A stretch of 64,000 nucleotides of DNA from Pseudomonas sessilinigenes (GTDB lineage Bacteria; Pseudomonadota; Gammaproteobacteria; Pseudomonadales; Pseudomonadaceae), in the NCBI RefSeq assembly GCF_003850565.1, contig NZ_CP027706.1, forward strand, positions 4,836,001 to 4,900,000, read 5' to 3'. Positions 1 to 64,000 of this stretch are shown here, piece by piece. The notes beneath the pieces were generated by a model, which was not told where the DNA came from, did not search any database, and saw only the letters and a list, made by a program, of their open reading frames with translations. The translations under genes and the position numbers were made by a program. Position 1 is the first letter of the stretch. Every line of letters begins with the position of its first letter.

Positions 1-212
1 GTGATCAGCTGACCGTCAAGGAAAACACCGGTACCCTCAATGAGGCGCAGTTCGACGAGAAGGTTAAGAACCTGGTGACCTTCCTGGCCTACTCGGCTAA
101 CCCGGTCAAGCTGCAGCACCAGCGTATCGGCACCTACGTGCTGCTGTACCTGGCCTTCTTCTTCGTATTCGCCTACCTGCTCAAGCGCGAATACTGGAAG
201 GATGTGCATTGA
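1..212 (+). CDS. petC: Cytochrome c1 (ubiquinol-cytochrome c reductase), C-terminal fragment
   Basis: Only the last 69 or so codons are present; the reading frame begins at base 3 and the start lies outside the window. The fragment has a soluble stretch ending NPVKLQHQRIG, then one hydrophobic segment (LLYLAFFFVFAYLL) and a short basic tail KREYWKDVH. That layout is the C-terminal membrane anchor of bacterial cytochrome c1, which carries electrons from the Rieske protein to cytochrome c in the bc1 complex. The heme CXXCH motif would lie upstream and is not visible. In Pseudomonas petC directly precedes sspA, and sspA follows here, which supports the call. Confidence 0.85.
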   Translation, partial: DQLTVKENTGTLNEAQFDEKVKNLVTFLAYSANPVKLQHQRIGTYVLLYLAFFFVFAYLLKREYWKDVH

Positions 213-241
213 TAGCGTTCTAAGCATCAGTTGTTGAGCCT

Positions 242-325
242 GCGCGCCCAAGGGCGTCTCTGAAACTGTAACAACCCTGTATCATCCGGGGGTTACCAGA
301 GGCGTCCTGAGGGCGCGCTCGTTTT
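242..325 (+). terminator. Long nested hairpin with T-tract after petC
   Basis: Three stacked stems are visible. The outer stem pairs 242-249 with 311-318. The middle stem pairs 251-262 with 297-308, twelve pairs including two G-U. The inner stem pairs 268-272 with 292-296 and 275-277 with 288-290. The sequence then reads TCGTTTTT. This looks like a rho-independent terminator for the petABC operon, although it is much longer than usual. It lies 46 bases before the sspA start, so a regulatory role for sspA is also possible. Confidence 0.6.
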
Positions 326-363
326 TCTGCTTTCGATAAATTCAACACGCGAGGAGGATCGCC

Positions 364-981
364 ATGGGCGTGACCAATCGGTTGGCCTGTTACTCCGACC
401 CCGCCGACCACTATTCCCACCGGGTGCGCATCGTGCTTGCGGAGAAGGGTGTCAGCGCCGAGATCATCAGTGTGGAGGCGGGGCGTCAGCTGCCGAAACT
501 GATCGAAGTGAATCCCTACGGGAGCTTGCCTACGCTGGTTGATCGTGACTTGGCGTTGTGGGAGTCGACGGTGGTGATGGAGTATCTGGATGAGCGTTAT
601 CCGCATCCTCCATTGTTGCCGGTCTATCCTGTGGCTCGAGCCAATAGCCGGCTGCTGATGCACCGTATCCAGCGAGATTGGTGCGGGCACGTGGATCTGA
701 TTCTTGATCCGCGAACCAAGGAGGCGGCGCGGGTCCAGGCTCGCAAGGAGTTGCGAGAAAGCCTGACGGGTGTTTCCCCGCTGTTTGCCGATAAGCCATT
801 TTTCCTCAGTGAGGAACAAAGCCTGGTGGACTGCTGCCTACTGCCCATACTCTGGAGATTGCCAGTCTTGGGTATCGAACTGCCGCGGCAGGCCAAGCCG
901 CTGCTTGATTACATGGAACGCCAATTTGCGCGTGAGGCTTTCCAGGCAAGTCTGTCTGGTGTCGAACGTGATATGCGCTGA
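364..981 (+). CDS. sspA: Stringent starvation protein A, RNA polymerase-associated
   Basis: A 205-residue glutathione-S-transferase-fold protein. The N-terminal thioredoxin-like half carries the typical stretch [12 protein letters not shown] and [21 protein letters not shown], followed by an all-helical C-terminal half. SspA proteins bind RNA polymerase and alter transcription in stationary phase and stress; they are not active transferases. The start is supported by a strong GAGGAGG ribosome site a few bases upstream. sspB follows 16 bases downstream, the usual pairing. The length matches the family. Confidence 0.95.
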
Positions 982-997
982 GGCTTAAGGAGCCGCT

Positions 998-1408
998 ATG
1001 AACTCCAGTCGACCTTATCTGGTCCGCGCGCTTTATGAGTGGATTGTGGACAACGACTGCACCCCGCACATGCTGGTCAACTCTGATTACCCGGCGGTGC
1101 AGGTGCCCCAGGGCTTTGCCAGTGATGGGCAGATCGTCCTGAATATCTCCCCCAGTGCCGTGCGTCATTTGCACATGGATAACGATGTGGTGACCTTCGA
1201 GGGGCGCTTTGGTGGCGTGCCTCATAGCCTGCATGTACCCGTTGGTGCGATTCTTGGGATCTATGCCCGTGAAAATGGCCAGGGCATGGTCTTTGATCTG
1301 GAGTCTCCCCTTGATGATGGGGCCGATCTTGAGCCGGATGATGACCTGCCGCCAGATGATGAGCCTCCGCGCCCGAGTGGCAGGCCAAGCCTGAAAGTGG
1401 TCAAGTAA
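998..1408 (+). CDS. sspB: Stringent starvation protein B, ClpXP adaptor
   Basis: A 136-residue protein. The N-terminal folded domain (about residues 1-105) includes YLVRALYEWIVDNDCTPHML, VNSDYPAVQVP and VTFEGRFGG, which are typical of SspB. It is followed by an acidic, proline-rich linker and a short basic tail ending RPSLKVVK. In the family the folded domain binds ssrA-tagged peptides and the C-terminal tail docks on ClpX, so tagged proteins are delivered to ClpXP. It sits 16 bases after sspA and ends at a strong terminator. Confidence 0.96.
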   Translation: MNSSRPYLVRALYEWIVDNDCTPHMLVNSDYPAVQVPQGFASDGQIVLNISPSAVRHLHMDNDVVTFEGRFGGVPHSLHVPVGAILGIYARENGQGMVFDLESPLDDGADLEPDDDLPPDDEPPRPSGRPSLKVVK

Positions 1409-1409
1409 T

Positions 1410-1441
1410 AAAAAAGGCGATCCGGTTGGATCGCCTTTTTT
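1410..1441. terminator. Bidirectional terminator between sspB and dolP
   Basis: A perfect stem AAAAAGGCGATCC (1411-1423) pairs with GGATCGCCTTTTT (1428-1440) around a GGTT loop. The A-run on one side and T-run on the other let it end both the rightward sspB transcript and the leftward dolP transcript. Confidence 0.92.
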
Positions 1442-1456
1442 ACGCCTGCTGGAATC

Positions 1457-3100
<1,644 letters not shown>

Positions 3101-3101
<1 letters not shown>

Positions 3102-4912
3102 TAGCGCAACGTATCGGGCAGGCGGGTGACCTGACCGTTGATGAACTTGGCCCAGGGCAGCTGGCGTTCGATTCGTTGGCCGGCGGCTATGCCCAGGCTT
3201 CCGGATTCGCCTTCGATCCGGCTGTCGGGCAATGCCTTGAGCTGGCCCAGGCGTGGGGCCAGGCTGTAGGCGTCGGCGCCCATGGCGTACAGGCGGCCGA
3301 GGCTGCCTCCTGCCTGGGGCCATTGGGCTGTGACTTGACGGCGCAGTGGGCCGTTGGCATCCAGCAACCATGGCGTTTCGCAAAACATGATGCCGTTCAT
3401 GTCGTTGTACTGGTTCTGGTCGCCGCTGGCGCTGAATACGGTGGAGGTGGCGTAGACAGGTACATCGCCGGCGTACTGGAAGTTCAGTGTCGGTTTGATC
3501 TGTTGTGCCTGCTGTGGAGTGGAGGCGAGGAAAATGAACTCGATGTCCTGGCGGCGCGATGGCTGGGCGGCCACTTGGCTGCCTACGGTGCTCTGCAGGC
3601 TCTTGGCCCGACCTTCGCTCTGGCGTAGCTGGAACAGGTTGGCGATCTGCTGGGCCAGTGCGACGGGTTGGTCGACGCGTTCGATACCGATCACGCTGCC
3701 GCCATTTGCTTCCCAGTCCTGGCGGAAGGCCTTGAGTACACGATCTCCCCACTCGCCTTTCGGCACCAGGACCGCCGCACGATGCAGGCCATCGGCCCGG
3801 GCGCGACGAGAGGCTTCGCGGGCCTCATCTTCTGCCGCCAGCCCGAACTGGAACAGTTGCGCAGGGCCTTGCTCGCCCTCGCCGTAGTTCAGGGCCAGGG
3901 TGGTGATTGGCAGTTGTGGGCGTGCGGCCAGCTGTTTGACCAGTGGTTTTTCCAGCGGGCCTACTACCAATTGCACGCCATCTGCCTGGGCCTTGCGATA
4001 GAACTCGTCCAGCGAGCTGATGCGCGAGCTGTCATAGAACTCGATGCTTGGTGGTTTCTGGCCAGCTTGCTGGGCGCGATAGTGGGCAGCCATGAAGCCT
4101 TCGCGCAGGGCCTTGGAGTACGAGGCCAGCGGGCCATCCTGGGGTAGCAGCAAGGCAATTTTCGACAGTGGCTGGCTGGCCAGCTCCTTGAGCTTGATCA
4201 GGGGGAGTGGTAGCTGAATGGCTGCAGGGTGCTTTGGATTCTGTGCTCGCCAGTTATCGATGGCGGTCTGCTGTTGTTCCAGGGTGCCTGCGGTCTTTAC
4301 CGTCAAGGCCAGGCTCAGCCAGCCGCTGAGGTCATCGTTCCCGGCCGGTTGCAGTTGATCGGTGGGCAGGGCGGCGACCAGGGCCCAGATGGCCTCATGG
4401 TTCTTCGCTGCGGCGTCATCTTTAAGCAGGGGGGCAAGCGCTACGCGTTCCTTGGCGGCAGCCAGAGTCTGGCCATCGGCTTCGAGGGCGCGGGCGTGGA
4501 TGCTGAGGGTGCGCACCTGCTGGGTTGCTGGCAGTTCGCTCAAGTGTTGCAGGCTGGGGTGGCCCAAGGCGGTCAGGGCAGCTTTGGGCTGGTTACGGGC
4601 CATGGCCAATTCAGCTGCCAGCGTGCTGGCGAAAATCTGCTGGGCAGGTTTGAGCTGGTCCAGTTGCACTTGTTGCAGGATCTGTCCGGCGCGTCCGGCA
4701 TTACCTTGGCGATAAGCCAGGTCGGCGGCGCTCAGGCGCAATAGGGCAGCCTTGTCCGGGTTCTTGCTGGAGGCTGCCTCTTCGAGCAATTGCTCGATGC
4801 TGGCATCCGGTGTCCGTGGAAGTTCGCCAAGGCTGGAGGAGGGCGAGCTGGCGCAAGCCACCAAAAGGGTAGCCAGGCAGAGGGCAGTAAACAGCCGCAG
4901 GCAAGCGATCAT
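3101..4912 (-). CDS. lpoA: Outer-membrane lipoprotein activator of PBP1a
   Basis: A 603-residue lipoprotein. The signal peptide ends in a lipobox (LLVACASS). An N-terminal TPR-like helical domain spans about residues 25-250, followed by a two-lobed periplasmic-binding-protein-like domain starting near KIALLLPQDGPLASYSKALREG. LpoA reaches through the peptidoglycan to stimulate PBP1a in family members. It heads a minus-strand operon with yraN, gmhA and dolP and is divergent from rsmI. The length fits pseudomonad LpoA. Confidence 0.93.
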
Positions 4913-5124
4913 GTAAGTGTTCCTGAATACTCGATCAAATTAACGTTGAATTGTACCCAAGCGCTGGCCGGGGCGCGATGTTACTGGTGATAAACCGTCG
5001 ATTTAGCGCGTGCAGATGTTGCTGTATAGCATGGGGTCATTCGGGGGCAAGGTAATCGCCGAGCGGCTTGATGGGGCTTCAACGCGCTACAATGGATTCT
5101 TTTCCCGACCGCGAGGTGTGCGCT

Positions 5125-5997
5125 TTGACTGTTCCAGGTTCTATGAATTCCGTTGCTGGCTCGCTTTATGTGGTGGCGACGCCCATCGGCAACCTGGACG
5201 ATATCAGTGCCCGGGCCTTGAAGTTGTTGCGAGAGGTATCGCTGATTGCCGCCGAAGATACCCGGCATTCTCAACGGTTGATGCAACACTTCGGTATCAC
5301 TACGCCGTTGGCGGCTTGTCATGAGCACAACGAGCGAGATGAAGGTAGTCGCTTCATCTCGCGCCTCTTGGCGGGCGAGGATGTTGCACTCATTTCCGAT
5401 GCCGGGACGCCATTGATCTCCGATCCTGGCTATCACCTGGTGCGCCAGGCTCGAGCGGCCGGGGTGACCGTGGTGCCGGTGCCGGGAGCCTGTGCATTGA
5501 TTGCGGCGTTGTCTGCTGCAGGGCTGCCATCCGATCGTTTTATCTTCGAAGGGTTTCTGCCAGCCAAGGCTGCTGGGCGCCGGGCGCGCCTGGAGCAGGT
5601 TCGCGAAGAGCCTCGCACGCTGATTTTCTACGAGGCTCCTCATCGGATTCTTGAGTGCCTGGAGGATATGGAAGCGGTATTTGGTGCGCAGCGGCCTGCA
5701 TTGCTGGCCCGTGAATTGACCAAGACTTTCGAGACCCTCAAGGGCTTGCCGCTTTCCGAGCTGCGCCAGTTCGTGGCATCCGACGCCAATCAGCAGCGAG
5801 GGGAGTGCGTAGTGCTGGTGGCGGGGTGGACTGCCCCGCAAGGTGAGGATGCGATCAATGCCGAAACGATGCGTATCCTGGACCTGCTGCTCAAGGAAAT
5901 GCCGCTCAAGCGGGCGGCTGCGCTAGCGGCTGAAATTACCGGCGAGCGCAAGAATGTGCTCTATCAGGTCGCCCTGGAGAAACAGAAGGCGCAATAA
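5125..5997 (+). CDS. rsmI: 16S rRNA 2'-O-ribose C1402 methyltransferase
   Basis: A tetrapyrrole-methylase-fold SAM enzyme that methylates C1402 of 16S rRNA. The motifs LYVVATPIGNLDDIS, AAEDTRHS, ALISDAGTPLISDPG and PVPGACALIAALSAAGLPSD are diagnostic. I place the start at a TTG (5125) because GAGGTG lies about seven bases upstream. An in-frame ATG at 5143 (MNSVAGSLY) is the alternative and would shorten the protein by six residues. The gene is divergent from lpoA and followed by rnpB, the usual Pseudomonas order. Confidence 0.93.
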   Translation: MTVPGSMNSVAGSLYVVATPIGNLDDISARALKLLREVSLIAAEDTRHSQRLMQHFGITTPLAACHEHNERDEGSRFISRLLAGEDVALISDAGTPLISDPGYHLVRQARAAGVTVVPVPGACALIAALSAAGLPSDRFIFEGFLPAKAAGRRARLEQVREEPRTLIFYEAPHRILECLEDMEAVFGAQRPALLARELTKTFETLKGLPLSELRQFVASDANQQRGECVVLVAGWTAPQGEDAINAETMRILDLLLKEMPLKRAAALAAEITGERKNVLYQVALEKQKAQ

Positions 5998-6069
5998 ATT
6001 GCGTAGCAGAGTGGCCAAAGGCTTTTATTGCTTGTCCTTGGGCGGCTCTGCCGTTAACCTGCGCGGCGG

Positions 6070-6425
6070 AGAGTCGATTGGACAGTCGCTGCCCTCTATG
6101 AAAATTAGAGGGGGGAGGAAAGTCCGGGCTCCATAGGGCGGAGTGCCAGGTAATGCCTGGGGGGCGTGAGCCTACGGAAAGTGCCACAGAAAATAACCGC
6201 CTAAGCACTTCGGTGCCGGTAAGGGTGAAAAGGTGCGGTAAGAGCGCACCGCACGTCTGGTAACAGTTCGTGGCTAGGTAAACCCCACTCGGAGCAAGAC
6301 CAAATAGGGTTCCAAGGCGTGGCCCGCGCTGGAACCGGGTAGGTTGCTAAAGATGTCCAGTGATGGCCATCGTAGAGGAATGACTGTCCTCGACAGAACC
6401 CGGCTTACAGATCGACTCTCCACCT
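6070..6425 (+). ncRNA. rnpB: RNase P RNA, bacterial type A
   Basis: The catalytic RNA that matures tRNA 5' ends. The conserved blocks are visible: the 5' end AGAGTCGATTGGACAGTCG, then GAGGAAAGTCCGGGCTCC, GCCACAGAAA near 6183, the CR-IV region around AGGGTGAAAAGGTGCGGTAAGAGCGCACCG, and ACAGAACCCGGCTTA near the 3' end. The last bases ATCGACTCT pair with the first to form the P1 helix. The ends are set from that pairing and may be off by a few bases. The position after rsmI and before mraZ is the standard one. Confidence 0.97.
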
Positions 6426-6627
6426 TTTCCTTCCCTGCTTGATTCAATAGCAGAAGCGTTCCTGTAATACCGAAAAATTCTTACTCTTAATAAATTACTT
6501 TAACTTTGAGCGGCAGCTTCTTGAGTTGTCTGAAGTTAATGCTTTGAAATGCCCTTCGAATTCTCGTTACCCCTCCTCTAAGTCTCCTAAATCTCCGTTC
6601 TATAAGGGTTTTCCGTCGCCGCGTGCC

Positions 6628-6691
6628 TTGACGGTGGTGTGGGCGCATTCCTATAGTGTGCGCAAGTGGCGGAAAGTGGCATGAAGTGGGT
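6628..6691 (+). promoter_or_regulatory. dcw promoter with three MraZ boxes
   Basis: A near-consensus sigma-70 promoter is present: TTGACG at 6628-6633, an 18-base spacer and TATAGT at 6652-6657. Just downstream are three TGGNN units at 6667, 6677 and 6687, each separated by five bases. This is the direct-repeat operator bound by MraZ in other bacteria. The boxes fall at the expected transcription start, consistent with MraZ repressing its own operon. The upstream stretch 6426-6627 after rnpB is AT-rich with no gene seen. Confidence 0.75.
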
Positions 6692-6731
6692 TTTTTGAGC
6701 GCAAAACGCTAAAATTTGGAGAAACGCTGAC

Positions 6732-7187
6732 GTGTTTCGCGGAGCTAACGCTATCAGTCTCGATGCCAAAGGCCGGCTAGCCATGCCCAGCCGGTATCGT
6801 GACGAGCTCGTTTCGCGAAGTTCCGGGCAGTTAATCGTCACCATCGATGCCGTTGATCCTTGTTTGTGTGTTTATCCACTCGATGAGTGGGAGCTGATTG
6901 AAACCAAGCTGCGTGCACTGCCTTCGCTTCGCGAAGAAAACCGTCGCCTGCAGCGTTTGCTGATTGGTAATGCCGTCGATCTCGAACTCGATGGCAGTGG
7001 TCGTTTTCTGGTGCCACCGCGCCTGCGTGAATATGCCCATTTGGATAAGCGCGCGATGTTGGTGGGCCAACTGAACAAGTTCCAACTATGGGACGAGGAT
7101 GCCTGGAATGCTGTTTCTGCAGCGGACCTGGCGGCTATTCAACAACCGGGCGCGATGCCTGATGAACTGCGTGATTTGATCCTGTGA
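6732..7187 (+). CDS. mraZ: Transcriptional regulator MraZ
   Basis: A 151-residue protein with two AbrB-like SpoVT half-domains: [21 protein letters not shown] at the N terminus and [22 protein letters not shown] in the second half. MraZ binds TGGGN-type direct repeats upstream of its own gene and controls the dcw operon; such repeats are present just upstream. The start is a GTG with GGAG eleven bases before it. Its stop overlaps the start of rsmH. Confidence 0.95.
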
Positions 7188-8127
7188 CTATTGATAGCGG
7201 CTTTAACCACATCACCGTACTGCTTGACGAAGCCGTCGAGGCTCTCGCGGTACGTCCTGATGGCTGCTATTTGGATGGCACGTTCGGTCGTGGCGGACAT
7301 AGCCGCTTGATTCTCAGCAAGCTTGGTCCGGGAGGGCGGCTCCTCGGATTTGACAAAGATCCCCAAGCGATTGCCACCGGGCAAGCGCTAGCGGCCGAAG
7401 ACGGCCGCTTTGTCGTTGTGCAGCGCAGTTTTGCCGAGCTGGGTTCCGAGGTTGCCAGTCGTGGCCTGGATGGCAAGGTCAGCGGTGTTCTGCTGGACCT
7501 GGGCGTGTCTTCGCCGCAGTTGGACGACCCTGAGCGCGGTTTCAGTTTTCTCAATGACGGTCCGCTGGACATGCGCATGGATCCGACCCGGGGTATCAGC
7601 GCTGCCGAGTTCATCGCGACCGCCCCGGTAGAAGAGATTGCCCGCGTATTCAAGGAATATGGCGAGGAGCGTTTTTCCGGGCGCATGGCCCGGGCCGTGG
7701 TCGAGCGTCGTGAGGTCCAGCCTTTTGAGCGCACTGCCGACCTGGCTGAAGTGCTCAAGGTGGCCAACCCGGCTTGGGAAAAGGGCAAGAACCCGGCGAC
7801 CCGCGCGTTCCAGGGCCTGCGTATCCACGTGAACAACGAACTGGGCGACCTAGAGACCGGCCTGGAAGCTGCGCTGGAGTCCCTGGAAGTAGGTGGGCGC
7901 CTGGTGGTGATCAGTTTCCATTCCCTGGAGGATCGCATCGTCAAGCTTTTCATGCGTCGCCTGGTCAAGGGCGAGGCTGACAACTTGCCACGCAACCTGC
8001 CGGTGCGCTTCGAAGCCTTCCAGCCAAAAATCAAGATTCATGGCAAAGCGCAGTTCGCCTCCGAGGCCGAACTCAAAGCCAATCCCCGTGCCCGTAGCGC
8101 CGTCATGCGTGTCGCGGAGAAGCTGCG

Positions 8128-8131
<4 letters not shown>
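7184..8131 (+). CDS. rsmH: 16S rRNA m4C1402 methyltransferase
   Basis: A 315-residue SAM-dependent enzyme (MraW) that methylates N4 of C1402, the same nucleotide modified by RsmI upstream. Visible motifs are [22 protein letters not shown] (SAM loop), [22 protein letters not shown] and [10 protein letters not shown]. The GTG start overlaps the mraZ stop (GTGA). The start is fixed by this coupling. Confidence 0.96.
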
Positions 8132-10153
<2,022 letters not shown>

Positions 10154-10154
<1 letters not shown>

Positions 10155-11617
10155 TGTCCCTTAGCCTGAACAAGATTTTTGCCCACGCCGGTCGCGATCT
10201 GCTGATTCGCGAGCTGACCCTGGACAGTCGCAATGTCCGTGCCGGTGACCTGTTTCTGGCTGTGCCTGGCGCCAAGTTCGATGGTCGCGCGCATATTGCA
10301 GACGCCTTGCAGCGTGGTGCGGCCGCCGTGGCTTATGAAGTAGACGGTGCCACTGTCCTGCCCCTGACCGATGTGCCGTTGATTCCGGTCAAGGGCCTGG
10401 CGGCACAGTTGTCGGACATCGCCGGACGTTTTTATGGTGAACCCAGCCGGCAGTTGAACCTGGTGGGCGTGACCGGTACCAATGGCAAGACCAGTGTCAC
10501 CCAGTTGGTTGCCCAGGCCCTGGACCTGCTCGGTCAGCGTTGTGGCCTGGTTGGCACCCTGGGTACCGGTTTCTATGGCGCGTTGGAAAGTGGCCTGCAT
10601 ACCACGCCCAATCCTATCGCCGTCCAGGCAACCCTGGCTGACCTGAAGAATGCCGGGGCCAAAGCCGTGGCCATGGAAGTCTCTTCCCATGGCCTGGATC
10701 AGGGACGCGTGGCGGCCCTGGCCTTCGATGTGGCGGTGCTCACCAACCTGTCCCGCGATCACCTGGACTATCACGGCACCATGGAGGCTTATGGTGCCGC
10801 CAAGGCCAAGTTGTTCAATTGGACCGACCTGCGTTGCCGGGTGCTTAACCTCGATGACGACTTCGGCCGGCAATTGGCCCTCGAGCCACATGAGTCGAGG
10901 CTGATCACTTACAGCCTCGAGGACCCTGCCGCCCACCTGTATTGCCGCGAAGCCCGCTTTGATGACGACGGGGTGCGTGCCACGTTGGTGACGCCACAAG
11001 GTGAGCATCATCTGCGCAGCAGCCTGCTGGGTCGTTTCAACCTGAGCAATGTGCTGGCTGCGGTGGGTGCGCTGCTTGGCCTTGAATATGCCCTGGATGA
11101 AATCCTTGCGGTGCTGCCCAAGCTGGAAGGACCTGCCGGGCGCATGCAGCGCTTGGGCGGTGGTAGCCAGCCGTTGGTGGTAGTCGACTACGCCCACACC
11201 CCGGATGCCCTGGAAAAGGTATTGCTGGCCCTGCGCCCACATGCCAAGGGCCGCCTGCTGTGCCTGTTTGGTTGTGGTGGCGATCGCGACCGTGGCAAGC
11301 GCCCATTGATGGCCGAAGTGGTCGAGCGTCTGGCCGATGGCGTGCTGGTCACCGATGACAACCCGCGTAGCGAAGACCCCATGCAGATCTTCAACGATAT
11401 TCGCGCCGGCTTCGCTGCTGCCGAGCAGGTGGAGTTCCTTGCCGGTCGCGGGCCGGCGATTGCTCACCTGATCGCCTCCGCATCTGCTGATGACGTCGTG
11501 GTCCTGGCAGGCAAGGGGCACGAGGACTATCAGGAAATCAATGGTCAGCGCCACGCTTTTTCCGATCTCGTCGAGGCGGGTAAAGCCCTGAGTGCATGGG
11601 AGGTGGCGGATGCTTAA
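10154..11617 (+). CDS. murE: UDP-MurNAc-L-Ala-D-Glu:meso-diaminopimelate ligase
   Basis: A 487-residue Mur ligase adding meso-diaminopimelate to the peptidoglycan precursor. Three domains are visible: an N-terminal UDP-binding part (LTLDSRNVRAGDLFLAVPG), the central ATPase with the P-loop GVTGTNGKTS, and a C-terminal part with DNPRSEDP. The DNPR motif marks specificity for meso-diaminopimelate rather than lysine. It overlaps ftsI by one base and murF by eight. Confidence 0.97.
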
Positions 11618-12992
11618 GGCCCTGTCGCTCAGCGAAATTTCTGCGCCATTGGACGCCCGCCTGATTGCGGGCGATGCCCGTTTTAGCGGGGTGAGCATCG
11701 ATAGCAGGGCGATCCAGGCCGGGCAGTTGTTCGTTGCCCTGACCGGTCCACGATTCGATGGTCACGATTATCTGAATGAAGTTGCCGGCAAAGGCGCCGT
11801 GGCGGCATTGGTCGAGCGCGAGATTCCCGATAGCACGCTGCCGCAGTTGTTGGTCAAGGATACTCGCCTGGCCCTGGGGCAGTTGGGGGCGCTCAATCGT
11901 GCGGCTTTCGCCAATCCGGTGGCGGCCGTTACCGGTTCCAGTGGCAAGACCACGGTCAAGGAAATGCTTGCGAGCATCCTGCGTACCCGTGGTCCGGTGT
12001 TGGCAACCCGCGGCAACCTGAATAATGATCTGGGGGCGCCCCTGACCCTGCTGGAACTGGCTGCGGAACATACCGCCGCAGTCATTGAGCTGGGCGCCTC
12101 GCGCATAGGTGAAATCGCCTACACCGTGGCCATGACCCGCCCTCACGTGGCAATTCTCAACAATGCCGGTACCGCCCACGTTGGCGAGTTCGGCGGTCCG
12201 GAGAAGATCGTCGAGGCCAAGGGTGAGATCATCGAGGGGCTCGATGCTTCCGGCATTGCCGTATTGAACCTGGATGACAAGGCATTTTCGATCTGGAAGG
12301 CCCGCGCTGCCGGGCGCCAAGTCCTGAGTTTCGCCATGACCAACAGTGCAGCGGATTTCTACGCCACGGATATAGGTCGCGATGCCCGTGGTTGCCCGTT
12401 CTTTACCCTGCATGGGCCCGCAGGCAGCGAGCAGATCCAATTGAATCTGCTGGGGAGCCATAACGTCGCCAATGCCCTGGCCGCTGCAGCAGCTGCCCAC
12501 GCCATGGGTGTGTCGTTGTTCGGCATCGCTACCGGCCTGAACGCAGTGCAACCGGTCAAGGGTCGTACTGTCGCCCAGTTGGCCAGGAACGGCATGCGGG
12601 TGATCGATGACACTTACAACGCAAACCCCACCTCAATGTGCGCTGCCGTTGATATACTCGCCGGCTTTTCCGGCCGCACCGTCCTGGTGCTCGGAGATAT
12701 CGGCGAGTTGGGCGAGTGGGCGGAGCAGGGGCACCGCGAAGTAGGTGCATATGCCGCAGGCAAGGTTTCGGCCCTCTATGCCGTAGGCCCGATGATGGCG
12801 CATGCCGTCGCCGCCTATGGCGAACATGCGCGCCATTTCACCAGCCAGGCTGACCTGATCGCAGCCCTGGGCGGCGAACAAGATCCAAACACCACCATTT
12901 TGATCAAGGGATCGCGTAGCGCGGCGATGGAAAACATCGTTGCGGCCTTGTGTGGTTCCCATCTTCAAGAAAAAGACGGAGTGAAACATTAA
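11610..12992 (+). CDS. murF: UDP-MurNAc-tripeptide:D-Ala-D-Ala ligase
   Basis: A 460-residue Mur ligase that adds the D-Ala-D-Ala dipeptide to complete the UDP-MurNAc-pentapeptide. It has the N-terminal domain [18 protein letters not shown], the P-loop [31 protein letters not shown], and the late motif [12 protein letters not shown] use the ATG at 11610, which lies inside the murE stop region; an upstream in-frame GTG lacks family similarity. It shares a base with the mraY start (TAATG). Confidence 0.96.
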
Positions 12993-14074
12993 TGCTGCTG
13001 CTGCTAGCGGAGTACCTGCAACAGTTCTACAAAGGCTTCGCGGTCTTCCAGTACCTGACCCTGCGCGGGATCCTCGGGGTACTGACCGCATTGTCTTTGT
13101 CACTGTGCCTGGGTCCGTGGATGATCCGTACCCTGCAGAACCGGCAGATTGGCCAGGCCGTACGCAACGACGGCCCGCAGTCTCACCTGTCCAAGTCCGG
13201 CACGCCAACCATGGGCGGCGCGCTGATTCTTTCGGCCATCGGCGTCAGCACCCTGCTGTGGGCCGACCTGCGTAACCACTATGTCTGGGTGGTCCTGCTA
13301 GTGACCCTGTCCTTCGGTGCCATCGGTTGGGTCGATGACTATCGCAAGGTGATCGAGAAGAACTCTCGCGGGCTGCCTAGCCGCTGGAAGTATTTCTGGC
13401 AGTCGGTGTTCGGCCTGGCGGCAGCGATCTTCCTTTATATGACGGCGCAGAGCCCGGTGGAAACCACGCTGCTGATCCCGATGCTCAAGGATGTGAGCAT
13501 TCCCCTGGGTGTTGGCTTCGTGGTCCTGACCTATTTCGTCATCGTCGGTTCGAGCAACGCGGTCAACCTGACCGACGGTCTCGATGGCCTGGCGATCATG
13601 CCGACGGTAATGGTCGGCGGCGCCCTGGGTATCTTCTGCTACCTGTCGGGTAACGTGAAATTCGCTGAATACCTGTTGATTCCCTACGTGCCAGGGGCGG
13701 GTGAGCTGATTGTCTTCTGTGGCGCGCTGATCGGTGCGGGCCTGGGCTTCCTCTGGTTCAACACCTATCCGGCGCAGGTCTTCATGGGCGACGTCGGTGC
13801 GCTGGCCCTGGGCGCGGCCCTGGGCACCATCGCGGTGATCGTGCGCCAGGAAATCGTGCTGTTCATCATGGGCGGCGTGTTCGTGATGGAAACCCTGTCC
13901 GTGGTGATCCAGGTGGCTTCGTTCAAGCTGACCGGCAAACGCGTGTTCCGCATGGCACCGATCCATCACCACTTTGAACTCAAGGGTTGGCCCGAGCCAC
14001 GTGTGATCGTCCGTTTCTGGATTATCACCGTGATCCTGGTGCTGATCGGCCTTGCCACCCTGAAACTGAGGTAG
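12992..14074 (+). CDS. mraY: Phospho-MurNAc-pentapeptide translocase
   Basis: A 360-residue polytopic membrane enzyme with about ten membrane segments. It transfers phospho-MurNAc-pentapeptide to undecaprenyl phosphate, making lipid I. Diagnostic stretches are [20 protein letters not shown] (Asp-Asp pair), [27 protein letters not shown] and [13 protein letters not shown]. The start [12 protein letters not shown] matches the family and overlaps the murF stop. The longer upstream frame is murF shadow. Confidence 0.97.
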
Positions 14075-14080
14075 AAACGA

Positions 14081-15427
14081 GTGTCCCTGATCGCTTCTGA
14101 CCACTTCCGCATCGTCGTCGGCCTCGGCAAGAGCGGCATGTCCCTGGTTCGCTTCCTGGCGAGCCGGGGCGTTGCTTTTGCAGTGGCCGACACGCGGGAA
14201 AATCCACCTGAGCTCGCCACGCTGCGCCGTGACTACCCGCAGGTGGAAGTGCGTTGTGGCGAGCTGGATGTCGATTTCCTGTGCCGTGCCGACGAACTTT
14301 ACGTCAGTCCCGGCCTGGCCCTGGCAACTCCGGCCCTGCAGGCCGCCGCTGCCCGTGGCGTGAAGCTCTCCGGCGATATCGAACTGTTCGCGCGTAACGC
14401 GAAAGCCCCGATCGTCGCCATCAGCGGTTCCAATGCCAAGAGCACGGTGACCACCCTGGTAGGTGAAATGGCCGCCGCTGCAGGCAAGCGTGTGGCTGTG
14501 GGCGGTAACCTCGGCACACCCGCCCTGGATCTGCTCGACGACGACATCGAGTTGTATGTCATGGAGTTGTCCAGCTTCCAGTTGGAGACCACTGACCAGC
14601 TCGGTGCCGAAGTAGCCACCGTGCTGAACATCAGCGAAGACCACATGGACCGCTACAGTGGTCTGCCCGCGTATCACCTGGCCAAGCACCGGATCTTCCG
14701 TGGTGCCCGGCAAGTGGTGTTCAACCGCCAGGACGCCCTGACCCGGCCGTTGGTGGGTGAGGGCCTGCCGTGCTGGAGCTTTGGCCTGGGAGCGCCCGAC
14801 TTCAAGGCTTTTGGCCTGCGCGAGGAGAATGGCGAGAAGTACCTGGCTTTCGAGTTCCAGAACCTGATGCCGGTGCGCGAGCTGAAGATCCGCGGCGCCC
14901 ATAACCAGTCCAACGCCCTGGCGGCACTGGCCCTGGGGCATGCGGTGGGCCTGCCGTTCGATGCCATGCTGGCGGCCTTGCGCACCTTTGCCGGCCTCGA
15001 GCACCGTTGCCAATGGGTTCGCGACCTGGATGGCGTGGGCTACTACAACGACTCCAAGGCCACCAATGTGGGGGCTGCCCTGGCGGCCATCGAAGGCCTG
15101 GGTGCGGATATCGATGGAAACATCGTGCTGATCGCCGGTGGCGATGGCAAGGGCGCCGACTTCAAGGACCTGCGTGACCCTGTGGCGGCCAACTGCCGCG
15201 CAGTGATCCTGATGGGGCGTGACTCGGAGCAGATAGGCGAGGCCATCGGTGAGGGCGTGCCGCTGATTCGTGTCGGCTCGCTGCTCGAAGCCGTGCAGCA
15301 GTGCCGTTCGACCGCACGACCAGGGGACGTGGTGCTGCTGTCGCCCGCGTGCGCCAGTTTCGACATGTTCAAGAACTATGAGGACCGTGGTCACCAGTTC
15401 GTCCACATCGTGGAGGCGCTGGCATGA
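14081..15427 (+). CDS. murD: UDP-MurNAc-L-Ala:D-glutamate ligase
   Basis: A 448-residue Mur ligase that adds D-glutamate. The N-terminal Rossmann-like domain begins FRIVVGLGKSGMSLVRFLASRG. The ATPase P-loop reads ISGSNAKSTVTTLV, a variant of the usual GTNGKST seen in many gammaproteobacterial MurD proteins. DHMDRYSG and YNDSKATN follow. The start is a GTG six bases after the mraY stop; GAGG lies about ten bases upstream. The stop overlaps ftsW by four bases. Confidence 0.96.
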   Translation: MSLIASDHFRIVVGLGKSGMSLVRFLASRGVAFAVADTRENPPELATLRRDYPQVEVRCGELDVDFLCRADELYVSPGLALATPALQAAAARGVKLSGDIELFARNAKAPIVAISGSNAKSTVTTLVGEMAAAAGKRVAVGGNLGTPALDLLDDDIELYVMELSSFQLETTDQLGAEVATVLNISEDHMDRYSGLPAYHLAKHRIFRGARQVVFNRQDALTRPLVGEGLPCWSFGLGAPDFKAFGLREENGEKYLAFEFQNLMPVRELKIRGAHNQSNALAALALGHAVGLPFDAMLAALRTFAGLEHRCQWVRDLDGVGYYNDSKATNVGAALAAIEGLGADIDGNIVLIAGGDGKGADFKDLRDPVAANCRAVILMGRDSEQIGEAIGEGVPLIRVGSLLEAVQQCRSTARPGDVVLLSPACASFDMFKNYEDRGHQFVHIVEALA

Positions 15428-16641
15428 ACCTGAGGAACATCATCAAGCCGTATCCATCGCCGATTATCACGGGACGTGGCGTCGACCTCGATTTCCCGAT
15501 GCTCGCCGGTTGCCTGACGCTGCTCGGCCTGGGGCTGATCATGATCGCTTCGGCATCCACCGAAGTGGCGGCGGCCCAGTCCGGCAGCGCTCTGTACTAC
15601 ATGATCCGGCACCTGATCTACATCCTGCTGGGCCTGGGGGCGTGCATCGTCACCATGATGATCCCGATCGCCACCTGGCAGCGCCTGGGGTGGATGATGC
15701 TGATCGGTGCATTCGGCCTGTTGGTGATGGTGATCATCCCGGGCATCGGCCGTGAAGTGAACGGCTCGATGCGTTGGATCGGCTTCAGTTTCTTCAACGT
15801 CCAGCCATCGGAGATCGCCAAGGTCTTCGTGGTGATCTACCTCGCCGGCTATCTGGTGCGCCGGCAGAAGGAAGTACGCGAAAGCTGGATGGGCTTCTTC
15901 AAGCCATTCATCGTGCTGTTGCCAATGGCCGGCCTGCTGCTGATGGAACCGGACTTCGGCGCCACCGTGGTAATGATGGGGGCCGCGGCCGCGATGCTGT
16001 TCCTTGGCGGCGTCGGGCTGTTCCGGTTCTCCTTGATGGTGGTGCTGGCGGTGGCGGCGGTGGTGCTGTTGATCCAGATGCAGCCCTACCGGATGGCGCG
16101 TTTGACCAACTTCGCCGACCCGTGGGCCGACCAGTTCGGCGCCGGCTACCAGCTGTCCCAGGCGCTGATTGCCTTTGGACGGGGCGAGTGGCTGGGCGTT
16201 GGCCTGGGCAACAGCGTGCAGAAACAGTTCTACCTGCCTGAGGCGCATACCGACTTCGTGTTCTCGGTGCTGGCCGAGGAGCTGGGTGCCGTGGGGTCGC
16301 TGTGCACCGTGGCCCTGTTCGGTTTCGTCTGTATCCGTGGCATGTACATCGGCCTGTGGGCGGAGAAGGCCCGGCAGTTCTTTGCTGCCTATGTCGCCTA
16401 TGGTTTGTCGTTCCTGTGGATCGGCCAGTTCCTGATCAACATCGGGGTGAACGTCGGCCTGTTGCCGACCAAGGGGTTGACCTTGCCGTTCCTCAGTTAT
16501 GGCGGCAGTTCCCTGGTGATCTGCTGCGCCTGCCTTGGCTTGTTGCTGCGTATCGAATGGGAGAGCAGGACCCATCTGGGCAGCGAAGAGATGGAGTTCA
16601 ACGAAAGTGACTTTGCCGAGGAGCCGAACCATGGGCGCTAA
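15424..16641 (+). CDS. ftsW: SEDS-family septal peptidoglycan glycosyltransferase FtsW
   Basis: A 405-residue membrane protein of the SEDS family with about ten membrane segments. It polymerises lipid II at the septum with FtsI. Typical stretches are NGSMRWIGFSFFNVQPSEIAK, LMEPDFGATVVM, YQLSQALIAFGRGEWLGVGLGNS, PEAHTDFVFSVLAEELG and GLLPTKGLTLPFLSYGGSS. The short acidic tail EEMEFNESDFAEE is cytoplasmic. The start overlaps the murD stop and the end overlaps murG by 11 bases. Confidence 0.96.
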   Translation: MNLRNIIKPYPSPIITGRGVDLDFPMLAGCLTLLGLGLIMIASASTEVAAAQSGSALYYMIRHLIYILLGLGACIVTMMIPIATWQRLGWMMLIGAFGLLVMVIIPGIGREVNGSMRWIGFSFFNVQPSEIAKVFVVIYLAGYLVRRQKEVRESWMGFFKPFIVLLPMAGLLLMEPDFGATVVMMGAAAAMLFLGGVGLFRFSLMVVLAVAAVVLLIQMQPYRMARLTNFADPWADQFGAGYQLSQALIAFGRGEWLGVGLGNSVQKQFYLPEAHTDFVFSVLAEELGAVGSLCTVALFGFVCIRGMYIGLWAEKARQFFAAYVAYGLSFLWIGQFLINIGVNVGLLPTKGLTLPFLSYGGSSLVICCACLGLLLRIEWESRTHLGSEEMEFNESDFAEEPNHGR

Positions 16642-17693
16642 CGTGCTGATCATGGCGGGCGGCACCGGTGGCCACGTGTTCCCGGCGCTGGCCTGTGCCC
16701 GCGAGTTCCAGGCGCGCGGCTACACCGTGCACTGGCTGGGCACGCCCCGGGGTATCGAGAACGAGCTGGTTCCAGCAGCAGGCCTGCCGTTGCACTTGAT
16801 CAACGTCACCGGGCTGCGCGGCAAGGGCAAGTTGTCGTTGCTCAAGGCACCTTTCGTGTTGTTGAAGGCGGTACTCCAGGCGCGGCGCATCATTCGCCAG
16901 CTCAAGCCGGTTTGCGTACTGGGTTTTGGTGGTTATGTGACCGGGCCCGGCGGTGTCGCTGCCAGATTGTCCTCGGTGCCCGTCGTCGTTCACGAGCAGA
17001 ACGCAGTTGCCGGTACCGCCAATCGGCTGCTGGTGCCGTTGGCCGCCCGAGTCTGCGAAGCTTTCCCGGACACCTTCGGGGCCTCCGGTAGCCGCCGCAC
17101 CACGGGCAATCCGGTACGCACCGAGCTGTTCCTCGATACACCGCGCGAGGCCCTGGCCGGACGCAAGGCGCGTTTGCTGATCCTAGGCGGAAGCCTGGGC
17201 GCAGAGCCGTTGAACAAACTGTTGCCGGAAGCCCTGGCACAGGTCGCCCCCGAGCTACGCCCGGAGGTGTTCCACCAGGCTGGCAAAAACCACGATGAAG
17301 TCACTGCAGAGCGTTATCGCGCCGTTGGCGTCGAGGCTCAGGTGCAGCCCTTTATCAAAGACATGGCCCAAGCCTATGGCTGGGCCGACCTGGTGGTCTG
17401 TCGCGCAGGTGCGTTGACCGTCAGCGAACTGGCTGCTGCCGGTCTGCCCTCGATGCTGGTGCCTCTGCCCCATGCGATCGACGATCACCAGACTCGCAAT
17501 GCCGAATATTTGGCTCGTGAAGGCGCTGCTTTCCTGATGCCGCAAAGAACGACTGGTGCAGCGGACCTTGCCGCTCGCCTGACAGAGGTTTTGATGCAAC
17601 CAGAACGACTCGACAACATGGCCCGGGCCGCACGCCGCCTGGCCAAACCCGAAGCGACCCAGGACGTGGTGAAGATCTGCCTGGAGGTGGCCC

Positions 17694-17701
<8 letters not shown>
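16631..17701 (+). CDS. murG: Undecaprenyl-PP-MurNAc-pentapeptide GlcNAc transferase
   Basis: A 356-residue GT28-family enzyme at the inner face of the membrane that converts lipid I to lipid II. Diagnostic motifs are the N-terminal glycine-rich loop [50 protein letters not shown] and the late [23 protein letters not shown]. The ATG at 16631 gives the canonical N terminus; the longer frame is ftsW shadow. It overlaps murC by eight bases. Confidence 0.97.
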
Positions 17702-20104
<2,403 letters not shown>

Positions 20105-20108
20105 GTCC

Positions 20109-20978
20109 ATGCAAGGCGCATCGCTTCGTCATCAGCAACCTGCAGCACCCGGCCGCAAGCCGGTGCCGCGGGGTGCCAGCCGGATGGTGGCCAAAGAGCC
20201 GATGTCGGTGCGTCTGCCGAAGGCCAATTTCGGCTTTCTGAAAGGTTTGTTCTGGCCGGTGCTGTTGGTGGCCCTGGGGTTCGGCACCTATGAAGGTGCC
20301 CAGCGCCTGTTGCCTTATGCCGATCGCCCGATCACCAAGATCGCGGTGCAAGGGGACTTGAGCTACATCAGCCAACAAGCGGTGCAGCAGCGGATCGCGC
20401 CTTACGTCGCGGCGAGCTTCTTCACCATCGACCTGGCGAGCATGCGCACCGAGCTGGAGCAGATGCCCTGGATCGCTCATGCCGAGGTACGTCGGGTGTG
20501 GCCGGACCAAGTGGTGATTCGCCTGGAAGAACAACTGCCTGTGGCCCGTTGGGGCGATGAGGCACTGTTGAACAACCAGGGCCAGGCCTTCACCCCGCGT
20601 GAGCTGGCGAACTATGAACACTTGCCGCAGTTGTTCGGGCCGCAGCGGGCCCAGCAGCAAGTGATGCAGCAGTATCAGGTGTTGAGCCAGATGCTGCGAC
20701 CGCTGGGCTTTTCGATCGCCCGTCTGGAGCTGCGTGAGCGTGGCAGTTGGTTCCTGACCACCGGTGCCGGCAGTGCCGGCCCGGGTATCGAGTTGCTGCT
20801 GGGTCGCGATCATCTGGTGGAGAAGATGCGCCGCTTCATTGCCATTTATGAAAAAACGCTGAAAGAACAGATCACGAACATCGCGCGCATCGATCTGCGC
20901 TACGCCAACGGCCTGGCCGTCGGCTGGCGCGATTCGGCGGCACCCACGACGGCGCGGCCCGCTGTCGCGAAGAATTAA
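20109..20978 (+). CDS. ftsQ: Cell division protein FtsQ
   Basis: A 289-residue bitopic protein: a basic cytoplasmic N terminus of about 45 residues, one membrane segment ([21 protein letters not shown]), a POTRA domain ([22 protein letters not shown] ... FFTIDL) and a beta domain. FtsQ recruits FtsL and FtsB and regulates septal synthesis. The start is the ATG four bases after the ddlB stop; the upstream in-frame ATG at 20088 is ddlB shadow. Position between ddlB and ftsA supports the call. Confidence 0.95.
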
Positions 20979-20992
20979 GAAGAGGCAGGACC

Positions 20993-22252
20993 ATGGCAAA
21001 TGTGCAAAGCGGCAAAATGATCGTCGGCCTGGATATCGGCACCTCCAAGGTGGTGGCGCTGGTAGGCGAAGTCGCGGCCGATGGCTCGCTGGAAATCGTC
21101 GGTATCGGCACCCATCCATCCCGCGGCCTGAAGAAGGGCGTGGTGGTGAATATCGAGTCCACCGTGCAGTCGATCCAGCGCGCAGTGGAAGAGGCGCAAC
21201 TGATGGCGGGCTGCCGTATCCACTCGGCGTTCGTCGGCGTGGCGGGTAACCACATCCGCAGCCTGAACTCCCACGGCATCGTGGCGATCCGTGATCGCGA
21301 GGTCAGCTCGGCGGATCTGGAGCGGGTACTCGACGCTGCCCAGGCCGTGGCGATTCCAGCGGACCAGCGTGTCCTGCACACCCTGCCGCAGGACTACGTG
21401 ATCGATAACCAGGAGGGCGTTCGCGAGCCCCTGGGCATGTCCGGCGTGCGCCTGGAAGCCAAGGTCCACGTGGTGACCTGTGCGGTGAACGCGGCGCAGA
21501 ACATCGAGAAGTGCGTGCGCCGTTGCGGCCTGGAGATCGACGACATCATCCTCGAGCAGTTGGCCTCGGCCTATGCGGTGCTCACCGACGACGAGAAGGA
21601 ACTGGGCGTGTGCCTGGTGGATATCGGCGGCGGTACCACCGATATGGCGATCTTCACCGAGGGCGCGATCCGCCACACGGCGGTGATCCCGATTGCCGGC
21701 GACCAGGTGACCAACGACATCGCCATGGCCCTGCGGACTCCGACCCAGTACGCCGAAGAGATCAAGATCCGCTACGCCTGTGCCCTGGCCAAGCTGGCCG
21801 GTGCCGGCGAGACCATCAAGGTGCCGAGCGTTGGCGATCGTCCGCCACGCGAGTTGTCGCGCCAGGCCCTGGCCGAAGTGGTCGAGCCACGCTACGACGA
21901 GCTGTTCACCCTGATCCAGGCAGAACTGCGTCGCAGCGGCTACGAAGACCTGATCCCGGCGGGCATCGTGCTCACCGGCGGTACATCGAAGATGGAAGGT
22001 GCGGTGGAACTGGCCGAAGAGATCTTCCACATGCCAGTCCGCCTGGGCGTGCCCCACAGCGTCAAGGGCCTGTCCGACGTAGTGCGCAACCCGATCTATT
22101 CCACCGGTGTCGGCCTGTTGCAATACGGTTTGCAGAAGCAGTCCGACGGCATCCAGTTCTCCGGTATCGGCAACCGCGACAGTTACAGCAGCGACGAGCC
22201 CAAGGCCGCCTTGATCGATCGAATCAAGAGCTGGGTGCAGGGCAACTTCTGA
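20993..22252 (+). CDS. ftsA: Actin-like cell division protein FtsA
   Basis: A 419-residue actin-fold ATPase that tethers FtsZ to the membrane. Motifs include IVGLDIGTSKVVALVGE (phosphate 1), the 1C subdomain, LVDIGGGTTDMAIFTEGAI (phosphate 2), GIVLTGGTSKMEGAVELAEE (adenosine), and a C-terminal amphipathic membrane-targeting helix in IDRIKSWVQGNF. A ribosome site AGAGGCAGG precedes the ATG. Confidence 0.97.
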   Translation: MANVQSGKMIVGLDIGTSKVVALVGEVAADGSLEIVGIGTHPSRGLKKGVVVNIESTVQSIQRAVEEAQLMAGCRIHSAFVGVAGNHIRSLNSHGIVAIRDREVSSADLERVLDAAQAVAIPADQRVLHTLPQDYVIDNQEGVREPLGMSGVRLEAKVHVVTCAVNAAQNIEKCVRRCGLEIDDIILEQLASAYAVLTDDEKELGVCLVDIGGGTTDMAIFTEGAIRHTAVIPIAGDQVTNDIAMALRTPTQYAEEIKIRYACALAKLAGAGETIKVPSVGDRPPRELSRQALAEVVEPRYDELFTLIQAELRRSGYEDLIPAGIVLTGGTSKMEGAVELAEEIFHMPVRLGVPHSVKGLSDVVRNPIYSTGVGLLQYGLQKQSDGIQFSGIGNRDSYSSDEPKAALIDRIKSWVQGNF

Positions 22253-22295
22253 TAAGCAGTTTCAAGCGACACGTTTCAAGCAGTACGCAGTAAAA

Positions 22296-22318
22296 GCAGT
22301 AGGCAGTAGGCAGTAGGC
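22296..22318 (+). repeat. GCAGTAG tandem repeat in the ftsA-ftsZ spacer
   Basis: Three perfect head-to-tail copies of GCAGTAG occupy 22296-22316. Upstream are degenerate GCAGTA units near 22280 and 22289 and two copies of TTTCAAGC near 22260 and 22275. The whole 97-base spacer between ftsA and ftsZ is low in complexity. Copy number could vary between strains and would change the ftsZ leader. Confidence 0.8.
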
Positions 22319-22349
22319 GAAAAACTAGAGAAATGAAAGGAGAGGGAAA

Positions 22350-23546
22350 ATGTTCGAACTCGTAGACAACATCCCGCAAAGTCCGGTAATCAAGGTTATC
22401 GGCGTAGGCGGTGGCGGCGGCAACGCGGTCAATCACATGGTCAAGAGCAACATCGAAGGCGTCGAGTTCATCTGCGCCAACACCGATGCTCAAGCGCTGA
22501 AGAACATCGGCGCGCGGACCATCCTGCAACTGGGTACCGGCGTGACCAAGGGCCTGGGTGCGGGTGCCAACCCGGAAGTCGGCCGCCAAGCCGCTCTGGA
22601 GGACCGCGAGCGTATCGCTGAAGTACTGGCGGGCACCAACATGGTGTTCATCACCACGGGCATGGGCGGCGGTACCGGTACCGGTGCGGCGCCGATCATC
22701 GCCGAAGTGGCCAAGGAAATGGGCATCCTCACCGTTGCGGTGGTGACTCGTCCGTTCCCGTTCGAAGGCCGCAAGCGCATGCAGATCGCCGATGAGGGCA
22801 TCCGCGCGCTGAGCGAAAGCGTCGACTCGTTGATCACCATCCCCAACGAGAAGTTGCTGACCATCCTGGGTAAAGACGCCAGCCTGCTGTCGGCTTTCGC
22901 CAAGGCGGACGATGTATTGGCCGGTGCCGTTCGCGGTATCTCCGACATCATCAAGCGTCCAGGCATGATCAACGTCGACTTCGCCGACGTTCGTACCGTC
23001 ATGAGCGAAATGGGCATGGCGATGATGGGTACCGGCTGCGCCAGCGGTCCGAACCGTGCGCGCGAAGCCACCGAGGCGGCGATCCGCAACCCGCTGCTGG
23101 AAGACGTGAACCTGGAAGGCGCTCGCGGCATCCTGGTGAACATCACCGCAGGTCCTGACCTGTCCCTGGGCGAGTACTCCGACGTGGGTAGCATCATCGA
23201 GGCCTTCGCGTCCGAGCACGCCATGGTCAAGGTCGGTACCGTTATCGATCCGGACATGCGCGACGAGTTGCACGTGACCGTGGTAGCAACCGGCCTGGGT
23301 GCGAAGATCGAGAAGCCTGTGAAGGTCATCGACAACACCGTTCAGACCTCCATGTCGTCCGCGCAGTCGCAAGCGCCAGCCCCTGCTCGCCAGGAGTTGC
23401 CGTCGGTGAACTACCGCGACCTGGATCGTCCGACCGTGATGCGTAATCAGGCGCAATCGAACGCGGCGACCGCAGCGAAGTTGAATCCGCAAGATGATCT
23501 GGACTACCTGGACATCCCGGCATTCCTGCGTCGTCAGGCCGATTGA
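22350..23546 (+). CDS. ftsZ: Tubulin-like cell division GTPase FtsZ
   Basis: A 398-residue GTPase that forms the Z ring. The GTP-binding tubulin signature GMGGGTGTGAAP and the N-terminal VIGVGGGGGNAVNHM are present, with the T7 loop region NVDFADVRTVM. A flexible linker follows, and the C-terminal peptide LDIPAFLRRQAD is the docking site for FtsA, ZipA and MinC. A strong ribosome site (AAAGGAGAGGG) precedes the ATG. Confidence 0.98.
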   Translation: MFELVDNIPQSPVIKVIGVGGGGGNAVNHMVKSNIEGVEFICANTDAQALKNIGARTILQLGTGVTKGLGAGANPEVGRQAALEDRERIAEVLAGTNMVFITTGMGGGTGTGAAPIIAEVAKEMGILTVAVVTRPFPFEGRKRMQIADEGIRALSESVDSLITIPNEKLLTILGKDASLLSAFAKADDVLAGAVRGISDIIKRPGMINVDFADVRTVMSEMGMAMMGTGCASGPNRAREATEAAIRNPLLEDVNLEGARGILVNITAGPDLSLGEYSDVGSIIEAFASEHAMVKVGTVIDPDMRDELHVTVVATGLGAKIEKPVKVIDNTVQTSMSSAQSQAPAPARQELPSVNYRDLDRPTVMRNQAQSNAATAAKLNPQDDLDYLDIPAFLRRQAD

Positions 23547-23598
23547 TGGAATGTATCAGGGGTATTAGGGTGATTGGTGTTCAGCAAAGGCATGGTCT

Positions 23599-23606
23599 GC
23601 TATTAT
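23599..23606 (+). promoter_or_regulatory. Candidate extended -10 promoter for lpxC
   Basis: TGCTATTAT in the ftsZ-lpxC spacer fits an extended -10 element (TGnTATTAT), about 53 bases before the lpxC ATG. The -35 region is weak (TGTTCA at 23578). lpxC often has its own promoter, so this is plausible but not proven. Confidence 0.4.
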
Positions 23607-23622
23607 CGCCAGCCTTTGTTGA

Positions 23623-24570
<948 letters not shown>

Positions 24571-24596
24571 GTAACACTCTCTTTCCTTTTATTTTG

Positions 24597-24625
24597 AAGG
24601 CCATCCCCCCGGATGGCCTTTTTTT
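24597..24625 (+). terminator. Rho-independent terminator of lpxC
   Basis: AAGGCCATCC (24597-24606) pairs perfectly with GGATGGCCTT (24611-24620) around CCCC, followed by seven T. It ends the dcw-lpxC transcript. There is no A-run on the left, so it should not stop the opposing diguanylate cyclase transcript. Confidence 0.93.
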
Positions 24626-24636
24626 ATGCCCGGGTT

Positions 24637-26160
24637 TCAGGCGCTGCGCCTGGAACAGCCCTGGGACATATTGGAAACCACTCGGTTGCGTCCGCTGGAC
24701 TTGGCCTGATACAGCGCCTTGTCGGCGTTGTTCAACCACTCCTGCTGGCTGGCACCCGGGTTGCCCGACCAGGTATTGATGCCGATGCTCACGGTCAGGG
24801 AAGCGGCCTGTTCGCTGATGGCCGGCAAGTCCTGGATGCTGGTGCGGATCTTTTCCGCTAATAGCGAGGCCCCGACGGTATCGGTGCCGGGTAGAACCAC
24901 GGCGAATTCCTCGCCGCCGTAGCGGGCTGCCAGATCGGTCGGCCGGCCGATGCAGGCCGCGATGGTTTGTGCCACCAGATGCAACGCCTGGTCCCCCATG
25001 GGGTGGCCGAAGCGATCATTGAAATTCTTGAAGTGATCGACATCGATCATCAGCAGCGACAGCGGTTGGAGTGAGCGCTGGGCCCGGGCCCATTCATTTT
25101 TCAGGGCCAGGTCCAGCGTACGGCGATTGGCCAGGCCGGTGAGGGCGTCGATGGAGGCCAGGCGAGCCAGTTCCTGCTCGGCGTTGTGCCGGCGTCGTAG
25201 TTCACGACACAGCAACAAGGTCAGCCAGAGCAACGCGATGCACAGCGCTCCCGTAGCGCCGCTGACCAGCAGCGCGGTGCGCCGCCACGAGCCGAAGACT
25301 TCGTCGGTAGCCAAGGCGACGATGACGATCAACGGCAGGTCGCCAACCTTGGAGAAGGTGTACAGCCGTGGCATCTGGTCAACGCTGGAAATGCTGCTGA
25401 AGCTGCCATAGCCCTCACGCAGGAAACGTACGAAGTTGGGACGCTGGCTGAAGTCCTTGCCCACCAGGTCGTCGGCCAGCTGTGGTTGTTGTGCCAGGAG
25501 GATGCCTTCTCGGCTGATCAGGTTGATCGTGCCGTTGCGGCCGATATCGAGGTTCTTGAACAGTTGGTTGAAATAGCTCAGGCGCATGGCCGCCTCGGCG
25601 ACGCCCTGGAACTCGCCGTTCTCGCCATTGAGGCGACGGCTGAAGCTGATGCGCCAATCCTGTTCGGTGGTACGGGCACGGAATGGCCGGCTGATCATCA
25701 TCCCCGGTGCCGGGTTGGCGGCATGGAGTCGGAAGTACTCACGATCGGCGAAGTTGGCCTTGCGTGGCTGCACCGAGGCCGAGTCGGCAAGGACGTCGCC
25801 GTGCTTGTCCAGCAACAGGATATCGCCCTTGTAGGGGGCGGCGCTGGCACGATCGAAGAGAGCCAGGTGGCGAATGGCGGCGGAAACATGATCCAGGTCG
25901 CTGCGTTGTGCCGCGCTGATCAGCCCTTTGAGCGACTGATCGTAGAGTTCCACGTTACGCATCACATCGGCATCGATCAGTTGCACGATGTTGTTTGCGG
26001 CACGAATGGCGGCCTGTTCGGCGGAGGCACGCTCGCGAATCAGCAGGAAGGTGACGATGCCGAGGATGGCCGCGACGATCAGCGAACTGGCCAGGATCAA
26101 CAATCGTTCGGAGTTTGATGCGGGTGTCCCTGTGCGGGATGTCGCACTGCTCAAGCTCAT
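24637..26160 (-). CDS. Membrane diguanylate cyclase with periplasmic Cache-like sensor
   Basis: About 507 residues from the ATG at 26160 (MSLSSATS). A first membrane helix (LLILASSLIVAAILGIVTFLL) is followed by a periplasmic domain of about 230 residues with Cache-like stretches (ADREYFRLHAANPAPGMMISRPFRAR, NLISREGILLAQQ). A second helix (LLVSGATGALCIALLWLTLLL) leads to a GGDEF domain with the active-site sequence RYGGEEFAVVLPG. It should make cyclic di-GMP in response to an extracellular small ligand. An RxxD inhibitory site is not evident five residues before GGEEF. A longer upstream reading to 26250 has little support. Confidence 0.9.
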   Translation of the reverse strand: MSLSSATSRTGTPASNSERLLILASSLIVAAILGIVTFLLIRERASAEQAAIRAANNIVQLIDADVMRNVELYDQSLKGLISAAQRSDLDHVSAAIRHLALFDRASAAPYKGDILLLDKHGDVLADSASVQPRKANFADREYFRLHAANPAPGMMISRPFRARTTEQDWRISFSRRLNGENGEFQGVAEAAMRLSYFNQLFKNLDIGRNGTINLISREGILLAQQPQLADDLVGKDFSQRPNFVRFLREGYGSFSSISSVDQMPRLYTFSKVGDLPLIVIVALATDEVFGSWRRTALLVSGATGALCIALLWLTLLLCRELRRRHNAEQELARLASIDALTGLANRRTLDLALKNEWARAQRSLQPLSLLMIDVDHFKNFNDRFGHPMGDQALHLVAQTIAACIGRPTDLAARYGGEEFAVVLPGTDTVGASLLAEKIRTSIQDLPAISEQAASLTVSIGINTWSGNPGASQQEWLNNADKALYQAKSSGRNRVVSNMSQGCSRRSA

Positions 26161-26254
26161 GGTTCTGATTTTTGCTACCTCGAGGATTTTCGAGCCTTGT
26201 GTGGGCGACCGGGCAAAGCGATCGATCCCTGGCGCTTGTATAAATCCCACATAA

Positions 26255-26281
26255 ACAAAAGGCCAGCAACACTTGCTGGCC
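26255..26281 (-). terminator. Terminator of the OprD-family porin gene
   Basis: GGCCAGCAA (26261-26269) pairs with TTGCTGGCC (26273-26281) around CAC. On the minus strand the stem is followed by TTTTGTTT. It lies 17 bases past the porin stop. Confidence 0.85.
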
Positions 26282-26297
26282 TTCTATTTATAGCGTC

Positions 26298-27629
26298 TTA
26301 GAAGACATTGATCGGGTAGTCGACGATCACACGGTATTCGTCGGTGTCGTTATCCACGACGCGGTAACCATTGCCACCCCGGTTGGTTGCCCATTGCAGG
26401 CGCACCGCCAGGTCCTTGGCCTTGCCGCCCTGCACCACGTACTTGATATCCAGGTCGCGTTCCCAATGCTTGGCATTCTTGCCATCGGCGCTGTACCAGC
26501 TGGAGTAACCAGGGCTGTTCGGATTGACCTTGGTCAGGTCCAGCTCGCCGCGCGAATAGGATAGCGCCGAGGTCAGGCCAGGCAGGCCGATGCCGGCGAA
26601 GTCATAGGCGTACTTGAGCTTCCACGAGCGTTCGTTGGGGCCGTTGAAGTCCGAGTACTGCTGGGAGTTGTCCAGGTAGATGCTGTCACCCTGGTTGATG
26701 TAGTCGAACGGTGTATTGCCGTTGACCCGCTGGTAGGCGGCGGTGACGCTGTGGCTACCTACGCCGACGGTGAAGTGCAGGCTGTAGGTGTTGTTGTCGA
26801 TGTTGCCCAGCAGGGCCTTGCCGGTGTCCTGGGTGTGGTAGTAGTGCAGGCCGGGGTTGAGGCTGACCAGGTCATTGACCGCGTAGGTGTAGTCCAGGTC
26901 GTAGTAGTACTGGTTCCAGATGTCCTTGAGCTCGGAGGCATAGAGGCTGCTGGTCAGTCCCGGCACGCCGCTCCAGGCCACCCCGGCCCAGTTCAGGTGA
27001 CGGCTTTCGTCATTGCTGGGCAAGGCGCCGTAGGCGGTACCAATGCGCTTGTGGCCGCTCTGGTTGTAGAGCTTGGTGAAGCTGGCCTGGCCACCTTCGA
27101 TCAACCAGCCGTCGAAGCTGTGGTTGGTCAGGCTCACGCCACGGAAAGTCTGCGGCAGCATGCGGCTCATGCCCCCGGCGATCACCGGGTTGTTGAGGAA
27201 CAGGTCACCGGCTTTCAATTCGGTGTCGAAGGCGCGCATCTTCAGGGTCGCGCCGGCGGTGGAGAAGGAGCCCGGGGCCTTGCCGCCGTCCTTGCCGCTG
27301 CGGCTGATCGGCAGGATGCTCGAGCCATCGGTGCCGCCACCGCCATCGAGCTTGAGGCCGAGCATGGCATTGGCATCCACGCCGAAACCGACGGTGCCCT
27401 CGGTATAGCCGGACTGGAAAACCCCCAGGAAGCCTTGGCCCCACTCGATGTTGTCATCCTTATGCTGTTGGCGGTTGCGGTTCATGTAGTAGTTGCGGGC
27501 GTTGAGCTTGAGGCTCGAACCGGCGACGAAACCCTCGGTCGCGCTGTCCTCGGCGGCTTGTGCGAGGCTCGGGATAGTTGCAGCGATTGCAATGAATAGT
27601 GGGCTGACCTTTAGCGAAGTCCTAAACAA
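26298..27629 (-). CDS. OprD-family outer-membrane porin
   Basis: A 443-residue OprD-family substrate-specific porin. A signal peptide is cut near SLAQAAED, followed by [20 protein letters not shown], a typical OprD N terminus, and many amphipathic strands. Other family blocks are [22 protein letters not shown] and [13 protein letters not shown], and a C-terminal Phe (YPINVF) serves as the BAM signal. OprD-family porins take up basic amino acids (OccD) or carboxylates (OccK); I cannot assign the substrate. The start is a TTG at 27629, supported by AGGAG seven bases upstream. It has its own terminator. Confidence 0.92.
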
Positions 27630-27723
27630 CGTGTTGCTCCTTTGGTGGGTGAAGATAGTTTTTTATTTTGAATTCGGTGTGTTCTTGTTCTGTACATGAC
27701 GAACGTGCCGGGGATTTCTCCAC

Positions 27724-27755
27724 GACAAAAAAAAGCCGCTGGATTCAGCGGCTTT
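27724..27755 (-). terminator. Terminator of the small exported-protein gene
   Basis: AAAGCCGCTG (27732-27741) pairs with CAGCGGCTTT (27746-27755) around GATT. On the minus strand it is followed by a run of eight T. It separates the 74-residue protein gene from the porin gene. Confidence 0.9.
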
Positions 27756-27818
27756 AAGACAACTTACTCGGCATTGAAAACAGAGAAGTTGTCGAGGGAA
27801 ACGAGTCGTTGGCTTGGA

Positions 27819-28043
27819 TCAACTGTCCTTTTGGGCATCAGCCTTGCTGTGCTCGGCAGTGATCTTCTGGGCTTGCTGACTGTTCTGCTGCTGGGCCGCC
27901 TGGGCGATCTGTGCTTGTTCGAACGCGGCGGCGCGTGCGGCATTGCGTGCGATGAAAGCCTGGGACTCTTCGGCCATGGCGGCTGGCGCCACGAACAGGG
28001 AAGACAAGACGAACGCGCTGGCAATACCCATGCTGTTGGACAT
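27819..28043 (-). CDS. Small exported Ala/Gln-rich protein of unknown function
   Basis: A 74-residue protein with a clear signal peptide (MGIASAFVLSSLFVAPAAMAEE; cleavage after AMA near residue 24). The mature part is a short charged helix rich in Ala and Gln (RNAARAAAFEQAQIAQAAQQQ) and a polar tail. I do not recognise the family. The gene is supported by the signal peptide, the AGGTCTTC region upstream and a dedicated terminator. It should be periplasmic or secreted. Larger frames over the same bases are shadows. Confidence 0.75.
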   Translation of the reverse strand: MSNSMGIASAFVLSSLFVAPAAMAEESQAFIARNAARAAAFEQAQIAQAAQQQNSQQAQKITAEHSKADAQKDS

Positions 28044-28219
28044 TTCTGAAGACCTTCTTGCAGAGCAAGTTCAATTCGGTGCGACAAAAATATAACCACG
28101 ATGAGGCTGGAAAAAGAGCCGAACAGGATAAGGACTGTTACCAAAAAAACAACAGTCAAGAGCGCGATGGTTGCAGGATTTTGCCGCCTCTTGTCCCAGG
28201 TCAGGTGTTGGCGGCGGTT

Positions 28220-29584
28220 TCAGCGGGGCAGGTAGAGACCGAAGGTATTGATCCCTCGATCGCTGCGCACGAAGACGTCGCCGCCGTGCATCAGGGCGAT
28301 GGCCTTGACGATGGCCAGGCCCAATCCATGGTTGGCGCCGCTGTTGCTGCGTGAGGCGTCCACCCGGTAGAAACGCTCGAACAAGCGCGGCAGGTGTTCG
28401 CTGGCGATGCCCTGTCCCGGATTGCTGACGGCGATCGCCACTTGTTGTTCCTGAACCTCGATCCGGACCCGGATCACTTCGCCGGCGGCGGTGTGCTGCA
28501 CGGCGTTGCTCAGCAGGTTGATCAGCGCCCGGCGCAGGTGGGCGATCTCGATGCGGACCTGGGCGTCGCCCTGGACCTCGACCCTGACCTGGGCGTCTTC
28601 GAGGATGAAATCCAGGTAGTCCAGGGTGGTCGCCACCTCCGTGGCCAGGGAGGTGCTGGTGAGCTTGGTGGCCTTGCTGCCCTGGTCGGCGCTGGCCAGG
28701 AACAGCATGTCGTTGACGATCGAGCGCAACCGTTCCAGTTCTTCGAGATTCGATTGCAGCACCTCGAAGTAGTGCTCCGCGGAGCGCCCCCGGGTCAGGG
28801 CCACCTGGGTCTGGCCGATCAGGTTGGTCAGTGGCGAGCGCAGCTCATGGGCCACGTCGGCGTTGAACGACTCCAGGCGCGAGTAAGCCAGTTCGACCCG
28901 TTCCAGGGTGGAGTTGAACGAGTTGACGAACTGGCTCAGCTCCGGTGGCAGCGGTGACAGCTGCAGGCGCCCCGAGAGCCTTGGCGGGGCCAGGCGCTGG
29001 GCTTCCTGGGACAGCTTGATCAGCGGCTTGAGGCCGATCCGCGCCACCCAATAGCCCAGGGCCGAGGCCAGCAGAACGCCGACGATGGCCAGGCCGATCA
29101 AGGCAATCAGCAACTGGTGCTGGGTTTGGTGGAAGGCCTCGGTGTCGATGGCAATCAAAAAGCGCAGGGGCGGGCGCTGTTCCTTGGCCGGCAACTGGCT
29201 GACCAGCACCCGCAACGGATAGGGATGCTCGTCCAGGCTCAAGTCGCGCATGCCCAACGGGCCCTGGGCAAAGGCGCGGAGCCGCGCATCGGGATTGCCG
29301 TATTCATAGTCCGGGTCGCCGCTGATGGCCCAGAAGCGGATGCGCTTGTCTTCCTCGCTGAGCAGCTTGAGCTTGGCGCTGATCTTGCCCCAGTGTTCGG
29401 GGTTGCCATAGCGGGTCAAGGCTGACTCCAGCACGCTGTAGCGCGCATCCAGCTCGGCCTCCGGCAACTGGCCCAGGCCCTTGTCCACCTGTTGATAGAG
29501 CGCCCCGCCGATCAGCAGGAAGATCAGCAGCGCCACCAGGGTGAACAAGCCGCTCAGGCGCAGGGCGATGGAGTTACTCGGCAC
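28220..29584 (-). CDS. Sensor histidine kinase (CusS-like) of the RND operon
   Basis: About 454 residues from a GTG at 29584 that lies inside the end of the regulator gene; the frame continues upstream only as shadow. It has a first membrane helix (LFTLVALLIFLLIGGALYQQ), a periplasmic sensor of about 130 residues, and a second helix (LLIALIGLAIVGVLLASALGYWVA). Then come a HAMP region, a HisKA domain with phospho-His in DVAHELRSPLTNLIGQ, and HATPase with NLLSNAVQHT and NHGLGLAIVKAIA. The arrangement and linker resemble heavy-metal-type kinases such as CusS. It presumably senses the inducer of the adjacent pump. Confidence 0.93.
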   Translation of the reverse strand: MPSNSIALRLSGLFTLVALLIFLLIGGALYQQVDKGLGQLPEAELDARYSVLESALTRYGNPEHWGKISAKLKLLSEEDKRIRFWAISGDPDYEYGNPDARLRAFAQGPLGMRDLSLDEHPYPLRVLVSQLPAKEQRPPLRFLIAIDTEAFHQTQHQLLIALIGLAIVGVLLASALGYWVARIGLKPLIKLSQEAQRLAPPRLSGRLQLSPLPPELSQFVNSFNSTLERVELAYSRLESFNADVAHELRSPLTNLIGQTQVALTRGRSAEHYFEVLQSNLEELERLRSIVNDMLFLASADQGSKATKLTSTSLATEVATTLDYLDFILEDAQVRVEVQGDAQVRIEIAHLRRALINLLSNAVQHTAAGEVIRVRIEVQEQQVAIAVSNPGQGIASEHLPRLFERFYRVDASRSNSGANHGLGLAIVKAIALMHGGDVFVRSDRGINTFGLYLPR

Positions 29585-30251
29585 TGCGGTTCTCCAGTAC
29601 GTAGCCCATGCCGCGGATGGTATGCAGCAACTTGTGTTCGAAAGGCCCGTCGAGCTTGGCCCGCAGACGCTTGATCGCCACCTCCACGACGTTGGCGTCG
29701 CTGTCGAAATTGATGTCCCAGACCATCTCGGCAATGGCGGTCTTGGAGAGGATCTCACCCTGGCGCCGTGCCAGCACACTGAGCAGCGAGAACTCCTTGG
29801 CGGTCAGGTCCAGGCGAGTACCGGCGCGGCTGGCCTTGCGACTGATCAGGTCGATCCACAGGTCGGCGATGCTGATTTGCACCGGTTCGTGGCCGCCACT
29901 GCGCCGGGTCAGGGCCTGCAATCGAGCCACCAGTTCGAGAAAGGAAAACGGCTTGCCCAGGTAGTCGTCGGCGCCATCGCGCAGGCCCCTGATCCGGTCT
30001 TCCACCCGTTCTCGGGCGGTGAGCATGATCACCGGGGTCTGCTTGCGCGCGCGCAGGGCCCGCAGCACGCCGAAGCCGTCCAGGCCCGGCAGCATGACAT
30101 CGAGCACGATCACGCCATAGTCGGCTTCCAGGGCCAGGTGCAGGCCCTCGATGCCATCCCGGGCCAGGTCCACGGTATAACCTTGCTCGGTCAATCCGCG
30201 ATGCAGGTAGTCCGCGGTTTTTTCTTCGTCTTCGATAATCAGAACGCGCAT
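29574..30251 (-). CDS. OmpR-family response regulator (CusR-like) of the RND operon
   Basis: A 225-residue OmpR/PhoB-type regulator. The receiver has acidic residues in LIIEDEEKT, phospho-Asp in VIVLDVMLPGLDG, and the conserved Lys in YLGKPFSF. A winged-helix DNA-binding domain follows (LDLTAKEFSLLSVLARRQGE, VVEVAIKRLRAKLD, HTIRGMGYVLE). It starts at 30251, eight bases after the pump stop; the track of residues before this is pump shadow. It is coupled to the kinase by overlap. It likely activates this operon, an inference from gene order. Confidence 0.94.
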   Translation of the reverse strand: MRVLIIEDEEKTADYLHRGLTEQGYTVDLARDGIEGLHLALEADYGVIVLDVMLPGLDGFGVLRALRARKQTPVIMLTARERVEDRIRGLRDGADDYLGKPFSFLELVARLQALTRRSGGHEPVQISIADLWIDLISRKASRAGTRLDLTAKEFSLLSVLARRQGEILSKTAIAEMVWDINFDSDANVVEVAIKRLRAKLDGPFEHKLLHTIRGMGYVLENRSAE

Positions 30252-30259
30252 GACCCGCC

Positions 30260-33200
30260 TCAGGTATTGGTTGCCGGCAACAGGGCCGGCCGGGGCCGGT
30301 GGAACAGCCGCTCGAGCCACAAGTATATGACCGGCGTGGTGAACAGCGTCAGCGCCTGGCTCACCAGCAGGCCGCCGACCACGGCGATGCCCAGGGGCTG
30401 GCGCAGTTCGGCGCCAGTGCCATAGCCGAGCATCAGGGGCAAGGCGCCGAGCAGGGCGGCCAGGGTGGTCATGATGATGGGGCGGAAGCGGGTGAGGCAG
30501 GCCTGGTAGATCGCTTCCTGAGGCGCCAGGCCGCCTTGGCGCTGGGCTTCGAGGGCGAAGTCGATCATCAGGATGCCGTTTTTCTTGACGATGCCGATCA
30601 GCAGTACCAGGCCGATCAGCGCCATGATCGAGAAGTCCTGGCCACACAGCCAGAGCATCAGCAAGGCGCCCAGGCCCGCCGAGGGCAGGGTGGAAATGAT
30701 GGTCAAAGGATGCACGAAGCTTTCGTACAGCACCCCGAGGATGATGTAGACCGCCACCAGCGCGGCGAGGATCAGGTAGGGCTGGCTGGCCAGGGAGCTC
30801 TGGAACGCCTGGGCTGCCCCCTGGAAGTTGCCGCTGATGGAGGCTGGCATGCCGATCTGGCTCTTGGCCTGGTCCAGCAGGATCACCGCGTCGCCCAGGG
30901 CCACGCCGGGGGCCAGGTTGAACGACAGGTTGGCCGCCGGGAACATGCCGTCGTGGGCGATCGACAACGGCCCCACGGTGGGTGGATCGAAGCGCGCCAG
31001 GGCCGAGAGTGGGACCATTTCCCCGGTCAGCGGCGAGCGCAGATAGAAGTAGCTGAGGCTCTCGGCCTTGCCCCGTTGCCGGGTGTCGAGTTCGAGGATC
31101 ACGTTGTACTGGTTGACCTGGGTCTGGAATTCGTTGATCTGGCGCTGGCCGAAGGCGTCGTACAACGCCTCGTCGACATCGCTGGCCGTCAGGCCGAAGC
31201 GGCTTGCAGCGACCCGGTCGATCTCTATGTGGGTGATGCTGCCACCCAGTTGCAGGTCGTTGGAAATATCGCGAAAGGCCGGGTTGCCACGCAGTTTCTC
31301 GGTCAGGCGCTGGGTCCAGGTGCTCAGGGTCGCACCGTCGTTGCTCTTGAGCACGTACTGGTACTGGGCACGGCTCGGACCGGAGCTGAGGTTGATGTCT
31401 TGGCCGGCCCGCAGATAGAGGGTGATCCCCGGCACCTTCATCAATTGCGGGCGGATGCGATCGATGAAGGCGCTGGCGGAGACGTCTCGCTCGCCGCGTT
31501 TTTTCAGCGAGATCCAGAACCGTCCGTTGGCGATGGTCTGGTTGCTGCCCGATACCCCCACCGAATGGGAGAACGCCTGCACCGCGGGATCGGCGGCGAC
31601 GATTTCGGCCAGGGCCTGGTGTTTTTTCACCATGTCCGGGTAGGAAATATCCGCCGCAGCCTCGGTGGTACCAAGGACGAAACCGGTGTCCTGCACCGGG
31701 AAGAACCCCTTGGGAATCAGGACGTAGCCCGCGATCGCCATGGCCAGGGTCAGGCCGAAGATGCCCAGCATCAGTTTCTGGTGCGCCAGGGCCTTGCGCA
31801 GGCCACGCTCGTACAGGGCCAGCAGGCGCTCGCCGAAGCCCGGCTTGCTATGGGGCGGATGTACCGGAGCGCGCATGAACAGCGCTGCCAGGGTCGGCGC
31901 CAGGGTCAGCGAGACCACCACCGAGATCATGATGGTCGAGGTGGCGGTCAGGGCGAACTCCTTGAACAGCCGTCCCACCACGCCGCCCATGAACAGCAAC
32001 GGAATGAATGCCGCCACCAGGGAGAAGCTGATGGACACCACGGTAAAGCCGATCTCCCCGGCGCCCTTGATCGCCGCCTCACGCATGCCGTCGCCGGCTT
32101 CCAGGTGGCGGTGGATGTTTTCCACCACCACGATGGCATCGTCCACCACGAACCCCACGGCGATGACGATGGCCACCAGGGTCAGGTTGTTCAGGCTGAA
32201 GCCCATCACGTACATCAGCGCGCAACTGGCGGTCAGGGACACACCCAGCACCGCCGAGACGATCAGGGTCGCCGACCACTGGCGCAGGAACAGCGCCATC
32301 ACCGCCACTACCAGCAGCACGGCGATCAGCAGGGTGATCTCCACCTCATGCAGCGAGGCGCGGATGGTCTGGGTGCGGTCCACCAGCACCTTGACCTGCA
32401 CCGAGGCCGGCAGCATCGCCTCCAGGCCAGGCAGGGCCGCCTGGATACGGTCCACGGTCTCGACGATATTGGCGCCTGGCTGGCGCGAGATCACCAGGTT
32501 GACCCCGGGCTGGTCGCCGGACCAGGCCTGGACATAGGCGTCTTCCGGGCCGTTGACCACCCGGGCCACATCCTGCAGGCGTACCGGTGCGCCATTCTTG
32601 TAGGAAACGATCAGCTGGCCGTATTCCTCGGGATGGAACAACTGATCGTTGGTGGACAGGGTGGAAATGCTCGACTCGCCGTACAGCGCGCCCTTGGCCA
32701 GGTTGAGGCTGGTCTGCTGGATCGCCAGGCGGATGTCGGCCAGGGTCAGGCCGATGGCCGCCAGCTTGTCCGCCGAGGCCTGGACCCGGATCGCCGGGCG
32801 CTGCTGGCCGGTGATGTTGATCTGGCCGACCCCGTCGATCTGGCTGAGTTGCCGGGCCAGCAAGGTCTCGGCGTAGTCGCTCAGTTCGGTCCCGGGCATT
32901 TGTGTGGAACTGATGCTGAGGATAAGCACCGGGCTGTCGGCGGGATTGACCTTCTTCCAGGTAGGCAGGGTGGGCATGTCCTTGGGCAGTTTGCCGGCCG
33001 CGGTGTTGATCGCCGCCTGCACTTCTTGCGCTGCGGTATCGATGCTTTTGTCCAGGGTGAACTGCAAGGTCAGCAGGGACGTGCCCAGGGCGCTGCTGGA
33101 GGTCATCTGGGTCATGCCGGGAATGGCGCTGAATTGCACTTCCAGCGGCGTGGCCACCGAGGAGGCCATGGTGTCCGGGCTGGCCCCGGGCAGGGCGGCG

Positions 33201-33355
33201 GAAACCTGGATGGTGGGGAACTCGGCCTCCGGCAGTGGCGCCACCGGCAGCCGTGGGAAGGCGATCAGGCCAAGCAATACCAGGGCAAAGGTCAGCAGGA
33301 CGGTGGCGACCGGATGATCGATGCACCAGGCGGAGATCGAGCCTTGGCCCTTCAT
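30260..33355 (-). CDS. RND-family efflux pump, inner-membrane transporter
   Basis: A 1031-residue resistance-nodulation-division transporter with twelve predicted membrane segments and two large periplasmic loops. Typical stretches are CIDHPVATVLLTFALVLLGLIAFPRLPVAPLPE at the N terminus, VAIVIAVGFVVDDAIVVVENIHRHLE in TM4 with the proton-relay Asp pair, and GIVKKNGILMIDFALEAQR near TM10. It resembles the MdtB/MdtC-MuxB/MuxC multidrug branch more than metal pumps. It starts with ATGA overlap of the adaptor gene. No outer-membrane factor is encoded nearby, so it must borrow one. Confidence 0.94.
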   Translation of the reverse strand: MKGQGSISAWCIDHPVATVLLTFALVLLGLIAFPRLPVAPLPEAEFPTIQVSAALPGASPDTMASSVATPLEVQFSAIPGMTQMTSSSALGTSLLTLQFTLDKSIDTAAQEVQAAINTAAGKLPKDMPTLPTWKKVNPADSPVLILSISSTQMPGTELSDYAETLLARQLSQIDGVGQINITGQQRPAIRVQASADKLAAIGLTLADIRLAIQQTSLNLAKGALYGESSISTLSTNDQLFHPEEYGQLIVSYKNGAPVRLQDVARVVNGPEDAYVQAWSGDQPGVNLVISRQPGANIVETVDRIQAALPGLEAMLPASVQVKVLVDRTQTIRASLHEVEITLLIAVLLVVAVMALFLRQWSATLIVSAVLGVSLTASCALMYVMGFSLNNLTLVAIVIAVGFVVDDAIVVVENIHRHLEAGDGMREAAIKGAGEIGFTVVSISFSLVAAFIPLLFMGGVVGRLFKEFALTATSTIMISVVVSLTLAPTLAALFMRAPVHPPHSKPGFGERLLALYERGLRKALAHQKLMLGIFGLTLAMAIAGYVLIPKGFFPVQDTGFVLGTTEAAADISYPDMVKKHQALAEIVAADPAVQAFSHSVGVSGSNQTIANGRFWISLKKRGERDVSASAFIDRIRPQLMKVPGITLYLRAGQDINLSSGPSRAQYQYVLKSNDGATLSTWTQRLTEKLRGNPAFRDISNDLQLGGSITHIEIDRVAASRFGLTASDVDEALYDAFGQRQINEFQTQVNQYNVILELDTRQRGKAESLSYFYLRSPLTGEMVPLSALARFDPPTVGPLSIAHDGMFPAANLSFNLAPGVALGDAVILLDQAKSQIGMPASISGNFQGAAQAFQSSLASQPYLILAALVAVYIILGVLYESFVHPLTIISTLPSAGLGALLMLWLCGQDFSIMALIGLVLLIGIVKKNGILMIDFALEAQRQGGLAPQEAIYQACLTRFRPIIMTTLAALLGALPLMLGYGTGAELRQPLGIAVVGGLLVSQALTLFTTPVIYLWLERLFHRPRPALLPATNT

Positions 33356-34512
33356 GGCTTGGACTCCGCGGCCTGGGCCACTTGGGGCGGATCGCTCAGT
33401 ACCTGGACCTGGGAGCCGGGCTTGAGTCGCGACTGGCCGTCACTGACCAGCAGGTCGCCGGCCTGGACGCCGGAAATGATGTTCAGGCCGCTGTCCTGGT
33501 ACAGCACTTGTACGGGGACGGCCTCCACCTGCTGGCCCTTGAGCCGGTACACGAAGTGTTGCTCCAGGCCGCGCTGGACCACCGTCGGTGGCACGGTCAG
33601 CGCGCCCTGGTCCAGGGCCGTCTGGATCTTCACCGTCACCAGTTGCCCGGGCCAGAGCACCTGCTGGGCATTGTCGAACTCGGCCTTGGCGCGGATGGTG
33701 CCGGTGCCGCTGTCGACCTGGTTGTCGATCAGGGTCAAGTGGCCGTTGCCCAGTAATGCTCCGGGGCTGTCGCTGTCCGCGCCCTGGTAGACCCTGACTG
33801 CCGCAGGGTCCTGGGCCCGGAGCAGGCGTTGCAAGGTCGGCAGCATTTGCTGGGGCAGGGAGAACTCCACGGCGATGGGGTCGATCTGGGTCACTGAGAA
33901 CAGGCCCTGGCTGTCCGTCATGCGCAGGAAGTTGCCTTCATCCACGGTGCGAATGCCGACCCGGCCGGAAACGGGGGAGCGAATCTGCGTATAGGACAGT
34001 TGGACCTGGGCAGCATCGATGGCTGCCTGGTTGCCCTGGACCGTGGCGTTGAGCTGGTTGACCAGGGCCAGTTGCTGGTCGTAGGTCTGCTTGGAAACCC
34101 CGTCATCCACCGACAGCAGCTTGTAGCGCTTGAGGTTGACCTGGGCCACCTGGAGCTGCGCCTGGTTCTGCGCCAGTTGCGCCCGCGCCTGGTCCAGGGC
34201 AGCACGGATCGAACGGTCGTCGATGCTGGCCAGCAGGTCGCCGGCCTTGACCAGTTGCCCCTCCTTGGCCAGCAACTTGGTGAGAATGCCATCCACCTGA
34301 GGCCGGATGACCACGCTGTGCAGTGACAACACCGAGCCGATACCGCTGCTGTAGCGCGGTACATCCTGGCGGGTCACCTGCACCACCCGCACCGGAATCG
34401 CCGTGGGAGTGGCTAGCCTGGTGGTCGCCGGCTTGTTCAGGAACCACGCAGCACCCGCGGCCAGGGCCACGAGCAGGACGGCGCAGACGACGGATTTCTT
34501 GGTAATGGGCAT
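33352..34512 (-). CDS. Efflux RND periplasmic adaptor (membrane fusion protein)
   Basis: A 386-residue HlyD/AcrA-type adaptor starting MPITKKSVVC at 34512. It has an N-terminal membrane anchor (VCAVLLVALAAGAAWFL), a barrel-sandwich half (VVIRPQVDGILTKLLAKEGQLVKAGDLLASID), a coiled-coil hairpin (about residues 100-160), and the second lipoyl half (YTQIRSPVSGRVGIRTVDEGNFL). The beta-barrel and membrane-proximal domains follow. There is no lipobox cysteine. It links the pump to an outer-membrane channel and is first in a four-gene operon: adaptor, pump, regulator, kinase. Confidence 0.93.
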   Translation of the reverse strand: MPITKKSVVCAVLLVALAAGAAWFLNKPATTRLATPTAIPVRVVQVTRQDVPRYSSGIGSVLSLHSVVIRPQVDGILTKLLAKEGQLVKAGDLLASIDDRSIRAALDQARAQLAQNQAQLQVAQVNLKRYKLLSVDDGVSKQTYDQQLALVNQLNATVQGNQAAIDAAQVQLSYTQIRSPVSGRVGIRTVDEGNFLRMTDSQGLFSVTQIDPIAVEFSLPQQMLPTLQRLLRAQDPAAVRVYQGADSDSPGALLGNGHLTLIDNQVDSGTGTIRAKAEFDNAQQVLWPGQLVTVKIQTALDQGALTVPPTVVQRGLEQHFVYRLKGQQVEAVPVQVLYQDSGLNIISGVQAGDLLVSDGQSRLKPGSQVQVLSDPPQVAQAAESKP

Positions 34513-34734
34513 GGGAGTAGGGCGCCGGGAGCGATGATGTCGGAAGGATGGCCATGATCTGTGCACAGTTATAGCCCGGTGATCGGGTCAGCACGGTGAC
34601 GGCTGGCTGTCAGCGCTGTCAGAAAAGTCCTTCATGGGGGCTGGCGGCTCGCTCAAAGTGCTGCGCTGCACAGGTATACTGCCGCTCCCCTGGCCTGTTC
34701 CTGGGCCTGCCTGCCCTATCTCCCCGGAGTTTCC

Positions 34735-34980
34735 ATGACATCCCCCGTACAGCCCGATCCCCATGAGGCTTCGCACACCGAGCCTGCGGCTGAGCCGGTC
34801 GCCAGCGACAGCGACGGCAAGACTGCGATCCCGGCGTTCAAGTTTCCTTTCAAGCCATCGCAGTTCATGGCAGCCAAGAATGCCCGCCAGACCGGGTATC
34901 AGGGTGGTGGTGGCGACTATCACGCCAAGACCCCCGGTGTAGCGCCTCCGGGCACTCGACGCTCCATGGGAAAACGCTGA
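34735..34980 (+). CDS. Small hypothetical protein, 81 residues
   Basis: A short protein with an acidic N-terminal half (PDPHEASHTEPAAEPVASDSDG) and a basic, glycine-rich second half containing FKFPFKPSQFMAAKN, YQGGGGDYHAKTPG and GTRRSMGKR. There is no signal peptide or membrane segment. CCGGAG eight bases before the ATG supports translation. I do not recognise the family; it is likely disordered and might bind nucleic acid, which is only an inference from charge. It is divergent from the efflux operon. Confidence 0.6.
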   Translation: MTSPVQPDPHEASHTEPAAEPVASDSDGKTAIPAFKFPFKPSQFMAAKNARQTGYQGGGGDYHAKTPGVAPPGTRRSMGKR

Positions 34981-35137
34981 GATCGCCGACAATCGCGGAT
35001 AAAGCAGCGATTTATGCTTTTCAAGCACGATGATGGCTAATTGCTTTAAACCTGAGCTGGATCAGTATTTGTGCTTTCAGTGCGCTTAGAGTCAGCAGCC
35101 CTGCTGACTCCACCCAACAATTACGAGCGCGCTATCC

Positions 35138-36721
35138 ATGAAGATCAACCTTCCGGTTACTGGGCGAAACGTGGACTTTGCCCCTGATGCGAACATCCTC
35201 TCGACCACCGATCTGACCAGCGCGATCACCTACGCCAACCCTGATTTCATCAAGATCAGTGGTTACAGCCGTGAAGAATTGTTGGGCTCTCCCCATCACC
35301 TGTTGCGTCATCCGGACATGCCGTCGGCGGCCTTTGCCCATATGTGGCGAACCCTCAAGCGTGGCCGCTCCTGGATGGGCATGGTGAAGAACCGTTGCAA
35401 GAACGGTGATCATTATTGGGTCAGCGCCTACGTGACGCCGGTCACCCGCGATGGCCAGGCGGTGGAGTATCAATCGGTACGGACCAAGCCCAGTACGCAG
35501 CAGGTGGAGGCCGCGGAGCGGGCTTATCGGCGCCTGAACACCCCAGGCCCGTCCTGGTGGAACCTGCTGCCGGTGATGAGCCTGCGCCTGCGTCTGTGGG
35601 CCTGGATCAGCGCCAGCTTCATCGGCACTTTCGGGGTCTCGGTGTGGTTGTTGCCGCAATCGTGGATGTACCAGGGAGTGGCCGTTGCCCTGGGCTGCTG
35701 CCTGGGGGCTACCGGCATTGGTTGGCAGTTGCGGCCGCTGCAGCGGCTCACCGAACGGGCCCGGCAGATTGGCGACAACCCCTTGAGCCAGGGCATCTAT
35801 ACCGGGCGCGCCGATGAGTTCGGGCGTATCGAGTTCGCCCTGCAGATGCTCGAGGCCCAAGTGGGCGCAGTGGTGGGGAGGATCGGCGATGCTTCCCAGC
35901 GCCTGGCCGGGCATGCGGCGGAACTGGTGGAGCACCTGCACAGCAGCCACAACAGCACCCTGGAGCAGCAGGCGGAAACCGACCAGGTGGCGGCGGCCAT
36001 CCACCAGATGGCGGCCAGCGTGGCGGAGGTGGCGACCCATGCCCAGCAGGCTTCGGTGGCTGCCGACCAGGCTGAGAGCGAAACCCGTGAAGGCCACCAG
36101 TTGGTGGGGGAAAGCCGCAGCGCGGTGTTGCGCCTGGCCAGCGAGCTGGAGCGAGCCACCGAGGTCATCCATCAGTTGGAAAGCCACAGTACGGATATCT
36201 CCGGGGTGCTGGAGGTCATCCGCAGCATCGCCGAGCAGACCAACCTGCTGGCCCTGAATGCGGCGATCGAGGCCGCGCGAGCCGGGGAGCAGGGCCGTGG
36301 TTTTGCCGTGGTGGCCGACGAAGTGCGCGGTCTGGCCCAGCGCACCCAGGACTCCACCAACGAGATCCAGCGCATGATCAGCACCCTGCAAAACGGCGCG
36401 CGCAATGCTGTGGAGGCCATGCAGCACAGCAGCCAGCATGTGGAGAGCAGCGTCGATCAGGCCCAGCGTGCGGCGGTGGCCCTGGACGGCATCAGCCAGC
36501 GGGTGAACCAGATCACCGAGATGAGCCTGCAGATTGCCGCGGCGGTGGAAGAGCAGAGCGCGGTGAGCGAGGACATCAACCGCAACATCATCGGCATTCG
36601 CAGTGCCTGCGAAGCCACGGTCAACGCCGGCCAGCTCAGCCACGTCAATTCCGGGGATGTGGCCGGGTTGGCGGGAGATTTGCGGCAGTTGGCGCTGGAG
36701 TTCTGGCACAAGCGCGGTTGA
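35138..36721 (+). CDS. aer: PAS-containing aerotaxis/energy-taxis receptor (Aer-like)
   Basis: A 527-residue chemoreceptor. The N-terminal PAS domain (about residues 10-115) has [21 protein letters not shown] and [13 protein letters not shown], as in FAD-binding Aer proteins. Two hydrophobic stretches near residues 150-190 anchor it with almost no periplasmic part. The signalling domain has the conserved hairpin [34 protein letters not shown]. Aer proteins sense oxygen or redox state through FAD and signal to CheA/CheW. It is about 150 bases from the 81-residue gene. Confidence 0.92.
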
Positions 36722-36751
36722 AGCCCGCGCCGGTGCTCGAAGTCGCAGACG

Positions 36752-37501
36752 TCAGGCTGCCCGCAGCGGGATGAAGGCGTAGTCCAGGGGCGTGTCGCTG
36801 ACCACCTGGGCACCGCTGGCCGCCACCTGTGTGGCCACTTGCTCGCCGGACAGGTGGAAGCGCCAGGCTTGTTCCGCCTGTGCCGAGGGCTCGGCCTGGA
36901 GCTGGTCGATGGCATTGGCCAGGGCGCCCATGTCCGGCAGGTAGGCGGTAAAACCATCGCCCTTGAGCGCCGTGGTACGAATGCCCAGGCGGGCGCAAAT
37001 GGCCTGCTTGAGCTGGATGTCATCACGGTCGGCCTGGCGCGAGCGCTGGATCAGCCCGGCCAGTTCCTCATCCACCAGTTGCCCGCCGAGGATCAACTGC
37101 GGGCCCTGTTCCCAGGATTCCGGCGGGCAATCCTTGGCCGTGGGGGCCAGAGGAATGTGTGGGTTGATCTCCATGGGGTAGATACGGCACACCAACGGCC
37201 GACGTTCATAGATGCGGCACAGTTGGTCTTCGTCAAGATTCCGGCAGGGGCCGACGTTATAGGCCGCGAAGGTGATCGCTACATAGGCATCGGTGGTGCC
37301 GCTGGGCACACGACAGGAACGGCGCTGGGCATGTTCTCGCTGTTGCTCCGGCAAACCCAGGCCATTGCCCAGGAAGGCCTCCACCAGCACGATCACCTGG
37401 CCGCCATCGGCCGCCCAGGCGCGGGCTTCGGTGAGAGTCAGGGGGACATGGTGGTCGTGGCAGCACTTGCCACAGCCTACGCAGGAAAACCGAGTGTTCA
37501 T
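36752..37501 (-). CDS. YkgJ-family cysteine-cluster protein
   Basis: A 249-residue protein starting MNTRFSCVGCGKCCHDHHVPL at 37501. The CxxCGxCC motif near the N terminus plus CRNLDEDQLCRIYERRPLVCRIYP make the YkgJ/UPF0153 cysteine cluster, thought to bind an iron-sulfur or zinc site. In some members this fold is annotated as flagellin N-methylase (FliB-like), but here there is no flagellar context. The residues before 37501 in the open frame have no family similarity. Its function is not known. Confidence 0.88.
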   Translation of the reverse strand: MNTRFSCVGCGKCCHDHHVPLTLTEARAWAADGGQVIVLVEAFLGNGLGLPEQQREHAQRRSCRVPSGTTDAYVAITFAAYNVGPCRNLDEDQLCRIYERRPLVCRIYPMEINPHIPLAPTAKDCPPESWEQGPQLILGGQLVDEELAGLIQRSRQADRDDIQLKQAICARLGIRTTALKGDGFTAYLPDMGALANAIDQLQAEPSAQAEQAWRFHLSGEQVATQVAASGAQVVSDTPLDYAFIPLRAA

Positions 37502-37592
37502 GGCACGAGCAACCAGAGTGGATCGATAGGGCGCGTCGTTTTTCTGTTGCCCGACGCCGTGGAAACCCCTGGCGAAGCAAGTTATGCGCCAG

Positions 37593-37919
37593 TCAGCGGG
37601 CCTTGAGCGCCGGGCGGATGGCGTCCCACTCACTGACCACCGCCTTGCGGCTTGACCGGTGGTACAGGCATAGCTCGATGCCGCTGCGACCCTGCATGTG
37701 CTTCTGTGGATACTGGCCCTGGAGCAAGAGGGCGCTATAGCCGACCTGGTCGTCGAACTGCGCACTGTTGCCCAGCGGCTTGGGGTTTTTCAAGCCGCTG
37801 GCCTGGATGCAGGCGCGCTGCATGGCCTGCTCCAGCTCGGCCCAGGCCTGGTCGCTGGAAGCATGGGCTGTGCCGCAAATGGCGCCGAGGCAAAGCAGGG
37901 CCAGGGTCTTGTGGTTCAT
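37593..37919 (-). CDS. Small periplasmic protein of unknown function
   Basis: A 108-residue protein starting MNHKTLALLCLGAICGTAHASS, a clean signal peptide with cleavage after AHA. The mature part is about 87 residues, with two cysteines (RACIQASG and ELCLYHRS) that could form a disulfide in the periplasm. I do not recognise it. It lies upstream of the YkgJ gene on the same strand with a 91-base gap. Confidence 0.75.
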   Translation of the reverse strand: MNHKTLALLCLGAICGTAHASSDQAWAELEQAMQRACIQASGLKNPKPLGNSAQFDDQVGYSALLLQGQYPQKHMQGRSGIELCLYHRSSRKAVVSEWDAIRPALKAR

Positions 37920-38114
37920 GGGGCGAGATCTCAAGGCGTGATACCCAGGTGGACCCCGGCGACGGCCTGTCGTTCGCTGCCGCCGCAGGATTGTGCTTCA
38001 TGTGGCCGCTGTCGCGCGCACGGAAGAGGAGGGAATCGCTGAGGGGCGCGGGTCCTGTCGCAGTTTCGCAGGCCTGGCAGCGGCTACAGGCCGGGCGTGT
38101 TGGCGCAAGTTTGC

Positions 38115-38594
38115 CTATGGCCCCCGTTCGCGGCGGACCACTTGCATGCCGGCACTGTCGTACAGGCGGCGGGCGCGCAGGTTGTCTTCCAGCACCTTGA
38201 GATCGAGCCGCTCTTCCCGGCGTTCGGCGAACATCACGAACACCTGTTGCAGCAGGGCCCGGCCCAGGCCTCGGCCACGGGCGTCGGCATGCACCACCAG
38301 GTCCTTGAGGTAGGCGCTGGTCCAGCACTGGGCAACGCCTATCACGTGCCCGGCCTCCAGGAGCACCAGGCACAGATCGGGATCGTATTCGGCATCGGTC
38401 TCGAAGGCCTTGCGCCAGGTATCGAGGTCCGGGACGCGACCGCCACCATCCAGGTAGCCCAATTGCATCAAGTGATGCACCTGGGGCGCCAGTTCCAGGC
38501 TGTAGGACTGCAGGCTGACCCCGGCCGGCCATTGGGGGGCGAGTTGCGGGCCGGTCAGGTCACGGCGCATCAACAGGCAGTAGCGTTCCTCCAA
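38115..38594 (-). CDS. GNAT-family N-acetyltransferase
   Basis: A 159-residue single-domain GNAT protein. The acetyl-CoA site is visible in YLKDLVVHADARGRGLGRALLQQVF (the R-x-x-G-x-G/A loop), followed by DLKVLEDNLRARRLYDSAGMQVVRRE, the typical motif B helix. The substrate cannot be told. It starts three bases after the cheV stop, so the two are probably cotranscribed. Confidence 0.88.
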   Translation of the reverse strand: MEERYCLLMRRDLTGPQLAPQWPAGVSLQSYSLELAPQVHHLMQLGYLDGGGRVPDLDTWRKAFETDAEYDPDLCLVLLEAGHVIGVAQCWTSAYLKDLVVHADARGRGLGRALLQQVFVMFAERREERLDLKVLEDNLRARRLYDSAGMQVVRRERGP

Positions 38595-38597
38595 GAC

Positions 38598-39500
38598 TCA
38601 ACCTCCCTGGGCGGCGATCGCCTTGGCTGCATCGATCAGGCAACGGGTCAGCTCCGGCGAGGAGAACTTGGTCAGCACCGCATTGGCCCCGGCCTGGCGC
38701 GCTTTCTCACTGTTCATCGCGCTGTCCAGGGAGGTGTGCAGCAGCACATACAGGTGGGCGAAATCCGGGGTCTCGCGCAGGGTCCGGGTCAGGGCGTAGC
38801 CGTCCATCTCGGACATTTCGATATCCGAGACGATCAGGTTGATCTCGTTGGCCGTGCCTTGCAGTTCCAGCAGGCAGTCGATGGCTTCCTTGGCGCTGCG
38901 GGCGGTGTGGCATTGCAGACCGAGGTTGCGCAGTGTGTGCACCGACTGCTGCAGCGCCACCTGGCTGTCGTCCACCACCAGGATGCGCGCGTTGCCCAGG
39001 ACCTCGGCGTCTTCCATGCTCAGCTCGGTGGGGGCCATTTCGATCTGGGTCGGGGCGATGCCGTGGATCACTTTCTCGATATCCAGCACCTGGACCAGGG
39101 TCCCGTCGACCTGGGTTACGCCGGTGATGTAGGACCTGACGCCGCCCGAGCCGTAGGGCGGTGGACGAATATCGGTAGTCAGGCAATGCACGATCTTGCT
39201 CACGGCCTGCACATGCAGGCCCTGCTTGGAACGGCTGACGTCGGTGACGATCAGGCAACCGGCATCCGGATCAGCCAGGGGACGCTCGCCGATGGCCCGG
39301 CTGAGATCGATCACCGACAACGAGTTGCCGCGCAGGGTGGCGATGCCTTTCACATGGGGGTGGGATTCCGGCAGCTTGGTCAGCGGCGGGCAGGGAATGA
39401 TTTCACTGACTTTAAGCAGGTTGATTGCCATCAGCTTGCCGCTGCGCAAGGTAAACAGCAGAAGCGAAAGCGAATCTGCGCGGGCTTTGTTGGAGGACAT
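38598..39500 (-). CDS. cheV: Chemotaxis coupling protein CheV
   Basis: A 300-residue fusion of a CheW-like domain (about 10-165; LLLFTLRSGKLMAINLLKVSEII, VKGIATLRGNSLSVIDLSRAIG) and a response-regulator receiver domain (ILVVDDSQVALQQSV, with the phospho-acceptor Asp in LIVSDIEMSEMDGYALT). CheV couples receptors to CheA and is thought to adapt signalling by phosphorylation. I use the ATG at 39500 (MSSNKARADSLSL); the upstream in-frame start adds 16 residues without similarity. Confidence 0.93.
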   Translation of the reverse strand: MSSNKARADSLSLLLFTLRSGKLMAINLLKVSEIIPCPPLTKLPESHPHVKGIATLRGNSLSVIDLSRAIGERPLADPDAGCLIVTDVSRSKQGLHVQAVSKIVHCLTTDIRPPPYGSGGVRSYITGVTQVDGTLVQVLDIEKVIHGIAPTQIEMAPTELSMEDAEVLGNARILVVDDSQVALQQSVHTLRNLGLQCHTARSAKEAIDCLLELQGTANEINLIVSDIEMSEMDGYALTRTLRETPDFAHLYVLLHTSLDSAMNSEKARQAGANAVLTKFSSPELTRCLIDAAKAIAAQGG

Positions 39501-39643
39501 AAAAACCTTCTTCTTGAAAAATTGGCGCGTGGTTCGAACCACGGACAACCATTGATAACGGGTTATCGACGCTTTCAGGGCAGGCTTTAGTCGGATTGCC
39601 CGCTCACTTGAGTCAGTGTCACGGCCTGTACGTGCCTGTGCTG

Positions 39644-39668
39644 CCGGCCCAGCGATGACCTGGGCCGG
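39644..39668 (-). other. Perfect hairpin just past fhpR, no T-tract
   Basis: CCGGCCCAG (39644-39652) pairs with CTGGGCCGG (39660-39668) around a seven-base loop, four bases beyond the fhpR stop. No T-run follows on the minus strand, so it may stabilise the 3' end or act with Rho rather than terminate by itself. Confidence 0.55.
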
Positions 39669-39671
39669 GAG

Positions 39672-41228
39672 TCATTTCAGGCCCAGGCGTTTGGCCAGGC
39701 GGTTGAGGTTGGCCCTGTCCAAGCCTAGCTCACGGGCAGCCGCGGCCCAGTTGTGCTGGTGTCGTTCAAGGCAGGTTTCGATCAGTTGGCGCTGGTAGTG
39801 CTCGGTAGCCAGGCGCAGGTCGCCATGGGGGGCTGGCGCAGGCAATGCTTCGCAGACGAGGTCAGGGGAAATGGCCGCTCTTTCGTTGGCCAGGGGCAGG
39901 TCCAGGTCCTGGGCGTCCAGGCTGAGAATCCGCGGTCGCTCACGGCAGTTGCCCAGGGCCTTGAGGGCGCTGCGGCCGATCAGGTGCTCCAGTTCGCGGA
40001 CGTTGCCCGGCCAGTTGTAGGCCAGCAAGGCTGCCTGGGCCTCGGCGTTGAGGCGCAGGCTGCCCAGGCCCATGCGTGAGCGGTTCTGTTCCAGGAAGTA
40101 GCCGCTGAGCAGCAAGACGTCGCGTCCTCGCTCGCGCAGGGATGGTACCCGTAGCGGGTACACGCTGAGGCGGTGGTAGAAGTCGGCACGATAGCGACCG
40201 TTGCGTACCTCTTGTGCCAAGTCGCGGTTGGTGGCGGCGATCAGGCGCACATCCACCCGATGCTCCTTGTCCGAGCCCAGGCGCTGCAACTGGCCGCTTT
40301 GCAGCACGCGCAGCAGCTTGGCCTGTACGGTCAGTGACAACTCACCCACTTCATCGAGGAACAGGGTGCCGCCATTGGCCAGTTCGAACTTGCCCCGGCG
40401 ATCCTGGGTGGCCCCGGTGAACGCCCCCCGGACATGGCCGAACAGCTCGCTTTCCACCAGGGTGTCGGGCAGTGCCGCGCAATTGAGGCTGATCAGCGGC
40501 TGCTCGGCGCGCAGCGAGGCGGCATGGATAGCCTGGGCCACCAACTCCTTGCCAACCCCGGTTTCACCGGTGATCAGCACCGTCAGGTCGCTGCTGCCCA
40601 CCAGGGCGATTTCTTCCATCAGGTGCTTGTGGGCCTTGCTCTGGCCGATCATTTCCCGGTGTTGGCCGCTGGCCTGGCGATAGACCTCTGCGCGCTGGTG
40701 CTCGTTCTCGGCGCGCAGGGCCAGGCGCTCGATGCGTTCGGCGGCGCTGACCGTGGCCGCAGCCAGGCTGGCGAAGGCCTGCAGGGCATCCAGTTCGATG
40801 GGTTCGAAGCGTTGCGGGTCCAGTGCATCGAGGGTCAGCAGGCCCCATGGGCGTTCGTCGACGAACAGTGGGCAGCCCATGCAGTCGTGGATTTCCAGGT
40901 GCTCATCGAGCCCTTCCACCAAGCCATCGTAAGGGTCGGGTAGCTGGCTGTCGCTGGCGAAGCGGGTTGGCCCCGGGCTGCCCAGCAACGCGGCGAAGCG
41001 TGGGTGCTCGCTGACCTTGAAGCGCCGGCCCAGGGTGTCGGTGCTCAGGCCGTCGACGGCTAGCGGTACCAGCCACTCGCCATCCAGGCGCAACAGTGCG
41101 GCGGCATCGCAAGGCAAGAGCACGCGCAGGGCCTCCAGCAGGCGTCGATAGCGTTCGCCTTCCGGCAATTCCCGTGACAGGTCGGTGACCAGGGGTAGCA
41201 GGGTGGTGAGCAGGGCTTTTGCAGTCAT
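39672..41228 (-). CDS. fhpR: Nitric-oxide-sensing sigma-54 activator (NorR/FhpR)
   Basis: A 518-residue enhancer-binding protein: an N-terminal GAF domain (about 20-165) that in NorR holds a mononuclear NO-sensing iron; an AAA+ domain with Walker A GETGVGKELVAQAIH, the sigma-54 contact loop GAFTGA in FGHVRGAFTGATQ, and Walker B GGTLFLDEVGEL; and a Fis-type helix-turn-helix (NWAAAARELGLDRANLNRLAKRLGL). It is divergent from the flavohemoprotein gene. P. aeruginosa FhpR activates fhp in just this arrangement. A GT-N7-AC site spans its own start, so self-repression is likely. Confidence 0.94.
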   Translation of the reverse strand: MTAKALLTTLLPLVTDLSRELPEGERYRRLLEALRVLLPCDAAALLRLDGEWLVPLAVDGLSTDTLGRRFKVSEHPRFAALLGSPGPTRFASDSQLPDPYDGLVEGLDEHLEIHDCMGCPLFVDERPWGLLTLDALDPQRFEPIELDALQAFASLAAATVSAAERIERLALRAENEHQRAEVYRQASGQHREMIGQSKAHKHLMEEIALVGSSDLTVLITGETGVGKELVAQAIHAASLRAEQPLISLNCAALPDTLVESELFGHVRGAFTGATQDRRGKFELANGGTLFLDEVGELSLTVQAKLLRVLQSGQLQRLGSDKEHRVDVRLIAATNRDLAQEVRNGRYRADFYHRLSVYPLRVPSLRERGRDVLLLSGYFLEQNRSRMGLGSLRLNAEAQAALLAYNWPGNVRELEHLIGRSALKALGNCRERPRILSLDAQDLDLPLANERAAISPDLVCEALPAPAPHGDLRLATEHYQRQLIETCLERHQHNWAAAARELGLDRANLNRLAKRLGLK

Positions 41229-41336
41229 AGTGACTCCTTGTAGTCGATGCGACTATAAATCTATTGAAGTCTTTATGACTACTATGTTCATAAGATATTG
41301 AATTTAAAGAATTTTTATCTTGGCACGAATACTGAT
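41224..41336 (+). promoter_or_regulatory. NorR/FhpR sites and sigma-54-type promoter of fhp
   Basis: Three matches to GT-N7-AC, the NorR half-site pattern, lie at 41224-41234, 41243-41253 and 41269-41279. A sigma-54-like element TTGGCACG-n4-CTGAT follows at 41320-41336. The -24 part is consensus, but the -12 part has GA where GC is usual. The predicted start would be near 41348, 35 bases before the fhp ATG. NO-bound regulator at the three sites would activate fhp. Confidence 0.78.
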
Positions 41337-41382
41337 TGGACAAGGGAAACCTGCAAGCAGTCATAAGTCCAGGAGTTGTCCC

Positions 41383-42564
41383 ATGCTAAGCGTCCAAGAT
41401 CGCGCCATCATCAAATCCACCGTCCCGCTGCTGGAAAGCGGTGGTGAGGCCCTGATCACCCATTTCTACCGGATGATGCTCTCGGAGTATCCAGAAGTCC
41501 GCCCGCTGTTCAACCAAGCCCACCAGGCCAGCGGCGACCAGCCCCGGGCCCTGGCCAATGGCGTGCTGATGTACGCCCGGCACATCGACCAGCTCGACCA
41601 ACTGGGAGACCTGGTCGCCAAGATCATCAACAAGCACGTTGCCTTGCAGATCTTGCCCGAGCACTACCCGATCGTCGGGACCTGCCTGTTGCGGGCGATC
41701 TCGGAAGTGCTGGGCAGCGAGATCGCCACCCAGGAGGTGATCGACGCCTGGGCAGCAGCCTACAACCAACTGGCGGATATCCTGATTGGCGCCGAGGGTG
41801 CCATTTATGACCAGAAAGCCCAGGCGCCGGGTGGCTGGCGTGGGGCCCGGGAGTTCAAGCTGGTGCGCAAGGTGCAGGAGAGTGCGGAAATCACCTCTTT
41901 GTATTTCGAGCCGGCAGACCAGGGGGCGATCCTCGCCGCCGAGCCGGGCCAGTACATCGGCCTGCAGCTGTTCATCGATGGCCAGGAAATTCGCCGCAAT
42001 TACTCGCTGTCGGCGTTGTCCGACCAGGGCCAGTACCGCATCAGCGTCAAGCGCGAGGCCGGTGGCGTGGCTTCCAACTACCTGCATGACCAATGCCCGG
42101 TGGGCAGTAGCATCATGCTGTTCCCGCCTGCCGGGGAGTTCACCCTCCAGGCCAGCGACAAGCCGTTGGTGCTGATCAGTGGGGGCGTCGGCATCACCCC
42201 GACCCTGCCGATGCTGGAGGCAGCCCTGGCCACCGAGCGCCCGGTGCACTTTATCCACTGCGCCCGCAATGGCCAGGTGCATGCCTTCCGCCAGTGGGTC
42301 GATGCCCTGGCCGCGCGTTATCCACAGCTCAAGCGCTTCTATTGCTATGCCGAGGATGATGGCGTCAGCCCGGCGGCCGACACCCTGGGCCTGTTGACCC
42401 AGGACCAACTGGCACAGTGGCTGCCCGAGCAGCGCGATCTGGATGCCTACTTCCTCGGGCCCAAGGGCTTCATGGCCGCGATCAAGCGCCACCTGAAGGC
42501 CCTGGGCATTCCTGAGCAGCAGAGCCGCTACGAGTTCTTCGGCCCGGCCGCGGCCCTGGAGTAA
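41383..42564 (+). CDS. fhp: Flavohemoprotein, nitric oxide dioxygenase
   Basis: A 393-residue flavohemoglobin (Hmp/Fhp). The globin domain covers about residues 1-136, with the proximal heme His in KHVALQILPEHYPIVG. The FAD domain includes RRNYSLSALSDQGQYRISVKRE, and the NAD domain includes LISGGVGITPTLPMLEAAL with a late FLGPKGFM. It oxidises NO to nitrate using O2 and NADH, protecting respiration. The ATG at 41383 (MLSVQDRAI) has an AGGAG upstream. Regulation by FhpR is indicated by the divergent arrangement and sites. Confidence 0.97.
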   Translation: MLSVQDRAIIKSTVPLLESGGEALITHFYRMMLSEYPEVRPLFNQAHQASGDQPRALANGVLMYARHIDQLDQLGDLVAKIINKHVALQILPEHYPIVGTCLLRAISEVLGSEIATQEVIDAWAAAYNQLADILIGAEGAIYDQKAQAPGGWRGAREFKLVRKVQESAEITSLYFEPADQGAILAAEPGQYIGLQLFIDGQEIRRNYSLSALSDQGQYRISVKREAGGVASNYLHDQCPVGSSIMLFPPAGEFTLQASDKPLVLISGGVGITPTLPMLEAALATERPVHFIHCARNGQVHAFRQWVDALAARYPQLKRFYCYAEDDGVSPAADTLGLLTQDQLAQWLPEQRDLDAYFLGPKGFMAAIKRHLKALGIPEQQSRYEFFGPAAALE

Positions 42565-42610
42565 CCCTCCCACCTGCCGTAATGCCGATCAGTCAAGGAA
42601 GGTGATTCCC

Positions 42611-42712
42611 TGTAGGAGCGAGGCTTGCTCGCGATGGTGGTTAACGCTAGTGCGTGTTCACTGGATAAACCCAGCGCTCTGAAGTCCATCGCGGGCAAGA
42701 CTCGCTCCTACA
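42611..42712. repeat. REP doublet (REPIN) after fhp
   Basis: Two 27-base REP-like arms face each other: 42611-42637 (TGTAGGAGCGAGGCTTGCTC...) and 42686-42712, its reverse complement with two mismatches. They are separated by 48 bases. This is the short mobile REPIN form abundant in P. fluorescens-group genomes, mobilised by RAYT transposases. It can form a long cruciform or mRNA hairpin and may also stop transcription from fhp. Confidence 0.9.
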
Positions 42713-43063
42713 GCATTACCCGCCTACCTGCTCCTGTTCTCCAGGAGCCTTGGGGCATCGGCAATTTCCCCAGCCATTGGCCAACCTTGAAAGGGTGGCT
42801 GGCGCGTTAATCCCGACTTAACCTGCCTGTCGTTAATTTCCTGCGATATCGTCCGGGACGCGATGGCCTGGGCGATCCGTTCGATTCCGTCGCTCGCCCG
42901 GCAGGCCTTGGCTTGCAGCGGGCAAGCCGTGCATTCAAAGGTCATGTTCAGCGTGTAGACTTCCGGGCACTGCGACGGCGAACCGGCCATTTGGCAATTT
43001 CACAGCGCGCCGCCGCGATTAGAGGCGGGCGGGCCGCTGCAACACACAGAAAAAGGAATAGGG
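42713..43063. other. Spacer between REPIN and dsbB, no confident gene
   Basis: A minus-strand frame (42724-42990, 88 codons) is open here and contains ECTACPLQAKACRASDGIERIAQ. The C-x2-C-x5-C arrangement followed by an ERI motif recalls the cysteine segment of IS1182-type transposases, but only this short piece is present and no ribosome site precedes it. I therefore do not call a gene. A decayed transposase fragment or a small unknown cysteine protein are both possible. Confidence 0.35.
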
Positions 43064-43573
43064 ATGAGTGACGACAGACTGCGTTTGGGACGTGAACGGC
43101 GCTTCCTGGTGCTGCTGGGGGTTATCTGCCTGGCACTGATCGGCGGTGCCCTGTACATGCAGGTGGTATTGGGCGAGGCGCCTTGCCCGCTGTGTATCCT
43201 GCAACGCTATGCCTTGTTGCTGATCGCGATCTTCGCCTTCATCGGCGCGGCCCTCAGCTCGCGGCGGGGGGTCACCATCATGGAGACCCTGGTGGTCATC
43301 TGCGCCATCGCCGGCGCCGGAGTGGCCGGGCACCATGTGTATACCCAGTTCTACCCGGCGGTGAGTTGCGGCATCGATGTGCTGCAGCCGATCGTCGATA
43401 GTCTGCCGCTGGCGAGCATCTTTCCCCTGGGCTTCCAGGTCGATGGTTTCTGCTCCACGCCGTACCCGCCGATCCTGGGCTTGTCCCTGGCCCAGTGGGC
43501 GTTGCTGGCGTTCGTGCTGACGGTGATCCTGGTGCCGCTGGGCGTGGTGCGCAACCGCAAGCAAAGCTACTGA
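43064..43573 (+). CDS. dsbB: Disulfide bond formation protein DsbB
   Basis: A 169-residue membrane protein with four membrane segments. The quinone-side pair is CPLC in EAPCPLCILQRYALL; the periplasmic loop pair is in AVSCGIDVLQ and VDGFCSTPYPP. DsbB reoxidises DsbA and passes electrons to ubiquinone. A ribosome site AGGAATAGGG precedes the ATG. The next operon encodes a ubiquinol oxidase, which could reoxidise the quinol. It ends at a strong terminator. Pseudomonads often have two DsbB proteins, so this may be DsbB1 or DsbB2. Confidence 0.93.
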   Translation: MSDDRLRLGRERRFLVLLGVICLALIGGALYMQVVLGEAPCPLCILQRYALLLIAIFAFIGAALSSRRGVTIMETLVVICAIAGAGVAGHHVYTQFYPAVSCGIDVLQPIVDSLPLASIFPLGFQVDGFCSTPYPPILGLSLAQWALLAFVLTVILVPLGVVRNRKQSY

Positions 43574-43581
43574 TCCCTTCG

Positions 43582-43619
43582 AAAAGCCCCGGCCCCTCCA
43601 CAGGGGCCGGGGCTTTTTT
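43582..43619 (+). terminator. Rho-independent terminator of dsbB
   Basis: AAAAGCCCCGGCCCCT (43582-43597) pairs perfectly with AGGGGCCGGGGCTTTT (43602-43617) around CCAC, followed by more T. It begins nine bases past the dsbB stop. Confidence 0.95.
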
Positions 43620-44364
43620 GTCGGACACGAGGTGACCGGCAAGGTGGTGATTTGTGACAAGCGTGGGTGCAACAAAAGTGCGACATGTTGTCACACTGCC
43701 GCTGTCGCAGAGGGGCGGGGGAATGGTTTCAAGAGACTGCAAATTACCTGACTGGTTCAATCTGTGCCTGTCAGTTTGTGCACGTCGACAGGACCGCAAA
43801 AAACCATAGCCTGCTATCTATACAATTCTTCACAGACCCCGTTTTATAAGGGCTGAGGCATATGGATGGCGGCTTTCAGCGGTTTTTAAGGCCCCCGGAG
43901 TAGGGGGGCATGAGGGGCTTTTTTGGGGTTTTTGTTGCGAATGAAAATCGATATGATTCGGCGGCTTCGTAACAATCATGTGGGATTGTTGCGGTCAGCG
44001 ATAAAAATTATTTCGGGATAAGACATGGTTTATAAAACGCGACATATCTACAATCGCCCGCACTGAATTTCCGACGCTGCTCACCCCTGAGCACACGAGG
44101 ATGGTCGAGGAGTGGATTGAGCGCTCCATGCGACTGCAGGTGTCGGCGCCTTCCTAACTTCCGCACCAAATGGAATTGGTCTGTAACAAGGCCTTTGACC
44201 ACGAGATCGAATAAGAACCACTGCTAGCCCGGGATGTGTCGTTGAGCGTTTCACGCAACGGGCAGGCCCTTATTCAATTGAAGAAAAATGCCAACCCTTG
44301 GCAGGGTGAAGTGTTGGCGATCAAAACCCAACTGCATTGCGCAAGCTGCTTTAGAGGTCGTGAG
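43620..44364 (+). promoter_or_regulatory. Long upstream region of the cyo operon
   Basis: About 745 bases without a convincing gene. A GC-rich hairpin pairs 43891-43896 with 43904-43909 and is followed by GGGGCTTTTTT ending near 43925. This resembles a terminator or attenuator and could end a short transcript starting near 43830. An ORF-like stretch without a good start at about 44036-44157 ends TRMVEEWIERSMRLQVSAPS-like and may be coding debris. No clear TTGAT-N4-ATCAA Anr box was found. The promoter of cyoA should lie here. Confidence 0.45.
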
Positions 44365-45309
44365 ATGAGTAAAAACAGGTACCCCAGATTACTAGGCTTA
44401 TTGCCGCTGCTCAGCATGTTGATGCTGGGAGGCTGCAAATGGACCTTGCTTGATCCCAAGGGTCAGGTTGGTCTGGATGAACGAAACCTGATCATCACTG
44501 CAACCATTCTGATGCTGCTGGTGGTGGTACCGGTCATTATCATGACCTTCGCCTTCGCCTGGAAATATCGCGCTTCCAACAAGGACGCGACCTACGCACC
44601 GAAGTGGTCCCACTCCACCAAGATCGAAGTGGCCGTATGGGCCGTGCCGATCATGATCATCATTGCCCTGGGCTATGTGACCTACAAGTCGACCCACGCC
44701 CTGGACCCGTATCGTCCACTGGAGTCCGACGTCAAGCCGGTGACCATCGAAGTGGTCGCGATGGACTGGAAGTGGCTGTTCATCTATCCCGATCAAGGGA
44801 TCGCCACCGTCAACAAGATCGTGTTCCCGGCCCATACCCCGGTCAACTTCCGCGTGACCTCCGACACCGTGATGAACTCGTTCTTCATCCCGGGCCTGGG
44901 CGGCCAGATCTACGCGATGGCGGGCATGACCACCAAGCTGCACCTGATTGCCAACCAGAACACCGAACTTGAAGGTATCTCCGCCAACTACAGCGGCGCG
45001 GGTTTCACCGGCATGAAGTTCAAAGCGATCGCAACCAGCCAGGAAGAGTTCGACGCCTGGGTAAACGAAGTCAAGAAGGCACCTAAACAGCTGGACACAG
45101 CTGAATACGCGGCCCTTTCCAAGCCAAGCCAGAACAACCCTGTGGAGCTCTACTCCTCGTACGCGCCAAACCTGTTCCAGACCATCGTCGACAAGTATGA
45201 AGGTATGACTCCAGGCAAGCCGCTCAAGCACGAGAAGAAAGAGAAAGAAGTGGCCACTTCGCAGGGAATGGACATGAGCTCGCATTCAGCTGCCGGGGCA
45301 GAGGAGTAA
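44365..45309 (+). CDS. cyoA: Cytochrome bo3 ubiquinol oxidase subunit II
   Basis: A 314-residue lipoprotein subunit II of the quinol oxidase. The signal sequence has a lipobox (MLMLGGCKW) and two membrane helices follow (LIITATILMLLVVVPVIIMTFAF and VAVWAVPIMIIIALGYVTY). The periplasmic cupredoxin domain (VVAMDWKWLFIYPDQGIA, NSFFIPGLGGQIYAMAGM) lacks the CuA ligand set, as expected for a quinol oxidase. The ATG at 44365 (MSKNRYPRL) gives the signal peptide; the longer frame from 44236 does not. First gene of cyoABCDE. Confidence 0.96.
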   Translation: MSKNRYPRLLGLLPLLSMLMLGGCKWTLLDPKGQVGLDERNLIITATILMLLVVVPVIIMTFAFAWKYRASNKDATYAPKWSHSTKIEVAVWAVPIMIIIALGYVTYKSTHALDPYRPLESDVKPVTIEVVAMDWKWLFIYPDQGIATVNKIVFPAHTPVNFRVTSDTVMNSFFIPGLGGQIYAMAGMTTKLHLIANQNTELEGISANYSGAGFTGMKFKAIATSQEEFDAWVNEVKKAPKQLDTAEYAALSKPSQNNPVELYSSYAPNLFQTIVDKYEGMTPGKPLKHEKKEKEVATSQGMDMSSHSAAGAEE

Positions 45310-45312
45310 ACG

Positions 45313-47331
45313 ATGTTTGGTAAATTAAGTCTGGACGCGATACCGTTCCACGAGCCGATTGTCATGGTCACCATTGCCATGATCGCGCTGGGTGGTCTGG
45401 CGGTCGTCGCGGGTATCACCTATTTCAAGAAATGGACCTACCTGTGGTCCGAGTGGCTGACTTCGGTCGACCACAAGAAAATCGGCGTGATGTACATCAT
45501 CGTCGCCATGGTCATGCTGCTGCGTGGTTTTGCCGACGCCATCATGATGCGTTCCCAGCTGGCCCTGGCCACCGAGGGTTCGCCTGGTTACCTGCCACCT
45601 GAACACTATGACCAGATCTTCACCGCCCACGGTGTGATCATGATCATCTTCATGGCGATGCCATTCTTCACCGGCCTGATGAACCTCGTCGTGCCGCTGC
45701 AGATCGGCGCTCGCGACGTGGCCTATCCATTCCTCAACTCCCTGAGCTTCTGGCTGCTGGTTTCCGGCGTCGTGCTGATCAACCTGTCCCTGGGTGTTGG
45801 CGAATTCGCCAAGACCGGCTGGGTTGCCTATCCGCCGCTGTCGGGCCTGCAATACAGTCCTGGCGTGGGTATGGACTACTACATCTGGGCGCTACAGCTT
45901 TCAGGTCTAGGGACAACGCTGACGGGGGTCAACTTCCTGGCCACCGTACTGAAGATGCGTACCCCGGGCATGAAGATCATGGACATGCCGATCTTCACCT
46001 GGACCTGCACCTGGGCCAACGTGCTGATCGTGGCTTCGTTCCCGATCCTGACCGCTACCCTGGCGCTGCTGACGCTTGACCGCTACATGGATTTCCACAT
46101 TTTCACCAATGAACTTGGTGGCAATCCAATGATGTACGTGAACCTGTTCTGGGCCTGGGGTCACCCCGAGGTGTACATCCTGATCCTGCCGGCGTTCGGT
46201 ATCTTCTCCGAAGTCATCTCGACCTTCTCCGGCAAGCGCCTGTTCGGCCACCATTCGATGATCTACGCTTCCGGCGCGATCTCGATCCTGGGCTTCATGG
46301 TCTGGCTGCACCACTTCTTCACCATGGGTTCGGGTGCCAGCGTCAACGCCTTCTTCGGTCTGGCGACGATGCTGATTTCGATCCCGACGGGGGTGAAGCT
46401 GTTCAACTGGCTGTTCACCATCTACCACGGCCGCTTGCGCATCACCAGCCAGGTTCTGTGGACCCTGGGCTTCATGGTGACCTTCGCCATCGGCGGCATG
46501 ACCGGCGTACTGCTGGCCATCCCGGGTGCCGACTTCGTTCTGCACAACAGCCTGTTCGTGATCGCGCACTTCCACAACGTGATCATCGGCGGTGCGGTAT
46601 TCGGTTACATCGCCGGCTTCGGCTTCTACTTCCCGAAAGCCTTCGGCTTCAAGCTGCATGAAGGTTGGGGCAAGGCTGCCTTCTGGTTCTGGATCTCGGG
46701 CTTCTTCGTCGCGTTCATGCCGCTCTATGCACTGGGCTTCATGGGCATGACCCGTCGTCTGAACGCCACCACCAACCCAGAGTGGGTGCCGTACCTGTAC
46801 GTCGCCATGGTGGGTGCAGTCTTGATCGCTGTGGGTATCGCCTGCCAGTTGATCCAGCTGTACGTCAGCGTGCGTGATCGCAAGCAGAACATGTGTGTAT
46901 CGGGCGACCCGTGGAATGCCCACACCCTGGAATGGTCGACCTCGTCGCCACCTCCGTTCTACAACTTCGCGGTACTGCCGAAAGCCGAAGGTATCGATCC
47001 GTTCACCGAAGTCAAGGAAAACGGCACTGCCTACGAGCAGCCTGGCCGCTACCAGCCGATCCACATGCCCAACAACACCGCTACCGGTTTGGTCATGGGG
47101 GCTCTGCTGACCGTGTTCGGTTTCGCCATGATCTGGCACATCTGGTGGATGGCCATCGCGAGCCTGGCCGGCACCGTGATCTATTTCGCGATCCACGCTG
47201 CCCGTGATGATCAAGGCTACATGGTGCCGGTCGAGACGATCGAGCGCATCGAAGCCGAGCAGCACAAGCGTCTGGTATCGGAGAAGAAGATCCCGGCTAC
47301 CCGTGTTGAAACCTCGTTGGAACAGGCTTAA
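45313..47331 (+). CDS. cyoB: Cytochrome bo3 ubiquinol oxidase subunit I
   Basis: A 672-residue heme-copper oxidase subunit with about fifteen membrane segments. It holds low-spin heme b, heme o3 and CuB. Key stretches are [19 protein letters not shown] (heme ligand), [21 protein letters not shown] (CuB His and the cross-linked Tyr), WLHHFFTMG, and [15 protein letters not shown]. It reduces O2 to water with proton pumping. It starts three bases after cyoA. Confidence 0.98.
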
Positions 47332-47334
47332 TCC

Positions 47335-47961
47335 ATGTCGAACTTAGTGACCAATGCTGGACACGCCCATGGTCATGACCATGGGCACGATGACCATCAC
47401 CACGACTCGGGCGAGATGACCGTATTCGGTTTCTGGCTCTACTTGATGACCGACTGCATTCTGTTTGCGTCGATCTTCGCGGTATACGCGGTACTGGTTA
47501 ACAACGTAGCGGGTGGCCCGTCGGGCCACGACATCTTCGAACTGCCTTATGTACTGGGCGAAACCGCTCTGCTGCTGTTCAGTTCGATCACCTACGGCTT
47601 CGCCATGCTGGCGTTCTTCCGGGGCAACAAGAAGCAGGTTCTGGGCTGGCTGGCCATGACCTTCCTGTTCGGCCTGGGCTTCATCGGCATGGAGATCAAC
47701 GAGTTCCACCTGCTGATCTCCGAAGGCTACGGCCCTAGCCGTTCCGGCTTCCTGTCCGGGTTCTTCACCCTGGTCGGTACCCACGGTCTGCACGTGACCA
47801 GCGGTCTGATCTGGATGGCAATCATGATGTACCAGGTGCAGAAAAAAGGCCTGACGGCGACCAACAAGACCCGTCTGAGCTGCCTGAGCCTGTTCTGGCA
47901 CTTCCTGGACGTGGTGTGGATCTGCGTATTCACCGTTGTTTACCTGATGGGGACTATGTAA
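47335..47961 (+). CDS. cyoC: Cytochrome bo3 ubiquinol oxidase subunit III
   Basis: A 208-residue membrane subunit with five membrane segments. The N terminus is histidine-rich ([19 protein letters not shown]), which could bind metal, and is followed by [24 protein letters not shown]. Later [21 protein letters not shown] and [17 protein letters not shown] are typical of subunit III. It starts three bases after cyoB. Confidence 0.97.
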
Positions 47962-48291
47962 ATGGCCAACGCACACTCCCACGACGAAGCCGGTCACGGC
48001 AGCGTCAAGTCCTACGCCATCGGCTTCATCCTGTCGGTCATCCTGACACTGATCCCGTTCGGCCTGGTGATGTACCCGTCGCTGCCTAAAGACGTGACCC
48101 TGTGGATCGTCCTGGCGTTCGCGGTGATCCAGGTGCTGGTGCACCTGGTGTACTTCCTGCACCTGGACCGTTCCGCGGCACAGCGCAACAACGTGGTGGC
48201 GTTCATCTTCGCCGCGTTGGTCATTGTCCTGCTGGTTGGTCTGTCGTTGTGGATCATGTTCAGCATCCACACCGTCATGATGGCGAAGTGA
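47962..48291 (+). CDS. cyoD: Cytochrome bo3 ubiquinol oxidase subunit IV
   Basis: A 109-residue protein with three membrane segments (about 20-40, 48-68 and 80-103). The sequence [24 protein letters not shown] and [19 protein letters not shown] matches the CyoD family, which aids assembly of the CuB site. The ATG directly follows the cyoC stop with no gap. Confidence 0.96.
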
Positions 48292-48301
48292 GGTAGACCC
48301 G

Positions 48302-49189
48302 ATGTCGCTCAAGCACTTTATCCAAATCACCAAACCGGGGATCATTTTCGGTAACGTGCTTTCGGTGGCAGGCGGGTTCTTCCTGGCCTCGAAGGGGCAT
48401 GTCGATCTGGCCATTTTCCTGGCCGCCATGATCGGCACCTCGCTGGTGGTAGCGTCCGGTTGCGTGTTCAACAACTGCATCGACCGTGACATCGACCTGA
48501 AGATGGAGCGCACCAAGAACCGCGTGCTGGTCCAGGGCCTGATCTCCCTGGAAGTGGCCCTGGTCTATGCCTCCCTCCTCGGTGTCGCCGGCGTCGCCTT
48601 GCTGTACTACGTGGCCAACCCGTTGGCCGCATTGTTCGCGGTAATCGGCTTTGTCATCTACGTTGGCTTCTACAGCCTGTACCTCAAGCGCAAGTCGGTT
48701 CACGGCACGCTGGTGGGCAGCCTGTCCGGGGCCATGCCGCCGGTGATTGGTTACGTGGCCGTGAGCAACAGCTTCGACATGGCCGCGTTGACCCTGCTGG
48801 TGATGTTCAGCCTGTGGCAGATGCCGCATTCCTATGCCATCGCGATCTTCCGCTTCAACGACTACCTGGCCGCATCGATCCCGGTGCTGCCGGTCAAGCG
48901 CGGTATTCGCGTGGCCAAGAAGCACATCCTGTACTACATCCTGGCGTTCCTGGTGGCGACCCTGATGCTGACCTTCAGCGGGTATGCCGGCATGAGCTAC
49001 ATGGCGGTAGCGGCGGCGATGGGCATGTACTGGCTGTACATGGCCTGGACCGGCTACAAGGCGGTGGATGACACCGTGTGGGCCCGCAAGCTCTTCGTGT
49101 TCTCGATCTTCACCATCACCGCGTTGAGCGTGATGATGTCGGTGGATTTCAAGGCCCCGGCCGAGCTCTTGCTGACCTACGCCCACTGA
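48302..49189 (+). CDS. cyoE: Protoheme IX farnesyltransferase (heme O synthase)
   Basis: A 295-residue UbiA-family membrane prenyltransferase that converts heme b to heme o for subunit I. The first Asp-rich motif is [18 protein letters not shown]; the second region is in [19 protein letters not shown]. Eight or nine membrane segments are visible. It ends the operon, 15 bases before a strong terminator. Confidence 0.97.
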
Positions 49190-49204
49190 GCCTGACGATG
49201 TTCG

Positions 49205-49234
49205 AAAAAGCCCTGCCTTGCGCAGGGCTTTTTT
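49205..49234 (+). terminator. Rho-independent terminator of cyoABCDE
   Basis: AAAAAGCCCTGC (49205-49216) pairs with GCAGGGCTTTTT (49222-49233) around CTTGC. It ends the cyo transcript and isolates the next regulator gene. The 198 bases to the regulator hold no other feature I can support. Confidence 0.93.
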
Positions 49235-49432
49235 GTGCTTGTCGGTAAGTGCGGCGATTGTCTGGACAAGTAGCCCCCGGGCATGATTCATTCAGCGCTC
49301 GTTCAACAGTAGGAGGTTGGACGAGCCGGTTTCTGGCGGTGGCGATTCACTCCAGGCGCTTCGGATCGAAGGCCGTCGTGGCAGCGGGTTCAAAAGATCC
49401 GGTTGTCTTTATGTTGACCAGGGATGAGGCAC

Positions 49433-50128
49433 ATGCGAAGCGACAATCTATCCAATAACCCCACGTCTTTGGCCGCGCTGGATCGGCGCGAGCAATTGGA
49501 CAGCGAACTGGCCAACCTCGGGTTGGGCCTGTTCGAGGTCTATCAATGCGGGCCGACGCTGGACGAAGCGGAAACCATCACCAACCACCCCGAAGTCCTG
49601 CAACCGCCCAAGGTTGACGAGGGCTACCAGCGCGAGCAACTGCTGTCGCTGTCCAAGCGGCGCATCAAGCCGTTTTTCTGGAGCGACGAAAACCTGCTGG
49701 TCAACGCCGACGAAGAAGGCCATGCACCGCCGGTAGCCGAAGGTGCGAGTTTCATCGTCCATGGTAACCAGGGGTTCTATTCGATCCTCAACTTGTGCAG
49801 CCTGGGTGAGAGCCATCGCTTCCGGGAAACGGTGCAAGCGCACAAGAGCGATATCCAGATGCTCTTGGTCTCGGTCTACGACGAGTCCCTGGAGAGCAGT
49901 GCCCCTATTCCCGAACTGCCGACAAGTATCCTGACTCCCCGGGAAACCGAAGTGCTGTCATGGACCAGTATTGGCAAGACGTATAACGAGATTTCGTTGT
50001 TGGCCAATATGAGTCCGCGCACCGTGAAGTTTCATATGAAGAATATCTTCAATAAACTCGAGGTGAATAACGGTAAGTCGGCTATTCGCAAAGCGCTGCA
50101 ACTTGGATATATAAAAGAGCCTGAGTAA
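49433..50128 (+). CDS. LuxR-type regulator next to the biosynthetic operon
   Basis: About 231 residues. The C-terminal LuxR helix-turn-helix (about 165-225) has LTPRETEVLSWTSIGKTYNEIS and MSPRTVKFHMKNIFNKLEV. The N-terminal 150 residues weakly follow the autoinducer-binding fold: IKPFFWSDEN and ASFIVHGNQGFYSILNL sit where that domain has its conserved Trp and Gly. Other usual ligand residues are not obvious, and no LuxI is in the window. I take it as a LuxR solo that may respond to another ligand. The ATG at 49433 has GAGG upstream; an ATG at 49424 is also possible. It likely controls the next operon. Confidence 0.82.
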   Translation: MRSDNLSNNPTSLAALDRREQLDSELANLGLGLFEVYQCGPTLDEAETITNHPEVLQPPKVDEGYQREQLLSLSKRRIKPFFWSDENLLVNADEEGHAPPVAEGASFIVHGNQGFYSILNLCSLGESHRFRETVQAHKSDIQMLLVSVYDESLESSAPIPELPTSILTPRETEVLSWTSIGKTYNEISLLANMSPRTVKFHMKNIFNKLEVNNGKSAIRKALQLGYIKEPE

Positions 50129-50572
50129 CTTCTCCTCGAGTTCGCCGGTTAAAAAACCTCTTACACCTTACTGGACTGCGCACGAGCCTGATCGTGCGCA
50201 GCCTTGTGCTGGTCCTTCAAATGACTCCCGACCATGTCCCCGAGGCCGTGCCTCACCAGGCTCGCCCAGCGCTCTCCCGTACGGGTTTTGAGCCTGTTTG
50301 GATGAACTTTTCCTGGGCCAGGTCCAGGAAATACAGGCCCTGGCAGCGACCCTGTCTAAAAGGGCAGCTTGTTGCCAAGGTGGCGCTGCTTTAGTTTTTT
50401 TCCTGCGATAAAGCCTGGTCCAGGCAATAAAAAAATTAGCCGCAATGTTCGCCAGCCTTGTGTTCCGAATCGGGAATCAAGCAGCGCGTGATCAAATTGA
50501 GCGTGATTGAAGTTGATTCCCTTCTGCTAAGGAAGTGAACGTTGTTGCGTACCGCTTAATTATGGAGTGATT
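50129..50572 (+). promoter_or_regulatory. Leader and operator region of the desaturase operon
   Basis: A 444-base AT-richer spacer with no gene. A perfect ten-base-pair hairpin (50176-50185 with 50192-50201) follows the regulator gene but lacks a T-tract. Two inverted repeats of the same core are visible: TCCTGG-n7-CCAGGA at 50311-50329 and GCCTGG-T-CCAGGC at 50413-50425. They lie 244 and 148 bases before the desaturase start and may be regulator sites. They do not match a standard lux box. TTCCGAATCGGGAA near 50464 is a further imperfect palindrome. Confidence 0.45.
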
Positions 50573-51643
50573 ATGCAGGTCGATAAGAATAAAGAGCCTA
50601 CTGGTGAATTGGCCGCGGGGATTACACGTGAAACTTTCGGGATGTTGAAACATCTTTGCAAGAAAGATAATTACCACTGGATGATTGCCCTCGGCAAAGA
50701 CTACGCCATCATTGCCTTCGCCATTTATCTGTCCCTTGGAATCAGCTACTGGTTCTATCCGCTGTCGCTGTTCCTGATTGGCACCACCCAACGCGCCTTG
50801 GCCAACATCCTTCATGAGTCGGCCCACAAGATGCTGGCCGAGAACCGCGCGATCAACTGGTTTGCCGGGACCTTTCTTTCCGGCTACCTGATTTTTCACC
50901 TGCACCAGTCCTATGTGGTGTCGCACATCAAGAACCACCATGTGCACCTGGGGCACCCGGAAAAAGACCCGGACTATGCCTTCCACCTCAAGTGCGGCCT
51001 GTATGACGTCAATCAATCCGAGCGTGAGTTCTTCCTGAAGAACGTGCTGATGGCACTCTCCGGGTTCCGCACCCTGCAATACATCAAGTACATCGTCAAC
51101 GACCGGGTCAAGCCCCAGGGCCAGGATCGCAAGTTCACCATCGAACGCTGGTTGCTGTGGGGCTACTGGCTGGCCATTTTCGCGGTGGCCGGCTACTTCG
51201 GGGTGATCGGCCAGTTGCTGCTGTTCTGGCTGGTACCGCTGTTCACCATGGCGGTGGCAGTGGGCTGGATCATCGAGCTGGCGGAGCACTATCCATTGCC
51301 GGCGGCCGAAAAGGAAAAACTCCTGCTGACCCGTAACCGCAAGGGTTCGGCCCTGGAAAACTTCTTCTTCGGCCGGCATGACGACAACTACCACCTGGTG
51401 CACCACCTGCATCCAGCCATTCCCCACTGGAACATGAAGAAAGCCCATGCGCTACTGATGACTCACCCCGAGTACGCCCGCTGGGACAACCTTTGGGCCG
51501 GCATCTTCACTCGCGACCGCAAGGGCCGGCACAAGGAGACGATGCTCAGCTACGCCGCCAAGTACCGCGCCCATCGCCTGAGCAATCGTGACGACACCAG
51601 CAGTTTCGCCCAGCAGATCCTTACTCAAGCTTCCGGGGTTTGA
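50573..51643 (+). CDS. Membrane di-iron fatty-acid-desaturase-family enzyme
   Basis: A 356-residue membrane protein with four to six hydrophobic segments and the three histidine boxes of the desaturase/hydroxylase family: HESAH (81-85), HIKNHH (118-123) and HLVHH (274-278), with an extra His in AEHYP (239). Such enzymes use a di-iron centre and O2 to desaturate or hydroxylate. The family includes RtxC, which desaturates an amino-acid-derived toxin (rhizobitoxine), so a lipid substrate is not assured. GGAG seven bases before the ATG at 50573 sets the start. It is the first gene of a five-gene operon. Confidence 0.88.
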   Translation: MQVDKNKEPTGELAAGITRETFGMLKHLCKKDNYHWMIALGKDYAIIAFAIYLSLGISYWFYPLSLFLIGTTQRALANILHESAHKMLAENRAINWFAGTFLSGYLIFHLHQSYVVSHIKNHHVHLGHPEKDPDYAFHLKCGLYDVNQSEREFFLKNVLMALSGFRTLQYIKYIVNDRVKPQGQDRKFTIERWLLWGYWLAIFAVAGYFGVIGQLLLFWLVPLFTMAVAVGWIIELAEHYPLPAAEKEKLLLTRNRKGSALENFFFGRHDDNYHLVHHLHPAIPHWNMKKAHALLMTHPEYARWDNLWAGIFTRDRKGRHKETMLSYAAKYRAHRLSNRDDTSSFAQQILTQASGV

Positions 51644-51646
51644 ACC

Positions 51647-52618
51647 ATGACCGATATGCCATCCAGCCTCATCGCAACCCTGGCCCTGAAAAGGCTCGCA
51701 GCCACCCCGGCCTATCGCGAAATGTTCCTGGCCTGCGCTTCCCTGCGTGATTTCCTGCGTCCTGCGGCCCTGCGCTACATCATTTCCGAGGACCGTGCGC
51801 AGATGCTGGACAAACTTGCAGCCCTGCAACTCAAGGGCTACCGCACCGGGTTGGAATATGTGGGTGAGGAGGCCAATACCCTGGCCGAAGTCCAGCAGGC
51901 CACCGAGGAATACCTGCGGTTGATCGACGCGATGTCCAGCCATGGCGGATTGCAGGAGCCGACCCAGTTGGGCTTCGACCTGTCCAACGTGGGCAGCCTG
52001 ATTTCCCGTGAGCTGGCACTGGAGAACTGCAACCGCATCCTGGCCCGGGCCGCCGAACGCTCGGTCGGAGTGATCATCAGCATGGAACGGTCGCAATGGA
52101 CCGATTCGATCCTGGATATCTTCCTGGCATTGAGCCGCCAGCATTCGCACCTGGGCATCACCCTGCAGGCTCAGCTGAACCGCACCGCCGATGACCTGGA
52201 AGACGTACTCAAGACCGGTTGCAAGGTGCGCCTGGTCAAGGGGGTCTACAGCGAGCCTGCGGCCGTCGCCCTGCCTCGGGGCGAAGCCCTGGACCAGCGA
52301 TATCTGGGTTTGTTGGAGCGCATCCGTGGTGCCGGTATCGCCTATGCCTTCGCCACCCAGGACCCAAGCCTGGTGCAAACCATCTGTGCCAGCGGGCTGG
52401 CCGATGGCGGGGAACTGGAGATGCTCCATGGTGTGCGCCCGCAACTGATCAAGTCGGTCAAGGACCAGGGCCGGGTCAAGACCCGGGTCTCGGCGGTCTA
52501 CGGCACCAACTGGTACCTGCACTTGCTGCATCGCATCGCCGAGTTTCCCGAGAACATTTTCCTGGCACTGGATGACGTGGCGAGCAAGCGCCAGTCGACA
52601 ACCGCCGCCTCCTACTGA
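51647..52618 (+). CDS. Proline dehydrogenase-like flavoenzyme, divergent active site
   Basis: A 323-residue TIM-barrel protein of the monofunctional proline dehydrogenase family. VRLVKGVYSEP (194-204) matches the family's VRL-x-KGAY-x-EP, and YGTNWYLHLLHRIAEFPEN (285-303) matches the C-terminal YG-x-x-WY...RRLAERP-x-N block. Differences from the usual sequence are His295-Arg296 in place of Arg-Arg, which bind the proline carboxylate, FATQD for FATHD (235-239), MLHG for MLYG (259-262) and SME for DME (145-147). FAD oxidation of an amino or imino acid is likely, but the substrate may not be proline. It is three bases after the desaturase. Confidence 0.85.
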   Translation: MTDMPSSLIATLALKRLAATPAYREMFLACASLRDFLRPAALRYIISEDRAQMLDKLAALQLKGYRTGLEYVGEEANTLAEVQQATEEYLRLIDAMSSHGGLQEPTQLGFDLSNVGSLISRELALENCNRILARAAERSVGVIISMERSQWTDSILDIFLALSRQHSHLGITLQAQLNRTADDLEDVLKTGCKVRLVKGVYSEPAAVALPRGEALDQRYLGLLERIRGAGIAYAFATQDPSLVQTICASGLADGGELEMLHGVRPQLIKSVKDQGRVKTRVSAVYGTNWYLHLLHRIAEFPENIFLALDDVASKRQSTTAASY

Positions 52619-52630
52619 TTGGGCCTTCTC

Positions 52631-53878
52631 ATGAAAAAATATGTCGCGTTGGTCGATGTCTACTCCAGCGGTAACTTCCTGCCGCAATACTTCAAGGACG
52701 CCGGGATCGGCCTGCTGCATGTGCAGAGCACCAAGGAGCTGATGCCGAGCATGCTCGGCCCGAACCTGGACGAGTTCGAGCACAACCTGGCGTTCGACGA
52801 CAATGCCCAGGATATCGTCGCACGCTTGCGCGAATTCCCGCTGGTGGCGGTCATCGCCGGCCAGGAGCCAGGCGTGCCGTTCGCCGACTACCTGAGCGAG
52901 CAACTGCAGTTGCCGAGCAATGGCAGTGCCGGTTCGCTGGCCCGGCGCAACAAGTTCGAGATGATCAACAAGGTGGCGGCCGCCGGCCTGCTCACCGCAC
53001 GCCAGGTCAAGTCCAGCAGTGCCGCGCAACTGCTGGAGTGGGTCGAGGCCGGCAATGTGCTGCCCTGCGTGATCAAGCCGCTGAGTTCGGCATCGACCGA
53101 TGGCGTATCGATTTGCCATGACCTGGCGGATGTCGAACGAGCCTGCCAGGAGGTGCTGGCCAACCAGGACATCTTCGGCCTGGCCAACACCGAGATCCTT
53201 TGCCAGTCCTACCTCAAGGGCAACGAGTACATCGTCGACACCGTCAGTCGCGATGGCCAGACCTATGTCTGCGGTATCTGGCGCTACGTCAAGCGCGAGA
53301 TCGGCCATGGCAAGAACATCTACGACCGCGACGTGCTGATCGCCCCGGACAGCGACGTTGCCAATGCGCTGGTGGACTACATCCTCCAGGTTCTCAAGGC
53401 CTTGGGTATCGACAACGGGCCTGCGCATTCGGAAGTCATCATGACCGAGCAGGGACCGGCGCTGGTGGAGGTGGGGGCGCGGCTGAACGGCAACATGGAG
53501 CCGCGCTTCCACGACATCAGCCTGGACGGCAACCAGGCGCAACTGACCTACCTGGCCTATTGCGAGCCCGAGCGCTTCAAGGCGCAGTACGCTGGCAAGC
53601 GCTACAAGAAGCTCAAGGAGGCTTGCGTGATCAACACCGATACCACCCTGAGTGGCGAGGTCACCGGTTTCGATCCACAGGCCATCCAGAGCATCGAGAA
53701 CCTGGCGACGGTGCATAAGCTCAGCGTCAAGTACAAGGTGGGCAAGCAGATGAAACCCACCGTGGACCTGCTCAGCAGCCCGTTGCGAGTGTTCCTGTAC
53801 GCCGACGAGCAGCAGCGGATCGACCAGGACTACGAGCAGATCCGCGCCTACAAAGATCGCGTGTACTGCGTACGATGA
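52631..53878 (+). CDS. ATP-grasp carboxylate-amine ligase (L-amino-acid-ligase-like)
   Basis: A 415-residue ATP-grasp protein. The ATP-binding lysine is in LPCVIKPLSSAST (K149), the glycine-poor loop region spans about 150-160, and the metal-binding motif is LVEVGARLNGNMEP (E280, R284, N286), as in L-amino-acid ligases such as BacD-like enzymes. These join an amino acid carboxylate to an amine via an acyl phosphate. The start is the ATG at 52631, 12 bases past the previous stop; a TTG at 52619 is possible. Its stop overlaps the transporter start. It probably makes the amide or peptide bond of the product. Confidence 0.87.
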   Translation: MKKYVALVDVYSSGNFLPQYFKDAGIGLLHVQSTKELMPSMLGPNLDEFEHNLAFDDNAQDIVARLREFPLVAVIAGQEPGVPFADYLSEQLQLPSNGSAGSLARRNKFEMINKVAAAGLLTARQVKSSSAAQLLEWVEAGNVLPCVIKPLSSASTDGVSICHDLADVERACQEVLANQDIFGLANTEILCQSYLKGNEYIVDTVSRDGQTYVCGIWRYVKREIGHGKNIYDRDVLIAPDSDVANALVDYILQVLKALGIDNGPAHSEVIMTEQGPALVEVGARLNGNMEPRFHDISLDGNQAQLTYLAYCEPERFKAQYAGKRYKKLKEACVINTDTTLSGEVTGFDPQAIQSIENLATVHKLSVKYKVGKQMKPTVDLLSSPLRVFLYADEQQRIDQDYEQIRAYKDRVYCVR

Positions 53879-55083
53879 TGGGCACCTATCACGCCCTGCG
53901 CGGGCTCAACCGGCGCTTGCAGGCACTGTTCGTGGTGACCCTGGTGTTTCGCATGGGCACCATGGCGTTCCCGTTCTACGCCGCCTACCTGATCCACCAG
54001 CATGCAGTCTCGGCGAGTATCGCCGGGCTGCTGGTGGGCACTTATGGCGTGGGTGCGCTGTTCGTCGACCTGATCGTCGGGGCGCTGATCAAGCGCTTCT
54101 CCTCGGGGAGGGTGATCCTGGGTTCGCTGCTGACCAACGCCCTGCTGTTGCTGATCATCCCCTCGATCGACAGCATCGCGGCGTTGTTCGTGCTGTCGTT
54201 CCTCTGGGGGGGCTGCTACGAGGCCTTCACTCCGGCGACCTTCTCGGAGACGGTCAAGCACAGCGACCTGCAAACCCGCAAGGTGGCGTTTTCCTGCAAT
54301 CGCCTGGCGATCAATATCGGCATGGCCATCGGTCCACTGCTGGGCAGCCTGGTGTTCCTCAGTTCGGCCAGCGCGGTGTTCTACATCAATGCCGGGCTAT
54401 CGCTGTTGTCGTTCGTCGTCTGCCTGCGCTTTGCCGGCCATGCCTCCACGCAGGCCGCGGGCATGGCGGCGAACCAGGGGCGTGGCAACGGCTTGCCCGA
54501 TAGCGTGCCGTTCGAGCGCTCGCGCTTGCTGGTGATCCTGTTGACCTCATTGCCGGTGCACATTGCCTATGCCCTGCCGCCGACGTTTCTCTCGGCCTAC
54601 ATCATCAACTACACCGATCTTCCGACCTACTTCGTCGGGATCATCTTCTTCATCAATGCACTGCTGGTGATCCTGTTCGAAGTGCCGATCAACCAGCGCA
54701 TGTCCCATCTCTCCAGCAGCTACTCGCTGGTTGCGGGCTTTGTGTTGGCCGGGATCGGTTTCTTCCTCATGGGCTTCAGCGAGATCGGCTTGCTGCTGTT
54801 GCTGGCGACCGTGCTGTGGAGCCTGGGGGAGATGATCGTCTTTCCCAGCATCACGCACTACGTCAGCAGCATCTCCAGCCAGCACACGGTGGATCGCAAC
54901 CTGGGCTACTACTCGGCTGGCGTGAACATCGGGGTGATGATCACGCCCTCCCTGGCCTTCATGCTGGTGACCCAGCCGGCGTTGCTTTCGCCCTGGCTGG
55001 TCGCGGGGATCGTGTTGCTGTTGTTCGGCATCGGTGTGTCATTGATGAAACGTTCGGCCACTCTCTGGAACAAGGAAGCCTGA
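53875..55083 (+). CDS. Major facilitator superfamily transporter, likely exporter
   Basis: A 402-residue protein with twelve hydrophobic segments. Typical stretches are RMGTMAFPFYAAYLIHQ (TM1), GLLVGTYGVGALFVDLIVGALIKRFSSGRVILGS (TM2-3 loop of the D-x-x-x-G-x-x-x-R type, here with VGALIKRFSSGR), and EVPINQRMSHLSS between TM8 and TM9. It resembles drug/metabolite exporters. It overlaps the ligase by four bases (ATGA). In this operon it most likely exports the product and gives self-protection. Confidence 0.88.
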   Translation: MMGTYHALRGLNRRLQALFVVTLVFRMGTMAFPFYAAYLIHQHAVSASIAGLLVGTYGVGALFVDLIVGALIKRFSSGRVILGSLLTNALLLLIIPSIDSIAALFVLSFLWGGCYEAFTPATFSETVKHSDLQTRKVAFSCNRLAINIGMAIGPLLGSLVFLSSASAVFYINAGLSLLSFVVCLRFAGHASTQAAGMAANQGRGNGLPDSVPFERSRLLVILLTSLPVHIAYALPPTFLSAYIINYTDLPTYFVGIIFFINALLVILFEVPINQRMSHLSSSYSLVAGFVLAGIGFFLMGFSEIGLLLLLATVLWSLGEMIVFPSITHYVSSISSQHTVDRNLGYYSAGVNIGVMITPSLAFMLVTQPALLSPWLVAGIVLLLFGIGVSLMKRSATLWNKEA

Positions 55084-55086
55084 GCC

Positions 55087-56208
55087 ATGAGTCTCGTGCA
55101 TTTGAATACCGCCGGGGCAGGCCTGATGTCTGCCGCCACCGTAGAGGCAATGCGTGGCTTCATCGATGGCGAGGCCGACCAGGGCAGCTACGAAACCGAG
55201 CTGCAATACGCCGACCTGCTCGGGCACGGCCTGTATGAGCGAGCGGCGCAGATGCTCAATGCCCCGCGCGCGAACATCGGGCTGTTCAGCAGTGCCACCG
55301 AGGCCTGGGCCGGCATCCTCTCCAAGCTGGAGTTTCCCCTGGGGTGCCGGGTCTGGGTGTCGAGTTCCGAATACGCCGCCAACTTGATCTTCTTCAACTT
55401 CCTCAAGCAGAGTCGGGGCGTGCGGGTCGAGGTCATACCGCGTACAGCACAAAGCCCGCTGGATTTGGATTGGGTACGACGCCACCTGGGGGGCGATGTG
55501 TTCCTGGTCAGTGTCTCGCACATTCCTTCGTGCTGCGGCGTGGTCAATCCGGTCGAGGCCCTGGGGGCGATCCTGCGCGAGCATCCGGCCTATTACGTGG
55601 TCGATGCCTGCCAATCCATGGGCCAACTGGCACTGGATGTCCGGGACATGCACTGCGACCTGTTGACCGGGGCAGGCCGTAAGTTCCTCTGTGGGCCGCG
55701 GGGCAGTGGCATCGCCTATGTCTCGAACCGGCTGCTGGGTGACTTGACGCTGAACTTCGCCGACTTGCATACCGCCCGCACCAACGGGCAGGTCAACCGT
55801 ATCGATGTGCTGGATGCACGAGTGCTGGAGATCGCAGAAAAGAGTTTCAGTGCCCTGGTCGGGCTTCACCAGGCGCTGGGCGAATACCTGGCTGATCGCG
55901 AGCGTCTGGCCAATGAGGCCTACACCTTGCTCAGTAGTGAATTGGCCCGGTTACCGGGATTGCGGCTGCTGTGTGCCGAGTATCGGCAAAGCGGCATCGT
56001 TTCGTTCGTGCCGGAGCGTGGCACGGCCCAGGAGTTCGTTGCCAGGGCCCGGGAGGCGGGGGTCAACCTGTGGGCCGGAACCGCTGCCCACACACCATTG
56101 CTGCTGGCGGACCTGCCCGCCAGCCACTTCGTCCGGGCTTCGGTCGGGCGTCGGGTGAGCGTGGCGCAGGTAGAGCTGGCGCTGGAACGAATTCGTCCAC
56201 TGTTGTGA
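55087..56208 (+). CDS. Class-V PLP-dependent enzyme (EgtE/CefD-like)
   Basis: A 373-residue fold-type I PLP enzyme of the class V aminotransferase group. The PLP-binding lysine is K199 in LLTGAGRKFLCGPRGSG, and the pyridine-binding Asp is D173 in VVDACQSMGQ, with Q176 at the usual partner site. The RKF...GPRGSG form is shared with EgtE-like C-S lyases and CefD-like epimerases rather than cysteine desulfurases, and no sulfur-loop cysteine is seen at the usual place. The reaction could be lyase, epimerase or transamination. It starts three bases after the transporter and is the last gene before a terminator. Confidence 0.86.
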   Translation: MSLVHLNTAGAGLMSAATVEAMRGFIDGEADQGSYETELQYADLLGHGLYERAAQMLNAPRANIGLFSSATEAWAGILSKLEFPLGCRVWVSSSEYAANLIFFNFLKQSRGVRVEVIPRTAQSPLDLDWVRRHLGGDVFLVSVSHIPSCCGVVNPVEALGAILREHPAYYVVDACQSMGQLALDVRDMHCDLLTGAGRKFLCGPRGSGIAYVSNRLLGDLTLNFADLHTARTNGQVNRIDVLDARVLEIAEKSFSALVGLHQALGEYLADRERLANEAYTLLSSELARLPGLRLLCAEYRQSGIVSFVPERGTAQEFVARAREAGVNLWAGTAAHTPLLLADLPASHFVRASVGRRVSVAQVELALERIRPLL

Positions 56209-56223
56209 GTTGGTGCTCCTTGA

Positions 56224-56260
56224 ACGCCCTGTCTTCCTCGGAATTCAGGGCGTCTTTTTA
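56224..56260 (+). terminator. Terminator of the desaturase-PLP operon
   Basis: ACGCCCTG (56224-56231) pairs with CAGGGCGT (56246-56253), with an inner TTCC/GGAA stem in the loop, then CTTTTTAT. It lies 15 bases past the last gene and closes the five-gene unit. Confidence 0.85.
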
Positions 56261-56278
56261 TCTATCGACCTGGCGGGA

Positions 56279-56980
56279 TCAGAGTTGCTGTTGCGCGCTG
56301 TAGCCGGGGAACGCGGTCTGCTGCTGGATCGCGGTGACGATGTTCTTGCGGGTCGCCGGTTGCTCGGCACCGTTGTTGTCGACGAATACCTCGCTTTGCA
56401 GCTCGGCTTCTTCGCCTTCACCGACAAAGCTGAAGCCCAGGAACTCGAAGGCTTCGCGGTCGGCATTGGCCTTGGAGCGCGGGCGCATCGGCAGGGTGAC
56501 GCTGAGGCCATCCTTGCTGATGGCGAACACTTCCATTTCCTTCTTGGGCCGCGATGCCTTGCTCTTGCCGCTTGGGTTGCTGATGGCCTGGTGGGTCTGG
56601 TTCAGCACCTTGAGCGCCAGGCCATAGACCAGTTCCTGGAAGTCCGGGTCGTCCTTGTAGCTGGAGAGAATCCGGCTGATGGGGAATTTCTTGCTCAGGT
56701 CCTCCAGGGCGGCGAGGTCCGCCGCTTCGGCGTCCTTGAGTTGCTTGAGCTGGCCCATGAGTTCATAGGCGGTATCGTCGTCAAAGCGGTCGTGGGCCTG
56801 GCGGATGGCTGCGCGCAGCTCGCGAATCTGGTCACTTTCTTTCGAGGTGTGGAAGGCGTCGAGCACCATCTCGCTGATGGTCTTGGCCTGGGACACATGC
56901 TGGGAAAGATGCATGGCGTTTTCGTACTCGGTCTTGTTCGACAAGGCGATCACGGATTCTTCGGTGTTGGAATCAGGCAT
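56279..56980 (-). CDS. Uncharacterised cytoplasmic protein, 233 residues
   Basis: No signal or membrane segment. The first half is helical and charged (SESDQIRELRAAIRQAHDRFDD-like; ELMGQLKQLKDAEAADLAALEDL), likely a coiled coil. The second half contains RPKKEMEVFAISKDGLSVTLPMRPRSKANADREAFEFLGFSFVGEGEE, which reads like a small beta domain. I do not recognise the family. It is convergent with the operon to its left, with only the terminator between. A long GC-rich hairpin lies at 57012-57048 in its upstream region. Confidence 0.8.
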   Translation of the reverse strand: MPDSNTEESVIALSNKTEYENAMHLSQHVSQAKTISEMVLDAFHTSKESDQIRELRAAIRQAHDRFDDDTAYELMGQLKQLKDAEAADLAALEDLSKKFPISRILSSYKDDPDFQELVYGLALKVLNQTHQAISNPSGKSKASRPKKEMEVFAISKDGLSVTLPMRPRSKANADREAFEFLGFSFVGEGEEAELQSEVFVDNNGAEQPATRKNIVTAIQQQTAFPGYSAQQQL

Positions 56981-57123
56981 TGAACATCCACTACTTGGTT
57001 TGACAGGTTTGAGGCGCGAAAACCCCGGGGGGATTTTCGGGGGCGCCTAATCTATTGGAGCGCACGGCCGTTGTCACGGACCAAGCGTCCGGAGGCGCTG
57101 GCCGTCCCTACAGACCGGTCTAG

Positions 57124-57141
57124 CCGGGGAAGATTCCCCGG
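57124..57141 (-). other. Perfect hairpin past the small membrane-protein gene
   Basis: CCGGGGAA (57124-57131) pairs with TTCCCCGG (57134-57141) around GA, 20 bases beyond the stop at 57161. There is no T-tract on the minus strand. A second hairpin with arms AGGCGC and GCGCCT (57012-57017 and 57043-57048) lies further on. Together they may end the upstream transcript. Confidence 0.45.
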
Positions 57142-57160
57142 TCCCTGTCATCCGCTGGAT

Positions 57161-57658
57161 TCAGTGCCTGGCCTGCAGGATTCGCAAGTGGCGGTACAAC
57201 TTGAGTGCCCGGCCCCAGAACAGCCCTACGGTGAAGCCTGCAGCCGCGCCACCGATACTGAGCATCTGCACGCTGGCGGCCTGTTCGGGATGAACGGCCT
57301 TTTGATACCCAAGCCAGTACTTCACGACGAAGAACAGCAGTGAGATCCCGAGGATCTTCAAGGTTCCGGGAACCAGGAGCGCCTCGCCGCCCGAATCCAG
57401 TACCGCGCCGAACGTGGAGAACAGCAGCATGGCCATCAGGCCGCCCAGCACCGCACCAGCGGTCCAGGCTCCCAGGGCCAACAGGGGATGCTCGCCCAGG
57501 CTCATCGACCACAACGACCAGACCAGCAGGATCAAGGGCGCAATCAATAGCGAGCCCAGGCTTTCACGGCTGCCGGAGCGAGCGCGCAGGCCGTAGTAGA
57601 GGATCATGGCGAAGATCGCATACACCCAGAGGGGGGTGTCCTGGAGAATGTTGATCAT
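57161..57658 (-). CDS. Uncharacterised membrane protein, 165 residues
   Basis: Starting MINILQDTPLWVYAIFAMILYYGLRAR at 57658, it has four or five hydrophobic segments (about 11-27, 40-57, 67-87, 95-115 and 130-150) and a basic C terminus (LKLYRHLRILQARH). The N-terminal pattern WVYAIFAMILYYGLRA is common to small uncharacterised membrane proteins of Proteobacteria. The function is unknown. It lies 77 bases past the CobW gene, so read-through from that operon is possible. Confidence 0.82.
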   Translation of the reverse strand: MINILQDTPLWVYAIFAMILYYGLRARSGSRESLGSLLIAPLILLVWSLWSMSLGEHPLLALGAWTAGAVLGGLMAMLLFSTFGAVLDSGGEALLVPGTLKILGISLLFFVVKYWLGYQKAVHPEQAASVQMLSIGGAAAGFTVGLFWGRALKLYRHLRILQARH

Positions 57659-57735
57659 TTTCAGCGTCCTTGCTTCTTGGCGGGGAGGTGCGGCCATGTT
57701 GCGCCTTGCCGAACAGGCCGTGAAGCCTCCCGGGA

Positions 57736-58662
57736 TCAGGCCACCTGAGTGGCGCTGATCCCGGCTTCCAGCTCCTGGCGCAGGCCACTGCCGCGGCGGG
57801 CGATGAACACCAGTTGCGCGGCATGTTCGGCGGGTTGCCCGGTGGCCAGGGTGAACTGGCTGCGGCTGCCCACATGCTGCAACCAATAGGGCTGCTCGTT
57901 GCCGTCCAGGCGCACCAGCCCCTTGAGGCGCAGCAAATCGGCCGGCAACTGCGCCAGCCAGGCGCGCAGGGCCTTGGCCTGCAAGGGCCGAGGGCTGTTC
58001 CATACCCAGCTTTCGAACAACTGGTCGTGGGCCTGGGGCAAGGCCTTGAACAGCAGCTCGCTGGAGCGTACCGGCGGTGCCAGCAACAGCTCGTCCGGCA
58101 GTTCGGCCTGTACGGTTTCGAATACCGGGGCGCGGCAGGTGAGGCTGCTACGGATCGCCTGCAACTGCTCGGGGGTGACCAGGTCGACCTTGTTCAGCAG
58201 CACCCAGTCGGCGCAGGCCACCTGGGCCCGGGACAGGCGCGCCATGTCGCCCTCAAGGGCCTGGAAACCGCTGGCATCCACCAGGGTCACCACCGCATCC
58301 AGGTGCAGGCGGTCGCGCAGTTGCGGGTAGCCGATGGTCTGCACGATGCGTTGCGGGTCGGAGACGCCGCTGCACTCGATGACGATCCGCTCCAGGGCCG
58401 GGCGCAGCTTGGACAGGCTCACCAGTTGCGCCAGCAGGTCTTCCTGTACGGTGCAGCAGATACAGCCGTTCTGCAGGCTGTACACCGCGTCGGTGACCTC
58501 GGCGATGATCGCCGCATCGATGTTCAGCTCGCCGAAATCGTTGACGATCACCGCCAGCCGGCCGCTGTCGGCGCGTTGCACCAGGCGGTTGAGCAGGGTG
58601 GTCTTGCCGGCCCCGAGAAAACCCGAGACCACCGTGACCGGAATGCTCGGCAGCTTGTTCAT
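57736..58662 (-). CDS. CobW/COG0523-family GTPase metallochaperone
   Basis: A 308-residue G3E GTPase. Walker A is GFLGAGKTTLLNR (14-26), the metal-binding motif is NGCICCTV (C67, C69, C70), Walker B is in IVIECSGVSDP, and the guanine motif is NKVD. A C-terminal CobW domain follows. COG0523 proteins deliver zinc or cobalt-like metals to client enzymes, driven by GTP. The ATG overlaps the amidohydrolase stop by four bases, which points to that metal-dependent enzyme as a client. No Zur box was identified. Confidence 0.92.
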   Translation of the reverse strand: MNKLPSIPVTVVSGFLGAGKTTLLNRLVQRADSGRLAVIVNDFGELNIDAAIIAEVTDAVYSLQNGCICCTVQEDLLAQLVSLSKLRPALERIVIECSGVSDPQRIVQTIGYPQLRDRLHLDAVVTLVDASGFQALEGDMARLSRAQVACADWVLLNKVDLVTPEQLQAIRSSLTCRAPVFETVQAELPDELLLAPPVRSSELLFKALPQAHDQLFESWVWNSPRPLQAKALRAWLAQLPADLLRLKGLVRLDGNEQPYWLQHVGSRSQFTLATGQPAEHAAQLVFIARRGSGLRQELEAGISATQVA

Positions 58663-60407
58663 GGCTCCTGGCCCTCGATCACCGGTGGCAGGCCTTCCCA
58701 CACTGCCTGCAGCGGCGTGTCGCTGAAGGTGCCCAGTCGGTCGTAGACCAACTGGCCCTCGACGAAGGTCAACTGCACCTGGGTGTGGTGGATGTAGTTG
58801 CGGGCCGGTTGGGCGAACAGGTCGCGGTCGAGCACGATCAGGTCCGCCGACTTGCCGACCTGCAGGCTGCCGGTGAGGTGTTCCAGGCCCATGGCATGGG
58901 CGCCGTTGAGGGTCGCCACTTGCAGCGCCTGCTCCAGGCTGATGGGGTCGCCGAAGGTGTCGGGCTCCTGGTTCCAGGGGTTCTGCCGGGTGACCATGGT
59001 TTCCAGCGCCAGCCACGGGTCGATGGATGCCACCGGCCAGTCGGTGCCGAACACCGCGATGCCACCGGCGGCCAGCACGCCCTTGAAATCGTAGATGCGC
59101 TTGAGGCGTTCCTGGCCATAGCCTGAGCGCGCGCCGCTGGCGAACGGGGTCGGGTACCAGGCCGCCGGGGAGAACTCGGCGATCACGTCCAGGCTCTGGA
59201 AGCGCTTGAGGTTGCCCGGGTGCAGCAAGGTGCTGTGGGCACACTGGTGGCGTACGCCGCTGTGGCCGTTGCGGCGCCGGGCCTCGGCCACGGCATCGAG
59301 GAACACGTCGGAGGCGCCGTCGCCGGTGCAGTGGGCGATCACCCGCAGGCCACGGCGGTCCATGTCCACCACCATGTCGGTGATGTGTTCCGGGGTCAGG
59401 TTGAGCTTGCCGCGCCAGCTCGACTCCTCGGGCCAGGGGGTCAGCAGGTACGAGGACTTGGGCTCCACGGTGCCGTCGAAATGGAACTTCACCGCATTGG
59501 CGCTCAACCGCGAGCTGCGATAGAAGTGCCGCTCGCCGCTGAGCAGCTCCCAGCGCCGGCGCACCGGGAAGATATCGTCCTGCCAACTGATGGCGGCTTC
59601 CACCCGCAGGGTCAGCTCGCCGGCGTCGTCCAGCTCCTTGAGAGCCTGCAAGCGGTTCTCGCAGACGTGCACGTACTTGGTGGCGGTGACCCCGCGAGAG
59701 GTCTGGAAGTGCACGCCATCGCGATAGGCCCGGCGCAGTACCGAGACCGGCGTCGCCGGCATGGCCGCGTGGATCAGCGCGTAGGCGCCGTCGATCAAAA
59801 GCCCGTTGGGCTCGCCGGTGAGCGAGTCGCGTTCCAGGTAGCCGTTGCGCGGATCGCTGGTATGGCGATCGATACCGGCCAGTTCCAGGGCCTTGGAGTT
59901 GACCATCATGGTGCCCCACATGCGGTCCAGCAGGGCCACCGGGCGGTCCGGCATGATGCTGTCCAGCCACTCGCGGCCCGGCGTCAGGCCGGCCTCGCGA
60001 AAGGTGTAGCGCACCCAGTATTGGCCGTAGATCCAGCCATCGCCCGGATGGCTGTCGGCATAGGCGTGGATCGCCGCCGCCAGTTGCTCCGGGGTCGGGT
60101 CCTCGATGCCCACGTCCAGGTCGTCGGCGTAGCGGGGTGCCAGGGCCAGGTCCGGATGGGTGTGCATGTCGTGCAGGCCGGGCATGCAGAACGCCCCGTC
60201 CAGGTCGTGCTGGCGGGTATTGGGGCCGACCAGCGAGCTCAAGGAGGCGAGGCTGCCCACCGCGATCAGCTTGCCTTGGCGAATGGCCACGGCATCGGCC
60301 CAGGGCTGCGCCGGGTCGAGGGTGTAGATCCGGCCGTTGTGCAGCACCAGTTCGGCGTACTGGTCGACGGCACTATGGGTGGAGTTGAATTGGTCGGAAG
60401 CGGTCAC
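58659..60407 (-). CDS. YtcJ-like metal-dependent amidohydrolase
   Basis: A 582-residue amidohydrolase-superfamily enzyme (YtcJ/amidohydrolase 3 group). The N-terminal metal site is MPGLHDMHTHPDLALAP (HxH). Further metal or catalytic residues are in RVIAHCTGDGASDVFLDAV (His), VRHQCAHSTLL (His) and FGTDWPVASIDP (Asp). Relatives hydrolyse N-formyl or N-acyl compounds such as formamides; the substrate here is not known. The start is a GTG at 60407 with GAGAGGTT upstream. There is no signal peptide, so it is cytoplasmic. Confidence 0.9.
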   Translation of the reverse strand: MTASDQFNSTHSAVDQYAELVLHNGRIYTLDPAQPWADAVAIRQGKLIAVGSLASLSSLVGPNTRQHDLDGAFCMPGLHDMHTHPDLALAPRYADDLDVGIEDPTPEQLAAAIHAYADSHPGDGWIYGQYWVRYTFREAGLTPGREWLDSIMPDRPVALLDRMWGTMMVNSKALELAGIDRHTSDPRNGYLERDSLTGEPNGLLIDGAYALIHAAMPATPVSVLRRAYRDGVHFQTSRGVTATKYVHVCENRLQALKELDDAGELTLRVEAAISWQDDIFPVRRRWELLSGERHFYRSSRLSANAVKFHFDGTVEPKSSYLLTPWPEESSWRGKLNLTPEHITDMVVDMDRRGLRVIAHCTGDGASDVFLDAVAEARRRNGHSGVRHQCAHSTLLHPGNLKRFQSLDVIAEFSPAAWYPTPFASGARSGYGQERLKRIYDFKGVLAAGGIAVFGTDWPVASIDPWLALETMVTRQNPWNQEPDTFGDPISLEQALQVATLNGAHAMGLEHLTGSLQVGKSADLIVLDRDLFAQPARNYIHHTQVQLTFVEGQLVYDRLGTFSDTPLQAVWEGLPPVIEGQEP

Positions 60408-60538
60408 GGGTCAACCTCTCAAGCAGGGCCCTTCAACAGTGGGCAAAAAAATGGGCGACAGGCGCAGTGGCAAAGCAGTGGTTCATGGGCGCCGCTATGG
60501 CGAGGGAGCAAGCCACCTCGCCAGCGTCGGTCCCTGGG

Positions 60539-61720
60539 TCAGCGTTGTGCGCCCAGGGCCTCGACGAACCCGGCGATGCGTTGGCATGCGTCCTTGAGCA
60601 CCTCGTCGGCCACGGTGAAGGAAATGCGCACGAAACCCTCGGCGCTGGCGCCAAAGGCCTGGGCATCGAGGACCGAGACCCCGGTGGCGCGAAACAGCTG
60701 CCAGGCGAAGTCCATGCTCGACAGGCCGGTACGGCGCACGTCCACCAGCATGAACATCCCGGCCTCTGGCTCGCGGCAGTCCAGCAGGGGCACCTGGCGC
60801 AGGCCTGCCATCACCAGGTCGCGACGGCGGCGGTAGACCTCGCGAGCGCTATCGACCACCTCGTCATCCAGCTCCAGGGCCTTGAGCGCAGCTTCCTGGA
60901 TGAACCCCGGCAGGCCGTAGAGCATGCACAGCAGCAGGTTGTCCAGGTGCCCCACCAGCTCCTCGGGGCCCACCACCCAGCCCACGCGCCAGCCGGTCAT
61001 GGCGTGGGTCTTGGACAGGCTGTTGAGGATCACCGTGCGTCCGGCCATGCCTGGCAGGGCCGCGATGCTCAGGTGCTGGCGGTCGTAGGTCAGTTGCCCG
61101 TAGACCTCATCGGAAATCACCCACAGGTCGTGCTTGCGTGCGACCTCGGCCACCGCTTCCAGCTCTTCGCGGCTGTAGACGTTGCCGGTGGGGTTGCACG
61201 GCGTGGCCAGGGCGATGCCCCGGGTCTTGTCGGTCAGGGCCGCTTCCAGGGCCGCGGCGGTCAGGCGAAAACCGTTGGCCGCCGGTTGCTCCACCGCCAC
61301 CAGGCTGGCGCCCGAGGCATGGATGCAAGCCTCGTAGGTCAGGTACATGGGTTCGGGCACCAGCACTTCATCGCCACTGCCGAACAGGCACAGCGATGCG
61401 GCGAACAGGCCGTTCTGCGCCCCGGCCACCAGGGCCACGTTGGCCGCCTCGACCTCGATGCCCAGCAGGCGCCGCTGCTTGGCGGCAATCGCCTCGCGCA
61501 GGGCCGGGCGCCCAAGCACATGGGTGTAGTGGGTATCGCCTTGTTCCAGCGCGGCGCCGGCGGCGGCGCTGATGCGCGGGTCGGTGGCGAAGTCCGGATC
61601 ACCGACGCTGAGCACGATCACGTTCTCGCCACGGCCACGGGCCTCGATGGCGGCGTAGTGGATGTCCCAGGCACTGACGGATTCGCCGCTGATGCGCTGG
61701 ACGAAAGGGGAATAACGCAT
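60539..61720 (-). CDS. Class I/II PLP-dependent aminotransferase
   Basis: A 393-residue fold-type I aminotransferase of the aspartate/aromatic group. It has VGDPDFATDP near the N terminus, CNPTGNVYSREELEAVAEVAR, the PLP Asp in VISDEVYGQLTYD, and the PLP lysine in LNSLSKTHAMTGWRVGWVVG. The substrate is unknown. It lies between the ABC importer and the amidohydrolase on the same strand, so it likely handles the imported amino compound. Confidence 0.92.
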   Translation of the reverse strand: MRYSPFVQRISGESVSAWDIHYAAIEARGRGENVIVLSVGDPDFATDPRISAAAGAALEQGDTHYTHVLGRPALREAIAAKQRRLLGIEVEAANVALVAGAQNGLFAASLCLFGSGDEVLVPEPMYLTYEACIHASGASLVAVEQPAANGFRLTAAALEAALTDKTRGIALATPCNPTGNVYSREELEAVAEVARKHDLWVISDEVYGQLTYDRQHLSIAALPGMAGRTVILNSLSKTHAMTGWRVGWVVGPEELVGHLDNLLLCMLYGLPGFIQEAALKALELDDEVVDSAREVYRRRRDLVMAGLRQVPLLDCREPEAGMFMLVDVRRTGLSSMDFAWQLFRATGVSVLDAQAFGASAEGFVRISFTVADEVLKDACQRIAGFVEALGAQR

Positions 61721-61762
61721 GTGGTGCTCCTCACGGGCGCATTGCCCGCGTAATGAATGGGT

Positions 61763-62470
61763 TCAGGCCTGGCGCTGGGGCGCCTGCTTGTTGGGGGTGG
61801 CGCCCAGGCGGCCGCACAGGTGTTCGATGACGAAGGCCAGCACGATGTAGATCAGCGCCACCGCCAGCAGCGGCTCGTAGACCTTCAGGGTCTGGGCCCG
61901 CACCAGGTTGGCGGCGCCCAGCAGGTCGGTGACCGCTACTGTGGAGGCCAGGGCCGTGGCCTTGAGCAGCAGCACGCATTCGCCCACCAGGGTCGGGCGT
62001 ACCAGCTCCAGGGCCCGGGGCAGCCAGACCCGGCGCAAGGTCAGCCAGTAGCCCATGCCATAGGCACGGGCCGCTTCCAGTTCGCCCCGGGGCACTGCCC
62101 GCAGGCCGCCGCGCAGGACCTCGCCGACATAGGCGCCGACGCTCAGGGTCAGCGCCAGGGCCACGTACCAGAAGCCTTCGCGCAGGTAGGGCCAGAGGAA
62201 GCTGCCGCGGATCGGCGGGTAGGCGGCGAACAGGCTGCCGACGCCGTAGTAGAGGATGTAGATCTGCACCAGCAGCGGCGTACCGCGGAACACGCTGATG
62301 TAGAAGCGCATGGGCGCGCTGACCAGGGGGTTGCGTGACACTCGGCCCAGGCCCACCAGCACCGCCAGGACGAAACCGCAAGCTCCGCTCAGGGCCAGCA
62401 GCTTGAGGGTGATGCCCAGGCCGCGTACCAGCTCGGTGGAAAAACCATTGATCCAGGAAAAATCCATCAC
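61763..62470 (-). CDS. Amino-acid ABC transporter permease (HisM-like)
   Basis: A 235-residue inner-membrane permease with about five membrane segments. The coupling loop EAARAYGMGYWLTLRRVWLPRAL is the EAA motif of polar amino-acid importers. The N-terminal WINGFSTELVRGLGITLKLLALSGACGFVLAVLVGLGR is typical. It pairs with the next permease, six bases away, to form a heterodimeric channel. Substrate is probably a basic or opine-type amino acid by family, not proven here. Confidence 0.92.
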   Translation of the reverse strand: MMDFSWINGFSTELVRGLGITLKLLALSGACGFVLAVLVGLGRVSRNPLVSAPMRFYISVFRGTPLLVQIYILYYGVGSLFAAYPPIRGSFLWPYLREGFWYVALALTLSVGAYVGEVLRGGLRAVPRGELEAARAYGMGYWLTLRRVWLPRALELVRPTLVGECVLLLKATALASTVAVTDLLGAANLVRAQTLKVYEPLLAVALIYIVLAFVIEHLCGRLGATPNKQAPQRQA

Positions 62471-62476
62471 AGCCTC

Positions 62477-63190
62477 CTAGTGCTGGGGCAGCCAGCGGTG
62501 GGTGCGTCGTTCGAGCACGCGGAACACGCTGCCGGACACCAGGGTGATGACGAAGTAGAACGCCGCGACGGCGAGGTAGAACACCAGGTAGTGCTTGGTG
62601 GAGCCGGCGGCCTGCTTGCCCACCGAGAGCAGTTCGCTGTAGCCGACGATGCTGATCAGCGCGCTGTCCTTGACCAGCACCAGCCACAGGTTCGACAACC
62701 CGGCCATGGCGAAGGGCAGCATGCTCGGCAGCAGGATGCGCCGTACCAGCAGCCAGCGTTCGATGCCGTAGGCCCGCGCCGCCTCGATCTGGCCATGGGG
62801 AATGGCCAGGATCGCGCCGCGGATGATCTCCGCCGAATAAGCGCCCTGGACGATACCCAGCACCAGCACGGCGGCGATGAAGCCGTTGACCGTGACGCTT
62901 GGGCGGTCCATGGCCGCCATGGCCATGTTCAGCAGGTCGGTGCCGGCGTAGTACAGCAGCAGGATCAGCAGCAGCTCGGGCATGGCCCGGTACAGGGTGG
63001 TGTAGAGGTTGGCCAGCTTCACCAGCCAGCGTGGCCCGCGCAGCTTGATCATCGCCACCAGCAGGCCGATGCCCAGGCCGAGGACGAAGGCCCCGGCGGA
63101 AATCTGCAGGGACACCAGCGCGCCCTGGGCCAGGGCGCCGAGCCAGCCGTCGGCGACGAACAGTTGGGAAAGGTCGGACAGAGAAATCAT
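62477..63190 (-). CDS. Amino-acid ABC transporter permease (HisQ-like)
   Basis: A 237-residue permease starting MISLSDLSQLFVADGW at 63190. It has the EAA loop EAARAYGIERWLLVRRILLPSML and the segment ALVSLQISAGAFVLGLGIGLLVAMIKL. Upstream residues in the open frame are shadow of the binding-protein gene. It is 50 bases past the binding-protein gene and six before the second permease. The ATP-binding subunit is not in the window. Confidence 0.92.
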   Translation of the reverse strand: MISLSDLSQLFVADGWLGALAQGALVSLQISAGAFVLGLGIGLLVAMIKLRGPRWLVKLANLYTTLYRAMPELLLILLLYYAGTDLLNMAMAAMDRPSVTVNGFIAAVLVLGIVQGAYSAEIIRGAILAIPHGQIEAARAYGIERWLLVRRILLPSMLPFAMAGLSNLWLVLVKDSALISIVGYSELLSVGKQAAGSTKHYLVFYLAVAAFYFVITLVSGSVFRVLERRTHRWLPQH

Positions 63191-63240
63191 GACGTATCCA
63201 GTCAACGCCGGCGGCCTACCGCAGCAGGCCGCCGGGCGGC

Positions 63241-64000
63241 TTAGTTGGCAGAGATGTCGACGCTGAAGTAGCGGCTGCGGATCTTGTCGTAGGTGCCGTC
63301 GGCCTTGAGTGCCGCCAGGGCCTTGTCGATCCGCTGCTGCAGGGCGCTGTCGCCCTTGCGCAGGCCGACGCCGATGCCGGAGCCGAACAGCGGGTCCCGG
63401 GGCGCCAGGCCCTTGTTGGCCAGGCCCGCGCCAGCCGCCGACTGCAGGACCGGCTCGATGGTCAGGGCGTCGGCCAGCATCACATCGATGCGCCCGCTCT
63501 GCAGGTCGGAGAGCATGTCGTCCTGGGTGGTGTAGTAGCGCAGGGTCGAGGTCTTGCCGTAGTAGGCCTTGGCGAAGGTGGCGTTGGAGGTCGAGCCCTG
63601 CACGCCGATCAGCTTGCCCTTGAGCCCTTCGGGGGTGGGGGTGAGCTCCAGGGACTGGTCGGCGACCCACATGGCCGGAGTCTGGTAGTAGGGGGCGGAG
63701 AAATCGATGACTTGCTGGCGTTCCTCGGTGATGCTCAGGGAGTTGAGGATGGCGTCGATCTGGCTCGATTGCAGGGCCGGGATCAGCCCGTCCCAGGCCA
63801 CTTCCTTGAGCGGGCACTGGGCCTGCATGCGTTCGCACAGGGCCTTGATCAGCTCCGGTTCGAAACCGCTCCAGTCGCCGGCGCCGCTTTTCATCGAGAA
63901 CGGCGGGTAGGGTTCCAGGGCGATGCCGAAGACGATCTTGTCGGCGGCCAGGGCATGGCTGGACAGGGCACTGAACAGGCAACCGGTGGCGAGCACCTTG
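63241..64000 (-). CDS. Periplasmic amino-acid-binding protein, 5' end cut off
   Basis: At least 253 residues; the start lies beyond the window edge. It has the end of a signal peptide (LATGCLFSALSSHALAADK, cleavage after ALA), then IVFGIALEPYPPFSMKSGAGDWSGFEPELI, LNSLSITEERQQVIDFSAPYY, and DVMLADALTIEPVL, all typical of family-3 solute-binding proteins for polar amino acids. It supplies the two permeases that follow. A GTG at 63996 is not the likely true start. Confidence 0.9.
   Translation of the reverse strand, partial: KVLATGCLFSALSSHALAADKIVFGIALEPYPPFSMKSGAGDWSGFEPELIKALCERMQAQCPLKEVAWDGLIPALQSSQIDAILNSLSITEERQQVIDFSAPYYQTPAMWVADQSLELTPTPEGLKGKLIGVQGSTSNATFAKAYYGKTSTLRYYTTQDDMLSDLQSGRIDVMLADALTIEPVLQSAAGAGLANKGLAPRDPLFGSGIGVGLRKGDSALQQRIDKALAALKADGTYDKIRSRYFSVDISAN

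What the first reader, a model, noticed from the sequence alone, without database searches (positions are those of the whole stretch)
49433..56260. Undescribed-looking small-metabolite operon: LuxR, desaturase, ProDH-like, ATP-grasp, MFS, class-V PLP enzyme
Seen: five genes packed with gaps of 3, 12, -4 and 3 bases, closed by a terminator and preceded by a LuxR-type regulator and a 444-base leader. Known: each family modifies, joins or exports amino-acid-like molecules, and ATP-grasp ligases make peptide bonds without NRPSs. Inference: together they make and export a modified amino acid or dipeptide under LuxR control. There is no NRPS or PKS gene, so rule-based cluster finders could miss it. 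I do not recognise the set as a named pathway.
Basis: partly seen in the sequence, partly recalled or inferred. Interest (0 to 1): 0.85.

Follow-up and report, generated by a model that had tools for sequence, protein, structure and literature searches.

The report
Probable arginine-derived amino-acid assembly operon
A tightly packed set of bacterial genes, found in the same order in distant bacteria, probably turns arginine into an unusual amino acid, joins it to another amino acid and exports the product; what the product is remains unknown.

Summary
In detail: LuxR gene, 444-base leader, five genes with gaps 3, 12, -4, 3, and a strong terminator. The five genes do travel together: the same order recurs in 11 of 67 named loci found with the desaturase (6 Pseudomonas, Chitinimonas, 3 Streptomyces, Nocardiopsis). 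The core is desaturase + ProDH-like + class-V PLP enzyme (28 of 67), also found before NRPS-type genes (Streptomyces) and with exporter genes only (Rhodobacterales). In 298 Pseudomonas genomes ProDH-like and PLP genes (E<=1e-70) occur in the same 13. The desaturase family points to arginine side chains (GntB, XcnN), and LysE-family exporter genes flank two distant copies. All 33 triad ProDHs examined swap three proline-pocket residues (K/D/R to D/S/H); the PLP enzyme lacks the desulfurase cysteine. Best reading: arginine oxidation makes an unusual, possibly cyclic amino acid that an ATP-grasp ligase couples and an MFS protein exports. Substrate, chemistry, product and regulation are inferred, not shown; ten searches of an open-access library listed no paper on the set. 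New variant of a known kind, with an undescribed core.

The parts
49433..50128 (+). LuxR-type (GerE HTH) regulator, part of the type-A cluster
   Evidence: PF00196 61.5 bits; present before the operon in the window and in 6 of 6 named type-A relatives, 69-71% identity in the alignment
50129..50572 (+). 444-base leader between regulator and operon
   Evidence: aligned with six relatives
50351..50373 (+). invariant 23-mer with a lux-box-like imperfect dyad (CTG-N10-CAG), candidate regulator site
   Evidence: identical in 7 of 7 leaders whose mean column identity is 48%; single copy in the own genome with up to 3 mismatches; the bare CTG-N10-CAG pattern is not rarer or commoner than chance in the window
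50573..51643 (+). membrane di-iron hydroxylase/desaturase related to GntB and XcnN
51647..52618 (+). ProDH-like flavoenzyme with altered substrate pocket (D111, S145, H295)
   Evidence: PF01619 62.6 bits; residue table; PDB alignment
52631..53878 (+). ATP-grasp amino-acid ligase
   Evidence: NF005543 353.9 bits, cut-off 302; PDB L-amino acid ligase 30vh E 5.1e-46
53875..55083 (+). MFS transporter, probably exporter
   Evidence: PF07690 125.4 bits; weak similarity to drug-efflux models, all below cut-off
55087..56208 (+). class-V PLP enzyme with the PLP lysine (K199), without the desulfurase Cys
   Evidence: PF00266 128.1 bits
56224..56260 (+). intrinsic terminator: eight-pair stem, then a T run
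   Evidence: fold of 56212-56264, -19.4 kcal/mol, z -4.1

Best explanation
The operon is a small biosynthetic cluster without an NRPS. A three-enzyme cassette makes an unusual amino acid from L-arginine: the membrane di-iron enzyme oxidises the arginine side chain (most likely gamma-hydroxylation, as GntB does); the PLP enzyme acts on that product, most likely by loss of water and ring closure onto the guanidine; the ProDH-like flavoenzyme, with a pocket changed away from proline, then oxidises a C-N bond of the product. The ATP-grasp ligase couples the amino acid to a second one, and the MFS protein exports the peptide. Expression probably depends on the LuxR-type protein acting at the conserved block in the leader. 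Shown by sequence: gene set, conservation, families, altered active sites, terminator. Inferred: substrate, order of steps, chemistry, product, export, regulation.
For: Five-gene order conserved in 11 of 67 named loci plus the window, triad in 28 of 67; the same 13 of 298 Pseudomonas genomes carry ProDH-like and PLP genes at E<=1e-70 (1 in 1.8e22 by random draw, though genomes are related), all 13 with the desaturase. Arginine: related to GntB (free-Arg gamma-hydroxylase, PMC10367076, passages) and 53-54% identical to the desaturase of Xenorhabdus loci that look like xcn (XcnMN removes the guanidine side chain of xenocoumacin oxidatively, PMC5055758, passages); 10 of 10 tested desaturases of the sister cluster (type B) exceed the GntB cut-off and the one type-B aldolase tested is GntG-family above cut-off; LysE-family exporter genes lie next to the five genes in Chitinimonas (with an ArgP-family regulator) and Nocardiopsis, 2 of the 5 non-Pseudomonas five-gene loci. 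Order: 7 loci have desaturase + PLP without ProDH, 0 have desaturase + ProDH without PLP. ProDH pocket: D/S/H instead of K/D/R in 33 of 33 triad ProDHs. PLP enzyme: no Cys in the loop in 38 of 38 rows with data.
Against: The window's desaturase is below the GntB cut-off (322.8 against 380) and its tree tie to the Xenorhabdus rows is weak (90/48). A family member in another Pseudomonas (L110) sits among homoserine- and glutamine-type genes, so the family need not be arginine-only. Rhodobacterales pair the triad with AzlCD, which usually handles neutral amino acids (recalled). The Asp/Ser/His signature also occurs in a Peribacillus ProDH-like protein without a triad. I know of no class-V PLP enzyme that cyclises hydroxyarginine; GntC, which does, was not compared with this one. 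No exporter score reaches its equivalog cut-off, and the LysE-family gene of Chitinimonas could be a housekeeping neighbour. In the three Streptomyces five-gene loci an AMP-binding gene lies 2.6-2.9 kb downstream, so there the set may feed an NRPS-like system.
Confidence: 0.5

Rival explanations
1. The cassette works on another amino acid (proline, lysine, ornithine or a branched-chain one), and the resulting modified amino acid is coupled and exported in the same way.
For: Window desaturase below the GntB cut-off; AzlCD exporter genes beside the triad in Rhodobacterales; the LysE-family genes score higher with the lysine-exporter than with the ArgO model; L110 context.
Against: The characterised relatives I found act on arginine or arginine-derived side chains; type-B desaturases pass the GntB cut-off in 10 of 10; residues of the proline pocket are changed in the ProDH-like protein.
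Confidence: 0.3
2. The ATP-grasp ligase acts first: the oxidases modify arginine inside a short peptide, as in mangotoxin.
For: MboA oxidises the Arg of the tripeptide Leu-Ala-Arg, and not Leu-Ala-Cit (PMC13185094, parts 1-2 of 6 read); XcnMN acts on xenocoumacin 1, an assembled product.
Against: Rhodobacterales copies have the triad with no ATP-grasp gene found by tblastn in the 20.9-21.0 kb held (L069, L072) or listed in the plasmid stretches (that gene table is incomplete), so the triad can work on something else, most simply a free amino acid.
Confidence: 0.2
3. It is a catabolic or detoxifying operon for a foreign amino acid or dipeptide, not a biosynthetic one.
For: ProDH family and class-V PLP lyases are common in catabolism (recalled); MFS direction is not shown.
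Against: The ligase family consumes ATP to join amino acids; the triad lies beside AMP-binding and P450 genes in Streptomyces and beside exporter-family genes elsewhere; patchy distribution (13 of 298).
Confidence: 0.1

Closest known systems
Guanitoxin pathway (GntB, GntC, GntG)
   Same: Membrane hydroxylase of a related family; in guanitoxin a PLP enzyme acts next; the sister cluster type B also has a GntG-family aldolase above cut-off (L023 tested)
   Different: The PLP enzyme here is class V (GntC recalled as class I/II; not compared); a ProDH-like flavoenzyme, an ATP-grasp ligase and an MFS protein are added; window desaturase below the GntB cut-off
Xenocoumacin XcnM/XcnN
   Same: Desaturase 53-54% identical to that of four Xenorhabdus loci whose gene order fits xcnM-xcnN
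   Different: XcnN works with a saccharopine-dehydrogenase-like partner on an NRPS/PKS product; no ProDH-like or PLP partner found there. The XcnM assignment in L050 is by eye and position: NCBIfam gave no family
Mangotoxin (mboABCDEF)
   Same: ATP-grasp-made peptide with an oxidised arginine-derived residue, in Pseudomonas (PMC13185094, parts 1-2 of 6)
   Different: Oxidase is a heme-oxygenase-like enzyme with its own reductase, two ligases and an arginine deiminase; none of these families is among the operon's proteins
Dapdiamide synthase DdaF and other L-amino acid ligases
   Same: ATP-grasp ligase family, 229.6 bits to DdaF, 160.7 bits to PDB 30vh
   Different: Far below the DdaF cut-off of 840; substrates unknown
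Phaseolotoxin cluster (desI)
   Same: A desaturase-family gene in a region essential for a Pseudomonas antimetabolite toxin (PMC3927611, passages)
   Different: Sequence relation to the window's desaturase not tested

Membership tests
GntB L-arginine gamma-hydroxylase (NF041365) | score above the curated cut-off of 380 bits | tested here: not met
   window 322.8; 11 other type-A, Streptomyces, Rhodobacterales, desaturase+PLP and Xenorhabdus rows tested 285.5-330.8; type-B Pseudomonas 10 of 10 above, 419.8-455.1
GntB L-arginine gamma-hydroxylase (NF041365) | histidine boxes of the membrane di-iron family | tested here: met
   H81/H85, H118/H122/H123, H274/H277/H278 invariant in 41 aligned rows
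GntB L-arginine gamma-hydroxylase (NF041365) | hydroxylates free L-arginine | not testable with these tools
   needs enzyme assay
Membrane di-iron monooxygenase/desaturase fold | structural match to a solved member | tested here: met
Proline dehydrogenase (proline catabolism) | Pro_dh sequence family | tested here: met
   PF01619 62.6 bits, cut-off 27; Thermus ProDH 2ekg E 2e-65 with profile A2; NCBIfam NF045947 141.4, below its cut-off of 500
Proline dehydrogenase (proline catabolism) | Lys, Asp and Arg-Arg of the proline pocket (residue roles recalled from PutA) | tested here: not met
   D111, S145, H295 (R296 kept); K-D-R-R in 3 canonical rows and in the aligned Thermus and Deinococcus-type PDB chains
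Cysteine desulfurase (SufS/IscS) | PLP lysine | tested here: met
   present in 40 of 40 rows
Cysteine desulfurase (SufS/IscS) | catalytic cysteine in the HHC loop (role recalled) | tested here: not met
   no Cys there in 38 of 38 rows with data; SufS model 86.8 bits, cut-off 475.1
Dapdiamide A synthase DdaF (NF041595) | score above cut-off 840 | tested here: not met
   229.6
PRK07206 ATP-grasp subfamily (NF005543) | score above cut-off 302 | tested here: met
   353.9
Mangotoxin-type cluster | heme-oxygenase-like oxidase, its reductase and an arginine deiminase | tested here: not met
   no such families among the operon's proteins in Pfam or NCBIfam
LuxR quorum-sensing receptor | autoinducer-binding domain | tested here: inconclusive
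   only GerE found; AlphaFold model pLDDT 43.7, too poor to search

The most novel reading that the evidence does not exclude
A proline dehydrogenase has been rebuilt into a dehydrogenase for a ring that carries a guanidine: a portable three-enzyme cassette hydroxylates free L-arginine, closes it to an enduracididine-like ring and oxidises that ring (for example to 2-aminoimidazolyl-alanine, a histidine mimic). The cassette is plugged into ATP-grasp, NRPS-type or plain export systems in at least two phyla.
Probability: 0.18. Interest if true: 0.85.

Novelty: new variant of a known kind. Interest (0 to 1): 0.62.

Why it matters
If right, it adds a compact route from arginine to an unusual amino acid that cluster finders keyed on NRPS or PKS genes could miss in the Pseudomonas, Chitinimonas and Rhodobacterales copies. 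It points to a ProDH subfamily with a distinct pocket signature (Asp/Ser/His) and a class-V PLP partner, gives a testable order of steps, and lists strains with the same five genes for comparative metabolomics.

Tried and rejected
Named pathways checked and dropped: mangotoxin, dapdiamide, guanitoxin proper, xenocoumacin (see membership rows). Ordinary proline catabolism and cysteine desulfuration dropped because key residues are changed. Ten neighbouring genes of three Streptomyces five-gene loci were scanned for a product clue: L059 has ketoacyl-synthase and AMP-binding genes downstream, L093 an AMP-binding match at the same distance and an acyl-CoA dehydrogenase, L057 a class-III aminotransferase and an NRPS-type gene; upstream genes look unrelated. 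This gave no product. Neighbours of two desaturase + PLP loci were scanned too: L071 has ATP-grasp, MFS, DUF1611 and a D-serine-dehydratase-like gene; L070 has a weak ATP-grasp, an amino-acid kinase with ACT, a metallo-beta-lactamase-fold and an Asp_Arg_Hydrox gene; no product either. NRPS-type sequences of L035, L057 and L059 were only looked at; specificity codes were not computed. LuxR sensor part: model too poor. Rfam: 0 families at gathering threshold in 49100-56500. Sigma-70 scan: 0 promoter-like sites, 2.3 expected; terminator scan: 6, 5.2 expected. CTG-N10-CAG: 21 found, 28.5 expected. Across the phylum only the own genome matched at 1e-40, 1 of 398, so the ProDH-like gene is rare. No MIBiG tool is on hand; the statement that no paper was found rests, judged by listed titles and abstract beginnings (searches listed 0; one search listed 20 of 98).
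Full report
WHAT IS THERE. On the + strand lie a LuxR-type HTH gene (49433-50128), a 444-base leader, and five genes with gaps 3, 12, -4 and 3: membrane desaturase family, ProDH family, ATP-grasp, MFS and class-V PLP. A stem of eight pairs followed by T residues closes the operon (-19.4 kcal/mol, z -4.1). Upstream is a UbiA-family gene, cyoE by its neighbours; downstream, on the other strand, is a gene with no Pfam or NCBIfam match (56279-56980).

DO THE GENES TRAVEL TOGETHER? Yes. In 298 Pseudomonas genomes (own included) the ProDH-like protein has matches in 19 at E<=0.001, of which 13 at E<=1e-70. The PLP enzyme has matches in 64 at E<=1e-40, of which 13 at E<=1e-70, in the same 13 genomes. 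The desaturase at E<=1e-55 is in those 13 and in 5 more. I fetched the 12 other triad loci plus the 3 next-best ProDH loci: all 12 carry all five families clustered (in L027 the PLP gene is in two pieces), and the 3 carry ProDH alone of these. A random draw of the same 13 of 298 has probability 5.6e-23, but related genomes are not independent draws. Four of the 13 (window included) have the window's arrangement (type A, ProDH 72-75% identical); nine have a second arrangement (type B: ProDH, aldolase, ATP-grasp, MFS, PLP, desaturase; about 44-46% for ProDH, 41-46% for PLP, 36-39% for the desaturase, 29-31% for the ligase, 24-25% for MFS).

WIDER DISTRIBUTION. A scan of one genome per species with the desaturase alignment gave 67 named loci. 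Neighbour search by tblastn: 28 of 67 carry the triad desaturase + ProDH-like + PLP (6 type A Pseudomonas, 5 with the same five-gene order elsewhere, 9 type B, 6 Streptomyces with AMP-binding and P450 genes, 2 Rhodobacterales); 7 of 67 carry desaturase + PLP without ProDH; 32 carry neither in the DNA held. Several of the 32 are short stretches (L060 and L062 end within 150 bases after the desaturase), so absence is not shown there. The five-gene order desaturase, ProDH, ATP-grasp, MFS, PLP is found in Pseudomonas (L043-L048), Chitinimonas (L054), Streptomyces (L057, L059, L093) and Nocardiopsis (L065, PLP cut by the end of the DNA held). In Streptomyces NBC_01006 the triad is followed by AMP-binding and P450 genes and preceded by ATP-grasp and peptidase genes. 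In Pseudosulfitobacter and Roseovarius plasmids it stands with an Lrp-type regulator and AzlC/AzlD genes, with no ATP-grasp gene listed (the gene table is incomplete; in Roseovarius the desaturase is split by an IS3-family gene); the same arrangement in L069 and L072 has no ATP-grasp match. In the phylum as a whole the ProDH-like gene is rare: 1 of 398 genomes at 1e-40, the own one.

PROLINE DEHYDROGENASE REBUILT. Six columns of the proline pocket were read in 41 non-redundant rows (rows with identical C-terminal sequence dropped). 33 of 33 triad-linked proteins read Asp-Ser-His-Arg-Glu-Tyr; the 3 canonical rows read Lys-Asp-Arg-Arg-Glu-Phe; the printed PDB ProDH chains show Lys, Asp and Arg-Arg at the first four. 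Four proteins beside genes annotated SgcE6, SgcJ or KedN5 (names I recall from enediyne clusters) read Glu-Ser-Gln (L038), Asp-Leu-Arg (L039, L041) and Asp-Gly-Arg (L040) at the first three. A Peribacillus plasmid protein without a triad (L042) reads Asp-Ser-His, so the signature is not exclusive to the triad. From recalled PutA work the Lys and both Arg hold the proline carboxylate; replacing Lys by Asp is what one would expect if a positive group now sits there. That is inference.

PLP ENZYME. The PLP lysine is present in 40 of 40 rows and the desulfurase cysteine is absent from its loop in 38 of 38 rows with data (the two rows without data are truncated). Its best NCBIfam hit is EgtE at 98.6 bits, cut-off 400. 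So its specificity is unassigned. Because 7 loci have desaturase + PLP without ProDH and none has desaturase + ProDH without PLP, I place the PLP step second and the ProDH step third.

LIGASE AND EXPORT. The ATP-grasp passes PRK07206 (353.9 against 302) and is nearest in the PDB to an L-amino acid ligase (30vh, E 5.1e-46). In type B both ligase and MFS are strongly diverged while ProDH and PLP keep about 45%: the core is kept and the coupling and export parts change, as expected if the amino acid is shared and the partner differs. In the three Streptomyces five-gene loci an AMP-binding gene lies 2.6-2.9 kb downstream, so there an NRPS-like step may follow.

REGULATION. The leaders of 7 type-A loci share an invariant 23-mer (window 50351-50373, 199 bases before the desaturase start) at a mean column identity of 48%; it is a single copy in the own genome within 3 mismatches. 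It has a CTG-N10-CAG dyad like a lux box (recalled consensus). The dyad pattern alone is at chance frequency, so the evidence is its conservation, not its form. The regulator's N-terminal part has no Pfam family and its model is too poor to use.

MECHANISM AND NOVELTY. My reading: arginine, side-chain oxidation, PLP-mediated dehydration and ring closure, ring oxidation by the ProDH-like enzyme, coupling, export. The steps after the first are chemistry by analogy. The closest kinds are ATP-grasp clusters such as mangotoxin (PMC13185094, parts 1 and 2 of 6 read) and dapdiamide, and arginine-modifying pathways such as guanitoxin. It fails membership of each by a tested feature but may work like them. 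None of ten paper searches listed a paper on this set, judged by titles and abstract beginnings; the library lacks most subscription journals, and MIBiG could not be compared.

Noticed in passing
L023:9437-16281 and type-B loci L082-L090: A second Pseudomonas cluster (P. mosselii, P. corrugata, P. mediterranea, P. reactans and others) pairs a GntB-grade hydroxylase with an aldolase (GntG-family above cut-off in L023, the only one tested) plus ProDH-like, PLP, ATP-grasp and MFS genes.
   Followed up: partly
L111:7134-9003, L112:9754-11677, L115:9548-11516: Pseudomonas GntB-type genes (480-514 bits, above cut-off) lie next to an EamA-family transporter gene and may make and export hydroxyarginine alone.
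   Followed up: partly
L110:5559-13110: Desaturase-family gene inside a cluster with glutamine-synthetase-like, homoserine O-succinyltransferase, LysE, peptidase C26, Cys/Met-PLP and class-V PLP genes: possibly another undescribed amino-acid pathway.
   Followed up: partly
L043:6276-8817, L044:7705-8826, L045:6193-8718, L046:7753-8838: Upstream of the LuxR gene 4 of 6 named relatives carry a class I aminotransferase gene, in L043 and, by eye, L045 preceded by an SHMT-like gene (L043: 325.5 bits, cut-off 335); only 243 bases separate cyoE and LuxR in the window, so neither is there.
   Followed up: partly
L038-L041: A ProDH-like protein with a changed pocket stands without the triad beside genes with enediyne-cluster names on Streptomyces plasmids.
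   Followed up: partly
L035:6528-8798: ATP-grasp that by eye is fused to an enolase-superfamily (dipeptide-epimerase-like) domain, next to a prolyl-oligopeptidase-family gene: suggests epimerisation on a dipeptide.
   Followed up: no
L027:2221-5964 / L090:6066-9809; L037:5660-7973: In one type-B Pseudomonas the PLP gene is in two separate pieces, and in Roseovarius the desaturase is split by an IS3-family gene: some copies look inactivated.
   Followed up: no
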